Under the pieces are notes generated by a model. It saw only the letters and a list, made by a program, of their open reading frames with translations. It had not been told where the DNA came from and did no database searches. From NCBI RefSeq assembly GCF_017115095.1, contig NZ_JABXKI010000058.1, positions 1 through 37,365 of the forward strand: a stretch of 37,365 bases of DNA, read 5' to 3'. A program made the position numbers and the translations under genes. This document shows positions 1 through 37,365 of this stretch, piece after piece. Position 1 is the stretch's first letter, and the number at the start of each line of letters is the position of its first letter. The DNA is from Nostoc sp. NMS4. Its GTDB lineage: Bacteria > Cyanobacteriota > Cyanobacteriia > Cyanobacteriales > Nostocaceae.

Positions 1-74
1 TGACTTCCGTTTTCTGTAACAATCCTTCCCTGTTATTTATTTGTTTTGAAATAATCAAAACTGGGATGCACCCT

Positions 75-493
75 CTATTTCTCCTTAATCGAGCAGTATT
101 GCATTGCAGTCGGTAGCAAATCAGGCATTTTTGCATTCAGGTGGCGAATCGTAGCTTCCATTTGACCACCAATCTCTCTGACTAGCTCGCACTTGTACTT
201 GGTTCGATACCATTGATCTTGTTGTATACCGAAGTGACTCAAACACCTATCTCTAAAAGACTAGACTTGGCTTGATGGGCTGCATATACCGATGGGTGGA
301 CTCCACAAACAACCAGGCTGATTAAATTTACAACTGTGGAGAATAGTAACTCTCAAGTGTATTGAGTTTTTGCACTACGTTCAAATAGGTCATCCAGAAT
401 TTGGGGACATAACGCTTTTTCTAAAAGCCCACGAACCATCACGGAAACTGGACTTTCTTTTATAAATCGCTCAAACACCTGGCCTAGCAACAT
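75..493 (-). pseudogene. Decayed N-terminal part of an IS4-like transposase
   Basis: Read on the minus strand from the ATG at 493, the DNA encodes MLLGQVFERFIKESPVSVMV and then a segment containing ELLFSTVVNLISLVVCG, VHPSVYAAHQAK and SVYNKINGIEPSTSA. I recognise this as the start of a transposase common in Nostocales genomes. In-frame stops follow AKTQYT and LLEIG. A frameshift near 190 moves the reading to LVREIGGQMEATIRHL, and the frame closes at 75-77. Only about the first 135 residues remain; the DDE catalytic core is absent. It is therefore a dead fragment. The family assignment rests on remembered sequence, not on a search. Confidence 0.7.
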
Positions 494-919
494 TTCTATT
501 CTCCACCCAGCAGAGTTTCACTTCTTTTGAGCAAACTACAAATCAAGCCATTACACAACACCTTGAAAGGGCTAGTCCTAGAGAAGTCGGGGATCTAATT
601 TTTCACAAATGATTTAGGATTGCTATATAATCCACTCCAACAAATCGCTATAAATAAACAATTAAAAATTAAAATTAACCGATATATTATATTTAATTCT
701 AGCGTGCCAATTTAATACTTTTACCAAGAGATATTAAAAGTTATATCTTCCGCCGTATGAGGGTTTCAGCCCTTGGAGAGATGCTTTAAACAGCTAAATT
801 CCCTGATTCTGAACTAAAGAGTTAGGTATTGCAATAGGTACAAACATAATAAATACTAAGAGTTACTTCTCAAGAAATTCTTAATTCCCCCAAATTCAAA
901 CTTAGTAGAAGGAAATCCA
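494..919. other. Intergenic region with a dispersed repeat, no gene seen
   Basis: No convincing gene lies between the transposase remnant and the large ORF at 920. Positions 578-613 (CTAGAGAAGTC then GGGATCT) resemble 23972-24007 in the same orientation, with scattered mismatches, so this is a copy of a dispersed intergenic repeat. The rest is AT-rich. It must contain the promoter of the downstream gene, but I cannot single one out. Confidence 0.45.
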
Positions 920-3900
920 ATGTTCCAAAGTACGGAAATCATGGTGGGACTCTATAAACCACTATTATGGTTAGCACAGGTTCCAGGAGAACCCTCAAAC
1001 GTCACGCCAGAACAAGCATCGGTTCTCATTTCCGGGCCACGCTTTTTTGTGGCTTTAATCTCCGGCGTGATTCTTGCCTTTGCTTTCCAATTAGTTCTAA
1101 CTAATCTCTCCCTTGCATTCGGTATTTCCTATCTGGGGCACTCATCTGACTCGGATTCAGATAGTAGGGAAGTGGGGAGTTTGGGCGGCAACATTCGCAA
1201 AATCGGTACAGCAGTGGGAATTTGGACACTAGCCACTGTGACGATCGCCTTATTAATCGCTTCTTATCTAGCAGTAAAATTGAGCCTTGTGATCTCAGAC
1301 CGAGGATTGGGAGCGATTCTCGGTTTGGTAATTTGGGGTGCTTACTTTTTACTCCTAGTTTGGGTAAGTTCCACCACCGTCGGCTCCTTAATTGGCTCAG
1401 TTGTGAATACCGCAACATCTGGGTTTCAGGCGATTATGGGGACTGCTACCGCCGCACTAGGCGCTAAAGCTGTGAATAGCCAAGTGGTCGCCACAGCTGA
1501 AGCCGCCGCCTCCGCCATCCGTCGAGAACTAGGAAGCGCTATCGACCCCGTGAGTATCCGGGAAAACATTGAAGATTACTTAGAAAAGATCCGCCCTCCA
1601 GAACTCGATGTATCAAAGATTCGGAGTGATTTTGAGAATTTACTCAACGATCCGCAATTAAAAGCGATCGCTGGGACTCCAGATATCCGCAACATCGACC
1701 GCCAAAAGTTTATCGAGTTAGTCAGCAGCCGCACCGATCTTTCTAAAAAAGACGTTAGCCGCATTGCTGATACTTTGTATAAAGTTTGGCAACAAGTCGT
1801 AAGTCAGCAACCACCCACGGAAGACCGTTTGGGTGAGTTGATGGATTATCTGAAATCACTTCCGCCAGGACAAAGCAAAACAGACGAACTCAACGCCAAA
1901 CTCGATCGGTTACTAGCAGAAAAGCGTGGTTCCAAAGAATCTGACCAAAAGGCAGCTACCGGGCCAATTCAAAGTACACTCCAGCAAGGAATATCTGCCT
2001 TAACCGGCATTGTGTTAGGACGCACAGATTTGTCTGATTTGGATGTGGAAAAAATCTTGGGTAGTCTCACCAGTGCTAAAGATAAAGTCACCCAACAAGC
2101 AGATAAGCTAGGTTTGCCAACACCATCACAACCCTACAGTCCAATTCGGGCTGATGTGGAAAACTACCTGTATAATACCTATGCTTGGCAACTGAGTTCA
2201 GAAAGAATTGCCCAGGAATTTCATGATGTCATCTACGACCCAGCTGCTGACCCTGGAATCGTCCGCCGGGAACTAGAACGCCTATCCCGCAATGATTTCG
2301 CCAAAATTTTGCAACAACGCGGATTGCTTACCCAAGGTCAAATTCAGCGTATTGCAAATCAGCTAGAAACTGTCCGCCAAGAAGTGCTGATCACAGTTAG
2401 AGCTATTGAAGAAAGAGAGATAGTCCAAGACTTGCAACGCGCAGTAGAAAGTTATCTGCTTGTTACTCCCAAGGCAGATTTGACTCCCGAAGGCATTGAG
2501 CGGAATTTTAAACCACTGTTAGCAGACTCAGAGGCAGATTACGAAACCCTGACATTGCGACTAGCGCACATTGAACGCCAAGAAATTCGGGAGATATTGT
2601 TACAACGTAATGATGTCCAGCTATATGAAGTAGACAGCATTCTCGATGAGTTGGAAAAACAACGCGATCGCGTCTTGGTAGAATCTAAAGGATTAGCAGA
2701 ACAGGCACAATATCAAGCAGAAACCCTGTGGTTGAATGTAGAATCATATCTGCGTAACACCGGCAAATCAGAACTGAATCCTGATGCTATCCGCGCCGAC
2801 TTCAAAAAGTTACTCGAAGATCCCCAAGCTGGAATTAGCTCAATTCGGGCGCGTTTGTCTCGCTTTGACCGCGATACCTTGGTGCAATTGTTGAGTCAGC
2901 GCGAAGATTTGAGTGAAGATCAAGTCAATCAAATCATCAATGCTACTGAAGAGTCATGGCATAATATTCGCCACACACCCCAAATTGTAGTCGATAAAGC
3001 TAAAGAGCAATACGACTCTGTGACGACAACGATCGCAGATTATCTCCGAAATACTGGTAAACAAGAACTGAATCCAGAAGGTATTCAACGAGATTTAACC
3101 AGATTGTTTGAAAATCCCCAAGAAGGAGCCGTTGCCCTGCGCCGTCGGTTGTCGCAAGTAGACAGAGATACCCTAGTGAAATTACTCAGTCAACGCCAAG
3201 ACTTGAGTGAAGAACAAGTCAATGAAATCATTGATTCTACTCAAACTTCGATTCGTAACTTTGTGCGTGCGCCACGTCGCCTAGCTAGCCGCACACAGCA
3301 AAGAGTAGAAACATTCAAAGGTTATCTCGAAGAGTATCTGCGTCAAACTGGTAAAGAAGAACTCAATCCTGAAGGTATCAAACGCGACTTGCAATTATTG
3401 TTGCACGATCCGCGAGTTGGGGTGGAAAGTTTTGGCGATCGCCTTTCCCAATTTGACCGTGATACCATCATCGCCCTGCTGAAAATCCGGGAAGATATTT
3501 CTGATCAAGAAGCAGCGCGAATTGCCGATAACATGGTGTCCGTAAGGGATCAATTTGTCGAACAAGTGCGGAGCATCCAACGAGGCATTCAAGATGCAAT
3601 TGACGGGGTTTTTGCCCGCATTCGTAACTATCTCAACTCCCTGGATCGCCCGGAACTTAACTATGATGGTATTAAGCGCGATCTTCGCACCGTTTTTGAC
3701 GATCCCCAAGCGGGGTTTGATGCCCTGCGCGATCGCCTGTCCTCCTTTGACCGTGATACCCTAGTGGCAATTATGAGTTCTCGTGAGGACATCTCCGAAG
3801 AAGATGCCAACCGGATCGTAGACCAAATCGAACGGGCAAGGAACACAGTATTGCAACGTGCAGAACGTCTACAGCACGAAGCCCAACGCCGCCTAGAAGA

Positions 3901-4033
3901 GGTGAAGCATCAAGCACAACGGCAAGCAGAAGAAACCCGCAAAGCCGCAGCAACAGCAGCGTGGTGGCTATTTGCCACAGCATCCGTCTCCGCCATTTTC
4001 TCTGCATTAGGAGGAGCGATCGCTGTAGTTTAA
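920..4033 (+). CDS. Large membrane-anchored protein with ~98-residue tandem repeats
   Basis: This 1037-residue protein has hydrophobic segments near residues 42-66, 98-120 and 131-155, and a last one at about 1013-1036 after a charged, coiled-coil-like stretch (residues 975-1008, rich in Q, E, R and A). Between them is a tandem repeat with a period close to 98 residues. Units start near 215, 411, 508, 605, 704, 802 and 900, and a weak eighth unit fits near 313. A unit has YLRNTGKxELNPEGI, then a DPQxG turn, then FDRDTLVxLLSQREDLSEE. The start is supported by AAGGAA seven bases upstream of the ATG. Relatives in cyanobacteria are often labelled MFS transporter or hypothetical; the sequence does not look like an MFS permease, because the soluble repeats dominate. 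The function is unknown. A scaffold or membrane-bridging role is only a guess. Confidence 0.85.
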   Translation: MFQSTEIMVGLYKPLLWLAQVPGEPSNVTPEQASVLISGPRFFVALISGVILAFAFQLVLTNLSLAFGISYLGHSSDSDSDSREVGSLGGNIRKIGTAVGIWTLATVTIALLIASYLAVKLSLVISDRGLGAILGLVIWGAYFLLLVWVSSTTVGSLIGSVVNTATSGFQAIMGTATAALGAKAVNSQVVATAEAAASAIRRELGSAIDPVSIRENIEDYLEKIRPPELDVSKIRSDFENLLNDPQLKAIAGTPDIRNIDRQKFIELVSSRTDLSKKDVSRIADTLYKVWQQVVSQQPPTEDRLGELMDYLKSLPPGQSKTDELNAKLDRLLAEKRGSKESDQKAATGPIQSTLQQGISALTGIVLGRTDLSDLDVEKILGSLTSAKDKVTQQADKLGLPTPSQPYSPIRADVENYLYNTYAWQLSSERIAQEFHDVIYDPAADPGIVRRELERLSRNDFAKILQQRGLLTQGQIQRIANQLETVRQEVLITVRAIEEREIVQDLQRAVESYLLVTPKADLTPEGIERNFKPLLADSEADYETLTLRLAHIERQEIREILLQRNDVQLYEVDSILDELEKQRDRVLVESKGLAEQAQYQAETLWLNVESYLRNTGKSELNPDAIRADFKKLLEDPQAGISSIRARLSRFDRDTLVQLLSQREDLSEDQVNQIINATEESWHNIRHTPQIVVDKAKEQYDSVTTTIADYLRNTGKQELNPEGIQRDLTRLFENPQEGAVALRRRLSQVDRDTLVKLLSQRQDLSEEQVNEIIDSTQTSIRNFVRAPRRLASRTQQRVETFKGYLEEYLRQTGKEELNPEGIKRDLQLLLHDPRVGVESFGDRLSQFDRDTIIALLKIREDISDQEAARIADNMVSVRDQFVEQVRSIQRGIQDAIDGVFARIRNYLNSLDRPELNYDGIKRDLRTVFDDPQAGFDALRDRLSSFDRDTLVAIMSSREDISEEDANRIVDQIERARNTVLQRAERLQHEAQRRLEEVKHQAQRQAEETRKAAATAAWWLFATASVSAIFSALGGAIAVV

Positions 4034-4055
4034 CAAGTTGTCTCCGCTAACTTTT

Positions 4056-4080
4056 AAGCCTCCCGATATGGGAGGCTTTT
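4056..4080 (+). terminator. Rho-independent terminator
   Basis: A perfect 9-bp stem (AAGCCTCCC / GGGAGGCTT) with loop GATAT is followed by TTTT, 22 bases after the stop codon of the large repeat protein. Confidence 0.85.
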
Positions 4081-4181
4081 CTATGTTAAAAACACATACG
4101 CCACACAGTTTGATTTTTCAAATACACTAATTAACAATTCAAAATTCAAAATTAAAGACATTTCAGCATTAGACTTCCGAC

Positions 4182-4256
4182 GTAGGTTGGGTGGAGCGGA
4201 GCGCAACCCAACATATATCAGGATGTTGGGTTACGCAAAGCCTCCACCCAACCTAC
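4182..4256. repeat. Palindromic intergenic repeat (75 bp)
   Basis: The outer arms GTAGGTTGGGTGGAG (4182-4196) and CTCCACCCAACCTAC (4242-4256) are exact inverted repeats. Inner arms CGCAACCCAACA and TGTTGGGTTACGC also pair. The right half recurs inverted at 37320-37365, with one mismatch in 46 bases. This is a mobile, MITE-like repeat. The remaining DNA up to 4519 shows nothing I can name. Confidence 0.75.
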
Positions 4257-4519
4257 AATTTTTTTGCTGTGGTTCGATTTTTCGTTACCTGTGCGTAAGT
4301 CCTGATATTGGCGGATTTTGTGTAAATATGCCTTTCAATATAGTCACATAAGAATATCATTTACCGCTCTGATCTCAGCAATTAGATAGGTGAAAATAGA
4401 TTTGCTTTCATGTTTTAATCTGATTAAATAACTTGCAATCAAACTTCGGCTTATTATCAATAAATCGCCCCGTAACTTTTGCAAGTTAATAACTCTAACC
4501 TAAGTAGCAATTTCAAATC

Positions 4520-4792
4520 ATGGAAAACACATTAATTGATAAAACCTTCCGTGACAGCAATGGCAAAATTGTTTTGGCCCAAATGCCAAACCCACCACTT
4601 ATTCTTTGGATAGTAGCTAGTTTACTAACTCTAGTTTTTACAACTGGTAAAATCAATACAGTGTTAGACTTTCTCGCAAATGGCTCCTTGTTTACTTGGG
4701 CGTGGCTGGAGCTATTTCAAGGCGTTAATTATTTTCGCAGAGCGTTAGGTCTTGCCGTATTGATTGGGATGATCGCCTACAGAATTCAGTAA
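4520..4792 (+). CDS. Small two-helix membrane protein, unknown function
   Basis: This 90-residue protein has a polar N-terminus (TFRDSNGKIVLAQMPNPP), a hydrophobic segment at about residues 26-42 (PLILWIVASLLTLVFTTG), an amphipathic middle, and a second hydrophobic segment at about 74-88 (ALGLAVLIGMIAYRI). Both ends may therefore lie on the same side of a membrane. I recall similar short proteins in other filamentous cyanobacteria but know of no assigned function. No strong ribosome binding site precedes the ATG. It stands alone between repeat DNA and a stem-loop region. Confidence 0.6.
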   Translation: MENTLIDKTFRDSNGKIVLAQMPNPPLILWIVASLLTLVFTTGKINTVLDFLANGSLFTWAWLELFQGVNYFRRALGLAVLIGMIAYRIQ

Positions 4793-4870
4793 CTATAAGT
4801 AATCAAGTAAAAAATAATACTAATAATAGGGAGTTCTAAACCCCTTTTTTTGTCCAAAGTTCAAAATGTG

Positions 4871-4901
4871 AATAAAGTCATGTTGAAATTATGACTTTAT
4901 T
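4871..4901. other. AT-rich stem-loop
   Basis: Perfect 11-bp inverted repeat (AATAAAGTCAT / ATGACTTTATT) with a 9-base loop. It lies about 80 bases after the stop of the small membrane protein and about 170 bases before the next start. It could be a weak bidirectional terminator or a protein-binding palindrome; there is no clear T run. Confidence 0.45.
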
Positions 4902-5070
4902 ACACTGTGCTTTCTTATTTAGCATCTTAAACTGAGAGCAATACAGCAAATCAATTAAATCGTGTAACAAACAAAACTTACCGTAGGGTTAATAGGTAAG
5001 AATATCTGTTCACAAATTATTGATAAATGCTGTATGAAACTCAAAAAAGTTAATTGATGGAGATTTGAAC

Positions 5071-5313
5071 ATGAAACGTATTCTATTAGGTACATTACTT
5101 GCTCTCCCATTTGCAATTTCCTCCTTGCCGTCACAAGCATCAGCCGCAGAAATCATTGTCAGACCCAATGTTCATAGAGCTGCTGTTGTGCATAGACCTA
5201 TTGTTGCCCGCTTTCAACGAAAGTTAATTCCTGCACATTGGGAAACAGTACGACGCGGTAACAGGTGGGTTAAGGTTCGAGTTCCTGCTCGTTATGTAAA
5301 TGTAAGAGGTTAA
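5071..5313 (+). CDS. Small secreted protein with basic C-terminal motif
   Basis: The product is 80 residues from the ATG at 5071, which I prefer to a TTG two codons earlier because GATGGAG lies about nine bases upstream. Residues 1-25 (MKRILLGTLLALPFAISS then LPSQASA) form a clear signal peptide with an AXA-type cleavage site. The mature part is about 55 residues, basic, and ends in a motif PAHWETVRRGNRWVKVRVPA. Similar HWE...RWVxVxVPARY tails occur in small periplasmic proteins of cyanobacteria and proteobacteria, with no defined activity. It is a single-gene unit with its own hairpin terminator. Confidence 0.75.
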   Translation: MKRILLGTLLALPFAISSLPSQASAAEIIVRPNVHRAAVVHRPIVARFQRKLIPAHWETVRRGNRWVKVRVPARYVNVRG

Positions 5314-5316
5314 TCT

Positions 5317-5363
5317 CTAAATAGAGGCTAACGACTAAAATAGAGTTGTTAGCCTCTATTTAG
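5317..5363 (+). terminator. Strong stem-loop terminator
   Basis: A perfect 16-bp stem starts four bases after the stop codon (left arm CTAAATAGAGGCTAAC at 5317-5332, right arm 5348-5363) with a 15-base loop. There is no long U tract, so it may act mainly as a 3' end stabiliser. Confidence 0.7.
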
Positions 5364-5431
5364 TACAAACTTGTTGCTAAATAAGACTTGGAAGTAAATA
5401 AAAGTAGCTGGCATAAGTCAATTTAATCAAC

Positions 5432-6373
5432 ATGAATATATATCAAAACTCTTGGTTCTTAAAAAAACTTTTGATATTTATACTGGGAATTAGTTTAGTG
5501 ACAGCTGGCGATTCCATTCAGGCGGGAGAAAAAAGTATAACTAAAGAAAAAATCTTGATTGGTGATAATTATGGAGAACTATACGATCAAGGAAAGTTAC
5601 GTACTTACTATTTTTATACTCCAAAATCCTATAATTTACACCGCCCAATGCCGTTAGTTTTAGTGTTTCATGGAGATGATGGTAATGGTCGGTCTATCAG
5701 TAATGTGACTCGCTTCAATGAATTAGCAGATCAAAAAGGATTTATTGTTGTTTATCCAGATGGAATTGACCAAAAATGGAGCCTTAGAGGTAACGCTCAA
5801 GGAAAAGTAGATGATGTTTTATTTGTCAATACTTTGATTAATCATCTTCAGCAGCAACTCAATATTGATAGTCATAAAGTTTATGCCACCGGTTTTTCTA
5901 GAGGTGGTATACTTACGCAAGCACTAGCTTGTAAGTTACCTGATAAAATTGCTGGTTTTGCGTCAGTAGCTGGTTCGCTCCCAGTTAGACTCAGACCTAG
6001 TTGCCAGCCTCAAACTCCCATATCGATGTTAACGATCAACGGTACAAACGATCGCGATGTGCTTTATGAAGGTGACGATCATACTCAACGAGGAGCGCTG
6101 GTTTCGATCTCAGACATGGTAGAGTTTTGGCGATCGCACGATCAATGTACCTCATCAAATGCATCTTTGAAGTTTTCTGAAGATAAAGTGAAAACCGCTA
6201 TCTACACAGGTTGTAGTGGCAACTCCGAAGTCTGGCAGCTAGCGGTAGTAAACGGCGGACATTTTTGGCCTGGTGGTTCTTCAACTGACAAGAGTTTAAA
6301 CAAATTCAATGCCAAGTTGGGGCTAAACGCCAGTGAAACAATTTGGAACTTTTTTCAGCGTCACAGTTCATGA
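5432..6373 (+). CDS. Secreted PHB-depolymerase-like esterase (LpqC/CE1 type)
   Basis: This 313-residue alpha/beta hydrolase carries an N-terminal signal sequence (basic stretch, then LLIFILGISLVTAG). After the oxyanion-loop motif LVLVFHGDDGNG comes the nucleophile elbow GFSRGG with Ser156. The acid is Asp207 or Asp209 in NGTNDRDVLYEG, and the base is His277 in VNGGHFWPGG. This order and spacing fit the family of extracellular esterases annotated as polyhydroxybutyrate depolymerase, LpqC or feruloyl esterase. The substrate cannot be told from the sequence: cyanobacteria make PHB inside the cell, so an exported enzyme more likely acts on outside esters or acylated polysaccharide. It ends 12 bases before the end of a convergent gene, with no visible terminator between them. 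Confidence 0.8.
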   Translation: MNIYQNSWFLKKLLIFILGISLVTAGDSIQAGEKSITKEKILIGDNYGELYDQGKLRTYYFYTPKSYNLHRPMPLVLVFHGDDGNGRSISNVTRFNELADQKGFIVVYPDGIDQKWSLRGNAQGKVDDVLFVNTLINHLQQQLNIDSHKVYATGFSRGGILTQALACKLPDKIAGFASVAGSLPVRLRPSCQPQTPISMLTINGTNDRDVLYEGDDHTQRGALVSISDMVEFWRSHDQCTSSNASLKFSEDKVKTAIYTGCSGNSEVWQLAVVNGGHFWPGGSSTDKSLNKFNAKLGLNASETIWNFFQRHSS

Positions 6374-6385
6374 GTAGCTAATTTT

Positions 6386-7219
6386 TTAAACACCATTTTG
6401 CTTAAACCATGCCAAGAGGTGTTTCCAACCATCCTTGGCTTCTTGTTCGCGGTATGAGGGGCGATAATCGGCAAAAAATGCGTGGGGTGCATTGGGATAG
6501 ACGATGATTTCAGATTTACTGCTGCTAGACTTTAAGCGATCGCGCATTTGCTCTACTGTATCAAGAGGAATACCTGTATCCTTCCCACCATAGAGTCCGA
6601 GAACGGGGACTGTCAGTTTTGATGCAATATCGACGGGATACTTGGGCTGAAGTTTGGTAGCATCGCCCACAAGTCGCCCATACCACGCTACACCAGCCTT
6701 CACCTGGGGATTATGTGCAGTATATAACCAGGTAATACGACCGCCCCAACAGAAGCCTGTAATTCCCAACTTCTCGCCATTACCCTTAGCTGATTTCTTT
6801 GCCCAGCCTACTGTAGAATCAAGATCGGATAACACTTGGGCATCTGGTACTTTGGCGACAATTGGACGAATTTCGTCTATATTGCTTAACTTCGAGACAT
6901 CGCCTTGACGCACAAATAATTCTGGTGCGATCGCTAAATATCCCAACCGAGCAAAGCGACGAGTGATATCCTGGATATGCTCGTGTACACCAAAGATTTC
7001 CTGGATTACCAGAACAATTGGGAAATTATCACCAGTAGCTGGTGCTGCTCTATAGGCAGGAATTTCGCCATCTTTGACGGGAATTTTCACCGCACCAGCT
7101 ACTAACCCCTTGCTATCAGTAGTGATAACTCCGGCAGAAATGGGTTGTACTGCGAGGGCAAAACCTGTTGCTAGGGTGGCTGTTGCAATGAATTGGCGGC
7201 GAGTTACTTCTTGCATCAT
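6386..7219 (-). CDS. Exported dienelactone hydrolase family protein
   Basis: This 277-residue protein has a twin-arginine signal ([19 protein letters not shown]), so it is likely exported folded through Tat. The body is an alpha/beta hydrolase of the dienelactone hydrolase family. It has the IQEIFG motif with Glu74, the nucleophile Cys157 in GFCWGGR, Asp214 in [11 protein letters not shown] and His246 in PNAPHAFF. Members hydrolyse dienelactones or carboxymethylenebutenolide-like esters, but most bacterial copies have no proven substrate. Two ATG codons in a row (7219 and 7216) are possible starts, preceded by an AGGTAGAG-like site. It converges with the esterase gene on the plus strand. Confidence 0.85.
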
Positions 7220-7575
7220 CTCTACCTTGACTTAGCGAAAATTTTATTATTTGTTATGAGTACAGTACTATAAAATAAATACTACAAATTATCAATCGGC
7301 TTACCGTAATATTTAGCTTTATATGCGCGGCAGGGTAGGTGTACAAATCTCGCAGCCCTAAAAAAGTGCTTCTATCCCAACACCAGCAAGCATTTCAGCC
7401 CACTAATCATCCAATCTTCATCCGCGCAATCTCTGAAATGCTTACGAAAATTGGGTTTTAGCGTTTAAACTTTTCTGACACTCTTTCCAAATCAATTCTC
7501 TAATGCTATGATTGCCCTTGAATCGCGCAACCGCACCTTGAAAACTAAATATAGCTGGGCTTTCAGCCTCCTGCC
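7220..7575 (+). promoter_or_regulatory. Probable CRISPR leader region
   Basis: This 356-base stretch between the hydrolase start and the first CRISPR repeat has no credible gene. The array is read on the plus strand (repeats end in ATTGAAAC, and the degenerate repeat is at the far end), so the leader and promoter should lie here. An 11-bp inverted repeat (AAGCATTTCAG at 7388-7398, CTGAAATGCTT at 7433-7443) sits about 135 bases before the array. The hydrolase promoter must also lie here, on the other strand. Confidence 0.5.
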
Positions 7576-8631
7576 ATTGCAATTCATTAAAATCCCTATT
7601 AGGGATTGAAACATCTTTTGAAGAGATTCTAATGATATTCCTAGTATAATTGCAATTCATTAAAATCCCTATTAGGGATTGAAACCCACAGATGAAATCC
7701 GACAACCGCCAGAGTCGGATTGCAATTCATTAAAATCCCTATTAGGGATTGAAACGTTGAAAAATTATTATTAGCTGAAGCCACGCACCAATTGCAATTC
7801 ATTAAAATCCCTATTAGGGATTGAAACATAACATCTGTGTCCATAAACCTTAATCCATTCTTCGATTGCAATTCATTAAAATCCCTATTAGGGATTGAAA
7901 CCCAACTTCTTTCTTTATGCTATTGATGTAGCTGCTAATTGCAATTCATTAAAATCCCTATTAGGGATTGAAACTGCCCTTGTAGGCGATAACGCGATCG
8001 CCTACCTTGAATTGCAATTCATTAAAATCCCTATTAGGGATTGAAACCTGACTCGCTCCAATCCATCTTTTCGATCAACTACATTGCAATTCATTAAAAT
8101 CCCTATTAGGGATTGAAACACTAACTTTATTCCCAGAAATAGAAATGTGATGGATTGCAATTCATTAAAATCCCTATTAGGGATTGAAACAAGCACCCAA
8201 TTGGCTATCAAGGAAGCTTTAAGTATTGCAATTCATTAAAATCCCTATTAGGGATTGAAACCTCAACTATTTGGCAGTATTCAAGTTGCCTGATGGAATT
8301 GCAATTCATTAAAATCCCTATTAGGGATTGAAACGTCATTCCCAATTTCTGTTGCTTGTATCCATGATTTATTGCAATTCATTAAAATCCCTATTAGGGA
8401 TTGAAACTGAGTGCGATCGCATTGCACTATGGCGATTAGTGACATTGCAATTCATTAAAATCCCTATTAGGGATTGAAACATTGCAGAACTCTCTGCAAA
8501 ACTCAAATGGACTTTGATTGCAATTCATTAAAATCCCTATTAGGGATTGAAACAGAAATCAGGCTAGGGAAGCCGTTAAGTCAAGCAGATCCAAATTGCA
8601 ATTCATTAAAATCCCTATTAGGGATTGAAAT
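7576..8631 (+). CRISPR. CRISPR array, 15 repeats and 14 spacers, no cas genes nearby
   Basis: The 37-base repeat begins ATTGCAATTCATTAAAATCC and ends CTATTAGGGATTGAAAC. Repeats start at 7576, 7649, 7719, 7791, 7865, 7938, 8011, 8083, 8154, 8225, 8298, 8371, 8444, 8517 and 8595. Repeats 1-14 look identical; repeat 15 ends in T instead of C, which marks the leader-distal end. Spacers are 33-37 bases, except the last, which is 41. The 3' end ATTGAAAC matches the 8-base crRNA handle expected for plus-strand transcription. This repeat family is common in cyanobacteria with type I-D and type III systems, but subtype cannot be fixed without cas genes, and none lie in the window. The identical repeats suggest an active or recently active array. 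Confidence 0.98.
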
Positions 8632-8704
8632 AAAGGTGGCGGTGGGGTCTGGGGAAACCCTAGATATAAAACTTAGTATCAATATTAGACAAAGAGCGAT
8701 CGCC

Positions 8705-8881
8705 TTATTTTTCCCGATTTATCCAATCTTCTCCACCAGCTAACTGACTGAGATAATCATCCATAATCGCTGGTAATTCCTTTGGTGAATAAGTATATGT
8801 TAATTCATCTACAATTGCCAAGGCATCTGCGTAACGTCCTTCCAAAATGCTCTTTTTGAGGTCTATTAATTCCTGCGTCAT
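8705..8881 (-). CDS. Internally deleted DUF29-like paralogue (58 aa)
   Basis: From the ATG at 8881 the product reads MTQELIDLKKSILEGRYADA, then LAIVDEL, then directly TYTYSPKELPAIMDDYLSQL and a GGEDWINREK tail. The first 27 residues match the start, and the last ~30 match the end, of the 173-residue gene immediately upstream (8886-9407). The intervening ~115 residues are missing, with the frame kept. The DNA is also clearly related (a shared run AAGGCATCTGCGTAACGTCC). An AGGAAG site inside the end of the upstream gene serves this start, and the two genes are 4 bases apart, so they are co-transcribed. It may be a degrading copy or a functional miniature; I cannot tell which. Confidence 0.65.
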   Translation of the reverse strand: MTQELIDLKKSILEGRYADALAIVDELTYTYSPKELPAIMDDYLSQLAGGEDWINREK

Positions 8882-8885
8882 TTTT

Positions 8886-9407
8886 TCACTTCCTACCTGC
8901 TTTCCAATCTTCTCCACCGACTAGCTGAGTTAAATTTTCAGCCAAAACTGCGGATAACTCCTTAGCTGAATAAGAATAAGTTAGCGCCAAAAACTTCAAC
9001 GCAGTCTCAATAATTTGGTTCCTATCCACCATTTCAGACAGTTGGAATTGATTATATACTCCATTCATTACTTCATCGCTGGCATCTGCGATCGCATCCT
9101 CAATAACTTCCTCTTCTATCAAATTATTCCACTCATCTAAATTAATATAGTAAGATTTTCTATTATCTTTTATATTAAGATTTTTAATTTCTCGGATTGA
9201 ATTACGAATAGAAGCTGCCCATGAACCAGTTAATCGCTGCTCTAGTTGGTTTTTAATCAAATGAATGAGCAGTATCCTTAAATAAGCTTGGATATTCCGC
9301 AGAATAGCTTGTTTACTCATGCCCTCTAATTCATCAACAATTACCAAGGCATCTGCGTAACGTCCTTCCTGGATGCAAGTTCTGAGGTCTATTAATTCCT
9401 GTGTCAT
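8886..9407 (-). CDS. DUF29-like protein
   Basis: This 173-residue protein starts MTQELIDLRTCIQEGRYADA and has the segment QAYLRILLIHLIKNQLEQRL followed by SWAASIRNSIREIKNL. This is the pattern of the DUF29 family as I recall it: a helix with a conserved HLIK, then a Trp-Ser region. DUF29 proteins are numerous in cyanobacteria and have no proven function; some have been discussed near toxin-antitoxin or other accessory loci. The C-terminus ends LTQLVGGEDW. It is followed 4 bases later by a shortened copy of itself. The CRISPR array ends about 75 bases beyond that copy, but there is no sign of a functional link. Confidence 0.65.
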   Translation of the reverse strand: MTQELIDLRTCIQEGRYADALVIVDELEGMSKQAILRNIQAYLRILLIHLIKNQLEQRLTGSWAASIRNSIREIKNLNIKDNRKSYYINLDEWNNLIEEEVIEDAIADASDEVMNGVYNQFQLSEMVDRNQIIETALKFLALTYSYSAKELSAVLAENLTQLVGGEDWKAGRK

Positions 9408-9511
9408 TTGTTATTAACCTCAAAATTGTATTATGCTAATTACAATATAACAATCACCTATACTTTATTAATAGCAGAGTATCTTACCTGCCATTAATAA
9501 AGGAGTATTGT

Positions 9512-10135
9512 TCACTTGCTCGCCTGTATCACTTGCAAGCTCCCCCCTGCATATAAAGTTGACTTACTCGCTGCAAAGCCAGTTTTAGCTAACAACTCAA
9601 CCAAATCAGTTTTCAGCAATTCCCAAGCTGTCTCCGTTTCAAACAACAACAAAAACACCGATACTCCAGGCCAAAATATCGGATTTGTCGGAGCATGAAA
9701 ATCCACCAGCGTAAAAACCCCTCCTGGCTTCAGCACCCGATAAACTTCATTAATAATTTTTCGTAATTGCTGAGGCTGCATCTCGTGTAATGCAACGCTG
9801 GTATGCACCACATCAAATAGATTATCTGCAAATGGCATCTCCTCGGCAAAAGCTTCTATGTATGAAGCTTCCGGTACATTTAGCCGCGCCCGTTGTAAAG
9901 ACTTGGGTGAAGCGTCCAATCCTGTTACGTTTTGTGAACTTTTTACTAAAAACTCCGTTGTTTGACCACTACCGCAACATAAATCTAAAACTTGAGTATC
10001 TGAGTGAATTGTTAAGCCTTGCAAAGCAAGTTGCCGAAAACGGGCTTCACCACCTACACTTAAGGCTGCTAAACTAGAGATACCATCATATAACCACTGA
10101 TAGCGGTAACTCCAATCTCTTAAAATTGTTGCCAT
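9512..10135 (-). CDS. SAM-dependent class I methyltransferase (UbiE-like)
   Basis: This 207-residue protein carries SAM-binding motif I as VLDLCCGSGQTTEFL, the acidic end of strand 2 in VTGLDASPKSLQRA, a motif like FDVVHTSVALHEM, and the post-motif VYRVLKPGGVFTLVDF. These are diagnostic of a UbiE/COQ5-like Rossmann methyltransferase. The acceptor is unknown. Cyanobacteria use related enzymes for quinones and tocopherols, but the N-terminus (RDWSYRYQWLYDGISSLAAL) does not point to a named enzyme. AAGGAAAT lies about nine bases before the ATG. It is divergent from hemH, with about 93 bases between the two starts. Confidence 0.85.
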   Translation of the reverse strand: MATILRDWSYRYQWLYDGISSLAALSVGGEARFRQLALQGLTIHSDTQVLDLCCGSGQTTEFLVKSSQNVTGLDASPKSLQRARLNVPEASYIEAFAEEMPFADNLFDVVHTSVALHEMQPQQLRKIINEVYRVLKPGGVFTLVDFHAPTNPIFWPGVSVFLLLFETETAWELLKTDLVELLAKTGFAASKSTLYAGGSLQVIQASK

Positions 10136-10228
10136 TGCATATTTCCTTGCTATTAAGCTTTATATTTAATAAAGATATATTGTTAACATTAGTAAAAAAA
10201 CTGAAAAGATTGGGGGAAAGTAACTGCT

Positions 10229-11395
10229 ATGGGTCGTGTAGGCGTCTTATTACTCAATCTCGGTGGTCCTGATAAGCTAGATGATGTCGGGCCGTTTTTG
10301 TACAATCTATTTTCCGATCCGGAAATTATTCGCCTACCATTTCGCTGGTTGCAAAAGCCCCTAGCCTGGTTTATTGCCACGCGGCGAACCAGAACATCTC
10401 AAGAAAATTATAAGCAAATCGGTGGTGGTTCCCCATTGCGGCGGATCACAGAAGCCCAAGGGGAAGCTTTAAAAGAACAGTTAGGTTTTTTGGGGCAAGA
10501 AGTTAATATTTACGTGGGAATGCGTTATTGGCATCCCTATACAGAAGAGGCGATCGCACAAATTACCCAAGATAAGGTAGAACACCTGGTTATATTACCA
10601 CTATATCCCCAGTTTTCTATCAGTACCAGTGGTTCCAGCTTTCGACTTTTAGATAAACTTTGGCAAGAAGATCCAAAACTTCAACCGATTGATTACACCG
10701 TCATTCCTTCTTGGTACAAACAACCAGGCTATCTGCAAGCAATGGCGCAACTCATAGCCCAAGAACTTGAGCAATTCCCCAACCCGAATGACGTTCATAT
10801 ATTCTTCAGCGCTCACGGCGTTCCCAAAAGCTACGTTGAAGAAGCTGGCGACCCTTACCAGATGGAAATTGAAGAATGTACTGCATTAATTATGCAGACT
10901 CTCAATCGACCCAATGCCCACACTTTAGCTTACCAAAGTCGTGTCGGCCCAGTAGAATGGCTCCAACCCTATACTGAAGATGCCCTCAAAGAACTAGGCG
11001 CAGAAGGCGTGAAAGATTTGGTTGTCGTGCCAATCAGTTTTGTCTCAGAGCATATCGAGACATTACAAGAAATTGATATTGAGTATCGAGAAGTAGCCGA
11101 AGAGTCAGGAATTCATAACTTCCGCCGCGTGCCGGCTCCCAATACCCATCCAGTATTTATTAATGCACTAGCTGAATTAGTGATTGATGCACTGAAAAAC
11201 CCCAGTTTCAAGCTTTCGCAAGCTGCCCAAATGAAAAAAATGGTAAAGATGTACCCTCAAGAGCGTTGGGAATGGGGTCTGACTACTAGTGCTGAAGTAT
11301 GGAATGGTCGGATTGCGATGCTAGGTTTTATTGCCTTAATCGTAGAGCTAATTACCGGTCACGGCTTCTTGCACATGATTGGGCTTTTGCAGTAA
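10229..11395 (+). CDS. hemH: Ferrochelatase with chlorophyll-binding-like tail
   Basis: HemH inserts ferrous iron into protoporphyrin IX, the last step of haem synthesis. The 388-residue product opens with [19 protein letters not shown], has the catalytic His196 in [14 protein letters not shown], the [14 protein letters not shown] motif, and [18 protein letters not shown] with the conserved Glu. The core ends near residue 330. A linker and a C-terminal transmembrane helix follow, with the LHC-type motif [20 protein letters not shown] (about residues 352-371). That tail is the chlorophyll a/b-binding extension typical of cyanobacterial and plastid type II ferrochelatases; it anchors the enzyme in the thylakoid and has been linked to balancing haem and chlorophyll synthesis. 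STRR repeats begin about eight bases after the stop. Confidence 0.97.
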
Positions 11396-11402
11396 ATGAA
11401 AA

Positions 11403-11463
11403 GAGTTAGGAGTTAGGAGTTAGGAGTTAGGAGTTGGGAGTTAGGAGTTGGGAGTTAGGAGTT
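11403..11463. repeat. STRR heptamer array (GAGTTAG/GAGTTGG)
   Basis: Eight or so consecutive heptamers of GAGTTAG with GAGTTGG variants directly follow hemH. This is a short tandemly repeated repetitive (STRR) sequence, typical of heterocyst-forming cyanobacteria. A second array of the same unit is at 37133-37172. Confidence 0.9.
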
Positions 11464-11472
11464 CTCGCCTAG

Positions 11473-11577
11473 TTCCCAGCCTCCAGGCTGGGAATGTATT
11501 CAAAAGAGGCTCTGCCTCTCCTCAAGCTACTGGAGGCGGAGCCTCCCAGAATGGTTTCCCAGCCTCTAGGCTGGGAA
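11473..11577. repeat. Paired hairpin repeat between hemH and DUF4126
   Basis: Two near-identical 22-base hairpins (TTCCCAGCCT / AGGCTGGGAA with a 2-base loop) occupy 11473-11494 and 11556-11577. Between them GAGGCTCTGCCTC and GAGGCGGAGCCTC face each other. The whole looks like one compound palindromic repeat. An ORF spans it, but the pattern is repeat DNA and not a gene. Confidence 0.75.
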
Positions 11578-11648
11578 CCAGTCACCAGTCAGGTCAAGGG
11601 CTGTATCTTTTCTTAGTGCCATTCCAGCATAGGCAAGGTGAGAATAAT

Positions 11649-11690
11649 GCCCAATGTCCTATGCCCTATGCCCTATACCCTATGCCCTCT
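11649..11690. repeat. STRR heptamer array (CCCTATG)
   Basis: Heptamers of CCCTATG and close variants (CCCAATG, CCCTATA) run in tandem. The array overlaps the 3' end of the minus-strand DUF4126 gene, and the TAG stop codon at 11673-11675 lies inside one repeat unit. Confidence 0.85.
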
Positions 11691-12227
11691 TTCCTTGTGA
11701 TACCAGTCATACCACTGTTTAGCGCTACGAACTGCAAACCAGAGCAGTATTAAAGCAATCACTCCTCCTTGCCAGGGAGCATCAAAGGCAAATAGTACTA
11801 GAGCAATGCACAAGGTATCTTGAAGGAAGACTGCCCACAAGGGTAAGCCGCGTAACCGATAGAACCAACCAACTTGGACGAGTTGGAGTACCAAAGCTAA
11901 TAAACCTCCAATTATGGCAATCAGCCAGTTTGGGGTTGCTGTTGCGGTGGCTACTGCTAACCCCATAATTGCGCCCACCACGGGAGACATAAACAACTGA
12001 ACTAGTTGAATCGATCTTTGCCCCCAGAGCTTTTTTGAGAAAAATAATTCAATTAATGACCAACTGGTGAGGCAACCTAATAATATTGGTGGAGAAATGT
12101 GAGATAAAATTGGAACTTGCGACCACAAGTTACTACCCTGTAATAATCCAATAATCAGCAAAGGTATGCCTATTCTCATTCCTGCTGCCGCAGATGCAGA
12201 AAGTGTGGCTAGGATTTCAATCATCAA
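11673..12227 (-). CDS. DUF4126 family membrane protein
   Basis: This 184-residue, strongly hydrophobic protein has about five membrane segments. They start with LATLSASAAAGMRIGIPLLI and include a Gly/Ala-rich pair (SPVVGAIMGLAVATATAT, LIAIIGGLLALVLQLVQVGW). The conserved opening ATLSASAAAGMR and the repeated small-residue helices are what I associate with DUF4126, a family with no established function. The last residues (ERGHRV) and the stop codon are encoded by the adjacent CCCTATG array, so the original C-terminus may have been replaced. Two ATGs (12227, 12224) are equally possible starts. Confidence 0.8.
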   Translation of the reverse strand: MMIEILATLSASAAAGMRIGIPLLIIGLLQGSNLWSQVPILSHISPPILLGCLTSWSLIELFFSKKLWGQRSIQLVQLFMSPVVGAIMGLAVATATATPNWLIAIIGGLLALVLQLVQVGWFYRLRGLPLWAVFLQDTLCIALVLFAFDAPWQGGVIALILLWFAVRSAKQWYDWYHKERGHRV

Positions 12228-12346
12228 AGCACTCGTAATAACTAATAAATAAGTAAGTATTTGTTATGTATACTACCCAGTAGTGACAATAATTCGAGCA
12301 TCATAAAGATTGCAATATTAAATTTTGTTGGTATCTTTATACAGAA

Positions 12347-12383
12347 GAATTCAGGATTCAGAATTCAGTAGTCAGAATTCAGG
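12347..12383. repeat. Short STRR-like repeat (GAATTCAG units)
   Basis: GAATTCAG, GATTCA, GAATTCAG, TAGTCA and GAATTCAG follow one another. The same units make up the ends of the MITE at 29640-29773. Confidence 0.65.
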
Positions 12384-12423
12384 TTCGGTTAAACACATCA
12401 GCTTATGTCTTAGATTCAAGAAT

Positions 12424-12444
12424 CCCCGTCTCTTTAGAGCGGGG
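12424..12444. terminator. Hairpin after purB, possible IS200/IS605-type end
   Basis: The stem CCCCG-t-CTCT / AGAG-CGGGG has a TT loop and lies 25 bases beyond the purB stop codon. It could end purB transcription, although no U run follows on the minus strand. The flanking AATCCCCG...CGGGGAGTGTC also resembles the right-end hairpin I recall from IS200/IS605-type elements in cyanobacteria, so it may be an element scar. Confidence 0.45.
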
Positions 12445-12468
12445 AGTGTCAATACAAGCCAATTAATC

Positions 12469-13764
12469 CTAAATACCTAATCGTTGGTAAACTTCTTCTA
12501 AATGCCGTAGATGTTGCTGGGGGTCGAAACAAACCTCTAGTTCTGCTGGAGACAATTTTTGGGTAACACGCGGATCTTTGCTAATCAAGTCTTGGAAGTT
12601 TCCTTCTGGCTGATTCCAAGCGGCATGAGCGCTTTCTTGAACGATCGCATAAGCATCTTCTCGGTTGCTTCCCTTGTCTATCAAAGCTAGTAACACTTTT
12701 TGGCTGAACACAACGCCGCCGTAACAGTTGAGATTCCGTTTCATGTTCTCAGGATAGACCAACAGGTTTTTTACCAAATCGGTTATTTCTGATAGCATAA
12801 AATGCGTCAAAGTGCAAGCATCTGGCAAAATCACCCGTTCCACAGAACTGTGGGAAATGTCCCGCTCATGCCATAAGGCAACGTTTTCTAAAGCTGCACC
12901 GGCATGACTTCTGACGAGTCGTGCCATTCCCGTCAGTCGTTCCGAACGGATGGGGTTGCGCTTGTGTGGCATGGCTGAGGAGCCTTTTTGACCTTTGGCG
13001 AAGAATTCTTCAACTTCTAAAACGTCTGTTTTTTGGAGATTGCGAATTTCTACAGCAAAACGTTCAATGGTTGCAGCTACCAAAGCTAATTGTTGCACAT
13101 AGTCGGCGTGGCGATCGCGCGAAATAACTTGAGTTGAGGCTGTATCGGGTTGGAGTCCGAGTTTTTGACAAGCGATCGCTTCTACACGGGGTTCAATATT
13201 GGCATAAGTTCCCACCGCACCAGAAATCTTACCAACAGCGATCGTTTGGCGGAGTATTATCAGGCGTTCTTGGTGTCGCAACACTTCTGCTAACCAACCA
13301 GCTAACTTAAAACCAAAAGTAATCGGTTCAGCGTGAATACCGTGCGATCGGCCAGCCATCACTGTATGACGATGTTCCCGTGCTTTTTGGCGAATTACCT
13401 GAATCAAATCTTCTAGACGTTGCAATAATATATCCAGGCTGGCAACTAATTGCAGTGCTAAAGCCGTATCCAAAACATCCGAACTAGTTAAACCCAGGTG
13501 AATGTAGCGTCCGGCATCACCAACATATTCATTGACATTTGTCAAGAAAGCAATGACATCGTGGCGGACTACAGCCTCAATTTCCAGCACCCGCTTCGGG
13601 TCAAAATCCGCCTTGGCCTTAATTTCCTCAACGGCTTCAGATGGAATGTAACCAAGTTCAGCTTGAGCCTCACAAACAGCAATTTCGACTTGCAGCCAAG
13701 TTTTTAGTTTATAGGCTTCATTCCACAGATTAGCCATTTCGGGCAAAGTATAACGCTCAATCAC
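12469..13764 (-). CDS. purB: Adenylosuccinate lyase
   Basis: PurB catalyses two steps of purine synthesis: it releases fumarate from SAICAR and from adenylosuccinate. The 431-residue product matches the usual length and begins IERYTLPEMANLWNEAYKLK. It has the fumarase/aspartase superfamily signature GSSAMPHKRNPIRSE, whose flexible loop holds the catalytic Ser, and upstream active-site motifs TSSDVLDTALALQ and GRSHGIHAEPITFG. The start codon is GTG (13764-13762), with no good ribosome binding site. It lies 40 bases downstream of the stop of the interrupted DUF421 gene on the same strand, so the IsrB insertion could affect read-through transcription into purB. Confidence 0.97.
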   Translation of the reverse strand: MIERYTLPEMANLWNEAYKLKTWLQVEIAVCEAQAELGYIPSEAVEEIKAKADFDPKRVLEIEAVVRHDVIAFLTNVNEYVGDAGRYIHLGLTSSDVLDTALALQLVASLDILLQRLEDLIQVIRQKAREHRHTVMAGRSHGIHAEPITFGFKLAGWLAEVLRHQERLIILRQTIAVGKISGAVGTYANIEPRVEAIACQKLGLQPDTASTQVISRDRHADYVQQLALVAATIERFAVEIRNLQKTDVLEVEEFFAKGQKGSSAMPHKRNPIRSERLTGMARLVRSHAGAALENVALWHERDISHSSVERVILPDACTLTHFMLSEITDLVKNLLVYPENMKRNLNCYGGVVFSQKVLLALIDKGSNREDAYAIVQESAHAAWNQPEGNFQDLISKDPRVTQKLSPAELEVCFDPQQHLRHLEEVYQRLGI

Positions 13765-13961
13765 AGTTCGGCACAGAATACAACCGTCATATTTTACAGT
13801 TTAATTAATGTAGATCGCTTTTTAACGCTACTTTTTGCTCAGGGACAGGAGTAGTTTTTGAGTCCGACGTGATGATACTAATCCTACCGTCAGTTTCCAT
13901 GTATGCCAATTTCACATCAGCCAAAAATTCCACACCTTGCTGACGTAACTTACTCATCAAC

Positions 13962-15113
13962 TCATAGAGACCTCACGGGATGCTGGAAACTCAGTGTCTT
14001 TAGACCTGACAGCGTTGCGACACGGGTGGTTTTAACCACCGTGGTAATTAAACCAGTTGAACGTTTAATTAGTGATACTTTATTTTTGCTAAATTGACCT
14101 AATCTTTTCCAATCTTGATCGGATACCGATACTTGTTTTTCCGTGTCTCCACTAACCCATCCAAAATACGTTTTATTTCCTTGCGTAGCTTTCACATAGT
14201 CTCCTTTTCTCAATTCGTGTTTTGTTACTGTTCCTCCATATTTACGTCTAATTCCTCCAATTGAAGGAACCATTAAATGTAGTTGCCTACGACTAATTGG
14301 AGGACGACGCAAAATCGTAAATTGTGATTCTGTTATATTGACTTTACCTATCCAACTTGCACCATGACTTTTGGTTCCAACGCAAGATTTGTATTTAACG
14401 AATTCCGAACTTGCAAGTGTTATTGCATCTACCGCGTGAGTCTCTGGAATTTGTAAAGACTTATCTGACTTTTCTTTGTGCAAACCTAGATGCTTACGAA
14501 GATTAGATGTTTCCCATCCTTTTTTCAGGGTTACTTTAGCAATTTTAGATAAACGATCTATTTGATATCGTTGACCTACCATCACCGGACTAAAACTCTT
14601 ATTTCCAGTCGCTTTTACTTCTTCGACAACAATTGTTTTTACTGGGTAAATATCGCACAACAAACTAATCACTCGGTATTCTAAATATTTATTAGCTCGA
14701 ATACTCGGTGGTAGTTTAGAGCCGCGTCTATTATCAAATCTAGCTTTACGATGATTGCGTTTTGTAAAAGATAAATTACGTTTAATTCGTCTTCCACGTC
14801 TACCACGACGCATCATAGCTCGTTGTTCCATTCTTTTTTTGATTGATTTGAATGGCAAAACTAAATGCAGCATTTGTAATGTATATTTTCGAGATTGAAC
14901 CCCAATCCCCGAAAACATTTTACCGGGGTCTAAACCAATTACTATATCTTGAGTTTTTGTATCAATTAAATAGACTAATAATTGAACATAAAACATTCCT
15001 AGTTTGTTGAATTTACCAAGAGCTTTACCTTCTGTAATCCAGCGTCTAGCACGACTTGGTTTTGTTGGCATCAAAGGTAAATTATCTTTTGAAATTACTG
15101 GTACTCTCTGCAT
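13962..15113 (-). CDS. isrB: IsrB, RNA-guided nickase (IscB relative without HNH)
   Basis: IsrB uses an element-encoded omega RNA to nick DNA. The 383-residue protein has the N-terminal PLMP domain (P13-L-M-P16), RuvC-I with Asp62 in IVIGLDPGKMFSGIGV, an arginine-rich bridge helix (about 94-125, RRGRRGRRIKRN), RuvC-II with Glu164/Glu165 in TIVVEEVKA, and RuvC-III with His226 and Asp229 in ETHAVDAITLA. About 60 residues separate RuvC-II from RuvC-III, and they contain no HNH domain, which separates IsrB from IscB. RRPPISRRQLHLM and a C-terminal target-binding region follow. All RuvC acids are kept, so it may be active. The TGA stop lies in the flanking host ATGA, outside the element. Confidence 0.93.
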   Translation of the reverse strand: MQRVPVISKDNLPLMPTKPSRARRWITEGKALGKFNKLGMFYVQLLVYLIDTKTQDIVIGLDPGKMFSGIGVQSRKYTLQMLHLVLPFKSIKKRMEQRAMMRRGRRGRRIKRNLSFTKRNHRKARFDNRRGSKLPPSIRANKYLEYRVISLLCDIYPVKTIVVEEVKATGNKSFSPVMVGQRYQIDRLSKIAKVTLKKGWETSNLRKHLGLHKEKSDKSLQIPETHAVDAITLASSEFVKYKSCVGTKSHGASWIGKVNITESQFTILRRPPISRRQLHLMVPSIGGIRRKYGGTVTKHELRKGDYVKATQGNKTYFGWVSGDTEKQVSVSDQDWKRLGQFSKNKVSLIKRSTGLITTVVKTTRVATLSGLKTLSFQHPVRSL

Positions 15114-15325
15114 GGAGATAATCCTTAGAGTAAAAGTTTAAGTCCCTTCGCTCAACGCAGTTAAGATGTCTTGCCCAAAGCAACACTATTAACAAGATAG
15201 TTTGAAGATAATCCGAACTAGGGAAACATTCGGAAGTTCGTACCAAACTGCGTCTCAATTGAGCTAGTCAAACACGTAAGACTTGTTTCTTACAAGCTCA
15301 GTGGCTTCAGCCCTGAGTTATTGAC
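13966..15325 (-). mobile_element. HEARO/IsrB element (1360 bp), complete, non-autonomous
   Basis: The ends were placed by rebuilding the interrupted DUF421 gene. On the minus strand the element begins GTCAATAACTCAGGGCTGAA at 15325 and finishes with CCCGTGAGGTCTCT at 13966. Its order is left end, structured RNA, isrB, right end. The isrB reading frame runs through the right-end structure, which includes the stem GGTGGTT / AACCACC at 14025-14040. The 5' flank is ACAGATG and the 3' flank is ATGAGTTG, with no target duplication required. This fits IS200/IS605-like single-strand transposition and the ATGA/GTGA site preference described for HEARO elements. No tnpA is present, so movement would need a transposase supplied in trans. 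Confidence 0.9.
15114..15325 (-). ncRNA. HEARO / omega RNA of IsrB
   Basis: The region between the element's left end and the isrB start matches the HEARO RNA as I know it from cyanobacteria, including the conserved 3' stretch GGGCAAGACATCTTAACTGC. Stems can be seen directly. The first hairpin is CTCAG / CTGAG (plus-strand 15297-15301 with 15313-15317) with inner GGCT / AGCC. Next are CTTGT / ACAAG and CCGAA / TTCGG (15213-15217 with 15229-15233). An 8-bp long-range stem joins 15155-15162 and 15246-15253 (ACGCAGTT / AACTGCGT). In IscB/IsrB systems the guide is the host sequence just 5' of the left end, here ending GTTAATTACAGATG (about 15326-15345). Confidence 0.88.
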
Positions 15326-15801
15326 CATCTGTAATTAACTGTTGTTGCAGATGGCACTCAATCATCTGACCGTTTTTTACCAATAGCAAGGGTGGCGGAT
15401 TCAGGAAACGTTGGAACTGGGGAAATTTGTAACCCAACCAGTTCAGCAAGTAACTCCAAAAAATTACTGTTCCTAGCAGGATAGCGCCTTCAGTAATTGA
15501 TGTATAATTACTTGCCATAGCATTTTGGGCAGCTTCCGCAAATAGCACAACTACAAGTAAATCAGTAATTCCTAATGTTCCTAATTGTCGGCTAGGAAGT
15601 AGTCTTAGCACTGAGAACAGCGCTAAATAGACCAGCGACTCCCTGATAATTAACTCAAAGATGCTGATGCTAGGAACAAAAATTGCTTGCCAATTGATAA
15701 AAAACCATTTTTCCATTAGCACTGATTTTTTTCCTTGTTCAATAGACTTCTGGAAAAAATCCAGTATAAAACCCGAAGAAGCCATCTGTAGCGATCAAGG
15801 A

Positions 15802-16818
15802 TTAAAATCGCTGATTTTTTCTTCTCTGCTTTAAGCGTTTGGGCTTCCTAAAATACTGAAAGAAGCGATTAATAAAGCGAGAAGATGGCTTTTTATTAGT
15901 CGATGCTTGTTCCCTTGGAGCCTTGCCATTATAGTTTGTGTTATCAGATATATGTACAGCATTTTTAGTTGGAACTATACCGCTTCCATGCCTTCGAGAA
16001 TAAACTTGAGTAAATTCTGCACCGAAGAAAAGAATCTGTGCGGCATAGTTAACCCAAGCTAAAATTACCACCAGTGAACCAGCAGCCCCATAAGTCGATC
16101 CAAAGCTGCCATTACCCAAATATTGTCCTAATAAAAATCTCCCAATAGAGAACAAAACTGAGGTCAGAGAAGCCCCAACTAAAACATCACTCCAGGCAAT
16201 TTTGACATCTGGTAGGACTTTAAAAATTAGTCCGAACAGCACTGTCGTGATTGCAAAAGAAAGGGTGAAATTGGCAAACTGCCAGATGAAATCGAAACCT
16301 GGTAACAAATTACTAAAATATGTTACTAATGTTGCTAATATCGTACTAATTACTAGAGAAACTAAAAGTAAAAAGCCAATTCCGATCACCATTGCAAAGG
16401 ACAAAACGCGGAGGCGAATCATATTATTTATGCCACGTCCAGGTTTGGGTTTAACTTCCCAAATCGTGTTCATGGCATCTTGCAACTCAGTAAATAAGCC
16501 TGTAGCACCCACTAGTAGAACTAGGACACTAATAATCGAAGCGATCGCACCTGTTTTTGGTTGGTTAGCATTTTTGATCGCTGTTTCGAGAAACTTTGCG
16601 CCATCTACCCCGACTAAACCTTGAATTTGTCCGACAATTTGACCCCTTGCCGCTTCCTCTCCAAATACTGCACCTGCGATCGCAATTACAATAATTAGCA
16701 ATGGTGCAATGGAAAAAATCGTGTAATAAGCTAACGCCGCCGCTAACCGTGAGGCTTTATCTTCACTCCATTCTTTAAACGTCTCTTGTAATAACTTCCA
16801 AATTTCTTGCAAATTCAT
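15802..16818 (-). CDS. YihY/BrkB family inner-membrane protein
   Basis: This 338-residue protein opens WSEDKASRLAAALAYYTIFSIAPLL, the conserved start of the YihY/UPF0761 (once called BrkB or RNase BN) family. About six membrane segments follow, including ASIISVLVLLVGATGLF, MVIGIGFLLLVSLVISTIL and AAGSLVVILAWVNYAAQI. Residues after about 275 form a basic cytoplasmic tail rich in Lys and Arg. The family's role is not settled; the RNase BN claim was withdrawn in E. coli. AAGGAG lies ten bases before the ATG. The DUF421 gene starts 16 bases after its stop, so the two were probably one operon. Confidence 0.9.
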   Translation of the reverse strand: MNLQEIWKLLQETFKEWSEDKASRLAAALAYYTIFSIAPLLIIVIAIAGAVFGEEAARGQIVGQIQGLVGVDGAKFLETAIKNANQPKTGAIASIISVLVLLVGATGLFTELQDAMNTIWEVKPKPGRGINNMIRLRVLSFAMVIGIGFLLLVSLVISTILATLVTYFSNLLPGFDFIWQFANFTLSFAITTVLFGLIFKVLPDVKIAWSDVLVGASLTSVLFSIGRFLLGQYLGNGSFGSTYGAAGSLVVILAWVNYAAQILFFGAEFTQVYSRRHGSGIVPTKNAVHISDNTNYNGKAPREQASTNKKPSSRFINRFFQYFRKPKRLKQRRKNQRF

Positions 16819-17204
16819 CCAATCAGTCTCCTTGTAGGGGATGTTGCTTAGTCCCTGATATATTGGATACTGATTTGCTCAGTTGTGACATCCTCCCAAG
16901 GGAGTTTGTGAAGGGTTCTTGGGGAGGAATTTAGAATTTTATAGTGACAATGCGATGTCTATGACGGGCGTAGCTGCGGCGCAAATTGGCGATAATTAAT
17001 AAAGATGCGCTGATGTTGATCCTATAGCAAAGTAATTTTTACCTAGTAGTCTGTCCCAAAAGTTTTGAGAGGTGAATCAGTTTTAAATTTATCTTCTTTA
17101 CCTCTTAACTTTGCGCTCTTTGCGTCCTTCTCTAACGAGACGCTGCGCGAATGCGGTTCGTTTTCTTAACCCAGCAAAATTAATGAGACAGCCCACTAAA
17201 AGCA
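16819..17204. other. Intergenic region with decayed repeat DNA
   Basis: No gene is seen in these 386 bases. The stretch has pieces that look like dispersed Nostoc repeats (TTGCGCTCTTTGCGTCC, CTCTAACGAGACGCTGCGCG). A weak pair, TAGTCTGTCCCA near 17046 and TGAGACAGCCCACTA just before 17205, may be imperfect inverted ends of a small element. The promoters of yihY and of the 17205 gene must lie here. Confidence 0.4.
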
Positions 17205-17834
17205 ATGACACAGACCGCAGCGATTACCACTCTTGAGGATGCAGAAAATCGATTTGGTTTTGTTCGTGTTGAAAACCAGCAATTTTTCCCAGAGTGGTAT
17301 GAGGGATTGTCTGAAATTACAGAAGCGGAAAAAGCCTCTGTGGATGTCGTGCGGCGCAGGTATCTTTATCACCGTGGCGGCGGTGATTTACTAGAAGGGA
17401 CGGTCATATTGTTGTTGGTGTCACCAATACTTGCACTCTCTGGATTTTACGATCCTCCTTTCAGAATTAAGGCTGAATCATCCGTGGAACTAATGCTGAA
17501 TGATGGCGAGGAGATACTGCGCGGACGGATTGATGTTTTAGTGTTACAAGATCGGTTGTGGGTGATGGTGTTGGAGTCGAAAAAAACCACACTCTCAGTT
17601 TGGTCGGCTGTACCGCAAGCCTTAGCTTATATGATGGCTAACCCCAACCCCAGTAAACCTGTGTTTGGGATGGTAACGAATGGAGACGATATTTTATTTG
17701 TGAAAGTGACGCAAACAAATACACCGCAGTATGATTTGTCAAGAGTCTTTGCTCCATTTGCATCCGCGAGAGAACTTTACGCCGTTTTGCAAATTCTCAA
17801 ACGTATTGGTCAGTTAATTTCTCCTGCGTCTTAG
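17205..17834 (+). CDS. PD-(D/E)XK nuclease-like protein (restriction subunit R-like)
   Basis: This 209-residue protein has a central GRIDVLVLQDRLWVMVLESKK, in which Asp110, Glu124 and Lys126 fit the D...ExK core of a PD-(D/E)XK nuclease; Glu92 could be the extra helix acid. It resembles single-domain cyanobacterial proteins labelled type I restriction endonuclease subunit R, which have the N-terminal nuclease fold but no helicase. No methylase or specificity gene is nearby, so it is not a working type I system. The ending (ELYAVLQILKRIGQLI) is helical. Its role is unknown; an orphan nuclease or a structural remnant are both possible. Confidence 0.65.
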   Translation: MTQTAAITTLEDAENRFGFVRVENQQFFPEWYEGLSEITEAEKASVDVVRRRYLYHRGGGDLLEGTVILLLVSPILALSGFYDPPFRIKAESSVELMLNDGEEILRGRIDVLVLQDRLWVMVLESKKTTLSVWSAVPQALAYMMANPNPSKPVFGMVTNGDDILFVKVTQTNTPQYDLSRVFAPFASARELYAVLQILKRIGQLISPAS

Positions 17835-17872
17835 AGGTTATTTGGAAAGCCTTGGCGTTTACCCCACCCTAA

Positions 17873-17948
17873 CCCTCCCCTTGCAAAGGGGAGGGAACTG
17901 GATTTCCTGTTTCCCCCCAATACATCGGGGGGATTAAGGGGGGTAATT
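17873..17948. repeat. GC-rich hairpin and shared GGGGGGATTAAGGGGGG repeat
   Basis: A 10-bp stem (CCCTCCCCTT / AAGGGGAGGG, 3-base loop, 17873-17895) lies 39 bases after the nuclease-like gene and could end its transcript. Downstream, ATCGGGGGGATTAAGGGGGG recurs at about 30697-30716. Both belong to intergenic repeat families common in Nostocales. Confidence 0.65.
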
Positions 17949-17998
17949 TGACTTGTGTTGGCATTTATTACAACTATTGCACGGATTGAAAAAGGGCT

Positions 17999-18190
17999 TT
18001 ACAAAGTCCAATTATCCAAAACTATATTCGGTACTTGACAAAAGTCCTGGTTGTTGCGTGTAACCAAAATTCCATTCATCGAAAGAGCGATGCCTACGGC
18101 TGGCTGTGCCAACGCTGCAATCCGTAAATCCTGCCGACCAACTTTAATCTTTTGATTAGATTCCTATACAATGCTTGTGCTTCATTTGTA
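17999..18190 (-). pseudogene. Broken VapC-like PIN toxin, C-terminal part
   Basis: On the minus strand the frame closing at 17999 reads VGRQDLRIAALAQPAVGIAL then SMNGILVTRNNQDFCQVPN and IVLDNWTL. GRQDLRIAA...NGILVTRNxxDFxQVPN is the C-terminal half of a VapC-type PIN domain with its late acidic residues. One frame upstream, EAQALYRNLIKRL fits the preceding helix, so there is a frameshift near 18155. The N-terminal half, with the first Asp, is gone. An extra 8 residues (about LAQPAVGI) break the motif where relatives read straight on to ALSMNG; the DNA there (GCGATGCCTACGGCTGGC) looks like an inserted mini-repeat. Confidence 0.7.
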
Positions 18191-18274
18191 CTGTTACTCA
18201 TCTATTAGAATCATAGCTTTTGCCTTGCTAATTAGAAAAAGTGAAATTTGACGAATCTTAATTAAGAATTAGTA

Positions 18275-19804
18275 TTACTGCATTCTGTCGATTGTGCGAT
18301 ACTGAATCGCCTCCGCCACATGATTAGTTTGTAGCTCATCTTCTCCCGCTAAATCTGCAATAGTTCGTGCTACTTTGAGAATGCGATCGCTGGCTCTTGC
18401 CGATAAGCCTAATTTTCTAATGGCTGCTTCTAATAAATTGCGGCTAGCATCATCTAACTTGCACCATTTCTGAAGATGGCGACTTTGCAGATGGGCATTG
18501 CAACGCAGATTTACTTCTCCTTGGAAACGGGTAATGGCGCGATCGCTTGCTTGTTGAACTCGTTCGCGGACTGATATTGATGTTTCTCCCGTCGGTTGTT
18601 GGGTAATTTCTTCTGGTTTCAAGCGATTCACTGCAACTTGTAAATCAATTCGATCCATCAATGGCCCAGAAAGTTTTGCCCAATATTGCTCGCGTTGGCG
18701 GGGAGAACAAGTACATTGTTGGATGGTATCGCCATAGTAACCGCATGGACAAGGATTTGTACTCGCCACCAAAGTAAATTGCGCGGGAAACATTACCGAT
18801 AATTTGGTGCGGGAAATTGTCACATAGCCATCTTCTAAAGGTTGACGCAGAAATTCTAAAACATCTCGTTTAAATTCCGTCAACTCATCGAGGAAAAGTA
18901 CACCTCTGTGAGATAATGATATCTCTCCAGGGCGAGGGAAGCTACCACCACCAACTAGAGAAGGGCCGGATGCTGAGTGGTGAGGACTGCGAAAAGGGCG
19001 ATCGCGTACCAATGTACCACGATTTTTCAATAAACCAGCTACCGAATGAATGCGAGTCACTTCGAGAGATTCGGCAAAACTCAACGGCGGTAAAATTCCC
19101 GGTAAGCGTCTTGCTAGCATCGTCTTCCCGCTACCAGGCGGCCCGACAAAAATGAGATTATGCCCGCCAGCCGCAGCAATTTCTAAAGCACGACGCGCAT
19201 GAGCTTGTCCTTTCACGTCATGCAAATCTGCGCCAGGGTATGATACTGTTGTTGTCTGTATTGTACTATCTATCTGCACAGGTTTGTAACGCCCCGGATT
19301 ATTTAAAAAATCCACCACTTCAGACAGATGTTTGCAGCCGTAAACAGCCAACTCTTCAACCACTGCTGCTTCTTGGGCATTGTCAGCAGGGAGAACTAAA
19401 CCTGCAATTCCCATCTTTTGGGCTGCTGCGGCGATGGGTAGTACACCAGCGACGGGACGCAAACTACCATCTAAAGAGACTTCGCCCAAAAATAGATAAT
19501 CCCCCAACAAATCGGCGCTAACTTGCTCAGAAGCCGCCAAAATTCCCACACTAATCGGCAAATCGAAACAGGGGCCTTCTTTGCGTAAATCTGCCGGAGT
19601 TAAATTAATTACTATCTTTCGCATCGGAAAGGCAAAGCCAGTATTTTTCAAAGTTGCTTTGACTCTCTCTCTTGATTCTTGAATTGCTGAATCTGGTAGT
19701 CCCAAGACAACAATTCCCGGTAATCCCCCTGACACATCGACTTCTACGCCGACTTTGACGGCATCGATGCCCACAATTGATGCACTCCAGACTCTAGCAA
19801 GCAT
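18275..19804 (-). CDS. comM: YifB/ComM family Mg-chelatase-like AAA+ ATPase
   Basis: ComM is a hexameric helicase that promotes branch migration during natural transformation. The 509-residue product has an N-terminal Lon-protease-like fold domain (residues 1-170, VEVDVSGGLPGIVVLGLPDS), a Walker A motif GPPGSGKTMLARRLPG, the HHSASGPSLVGGG segment, Walker B GVLFLDELTEF, the zinc-site pattern CPCGYYGD...CTC, and a C-terminal Mg-chelatase domain (LSARASDRILKVARTIADL). The length is normal and no defect is seen. The gene is monocistronic here, with the AAA+ motifs all intact. Confidence 0.93.
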   Translation of the reverse strand: MLARVWSASIVGIDAVKVGVEVDVSGGLPGIVVLGLPDSAIQESRERVKATLKNTGFAFPMRKIVINLTPADLRKEGPCFDLPISVGILAASEQVSADLLGDYLFLGEVSLDGSLRPVAGVLPIAAAAQKMGIAGLVLPADNAQEAAVVEELAVYGCKHLSEVVDFLNNPGRYKPVQIDSTIQTTTVSYPGADLHDVKGQAHARRALEIAAAGGHNLIFVGPPGSGKTMLARRLPGILPPLSFAESLEVTRIHSVAGLLKNRGTLVRDRPFRSPHHSASGPSLVGGGSFPRPGEISLSHRGVLFLDELTEFKRDVLEFLRQPLEDGYVTISRTKLSVMFPAQFTLVASTNPCPCGYYGDTIQQCTCSPRQREQYWAKLSGPLMDRIDLQVAVNRLKPEEITQQPTGETSISVRERVQQASDRAITRFQGEVNLRCNAHLQSRHLQKWCKLDDASRNLLEAAIRKLGLSARASDRILKVARTIADLAGEDELQTNHVAEAIQYRTIDRMQ

Positions 19805-19931
19805 TGCTTATATAACAGTAAACCAATAGACATCTCTAGCAGATCAGTTGTTAGATTGGCATTAGTGAAACCACCTAGACGATTTCTCGAAATTACAGCA
19901 ATTTTCAGGTATTTAGACCACTAGGGGCAAT

Positions 19932-20159
19932 TCATGAATTACTCCTACGACAGATATGGTTCAAATACATCAAAACTGTAATTAATGCCAGTCCTCCAAT
20001 GATTATGGCAATATTTGTTAATGCTTGGGTGATGTATTCGATTTTTTCTAGATTTGAAAATCCTTGAATGTTTTCAAAGAATGAGAAAATTAAACTTAAT
20101 AGACATCTCCAAAAAAGAGCAAGAAAAATATTATTCAGAAAAGGCAAGCAAACATACAT
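19932..20159 (-). pseudogene. Truncated copy of the pentapeptide-repeat gene's N-terminus
   Basis: This 75-codon frame contains FSFFENIQGFSNLEKIEYIT then QALTNIAIIIGGLALI, nearly identical to residues of the 413-aa pentapeptide protein at 22564-23805 (FFENIQGFSNQEKIEYITQA then LTTIAIIIGGLALI). The DNA is also closely similar over roughly 120 bases (about 19980-20100 against 23605-23720). The likeness stops after GGLALI, and the whole repeat domain is absent. The flanks carry MITE-like pieces (AGACATCTCC near 20100, CAATTCATGAATT near 19928). It is a partial duplicate and unlikely to be functional. Confidence 0.7.
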
Positions 20160-20226
20160 TTAAAAGTCAGATAATTATCTTGCCAGATGCCAGCAATATC
20201 GTTAGATTGGGAAAATAAGAATCATT

Positions 20227-22365
20227 ATGACATTCCAAAGAATCCATAAAACTGCTGGGAGCAATGCCCAAATCCCAGAGAGAACATTCCCGTTGACATC
20301 AAGACCATTTGCGCCGATTACTAAACAAACAACACTAACTCCCCTTCGGCAACCGCAACAAACCGAGGGATTAGTTCAAAGAAAAACGAACTTGTTAGAA
20401 ATCTCTGGTTTAATGCCACAGCCAAAAACAAAACGACCACAAGTAATACAGGCAAAGCTGACTATTGGGCAACCAGGTGATAAGTATGAGCAAGAAGCAG
20501 ACACCGTAGCGCGTCAAGTGGTACAGCGTCTTCATGCACCCATGCCAACTCCAAACATCGATATGAGCCAGCCTCCAAGCGAATTTGTCCAACGCATGAA
20601 AGCCCAGACATTACAGCGAACACACGGGCATCAACAACCAGAAATATCAACCCCAAAAACGAATTTACTCAAACGAACAGCAGGTACAAAGCGCCAGACG
20701 ATGCCATCAGAACAACTGCAACCTCAACAGATGCTTCAACAACGAGTGCAGAGAACATCTGAAACTGTTATCCAGGCAATGTTCAAGAACCCGCGAAAGC
20801 GACCACTGGATGAAGAAAGCGACAGTAGTGGTAATAAACGTCAAAAAACAGATACGACAGCTGCCTATGATGAAGAGCAAGAATTCCTCAAGGCGAGAAA
20901 ATTTGATAATCCACCTCTTAGGGAAAAGCATAAGCCAGAAATATTGTGTCACAAGAATGACAAGTTTTATAAGATGAAAGATGGGAAACCAGACTTTAGC
21001 TTTGAATTTCTTTTCACGCGAGACAAAAGTTTTAAGGTGGAAACTCAAATCAAGGCTATGAAAAATGATTTTGAAGAAGAAGGTTATGTTTTCTACGACA
21101 AAGGCTTTCAGTGTGATTGCTGGGTAGACATAGATAATACTAGGACTGATGTAAAGGATATAGGCAGCGATTTCTCTACAATAGATGAGCCGCTTTTCCC
21201 AATTGATAATAGTGGAAAACCAATACTGCCATCACCAGATGATGTCAAACAAGGCAAAATTGGAGATTGTTATCTGATGGCAGCTATTGCAAGCATCGCA
21301 CAAACTGAGCCTGAATACATCTTTACAATGTTTCGTGACTATGGAGATACGGTCGCCGTGCGGTTATTTGATGTAGATGAATCAGAACCTGAAAACCAGC
21401 AATTTACACCACTGTATATAAAAATAGACAAATCAGTTGTCAAAGACGAAGATGGTAATTTGGTATATAGTCAGGGTGCTTTGTGGGTACATATGCTTGA
21501 AAAAGCTTATGCTGTTGCCGGATTTGGAGGAGACTTATCAACAACGGACAATGAAATACCACCTTCGTATGAAAAGATTCATGCAGGTGTCAGTCGCTAT
21601 GCTCTGATGATATTACGAGGTAGAAAATTCACTACGGCAAATATCTCGAATGAAGGAGATAAGATTAAGAATAAAAAGCTGTTGCTCTCAAGTCTGGAGG
21701 AGGTTAATAAATACCATTTAGCCAAGGGTGGGGATGTCAATAAGTATAAGGATTTAATCAGCTTTACAATATTTAAAGGCGATGTGGGGAAAATAGACAA
21801 ATGGATGGATTGGCTGACCCAACAAAATGGAGTAGAAGCAGTAAAAGAAATTGAGACGATGATAACTAATAAACGGAGTGGAAGTTACAAAGAAGAAATC
21901 CGATTAGAAGATTGTGAAATGATTTTTGATGCAAAAGGACTTGATGCAACACTAATGACCGATCTTATGGATAATTATTTCCAAAGAATATTTCCAGGAA
22001 AGAGGGGAACCCACAGATATACAGACCAACAGTTAAAGATATATGAGAATATTAAAAAATTCATATCAAATCACAGACCTATAACTGTAAGTGCTCATAA
22101 GAACGTAGGTCGAGATATGACAGATAGTGATAGAGGCGAGAAAGAGTCTAAGGGACTGCTAGGAAACCATGTTTATACAATAATGGGCTGTAAAATTGAC
22201 TCAGCTAATCTACGCTACATAACGGTTCGTAACCCTTGGGGAAAATACGGTCGAGCCTATAACATGGATGCAACCATAGGGAGTAAGGCAAAGGAAAAGA
22301 CAGATGGTACATTCGATGTAGAATTGAGTGATTTCACAAAGCGCTTCAAAAGCATAGATTACTAG
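20227..22365 (+). CDS. Calpain-like cysteine protease with eCIS-cargo-like N-terminus
   Basis: This 712-residue protein has a Gln/Pro/Thr-rich, disordered N-terminus containing KLTIGQPGDKYEQEADTVA (about 77-95). That motif sits in the leaders of many cyanobacterial proteins linked to extracellular contractile injection systems (DUF4157-type cargo). Residues 190-207 (RKRPLDE...NKRQK) resemble a bipartite nuclear localisation signal. The C-terminal half is a calpain (C2) catalytic domain: Cys348 in KIGDCYLMAAIAS, ALWVHMLEKAYA, His648 in GNHVYTIMG, Asn669 in VRNPWGKYGR, and the closing ELSDFTKRF. Cys to His spans 300 residues, against about 160 in classical calpains, so there is an insertion of about 140 residues. 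No signal peptide is present. It is probably a toxin or effector; no injection genes are in the window. Confidence 0.85.
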   Translation: MTFQRIHKTAGSNAQIPERTFPLTSRPFAPITKQTTLTPLRQPQQTEGLVQRKTNLLEISGLMPQPKTKRPQVIQAKLTIGQPGDKYEQEADTVARQVVQRLHAPMPTPNIDMSQPPSEFVQRMKAQTLQRTHGHQQPEISTPKTNLLKRTAGTKRQTMPSEQLQPQQMLQQRVQRTSETVIQAMFKNPRKRPLDEESDSSGNKRQKTDTTAAYDEEQEFLKARKFDNPPLREKHKPEILCHKNDKFYKMKDGKPDFSFEFLFTRDKSFKVETQIKAMKNDFEEEGYVFYDKGFQCDCWVDIDNTRTDVKDIGSDFSTIDEPLFPIDNSGKPILPSPDDVKQGKIGDCYLMAAIASIAQTEPEYIFTMFRDYGDTVAVRLFDVDESEPENQQFTPLYIKIDKSVVKDEDGNLVYSQGALWVHMLEKAYAVAGFGGDLSTTDNEIPPSYEKIHAGVSRYALMILRGRKFTTANISNEGDKIKNKKLLLSSLEEVNKYHLAKGGDVNKYKDLISFTIFKGDVGKIDKWMDWLTQQNGVEAVKEIETMITNKRSGSYKEEIRLEDCEMIFDAKGLDATLMTDLMDNYFQRIFPGKRGTHRYTDQQLKIYENIKKFISNHRPITVSAHKNVGRDMTDSDRGEKESKGLLGNHVYTIMGCKIDSANLRYITVRNPWGKYGRAYNMDATIGSKAKEKTDGTFDVELSDFTKRFKSIDY

Positions 22366-22563
22366 GAATCATATTTGATTTCTGAAAAAAACGGCGTTGC
22401 TGAATTGAAGTATGAAATTTCAAAATTCGATATTTCAAACTTTTACTCTCTGCGCCCCCCATTTCCAGAATTGTTATGAAGACTTTTGGTAAAAACTAGA
22501 GCATTAAGTGAAAACGGTAGAATGCGCCTAAATAACTAATGATCCTGAGATAACTTAACTAGA

Positions 22564-23805
22564 CTACCGCCAATGTGTCGGTGCTTCGATATAATCAGGT
22601 AGGCGAGTGGTGCGATCGCCAATTGCCTCTTCAATCTGCTGTGATTTGACATTTTCTGAGCAGCTCAAGTTTGTTCCACAGAGGTTAGCTTCTTGGAAAT
22701 TAGCCTCTTGGAGGTTAGCTGTACTAAGTAATGCACTTTCTAAATTAGCGCCAGCAAGTTTTGCCTTTTGCAAGTTACTGCCAATTAGGTTTGCATCTTG
22801 GAGATTGCTACCCTCGAAGTTGACTTCTTCCAAGTTGGCATCACAAAGAATTGCTCCTTCCAAGTTAGCATCACAAAGAACTGCTCCTGCTAAGTTGGCA
22901 TCACAAAGAACTGTCCCTTCTAAGTTGGCATCATAAAGGATTGCTTGGGAAAGGTTCGCTTTTCTCAGAATTGCGCCTTGGAGATTGGCTTCTGGGAGGA
23001 TTGCTTTTTGCAGGTTCGCTTCATAGAAGATTGATCCACAAAGACAGGTAACAGATAAATCTGCTTCGGAGAGGTTGACTCTGGTAAAATTGACCCATTG
23101 CAAGTTAGCCCCGGCAAGAATTGCTCTAGAGAGGTTAGCTTCTGTTAAGTCTGCATTACTCAGGTCTGTATTGCGTAAATCGAGTTTCTGATTGACTGGA
23201 TCTTTAAATGAATCGCGTCGTCCAATGACAGTTAAAGCTGTTTGAATATCTGTAGGAAGTTTTGATGATTGCAGTGACTCATCCTCATAATCCCGATTCA
23301 CCGGGGCATTCTCGCGGATAAAAGCAGCGAGGATTTCCATGATTGTCCAATGATCTTTTGGAGAATCTTTGGCAATTCGTTCTAAAGCATAAATTGCGGC
23401 AAATCGGGTTTCAATCTTTTCATTTCCCAATTGTTCAATCACCTTAGAAAAGCGTTCGGAAATATTTTCTGGTGGAGTTATTTGTGTCTGATTGATACAA
23501 TTTACGATATTGTTATCCCAAGCTATTGTTCCAGATAGGAGTTGCGTTAACAGGCTGTGATTCTCATCCAGAGAGAGTCTAGAGGTATAGTAACCATTAA
23601 GAATTAATGCCAATCCCCCAATAATTATGGCAATGGTTGTTAATGCTTGAGTGATGTATTCAATTTTTTCTTGATTTGAAAATCCTTGAATATTTTCAAA
23701 AAATGAGATAATTAGAGTGAATGATAAAATAAATATAACTGAGACAAATACCAACAAAGTCGTGAGTGCATTGGTCTTTATGAAAGACATGTCATAAGTC
23801 TTCAT
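22564..23805 (-). CDS. Membrane-anchored pentapeptide-repeat protein
   Basis: This 413-residue protein has two N-terminal hydrophobic segments (about 14-34, LLVFVSVIFILSFTLII, and 50-66, IAIIIGGLALIL), a helical middle (IEQLGNEKIETRFAAIYALE, ITVIGRRDSF), and then from about residue 205 a long run of A(D/N)LxX pentapeptides (LDLRNTDLSNADLTEANLSR onward) to about 385. Pentapeptide runs fold as a right-handed square beta helix. The layout of membrane anchor, EQLGNxKIETRxAAIYALER helix and repeats is very common in cyanobacteria. The function is unknown. A broken copy of the N-terminus lies on the other side of the calpain gene. Confidence 0.88.
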   Translation of the reverse strand: MKTYDMSFIKTNALTTLLVFVSVIFILSFTLIISFFENIQGFSNQEKIEYITQALTTIAIIIGGLALILNGYYTSRLSLDENHSLLTQLLSGTIAWDNNIVNCINQTQITPPENISERFSKVIEQLGNEKIETRFAAIYALERIAKDSPKDHWTIMEILAAFIRENAPVNRDYEDESLQSSKLPTDIQTALTVIGRRDSFKDPVNQKLDLRNTDLSNADLTEANLSRAILAGANLQWVNFTRVNLSEADLSVTCLCGSIFYEANLQKAILPEANLQGAILRKANLSQAILYDANLEGTVLCDANLAGAVLCDANLEGAILCDANLEEVNFEGSNLQDANLIGSNLQKAKLAGANLESALLSTANLQEANFQEANLCGTNLSCSENVKSQQIEEAIGDRTTRLPDYIEAPTHWR

Positions 23806-24370
23806 ATCCGACTCCTTACGGAAATAAATTTAGGTTGATTCTAAGAGTATCCGTAAAGTTATGATAGAGTAAAAATACTGATAAAATTGACTAGCTCTTA
23901 AATCTACTATATAAAAATTATCTATATATAGCAATCGTTAATCATTGGTGAGAAACAAAATTATCGATTTTCTAGAGAAGTCAGGGATCTGATTATTCCC
24001 CAATGATAAGACATCTGCTGAAATTAAATATGCGTTATCCAGAATCCTTGTAGAGACTTAGCACTGCGATGTTTCTACATTCTTTTCCACTCATATTTAT
24101 TTTACAGTAATTTTCAAGTATTTAGACCACGATTGAGACAGAGAGTAGGGAATAGTGTAGTTCAATTACTTGAAAAATGCGTGTAAATAGAGCTGCATAA
24201 ATTTTTAACAAGAGAATAAACTGCGAGACGATCGCGCCGTTGGGACATAACATTTTTATGGATCATCAGGAGTATTCCAGGCAATTAAAAAGATTATATT
24301 ACTTATGAAGAATAGTTTAAATTCTGTGAGATTAATCAGGTTTATCTAATTCTCCGGTTGATCGCAAACC
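23806..24370. other. Intergenic region with repeat copies, no gene seen
   Basis: These 565 bases hold several repeat fragments. Positions 23972-24007 match the repeat at 578-613. Positions 24009-24079 (AGACATCTGCTGAAATT... then TGTAGAGAC...GTTTCTACA) are a decayed copy of the MITE at 37205-37293. Positions 24111-24137 (TTACAGTAATTTTCAAGTAT then TTAGACCAC) recur at about 19895-19921. No gene is convincing. Confidence 0.55.
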
Positions 24371-26332
24371 CTAAGTAGATTGAACTAAGTTAGAAATCGC
24401 CGTGAGCAATTCCTCTGGTGCTACAGGTTTAACGATGTGCTGTTGAAACCCTGCTCTTAGTGCGTACTGCTGATTGATTTCGCCCGCATAAGCAGTCAGA
24501 GCGATCGCTGGAATCTTTTTTGTGCCGATTTTGGCTTCTAGAGTCCGCACCTGTTGCATCAGCATATAGCCGTTCATTTCTGGCATTCCAATATCGCTGA
24601 GTAAGATATCTGGCTTTGACTGGGTTAGCGCTTGTAATGCTTCATATCCTGATGCGACTGCGGTAACGATCGCACCAAACTGCTCTAGGACAAAGCTGAA
24701 AAAGTCGCGGGTATCATCATTGTCATCCACAATCAGCACTTGTAAACCCATGAGGGGAGAAGGGGGAAAAGGGGCAGTTGCGGAATCAGTATTTGTGTCA
24801 TCCCTGATTGTTGCACTGTCCTTGATTAGCGGCAACCTCACTGTGAAGATCGCTCCCTGTTCCTCGCCAGGACTTTCCGCCCAAACCGTTCCGCCGTGCA
24901 TCTCAATTAAGTGACGAGCGATCGCTAAACCTAACCCTAATCCACCAAACCTTCTAGTTGTTGTACTATCACCCTGACGGAAATAGTCAAACATATAAGG
25001 TAAAAAGTCAGGGTGAATGCCCTTACCTGTATCACTCACACTAATCTGCGCCTGAGCGTCGATGCACTCCAATCGCACATTTACCTTTCCCTCAGTCTCA
25101 GTAAACTTGACGGCATTGGATAGAAGGTTCCAAAAAACTTGCTGTAAGCGGGCTGGATCGCCCAAAACTTTGCCCACACTGGGATTAAGCATCGTCTCAA
25201 TCTCAATGGTTTTAGCCTCTGCTGCCAAATGCACTGTTTCCATTGCGGCTTCAATGGTGGATACCAGATCGACTGGAATCATGTTGAGGCTGAGTTTGCC
25301 TTGGAGGATGCGAGAAACATCTAATAAGTCTTCAATGAGTTGAGCTTGTAATTTAGCATTGCGCTCAATAGTTTTCAGGGCTTTGTTGAGCGATGGCTCA
25401 TCAAATTTCCGAGTCTGTAACAGTTTTGCCCAACCGAGGATTGGATTCAAAGGCGATCGCAATTCATGAGAAAGTACCGCCAAAAACTCATCTTTGATTC
25501 GGTTCGCAGCCTCAGCTTCCGCCCTGGCTCTTTGTTCGAGTTGTAAAAGGCGATCGCGTTCTGATTCAGTGCGTTTGCGATCGGTGATATCAGTTAACAT
25601 AGCGATCGCGCCTAAGCATTCACTCTGTTCATTCAAAATCACTCTTGCAGAAATCAGTGTCCAGATATACGAACCATCCTCGCAGCGCAATCGCCTTTCT
25701 TTAAGATCGCTCCCTTCTCCTTGAAACCACTCCAGTTTCTCTTCAGCATTATCAACCCGATCCATAAAATCAAATATAGAACGACCGAGGATTTCTTCTG
25801 CCGGATAACCCAACATCTGAGATATGCGCTGATTCACAAACTCTGTTCGGGCTTCCGAGTCAATCATCCAGATTCCTTCATAAGAGGTATCAACAATGCG
25901 GCGATACTTGGCTTCACTCTTCTGTAAAGATTCCTCAGCTTGCTTGCGCTTACGCCGCTCTTTAGCTTCCTGCAATGCCCGTTGCACCGAGGGAACTAAT
26001 CGCCCTAGTCGTTGCTTCAATACATAATCGGTTGCGCCATTCTTCAAGGCTTCGATCGCTAATTCTTCACCCAGTACAGCCGAAACAAAGATAAAAGGAA
26101 CCTCTGGAGTGCGATTTCGGGCAATTTCCAAGGCAGAAATGCCATCAAAAGATGGTAGGGCATAATCGGCAAGAATTAAATCGAAAGTCTCTGTTTCCAA
26201 AGCCGCTACGAAGTCAGCACCAGTTTCGACTCGGATCAGTTGGCAATTAATTCCCCCTTCAATTAGTATCGCTTCGGCTAGTTCTGTATCTAACAGGCTG
26301 TCTTCCAAAAGAAGAAAACGGAGGACATTCAT
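24371..26332 (-). CDS. Hybrid histidine kinase (REC-PAS-HisKA-HATPase-REC)
   Basis: This 653-residue soluble signalling protein begins with a receiver domain (phospho-acceptor Asp56 in DLILADYALPSFDG). A PAS domain follows (about 140-255), then a coiled linker, then HisKA with His289 in LAVLSHELRSPLNPILGW. The HATPase_c domain has the N box (NLLSNAVKFTE), G1 (DTGKGI) and G2 (GGLGLGLAIARHLIE). A second receiver (DILLSDIGMPEMNG) closes the protein. It has no membrane segment, so it probably takes its input from partner proteins. Its ATG overlaps the stop codon of the response-regulator gene by one base (TAATG), so translation is coupled. It is the last gene of a four-gene operon. Confidence 0.93.
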   Translation of the reverse strand: MNVLRFLLLEDSLLDTELAEAILIEGGINCQLIRVETGADFVAALETETFDLILADYALPSFDGISALEIARNRTPEVPFIFVSAVLGEELAIEALKNGATDYVLKQRLGRLVPSVQRALQEAKERRKRKQAEESLQKSEAKYRRIVDTSYEGIWMIDSEARTEFVNQRISQMLGYPAEEILGRSIFDFMDRVDNAEEKLEWFQGEGSDLKERRLRCEDGSYIWTLISARVILNEQSECLGAIAMLTDITDRKRTESERDRLLQLEQRARAEAEAANRIKDEFLAVLSHELRSPLNPILGWAKLLQTRKFDEPSLNKALKTIERNAKLQAQLIEDLLDVSRILQGKLSLNMIPVDLVSTIEAAMETVHLAAEAKTIEIETMLNPSVGKVLGDPARLQQVFWNLLSNAVKFTETEGKVNVRLECIDAQAQISVSDTGKGIHPDFLPYMFDYFRQGDSTTTRRFGGLGLGLAIARHLIEMHGGTVWAESPGEEQGAIFTVRLPLIKDSATIRDDTNTDSATAPFPPSPLMGLQVLIVDDNDDTRDFFSFVLEQFGAIVTAVASGYEALQALTQSKPDILLSDIGMPEMNGYMLMQQVRTLEAKIGTKKIPAIALTAYAGEINQQYALRAGFQQHIVKPVAPEELLTAISNLVQST

Positions 26333-26808
26333 TAGTTGCTCTCCTTTTGAGGATGAGGTGCGGGAGGTAAAGCACCAACGGGAGGCTGATTAATCACCGC
26401 CCAAAACAATCCCACACCCTTAATAGAATCAACAAAATCATGGTAATCTACTGGCTTGACAACATAAGCATTCACCCCTAACTCGTAGCAGCGAACTAAA
26501 TCCGGTTCCTCGCGGGAAGAGGTCAGTACCACGATTGGAATCACTCGCATTACTGGGTCAGATTTGAGTTGTACCAATACTTCTAGTCCATCGACTTTAG
26601 GCAGTTTCAAATCGAGCAGCACTACAACAGGATACCCTTCCATTCGCAACCGGAACAGCCCCCGGCGATAAAGATAATCTAGTGCTTCTTCGCCATCGCG
26701 TACCACCACTACTTCATTGGCGAGATGGTTTTCCGACAAGGCGGCTAGGATTAACTCTGCATCGTTGGCACTGTCTTCAATTAGCAAAATTCGCTTAAGT
26801 TCTTTCAT
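26332..26808 (-). CDS. Single-domain response regulator (Rcp1-like)
   Basis: This 158-residue CheY-like receiver has an acidic pocket in LLIEDSANDAELI, the phospho-acceptor Asp66 in VVLLDLKLPKVDG, the switch residues in VVLTSSREEPD and the conserved Lys in AYVVKPVDYHDF. The long insert after VRDGEEALDYLYRRG is typical of Rcp1-type regulators that partner phytochrome-like kinases. There is no output domain, so it probably relays phosphate to or from the neighbouring kinases. Its start overlaps the kinase stop by four bases (ATGA) and its stop overlaps the next start by one base. Confidence 0.93.
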   Translation of the reverse strand: MKELKRILLIEDSANDAELILAALSENHLANEVVVVRDGEEALDYLYRRGLFRLRMEGYPVVVLLDLKLPKVDGLEVLVQLKSDPVMRVIPIVVLTSSREEPDLVRCYELGVNAYVVKPVDYHDFVDSIKGVGLFWAVINQPPVGALPPAPHPQKESN

Positions 26809-29177
26809 TCAGTCTCCTTCTTGGACAGTTTAGGCAGCGAGAAATAAAAAGTTGCGCCACTGTCAACTACAGCCTCTGCCCAAACTCGACCATTATGCCG
26901 ATGAATAATGCGTTGCACGTTTGCCAATCCAACACCAGTGCCTTCAAATCGTGGGTCGCTATGTAGACGTTGAAATACTCCAAATAGCTTGTGGACATAT
27001 TGCATATTAAAGCCTATGCCGTTATCTTGGACAAAAAAGATAACTTCGTTTTCATTGTCAATACTTCCAACAGTAATTTTTGCTGGGTTTATAGTCTGGG
27101 TATATTTTACGGCATTGCCTATCAGGTTGCGAAGCACCAGCCGCAGCATGGAGGGATCGCCTTGCACTTCTGGGAGTGATTCGATCTGCCAATGAATTGT
27201 GCGTCCTGGAGTTTCTGCCATTGAGTCGCGTTTTACTTCTTGTACCAATTCCTCCATATTGAGTTTGATATAGCGCATTTCCGTGCGCCCCATGCGAGAA
27301 AATGTGAGCAACTCATCGATTAATATTCCTGCCTGTTTTGCAGTTTCGGCAATTATTTTTAAATAGCGCTGACTTGTTGGATCTAAGGTTGTTGAGCTAT
27401 GCCGCTTCTGAAGTAATTCGACAAATCCGGCGATGTGGCGCAGTGGTGCGCGCAAGTCGTGAGAGACTGAATAAGAGAAAGATTCGAGTTCTTTATTGGC
27501 GGCTTCGAGTTGAAAAGTGCGCTCTTGAATCCGTTGCTCTAGCATTTCATTGAGTTGTTGCAAGGATGCTTCGGCAACTTTGCGATCGTGAATGTCGCTG
27601 GCGATGCCCACCCATTTGATAATTTGTCCCGTGGCATCTCGAAATGGTAAACCCCGGACAATATGCCAACGATAGCTACCATCAGAAACTTGACGAAAGC
27701 GAATTTCTACTTCGTAGTCTGTAGCATTAGCGACAGCTTCCATTGAAGTTTTAAAGACGCGATGCCAGTGGCGGGCTACGCCTACGCGGTCATCAGGGTG
27801 AATCACACAAATCCAGCCATAGCCGGCAGTTTGCTCCATTGTCAATCCGGTGAAATCTAACCAGTATTGATTGCAATAGGTAATACCACCATCGCTATCG
27901 CCCATCCAAATCGCCTGTGGTGAGACTTCCGTTAAAATTCGGTATCGCTCCTCACTATCACGTAGCGCTGCTTCTGCCAAATTGCGTTCGCGCAGCGCAG
28001 CTTGCTGTTCGCTAATGTCAGCGACCAACGCCGCATACCCTTCAACGATTCCCTCTTTATTAAACTGGGGAACATAAATCGCATTAATATAGCGTGTTGC
28101 ACCATCTTTATAAGAAATTTCACTTTCAAAAGTAACCTGCTCTCCTGCTAATACTTGTTCGACATAAGGACGAAGTACTTCATAAGCGGATTCACCCAAT
28201 ACTTCCCAAAGATGCTTCCCATAAACTTCTGCTGTGGAATGTCCAAACCACTCTTGATATGCTCGATTGTTGAAGCGGTAGCGTTGTTCTGAATCTACAA
28301 AGGAAATCAGAACTGGCAGTGTATCTGTAATCAAGCGAAGTTCTGTTTCTCGTTGCCGCAGTGCTTCCTCTATCAGCTTACGGTTGGTGCGATCGCGTAG
28401 CGCAGCTTGCTGTTCGCTCAAGTCAAGAACGAAACCAATGATTGTCCGATCTCCCTGTTTAGCAAAACCAATTAGAACCGGAACTAGAGAGCCGTCTTTG
28501 CGAATGTATTCTTGCTCAAAGGGCTTACAACTCCCTGTAATTGCCAGTTCTTGAAGCGATCGCTCACTTACCTCAATGTATTCGAGTGGAACGATCTCGC
28601 CCCAACGGATTCGACCAGAACGCAAATCCTCGCGGGTATAATTGAGCATTTTTAGAAAGGCATCATTGGCTTCAAAGATTAAGCCGTTCATCTCGGCCAC
28701 AATCACCCCAATAATATTAGACTCTGTTAAGCGACCAAACCTCGCCTCGCTTTCGCGTAGTGCCTTCAGACTCGCCTCAGCTTGCCGTTGGGCTGTGCGG
28801 TGTGATTCGTTAAGCCAGCTGATTAACCCTGCTGTCAGCATGAACGCTACTAAGGGAACTACAATATTCAGATTTGTAATATTTAGCGGATAGAGTGGCT
28901 TAAAAAAGAAGTAATTGACTGCCAAAGTAGACAAAACGGTTGCAAGTAACCCTGGCCCTAAGCCACCGTACCAGGCACTCACCATCACCGCAGCAAAAAA
29001 CAGCGCCGCAGGTGTTGGAGTGAGATATGGATTGAGTAGCAGAGTTGTCCGCAGTGCTAAGGCAACGGATAACAAAGCAACACCATAGCGCAGCAGTTTC
29101 TCCCGGATGAATGCGCCCTTGTCTCTACCGCCAGCAAAGATATTTTGGGATGTAGATCCCTTCACCTTACGACTCAT
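26805..29177 (-). CDS. Membrane sensor histidine kinase (DUF4118, PAS, HisKA, HATPase)
   Basis: This 790-residue kinase has an N-terminal DUF4118 membrane domain of about four helices (residues 30-122, including PAALFFAAVMVSAWYGGLGP), as in KdpD. Three PAS/PAC units follow (about 145-260, 280-395 and 408-535), then a coiled coil (LEQRIQERTFQLEAANKELE), HisKA with His573 in SYSVSHDLRAPLRHIAG, and HATPase_c (NLIGNAVKYTQ, VQDNGIGF, GTGVGLANVQRIIHRH). The kinase core is of the phytochrome-like class that signals to Rcp1-type regulators, which suits the overlapping gene downstream. PAS linkers contain two copies of a 20-base mini-repeat encoding SEQQAALR. The stimulus is unknown. Confidence 0.93.
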   Translation of the reverse strand: MSRKVKGSTSQNIFAGGRDKGAFIREKLLRYGVALLSVALALRTTLLLNPYLTPTPAALFFAAVMVSAWYGGLGPGLLATVLSTLAVNYFFFKPLYPLNITNLNIVVPLVAFMLTAGLISWLNESHRTAQRQAEASLKALRESEARFGRLTESNIIGVIVAEMNGLIFEANDAFLKMLNYTREDLRSGRIRWGEIVPLEYIEVSERSLQELAITGSCKPFEQEYIRKDGSLVPVLIGFAKQGDRTIIGFVLDLSEQQAALRDRTNRKLIEEALRQRETELRLITDTLPVLISFVDSEQRYRFNNRAYQEWFGHSTAEVYGKHLWEVLGESAYEVLRPYVEQVLAGEQVTFESEISYKDGATRYINAIYVPQFNKEGIVEGYAALVADISEQQAALRERNLAEAALRDSEERYRILTEVSPQAIWMGDSDGGITYCNQYWLDFTGLTMEQTAGYGWICVIHPDDRVGVARHWHRVFKTSMEAVANATDYEVEIRFRQVSDGSYRWHIVRGLPFRDATGQIIKWVGIASDIHDRKVAEASLQQLNEMLEQRIQERTFQLEAANKELESFSYSVSHDLRAPLRHIAGFVELLQKRHSSTTLDPTSQRYLKIIAETAKQAGILIDELLTFSRMGRTEMRYIKLNMEELVQEVKRDSMAETPGRTIHWQIESLPEVQGDPSMLRLVLRNLIGNAVKYTQTINPAKITVGSIDNENEVIFFVQDNGIGFNMQYVHKLFGVFQRLHSDPRFEGTGVGLANVQRIIHRHNGRVWAEAVVDSGATFYFSLPKLSKKETE

Positions 29178-29181
29178 AACC

Positions 29182-29361
29182 CTACTTTGCTTCTGGAAAA
29201 TATTGATCTAGCAGTCTTTTACCGGGTTCACCCATCTTCCGTAACATTTCTTTTATTAGTTTTAGCGCTATGTCTGAAGGGACTGTATGCCCATTCTCAT
29301 TGAGCTGCTGACGAAGTTCCCGAATTAAATCTAAAATTTCCAGCCGCTTTGTTACAGACAT
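29182..29361 (-). CDS. Small 59-residue protein leading the kinase operon
   Basis: A complete short frame runs from the ATG at 29361 to the TAG at 29182. It starts MSVTKRLEILDLIRELRQQL and ends with MGEPGKRLLDQYFPEAK. It is charged and predicted helical, with no membrane segment. It stops four bases before the start of the histidine kinase, so it is almost surely the first gene of the operon and translationally coupled. I do not recognise the family. A small regulator or adaptor of the kinase is an inference from position only. Confidence 0.65.
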   Translation of the reverse strand: MSVTKRLEILDLIRELRQQLNENGHTVPSDIALKLIKEMLRKMGEPGKRLLDQYFPEAK

Positions 29362-29453
29362 CTCTGTATTTTATCCCTATAGGATCATTGGTGATAGGTT
29401 AAGATAAAGTGCCTTTTGTCAATCAGTTAAAATACTCAAAATATTTTAATAAG

Positions 29454-29521
29454 AATGATAATCGTGTTGAGGGTAGGGGGAGGAGGTGTGACGCTCCTCC
29501 CCCTATATTTGATTATCATTA
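29454..29521. repeat. Nested palindrome with a strong GC-rich core
   Basis: The core is a perfect 12-bp stem (TAGGGGGAGGAG at 29474-29485, CTCCTCCCCCTA at 29494-29505) with an 8-base loop. Outer arms AATGATAATC (29454-29463) and GATTATCATT (29512-29521) are also inverted repeats. It lies between the signalling operon promoter and a transposase remnant. It could be a terminator-like hairpin or the end of a small element. Confidence 0.6.
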
Positions 29522-29550
29522 TCTTTAATATGTTTAACTGCTTTTATAGG

Positions 29551-30431
29551 ATGTTACTAAAGTTGCCCAACAATCACTCTTCAGTTTGGTTTTTAGTATT
29601 CCCCGCAGAGTTATTTGAGAATGTCTTTAAAGATTTGTTGTAAGAATTCAGGAGTCAGAATTCAGGAGTCAGAATAGTTGAAGAATCATCAAAACATTTT
29701 ATGAATAAATATACTAATTATTCTAGATCCCTTATAAATTCTGACTCCTGACTCCTGGGTGCTGAATTCTTACGATTTGTTGCCTCAATTGCAATTTAAT
29801 TGGCAACGAAGACTCAGACGACCATTACCAGATAGTGTTAAATTTGCACTTTGTAATTTTGAACTAATTTGGATTGCTGATGGGTCAACTCTAGAAGCCT
29901 TATTTCGGAAATTGAAAAGCCTGGAAGACCTGAAACTAGGGCAATTAGCAGGTAAAATTTGTAGGCTTATTGATTTAGTTACTCGTTTACCCGTTGAAGT
30001 TTGGTTTCACACTAATCCAGCAGCATCTGATACCAATTTTGAGGCGGCATTGCTGAATTTACTACCTGCTAAAACTCTGGTTTTACTTGACAGAGGTTTT
30101 TATCATTTTCAATTCTTGCAACAACTTATTAACCAATAAGCCCATTTTATTACTCGTTTAAAAGCTAAAGCATCTATTAAATACTTAAAAATTTTCAGTT
30201 ATGACCATTCCATTAAAGACCGATTGATTCAACTTGGTACTGTTCGTCGCGGCGCACCAGTCCTGACTTTACGTTTAATAGAAATTAAAGTTGGTAAAAC
30301 CAGCTATTCTTACATTACCTCTGTCTATTAAGTACTTTGCTGCTAAAGAGAATCAAGATTTAGGAGTTGTAAAATCGCTGCGAAAGCCAGTCTCCAAGCT
30401 GGATTTGTCTCCTTTTCCTGTACCCTCTTGA
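29551..30431 (+). pseudogene. IS4-type transposase pseudogene, MITE-interrupted
   Basis: The frame starts MLLKLPNNHSSVWFLVFPAE, runs to NVFKDLL, is broken by a 134-bp insertion, then resumes DLLPQLQFNWQRRLRRPLPD and continues through FELIWIADGSTLEALFRKL, where the Asp is the first catalytic acid, and TLVLLDRGFYHFQFLQQLIN with the second. An in-frame TAA at 30137 interrupts it; the same frame then continues AHFITRLKAKA to TSYSYITSVY. About 100 residues, including the catalytic Glu region, are deleted, and the C-terminus AKENQDLGVVKSLRKPVSKL returns before the TGA at 30429. The gene is dead by three separate lesions. Confidence 0.85.
29640..29773. mobile_element. 134-bp MITE with terminal inverted repeats and 8-bp target duplication
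   Basis: The ends are exact 12-bp inverted repeats (GTAAGAATTCAG at 29640-29651, CTGAATTCTTAC at 29762-29773). GATTTGTT is repeated on both sides (29632-29639 and 29774-29781). Removing the element and one repeat restores the transposase reading frame as FKDLLPQLQF. The inner ends carry STRR-like heptamers (TCAGGAGTCAGAATT). It encodes nothing, so it must have been moved by a transposase in trans. Confidence 0.85.
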
Positions 30432-30869
30432 CAAAAGTGCAATTACCTTAACCTCTCACGGATGATAGTATCCTATTTGTTCGGCTCTATTTTTACTTAT
30501 TCGGCGAATGCTCACTGATTGATGTTTTACCATTGCTGAGTACAATGCTGCCCCCTTTTAGAGAGTCGCGGATCTCCAAATGCTTTTCCCTCCACTGCTT
30601 GCGCGTGTATTCTGATTTCCCACCCTCTTTTACTCCCCACAACTCCTTCCCTTATTACTTTACTTGGACTTGTGTGTACACTGTAGCCAATATATCGGGG
30701 GGATTAAGGGGGGTAATAATTCGATTAAAATCACAACATACCACTTTTCAAACATCCTCTAAAAGTCGATCAAAACAGTAGAGTGGGCAATGTCTACCAA
30801 TACCGATAACATCAACTTTCACATTTGTGACATTGCCCATCTTCCAAAATAGCAAGAAATCAGGAAAAC
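30432..30869. other. Intergenic region with repeats, no gene seen
   Basis: No credible gene is seen. Positions 30697-30716 repeat ATCGGGGGGATTAAGGGGGG, found also at about 17931-17950. An 11-bp inverted repeat, TGGGCAATGTC (30784-30794) and GACATTGCCCA (30829-30839), has a 34-base loop and lies just beyond the end of the minus-strand gene at 30870; it might form the 3' end of that transcript. Confidence 0.5.
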
Positions 30870-31247
30870 TTAATTTTGCCGTTCACCCTTTTCTAAAGCT
30901 TGTTTTACTAAATCATCACTGACATTAGTTGCACCTCCAGTCTGAGAATTCCCAACTTCTTTTGCTGACTCTAGGAAATCATCAGGATTACCAGTTGACT
31001 GTGTTTGAGTTTTTGTCTCTTGTGGCTTAGAGGTTTGATATTTAGGTGCTGTAGCTGATTCGGCTGCTGCTGCACCTTTATCTGTGCGATCCACTTCACT
31101 AACGCTGAATTTTTGTGCAGCTGCATAATCAGCATCAAAATCCACCGTTGGCGCTTTTTCTTGACCACTAGCTATGCTTTCGGCAGCTAATTGTGCATCC
31201 TGGGTGGAAGCTTCATTTAAATTGGGCTTTACTTCTTTATCAGCCAT
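30870..31247 (-). CDS. Small acidic, disordered protein of unknown function
   Basis: From the ATG at 31247 the product is 125 residues (MADKEVKPNLNEASTQDAQL onward), rich in Ala, Gln, Thr, Glu and Lys, with few hydrophobic residues. It has no signal peptide or membrane segment. I prefer this start to one six codons upstream because the upstream residues (MHKVLI) do not fit the polar style of the protein. It is probably intrinsically disordered apart from a possible C-terminal helix (SDDLVKQALEKGER). It is divergent from the carotenoid protein gene, with about 220 bases between the starts. I do not recognise a family with a known role. Confidence 0.65.
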   Translation of the reverse strand: MADKEVKPNLNEASTQDAQLAAESIASGQEKAPTVDFDADYAAAQKFSVSEVDRTDKGAAAAESATAPKYQTSKPQETKTQTQSTGNPDDFLESAKEVGNSQTGGATNVSDDLVKQALEKGERQN

Positions 31248-31470
31248 AATTAAAACCTTATGCAAATTTTTTATTGCTTACTTGGGCAATCATAGCAAAG
31301 CAATTCGCGGTTTTATTGCTTCCTATAGAGAGACTTTCACCTCTATTAAAAGGTAGATTAAAGCCGCATTTTTCCATAAATTTAACTCCTTCTATCGATA
31401 GTAGAATCTGATTCTCGAACTCTGGTAACTATTAGTTTGGCCTATGAAATTATTTTGGAGACAAATAATA

Positions 31471-32001
31471 ATGACTGCAAGTTACGACAAAACTATTTCT
31501 CAAGCTCAGAGCAATGAAACTCAAAAATTGGTGGATGGGTTTAACGCCTTAGATACCGATGCCAAATTAGCTTGGTTCTATCTTGTTTATGAAAAAATGG
31601 GTGATTCGATCACACCAGCTGCGCCGGCGGCGGCTGAACCAGAGTTAGCGCCACTTCTGCTAGGAGATTATTTCAAATTATCCGACGATCAGCAACTAGA
31701 TATTATGCGGGATATCGTTAACCGCAAAGACACAGAATATTCTCGTGCTTATGGGGCGATCAAAGAAAACAACCAGCTGCTAGTTTGGTATGCTTGGGCA
31801 GTAGCTATGGGCGATACGGTGGTGGGAATACCATCTAGCTACCAGCCAAGTAAGGCAATTAAGGATCTGCTTTCCCAAATTGAAGGACTAGATTTTGAAG
31901 AGCAAATTTCAGTGTTTCGGACAATAGCTGGTGAAGTGGGTTACACCGATGTTAAACCGATCGCAACGCAAGCAGAAACTGGGAAAACATCAAGTTTGTA
32001 A
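31471..32001 (+). CDS. Helical carotenoid protein (OCP N-terminal domain homologue)
   Basis: HCPs are stand-alone relatives of the carotenoid-binding N-domain of the orange carotenoid protein. They bind a ketocarotenoid, and members quench singlet oxygen or, in one clade, phycobilisome energy. The 176-residue product begins MTASYDKTISQAQSNETQKL and has the two four-helix halves of the fold: LDTDAKLAWFYLVYEKMGDS and LSDDQQLDIMRDIVNRKDTE, then YGAIKENNQLLVWYAWAVAM and FEEQISVFRTIAGEVGYTD. There is no C-terminal NTF2-like domain, so it is not a full OCP. The ATG at 31471 has GGAG ten bases upstream, better than the ATG nine codons earlier. The HCP clade cannot be fixed here. Confidence 0.9.
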   Translation: MTASYDKTISQAQSNETQKLVDGFNALDTDAKLAWFYLVYEKMGDSITPAAPAAAEPELAPLLLGDYFKLSDDQQLDIMRDIVNRKDTEYSRAYGAIKENNQLLVWYAWAVAMGDTVVGIPSSYQPSKAIKDLLSQIEGLDFEEQISVFRTIAGEVGYTDVKPIATQAETGKTSSL

Positions 32002-32037
32002 TCAGCTTTGGCGATTAGAAGTCGCTACTACACAAAC

Positions 32038-32061
32038 TAAAGTCCGCCTCTGCGGACTTTA
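32038..32061. terminator. Hairpin between convergent genes, probable bidirectional terminator
   Basis: A perfect 10-bp stem (TAAAGTCCGC / GCGGACTTTA) with loop CTCT sits between the convergent ends of the carotenoid protein gene (stop at 32001) and the ABC ATPase gene (stop at 32067). Confidence 0.75.
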
Positions 32062-32066
32062 ACAAA

Positions 32067-32831
32067 CTACGAGAAAGCTAACTGACTCAAGTCGGCTGGG
32101 GTGAGGTTGGAGTGTACTACTTGACCATCACGGAACCAAACGATGCGCTGGGTTTGACGAGCAACTTCTGGTTCATGTGTCACCATGACAACCGTGATTC
32201 CACTGGCGTTGAGTTCGCCAAAGATATCTAAGACTTCTTGGGTTGTATGGGAATCAAGTGCGCCTGTGGGTTCATCAGCCAGGAGTACTACGGGACGATT
32301 AACGATCGCCCGTGCGATCGCTACTCTTTGTTGTTGTCCACCAGATAGTTGAGTTGGTTTGTTGTTGAGGCGATTTGCTAAACCTACTCGCGTCAACGCT
32401 TCTATGGCGCGATCGCTTCTTTCTTTCGGATTCACACTAGCATAGACCATTGGTAGCATCACATTTTCTAATGCTGTGAGTTGGGGTAATAAATGGAATT
32501 GTTGGAAGACAAAACCCAGCTTTTTATTACGAATGTGTGCCAAAGATTTATCATCCATTTGGGCGACATCAATATTATCTAAGTAATAATGTCCGCCTGT
32601 GGGTCGGTCTAGACAGCCAATAATATTCATCGCTGTGGATTTACCTGAACCAGAAGGCCCCATAATTGCACAATATTCGCCCTCATGGATAGTCAAATTC
32701 ACATCGTTAAGTGCTTTGACTTCAGTTTCGCCACTGCCATATATTTTAAAGATATTCTCCAAACGAATAATTCTTGATTTAGGGACGGGGTTAGGAACTA
32801 GAGAATCGGTAATTGAAATAGTGTTTGCCAT
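32067..32831 (-). CDS. ABC transporter ATP-binding protein (MacB/LolD/DevA type)
   Basis: This 254-residue ATPase has all motifs: Walker A GPSGSGKST, Q-loop FVFQQFHLLPQLTALEN, signature LSGGQQQRVAIARAI, Walker B VVLLADEPTGALD, and the H-loop VMVTHEPEVA. The LPQLTALENVMLPMVYA and DEPTGALDS patterns are those of the MacB/LolD export family, which works with FtsX-type permeases and often a periplasmic adaptor; DevA of the heterocyst glycolipid exporter is a relative. No permease or adaptor gene is adjacent in the window, so the partner is unknown. The N-terminal 20 residues are an extension before IIRLENIFKIYGSGE. Confidence 0.9.
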   Translation of the reverse strand: MANTISITDSLVPNPVPKSRIIRLENIFKIYGSGETEVKALNDVNLTIHEGEYCAIMGPSGSGKSTAMNIIGCLDRPTGGHYYLDNIDVAQMDDKSLAHIRNKKLGFVFQQFHLLPQLTALENVMLPMVYASVNPKERSDRAIEALTRVGLANRLNNKPTQLSGGQQQRVAIARAIVNRPVVLLADEPTGALDSHTTQEVLDIFGELNASGITVVMVTHEPEVARQTQRIVWFRDGQVVHSNLTPADLSQLAFS

Positions 32832-32944
32832 AAGGATTTAGTTATTAGTTGGTAGAGATGCAATTATAGCGATCGCTCAATTAAACTATAAGAAGTAGAG
32901 AAATTCGGGTTTAAATTTAAACGCAAAGGGGCGCAGAGAATTCG

Positions 32945-33133
32945 CTACGAATTAATGAAATGTTGTACTAAGTTGTCATCTGCATCTGAGCCACCTAATG
33001 ATTGTGGAACAAGATGATCGATTGTGAAGCGATCTGAACTGGAGCGTTCTGGAGAGTGGCAATATTCACACAGATATTTAGCTCTTTCGCGCACAAACTG
33101 CCGAGTGCTATCTTTAACACCCACGACTGGCAA
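32945..33133 (-). pseudogene. Truncated HNH endonuclease
   Basis: The frame encodes STRQFVRERAKYLCEYCHSP then SDRFTIDHLVPQSLGGSDAD and DNL, after which it ends VQHFINS. This is the first half of a cyanobacterial HNH nuclease: the Cys-X2-Cys pair and the catalytic DH are present. Intact relatives continue with a segment like ALACxxCNxRR that holds the second metal pair and the last HNH residue, and that segment is missing. At 62 residues it is less than half normal length and is likely inactive. Its start overlaps the upstream 86-residue gene. Confidence 0.7.
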
Positions 33134-33374
33134 TCAGTTTAGCGTTAACAAAAGTTAGGATGCGCTCTAGTTCAGCAATTCCTGCATATTCTGCTTCTTC
33201 TTCAGGAGTCAGCAATTCAGATTTTCGTTTCTCAAGCAATTCTTCTAGACGAGTATGTAACTCATCTGTGAACTTGGCAAGGTTAACATTATCAACTTTC
33301 TCGATGGTGATGCCAGAGCGGAGCCATGATGAGGGTTCAATCATCAATACTGGGGTAATGACTTGAGGATTCAT
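33114..33374 (-). CDS. Small partner protein of the HNH gene, unknown function
   Basis: This 86-residue protein begins MNPQVITPVLMIEPSSWLRS and contains a charged helical region KFTDELHTRLEELLEKRKSE followed by LTPEEEAEYAGIAELERILT. I recall similar small proteins just upstream of, and overlapping, HNH nuclease genes in many cyanobacteria, which makes a regulator or antitoxin-like partner plausible, though not shown. Here the HNH gene is broken while this gene is intact. The overlap with the HNH frame is 20 bases. Confidence 0.65.
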   Translation of the reverse strand: MNPQVITPVLMIEPSSWLRSGITIEKVDNVNLAKFTDELHTRLEELLEKRKSELLTPEEEAEYAGIAELERILTFVNAKLIASRGC

Positions 33375-33443
33375 AGTACTTTAGCCCTAAATCTGTGGTG
33401 CTATAGTCATTGTAGTGTGACCTGTAAATTGGCTGCCAAAATA

Positions 33444-34493
33444 CTAAGGAATCATTGCTACCTTAATTACTTTACGCGCCTTCATTTCACAAAACACCTG
33501 TTCTAAATCTTTTAATGGTCGCTGTTCGCTAATAAGTAACTCAAAGGGAATTTTGCGACTAGCTATGAGTGCAAGGGCCGATCGCACATACTTTGGTGTA
33601 TTATGAAACACGCCTTTGATGGTAAGTTCGTTATAGTGTAGCTGTTCTGTACTGACGGTAATGCTAGTATCCCGTGGACATCCACCGAATAAGTTGACTG
33701 TTGCACCAGGACGGGCGCAAGCGATCGCAGTTTCCCAAACACTTGGTACACCAGTGGCTTCAATTACTACATCTGCGCCCCATCCTTGAGTAAGTTCTTT
33801 CACCACACTGGGAATATCCGGGATTTGATGATAATTAAAGGTCTGGGTTGCACCCAATTTCTGACCAATTTCTAGTCTGTGGTTATTACCTCCCCACAGC
33901 AAAACTTCAGTTTTCTCACTCAACGCCGCCACAAACATCAGCCCGATCGCCCCATCTCCCAAGACGACGACTTTATCTTGAGACTTAATATTAGAACGCC
34001 CTACACCATGTAACACACAAGCTAAAGGTTCCGTCATCGCTGCCAATTCCCACGGCAACTCATCAGGAATCGGCAACATATTATGTTCTACGATCGCTGC
34101 GGGAATTTTTAGGTATTGGGCAAAAGTTCCATTATTCCAGGTCAAATTTGGACATAGGGAATATTCTTGATGTTGACAAAAAAAACATTTCATGCATGGG
34201 GCAGAATTATTAGCGACAATGCGATCGCCTACTTGCCAATTTCTCACCCCTGCACCCACAGCAACAATTTGCCCAGCCGCTTCGTGACCAAACAGCGTTG
34301 GCGGTATCAGCATCCTGGCATGACCACCGCGCCGCCAGACTTTCAAATCTGTACCACAAGTTGTTGCTACCCTCACCTGGATTACAACTTCCCCAGCCGC
34401 CGGAGTGGGGTCAGAAACTTGCTCTAGGCGTAAATCTTCTTGACCATAAAGTAACGCTGCTAACAAAACTTTAAACCTATCAATTAGCTTCAT
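33444..34493 (-). CDS. Zinc-dependent medium-chain alcohol/polyol dehydrogenase
   Basis: This 349-residue MDR family oxidoreductase shows the catalytic zinc ligands in CGTDLKVW and FGHEAAGQIVAVG, the structural zinc lobe in CMKCFFCQHQEYSLC, and the Rossmann motif VVVLGDGAIGLMFVA. GHEAAGxVVxVGxxVxxxxxGDRV fits the class of sorbitol, threonine and related dehydrogenases, which oxidise secondary alcohols with NAD(P). The substrate cannot be read from the sequence. The region after MKLIDRFKV (LLAALLYGQEDLRLEQV) is where most homologues begin, so the true start might be slightly inside. No partner gene indicates a pathway. Confidence 0.9.
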   Translation of the reverse strand: MKLIDRFKVLLAALLYGQEDLRLEQVSDPTPAAGEVVIQVRVATTCGTDLKVWRRGGHARMLIPPTLFGHEAAGQIVAVGAGVRNWQVGDRIVANNSAPCMKCFFCQHQEYSLCPNLTWNNGTFAQYLKIPAAIVEHNMLPIPDELPWELAAMTEPLACVLHGVGRSNIKSQDKVVVLGDGAIGLMFVAALSEKTEVLLWGGNNHRLEIGQKLGATQTFNYHQIPDIPSVVKELTQGWGADVVIEATGVPSVWETAIACARPGATVNLFGGCPRDTSITVSTEQLHYNELTIKGVFHNTPKYVRSALALIASRKIPFELLISEQRPLKDLEQVFCEMKARKVIKVAMIP

Positions 34494-34573
34494 CTGATTT
34501 TACCAGTTGCGGCTTATTGATAGGTTTAAACTAAATCAGTATTGATTTTGAGTAAGTTTTATATGTTGAAAAA

Positions 34574-34759
34574 CTAGGTATTCACTGCTGGCTGGGGTAC
34601 TACTCCGGTGTTCCGGGTTTCCACATTAGGCAAGCGATTAGCAGTTAATAGCGGTACTTCTTGTCGGCACGACAGGCAAAACCAATATAGTTCACCATGA
34701 CGGGCATGACGCAGGAGGGAACCACCGCAGCACGGGCAGGTGTTGGCTCTTGTACTCAT
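34574..34759 (-). CDS. Small zinc-ribbon protein
   Basis: I place the start at the ATG at 34759, with GGAGG nine bases upstream, giving 61 residues (MSTRANTCPCCGGSLLRHAR onward). Two Cys pairs, CPCC and CLSC, 19 residues apart, form a zinc ribbon (LLRHARHGELYWFCLSCRQE). The tail is polar. Very similar tiny proteins occur in cyanobacteria without a known role. It lies 58 bases after the glycosyltransferase on the same strand and may be co-transcribed with it. Confidence 0.75.
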   Translation of the reverse strand: MSTRANTCPCCGGSLLRHARHGELYWFCLSCRQEVPLLTANRLPNVETRNTGVVPQPAVNT

Positions 34760-34817
34760 ACCAATTATCCTCCTTTTAAAAAGTTGTTGTTTTAAGCTCA
34801 GTAAAAAAAGCAGTTGA

Positions 34818-35888
34818 TTAAAACTGAATGTTGGCTGCATGAATGCGGCCATTCGATTCTATGCGGTCTTTAATAATTTGTCTGTAAACAGCTTCATACC
34901 CGTTAACCATTTGGCTAACACTAAAGTTGTTTTCTATGTGTTTTCTACAGGTTTGACGATTGAGTTCCAAAGTTAGTGGAATCATTGCCGCCATTTCGGT
35001 ATAGCTATTGCAGATAAAACCTGTTTTACCGTGGGCAATAACTTCAGGTACTGAACCAAAATTCATGGCAATCACTGGTGTACCAGTTGCCATTGATTCA
35101 ATCATTACTAACCCAAAAGGTTCTTGCCAGCTAATGGGGAAAAGAGTTATGGCAGCATTACCCAGAAGTTCAGTTTTTTCGGTGTGGTTAATTTCACCGA
35201 GATATTCGATTTGCTGACCATCTATGTGGGGAGCAATCTCTTGTTCAAAAAACTCCAAGTTTACTGCATCAACCTTTCCTGCCATTTTCAAGCGCCAACC
35301 GCTCTGTTTAGCAATAGCGATCGCATCTTGCGGCCCTTTCTCTGGCGAAAAACGACCTAAAAACGCTAAATATCGAGGTTCTGACGGTTGGGCTACATAA
35401 GGGTAATCTGCAAGCTCAATTCCGTTATAAACCGTGCCAACATAATTAAGATCGATTTGACGCTGCGAGTTACTAATGCTGACATAAGGTTGCTTTTGAT
35501 GGTAGCTAAATGCGTGGCGGTTGTCAGTTGTAAAATTATTGTGCAGGGTGTGGACTGTAGAAGTTGCTGTTATCAAACTCGCTAAAGGTAATGCCGAAAT
35601 CCCTACATGAGAATGGATAATATCGAACTGGGCAGCATGCTGGTAAACTTGGCTTAGTTCTAACATTTCATACACTGCATACTCTTTTACATTTGGGTCT
35701 AAGCGTAATGCACGGGGATAAACTGCTTCTAAATGAGCCAAAGTTTGAGAATCACCAGAGGCAAATAAAGTTACCTCATGACCGCGACGAACAAGTTCAT
35801 CTGTCAAGCGACTCACTACCAGTTCGATTCCTCCATAATTAGGAGGTGGAACCATTTCCCATAAGGGGGCAACTTGAGCGATTTTCAT
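34818..35888 (-). CDS. Family 4 glycosyltransferase
   Basis: This 356-residue GT-B enzyme begins MKIAQVAPLWEMVPPPNYGG, the donor/acceptor loop typical of GT4 enzymes, with IELVVSRLTDELVRRGHEVT. The second Rossmann domain opens LAFLGRFSPEKGPQDAIAIA. The retaining-GT E-X7-E motif is EPFGLVMIE, preceded by LFPISWQ and followed by SMATGTPVIAMNFGSVPEVI. It transfers a sugar from a nucleotide sugar to an unknown acceptor. In cyanobacteria such stand-alone GT4 genes are tied to exopolysaccharide, glycolipid or sucrose-type products, but nothing here decides between them. Confidence 0.92.
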   Translation of the reverse strand: MKIAQVAPLWEMVPPPNYGGIELVVSRLTDELVRRGHEVTLFASGDSQTLAHLEAVYPRALRLDPNVKEYAVYEMLELSQVYQHAAQFDIIHSHVGISALPLASLITATSTVHTLHNNFTTDNRHAFSYHQKQPYVSISNSQRQIDLNYVGTVYNGIELADYPYVAQPSEPRYLAFLGRFSPEKGPQDAIAIAKQSGWRLKMAGKVDAVNLEFFEQEIAPHIDGQQIEYLGEINHTEKTELLGNAAITLFPISWQEPFGLVMIESMATGTPVIAMNFGSVPEVIAHGKTGFICNSYTEMAAMIPLTLELNRQTCRKHIENNFSVSQMVNGYEAVYRQIIKDRIESNGRIHAANIQF

Positions 35889-36347
35889 AAGTTTTTCTGG
35901 TTCAGTCTATGAAATTGTCCTCAAAATAATGGGTAGCATCATTATTTTATGAGTAAAGAGCATTTGTACTTACTCTTTTGACATTTAAATTAACCTAAAA
36001 GGCTATCAAAGGCACAATAAAGGTTAACCGTACCGCAAATTTTCTACCGACAAATCTAACGGGCTATCGGTAAAAGTCAACCATGAGCTACACTTCTAAC
36101 CGTATAACTAATCTATTATTTGTTGCATCTGTCTTGGGGATCATAATGATGTAGAATATTTTGTAGCATAACTTACAAAATTGAATATTTTGTAGCTGAA
36201 AATACTAAAATATTCAATGGGATCAAGTCATTAAAGCTTCGTTTAAAGGTAATTGAGAAAGAGAACAGAAATTATAAATATTAAGTAATTGTACAATAAT
36301 TACATAATTTGTAATTAGTAATTTACAAAAATTCTGATAATTAACTA
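35889..36347. other. Divergent intergenic region between glycosyltransferase and xth
   Basis: No gene is seen in these 459 bases. An AT-rich hairpin (AAAATAATG at 35923-35931, CATTATTTT at 35940-35948) lies about 35 bases upstream of the glycosyltransferase start. Repeated GAATATTTTGTAGC boxes lie nearer to xth and are listed separately. Confidence 0.5.
36154..36215 (+). promoter_or_regulatory. Direct repeats GAATATTTTGTAGC upstream of xth
   Basis: GAATATTTTGTAGC occurs exactly at 36154-36167 and again at 36183-36196, 29 bases apart. The first nine bases occur inverted at 36207-36215. The set ends about 130 bases before the xth start and could be an operator or simply AT-rich repeat DNA. Confidence 0.4.
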
Positions 36348-37130
36348 ATGAAAATCGCTACTTGGAACGTCAACTCAATTCGCACTCGCCTTGAACAGGT
36401 TATCGATTGGTTAACCCTAAATCCCGTTGATGTTCTCTGCTTGCAAGAAACCAAAGTTGTGGATGTGGAATTTCCGCGATCGCCTTTTGAGCAGTTAGGC
36501 TATAACCTTTATCTATCAGGACAAAAATCTTATAACGGCGTAGCCCTGATTAGCCGCCAGCCACTCGTAGATGTCAGTAGCGGGTTTCGGGCAATTTTGC
36601 CAGATTTACACCACGAATGGGACGAGCAAAAGCGCGTGATTACAGGTGTAGTTGATGGTATTCGGATTGTGAACTTATATGTTCCTAATGGCGCGGCGGT
36701 AGGAACTGAGAAATACGAATACAAACTGCGCTGGTTGACAGCGCTACACGAGTATTTAAGATTGCTGGTGTTGTCAGAATCTGCAATTTCTGTGTGTGGC
36801 GACTTCAACATTGCCTTAGAAGATAAGGATATTCACGAGCAAGTGAGTACAGAAAATCACATAATGGCAACAGAAACAGAGCGTCAAGCCTTACGAGATA
36901 TCCTGAAACTGGGATTTGCCGATGCTTTTCGCAAATTTACCACAGAAGGCGGAAATTATAGTTGGTGGGATTATCGCGCCGCCGCCTTCCGTCGCAACTT
37001 AGGTTGGCGGATTGACCATCACTATCTGACACCCGTGCTATATGAACGTGCTACAAGTTGCATTATTGATGTCGCACCGAGAAAGTTAACCCAACCCAGC
37101 GACCATGTGCCGGTGATTGTGGAATTTTAA
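36348..37130 (+). CDS. xth: Exodeoxyribonuclease III
   Basis: Exonuclease III is an AP endonuclease and 3'-repair diesterase in base excision repair. The 260-residue product has the usual length and motifs of the EEP fold: MKIATWNVNSIRTR, LCLQETKV with the metal-binding Glu34, VNLYVPNGAAVG, GDFNIAL, the segment GGNYSWWDYRAAAFRRNLGW, and RIDHHYLT, ending SDHVPVIVEF with the catalytic Asp-His. No defect is seen. The gene stands alone, with repeats upstream and an STRR array starting directly after its stop. Confidence 0.95.
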   Translation: MKIATWNVNSIRTRLEQVIDWLTLNPVDVLCLQETKVVDVEFPRSPFEQLGYNLYLSGQKSYNGVALISRQPLVDVSSGFRAILPDLHHEWDEQKRVITGVVDGIRIVNLYVPNGAAVGTEKYEYKLRWLTALHEYLRLLVLSESAISVCGDFNIALEDKDIHEQVSTENHIMATETERQALRDILKLGFADAFRKFTTEGGNYSWWDYRAAAFRRNLGWRIDHHYLTPVLYERATSCIIDVAPRKLTQPSDHVPVIVEF

Positions 37131-37132
37131 AT

Positions 37133-37172
37133 TGGGAGTTAGGAGTGCTGAGTTAGGAGTTAGGAGTTAAGA
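37133..37172. repeat. STRR heptamer array after xth
   Basis: GGGAGTTAGGAGT, then GAGTTAGGAGTTAGGAGTTA and GAGTAGAGAG, form a degenerate heptamer array of the same unit as the one after hemH. Confidence 0.85.
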
Positions 37173-37204
37173 GTAGAGAGGCGAAAAATCTTTGTCTGTA
37201 CAAG

Positions 37205-37293
37205 AGACATCTCCAGAAATTGGTTATGCGTTGCCCGAAATCCTTGGTAGGGACAATTCATGAATTGTCCCTACGTCATTTTCGGAGATGTCT
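37205..37293. mobile_element. 89-bp MITE
   Basis: The ends AGACATCTCC and GGAGATGTCT are exact inverted repeats (the similarity continues as aGAAAT / TTTTC). The centre, 37247-37274, is a perfect 28-base palindrome with half-site GTAGGGACAATTCA. A decayed relative, including TGCGTTATCCAGAATCCTTG, is at 24009-24079. Confidence 0.75.
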
Positions 37294-37319
37294 AAGAGTT
37301 AGTAGTTGCAAAAAAAATT

Positions 37320-37365
37320 GTAGGTTGGGTGGAGGCTTTGCGTAACCCAACATCCTGATATGTGT
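37320..37365. repeat. Palindromic repeat copy, cut by the window end
   Basis: These 46 bases (GTAGGTTGGGTGGAGG... to the window edge) match the reverse complement of 4211-4256 with a single mismatch. The second half lies outside the window. Confidence 0.8.

Follow-up and report, generated by a model that had tools for sequence, protein, structure and literature searches.

How does a transposon without a transposase of its own come to lie inside a host gene, and what makes the guide RNA for its nuclease when the guide lies outside the element? These questions are raised by a locus of Nostoc sp. NMS4, where, within the window (the whole stretch of 37,365 nucleotides that was analysed), a gene of the DUF421 family is broken by an insertion that carries isrB and a HEARO-type omega RNA (Table 1).

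Table 1. Features of the insertion locus, in window positions.
Feature	Positions	Strand	Length	Basis or remark
IsrB/HEARO element	13966..15325	-	1360 bp	Empty sites at 28 of 29 orthologue loci
DUF421, 5' part	15326..15785	-		Orthologues in 34 of 59 genomes
DUF421, 3' part	13805..13965	-		PF04239, E 4.7e-9
ATGA, predicted target-adjacent motif (TAM); host bases directly adjoining the element's right end	13962..13965	-
isrB, RuvC nickase (nicking predicted) without HNH	13962..15113	-	383 aa	RRXRR, E 1.5e-46; IsrB 8dmb, E 2.2e-53; stop codon in host DNA
Omega (HEARO) RNA region	15114..15325	-		RF02033 at 15136-15325; helix S1 starts at base 15325
Predicted guide, host DUF421 sequence	15326..15345	-	20 nt	Position by analogy with the DtIsrB omega RNA
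Left-end hairpin CTCAGGGCTGAAGCCACTGAG	15297..15317	-		Read from the sequence
Right-end hairpin TCAGGTCTAAAGACACTGAG	13990..14009	-		Read from the sequence; same right end in L400

Fundamental to any answer is where the element begins and ends. The initial annotation had held that DUF421 is split at exact boundaries without target duplication, and joining the two flanks by script indeed restores a frame of 206 residues that contains LITDDELMSKL and has no internal stops. The element lies in sense orientation within DUF421, between ATG and ATGA, and its junction cannot slide to either side, as element base 1 (G) differs from host base +1 (A), and the final base of the element (T) from that of the left flank (G). 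The proposed comparison with intact orthologues was carried out with the DUF421 5' part as query, and 29 of the loci matched in relatives' genomes (L003-L031), all from the same genus and of 84-93% overall identity, were taken. With one exception these align insert-free across ATG/ATGA and show no gap up to 20 nt from the junction, reading ATGA to its right in 23 loci, AGGA in three and ACGA in two, with ATTACAGATG kept to its left in 7/28; the insert of the window was seen at this site in 0/29. Both ends are thereby fixed to the base, the empty site equals the joined flanks in alignment, and insertion without target duplication is confirmed. The 29th locus (L026, from genome G014 of another species of the genus) is interrupted at a different place by a TnpB element at 1922-3025, such that the same DUF421 gene has been hit by two independent RNA-guided-nuclease elements. 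The further suggestion that the insertion is recent gained no support: filled and empty alleles were not found side by side within one species, and the most similar element encountered (L131) has 86% DNA identity. Within the genus the closest copies are elements about 77% identical in two genomes, G017 and G018, and the 7.58-Mb assembly itself holds a single copy. Elsewhere in the window, at 7576-8631, there is a CRISPR array of 15 direct repeats (Rfam CRISPR-DR5).

The protein of the element is, judged by its sequence, an IsrB (OMEGA) nickase, with nicking predicted, as had been proposed. Its closest solved structure is DtIsrB (8dmb), with a match that spans residues 2-356, and it combines RuvC, PLMP and a bridge region with the lack of an HNH domain and with an omega RNA region upstream of isrB. 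Matches to IscB cover only about residues 3-184, with the IscB model matching 6-184 at 90.7 bits, under its cut-off of 175, and a PADLOC run gave no matches. When the RuvC motifs are aligned to those of DtIsrB, DPG, the E of VVEE and the H and D of THAVDA are kept, these acidic and histidine positions being the catalytic ones. The last 25 or so residues form a C-terminal tail encoded by the right end of the element, and the frame runs 4 nt beyond that end, so that its TGA stop codon falls on bases 2-4 of the ATGA in host DNA. The stop of isrB thus overlaps a host ATG, which in the window opens only two codons. That the TAM might supply the isrB stop as a general rule was considered and rejected, since the same arrangement is found at only 8/116 unique sites of relatives, the window being additional to these.

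The identity of the RNA was approached in two ways. The covariance-model search that the initial annotation had called for does find HEARO on the minus strand, with a match (E 7e-9) that starts at element base 1 and covers the full consensus, 1-211; its score of 50.5 bits lies under the gathering value of 83, such that no match is returned at the Rfam gathering threshold. An independent fold predicted from 28 related left ends, with pairs counted on this fold and not on the Rfam structure, contains 52 pairs, of which 38 have at least one compensatory change, and its outermost helix begins at element base 1 (G-C in 24 sequences, U-A in four). With a helix that starts at this base the RNA scaffold should start where the element starts, and RNA upstream of the scaffold would be host sequence. 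The omega RNA of DtIsrB carries a 20-nt guide 5' of its scaffold, according to the structure paper (PMC9581776). A guide in this position is not part of the element but precedes it, and so has to be transcribed from a host promoter, in this case presumably the one of DUF421. In the filled site GTC comes directly after the left flank, and a scan of the assembly for the guide followed by NTG, at up to two mismatches, gave no other site. Variants of this architecture occur in relatives. Two short elements (L364 and L375) have an omega RNA and a right end without a complete isrB and are possibly transposons that make only a guide RNA. Four loci of genome G188 (L134, L138, L141 and L142) have, between left end and isrB, what we take to be group II intron end-like sequence together with an HNH-like frame.

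What, then, would the particle recognise? PMC9581776 gives the TAM of DtIsrB as NTGA (TTGA at 60 degrees), as the initial annotation had stated, and reports that it is read by R323 and Q326, that the Q326R variant accepts TTGG and ATGG, and that the TAMs of DsIsrB and BbIsrB are NTG and NTGG. In the window protein the two reading residues are kept as R337 and Q340, which, together with the fold from base 1, supports the earlier proposal on what the RNA should read, namely the stretch of host DNA immediately 5' of the left end, followed by ATGA. Among relatives the residue at the second of these positions goes with the motif: Gln is present in all 124 ATGA rows and all 22 TTGA rows, Arg or Lys in 6/6 ATGG rows (five distinct proteins) and Glu in the single CTGA row. 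Five GTGG or CTGG rows have Gln with doubtful boundary calls, ATGA after a typical tail being visible farther on in three (L115, L128 and L226) and not resolved in two (L233 and L234), and these five were removed before tree building. In a quickly built tree of 149 proteins motif base 4 and the reading residue each switch three times, always together, although three pairs are too few for significance (sign test, p 0.25). Reading of ATGA by the window IsrB is therefore a supported prediction, and the paired changes suggest that insertion motif and TAM evolve together.

The means of movement have to be sought outside the element. It contains no tnpA, a gene that an autonomous IS200/IS605 element would carry, and a TnpA lies near isrB at only 1/176 loci (flanks of 0.7-2.5 kb, TnpA queries from the genome of the window), in agreement with the few HEARO nucleases found beside TnpA according to PMC9755519. 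Insertion without duplication at a short fixed motif is nonetheless what is seen with IS200/IS605 elements, and hairpins are present at both ends in the same orientation, each with an extra A in its 3' arm. The genome itself has five Y1 transposase matches; its related TnpA is at L073, where the right end differs by eye from that of the window element. A right-end pattern built from close relatives and applied with up to three mismatches, which the window's own end misses by a 1-nt insertion, finds no second right end in this genome, and it is present in 30/118 genomes of the family with a maximum of 82 matches in G188 and 69 in G162. Most of the fetched right-end copies, with 41 unique right flanks, are without isrB. 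At L400 (G436:C108, about 1095-2494), in a different genome of the family, a tnpA is placed directly before a right end near-identical to that of the window element, followed by ATGA, with a tnpB upstream on the other strand; a left end was not found at L400, such that only the right end is common to both. This right end suggests that a TnpA of this kind mobilises the window element in trans, and an element of the L400 type, with tnpA and tnpB, is a candidate for the transposase source. A separate curiosity is L395 in G188, where just before a pattern match an apparent element of about 50 bp consists of left-end bases, one hairpin and a right-end tail, again followed by ATGA.

The insertion is likely, and with good confidence, a transposon of the IS200/IS605 type that is non-autonomous and has isrB with the accompanying omega RNA as its cargo. 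It would operate as follows. A Y1 transposase supplied in trans would cut the complementary strand after 5'-TCAT-3' and the element would move as single-stranded DNA. Once in place, transcription from the DUF421 promoter would generate an RNA in which DUF421 sequence, serving as guide, is followed by the omega scaffold and then by isrB. In an uninterrupted allele the particle formed from this RNA and IsrB would recognise the same stretch of DUF421 followed by ATGA and nick the non-target strand, which would favour retention or recovery of the element. The occupied site would not be readable by the particle because its left flank is followed by GTC and not by NTG. As IsrB is a nickase, a nick would have to be the first step of any homing; homing by the window element is plausible.

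Is the choice of place by this element typical of its kind? Right ends were called in 171 usable of 176 loci as the point where pairwise matches end, snapped to NTGA or NTGG, a procedure that gave no call for 6/171 loci and some wrong ones (L120, L148, L149, L190 and L202 are probably off). Two or more votes backed 141 unique right flanks, of which 108 read ATGA and 17 TTGA, the latter mostly from proteins of about 47-50% identity. The ATG begins an open frame 60 or more codons long at 70/108 ATGA sites, the window included, and at 1/17 TTGA sites, compared with 149/589 other ATGA in the same flanks on the same strand and 42/414 on the other strand. With both ends known and the window excluded there are 116 unique sites (97 ATGA, 10 TTGA and nine other). 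The 97 ATGA sites, all from Cyanobacteriales, comprise 54 start, 28 intergenic, 14 in-gene sense and one in-gene antisense, where a start is defined mechanically, and hence inexactly, by a frame of at least 60 codons from the ATG that is preceded by an in-frame stop no more than 30 codons away (L139 falls outside the class although its ATG resembles a start). The window copy belongs to the in-gene sense class. In a control of 3383 ATGA sites, drawn from 400 kb of three genomes where the insertions come from many, 7.7% are starts (261, compared with 944 intergenic), and matching on the fifth base gives 8.1 expected starts for the 54 observed (n=97). The start excess is present in all four identity classes and is weakest in the closest (6/18), and in-gene sites are in sense in 14/15 cases for 9.7 expected (p 0.027). 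HEARO elements have reportedly been seen before to insert in front of ATGA or GTGA; no title or opening abstract found on HEARO, IsrB or IscB describes the start-codon pattern.

The pattern was checked at further insertions. Of 15 searched for empty sites, 14 were examined in 60 fetched loci and 10 proved base-exact across the junction, one of them (L136) with ATTA in the relative. Ten proteins encoded downstream of insertions are dapB, cyanophycin synthetase (cphA), sulfate adenylyltransferase (sat), methionine synthase (metH), glutathione synthase (gshB), DAHP synthase, RimK, an NAD-dependent epimerase-like protein, argininosuccinate synthase (argG) and an OppC-like permease. In 9/10 proteins the best family match starts no later than residue 13; for the OppC-like permease the Pfam match starts at residue 4 and the NCBIfam match does not start this early. 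With family matches at the N-terminus, the ATG beside these insertions is very probably the host gene's own start codon.

What might cause this pattern, and does IsrB have any part in it? One explanation is survivorship, in which insertions within genes are purged and those before a start are tolerated. The near absence of antisense in-gene sites (1/97) fits it, yet tolerance alone predicts the intergenic-to-start ratio of the control, and the insertions reverse it (p 2e-16; p 7e-17 with the fifth base matched), which makes survivorship as the whole cause rather unlikely. Another is that IsrB is a pure passenger, with TnpA alone moving and placing the element and the nuclease taking no part in site or retention. 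It gains from the large number of isrB-less elements with the same right end, and from the window's right-end group, where start frames follow isrB-less copies as often (17/41) as isrB-bearing ones (6/14), so that nothing in the placement of this group shows IsrB at work. Against it stand the co-change of motif base 4 with the reading residue, a change that could also arise if both follow an altered TnpA, and a second right-end group in which start frames are found at 14/17 isrB-bearing and 13/35 isrB-less sites (p 0.003; p 0.023 with both groups combined) and ATGAT at 0/17 and 10/35 (p 0.021; combined p 0.010). A pure passenger is accordingly possible but doubtful. Avoidance of ATGAT, present at just 1/97 isrB sites, was set aside as an effect of IsrB on account of the window's group, where the difference (2/14 with isrB, 13/41 without) is not significant. 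That the window copy is instead a relic, decaying with an isrB and RNA that no longer work, would account for the low HEARO score, the tail that passes through the right end into host DNA and the lack of any close copy in the genus. Such decay is improbable in the face of an open frame of 383 codons with catalytic and TAM residues kept, a conserved RNA fold, flanks free of other stops and the recurrence of the long tail in relatives.

Signals at the junctions were also considered. Provision of a ribosome-binding site by the right end, striking by eye as GGAGTTTTG followed by ATGA, is not supported by counts: a GGAG, GAGG or AGGA core is present in 33/97 right-end tails, and at start-class sites in 15/54 tails and 10/54 left flanks with equal mean pairing energy. 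When the 97 tails are taken together they do pair more strongly than shuffled sequence (mean -3.37 compared with -2.22), and such provision may hold for some subfamilies. Promoter boxes are no more frequent in the left flanks of start-class sites than by chance, a -10-like hexamer being found in 15/54 for 14.4 expected from shuffles. A further cause could be that sites between promoter and start codon, in sense, supply the guide with its host promoter, which is supported by the sense bias, the start excess and the isrB difference of the second group, and opposed by the equal placement with and without isrB in the window's own group; survivorship and a preference of TnpA are possible causes as well.

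Tentatively, and with somewhat more doubt than belief, the IsrB elements of Cyanobacteriales may be pictured as leader parasites that sit between a host leader and ATGA, where the start codon would double as TAM, the host promoter would make the guide RNA, and omega RNA and isrB would be transcribed ahead of the coding sequence in the mRNAs of genes that are often vital (dapB, metH, gshB, argG, sat). With the guide placed 5' of the element, a host promoter would be required, and the window copy would be an in-gene sense version of the same need. The pattern would explain how a guide outside the element is transcribed and how elements persist before vital genes. It is this pattern and the paired changes of motif and residue that are of main interest, the element itself being ordinary. 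Its clean pair of empty and filled site provides guide, target and TAM in their native form for an IsrB from cyanobacteria, by which the role of a natural RNA-guided nickase for its transposon becomes directly testable.

Set beside known systems, the element is another copy of an already known kind, with a clean empty site. It resembles the DtIsrB-omega RNA complex (PDB 8dmb), as presented in PMC9581776, in domain order, a length of about 350 residues, the lack of HNH, the RuvC and TAM residues, an NTGA to the right of the target and a HEARO-type RNA 5' of the gene, and differs in being cyanobacterial, in its C-terminal tail from the right end and in an RNA of lesser length (about 212 nt ahead of the start codon, versus about 282 plus guide). 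DsIsrB from Dolichospermum sp., whose TAM is given there as NTG, comes from the same order of cyanobacteria, and Dolichospermum elements (L097 and L099-L101) have 76-77% protein identity to the window IsrB. The HEARO family RF02033 is matched over its full consensus with a score under gathering. With IS200/IS605 elements that carry tnpA and tnpB the element shares insertion without target duplication, similar hairpins at both ends and the right end in common with L400, and unlike them it has no transposase and carries isrB in place of tnpB.
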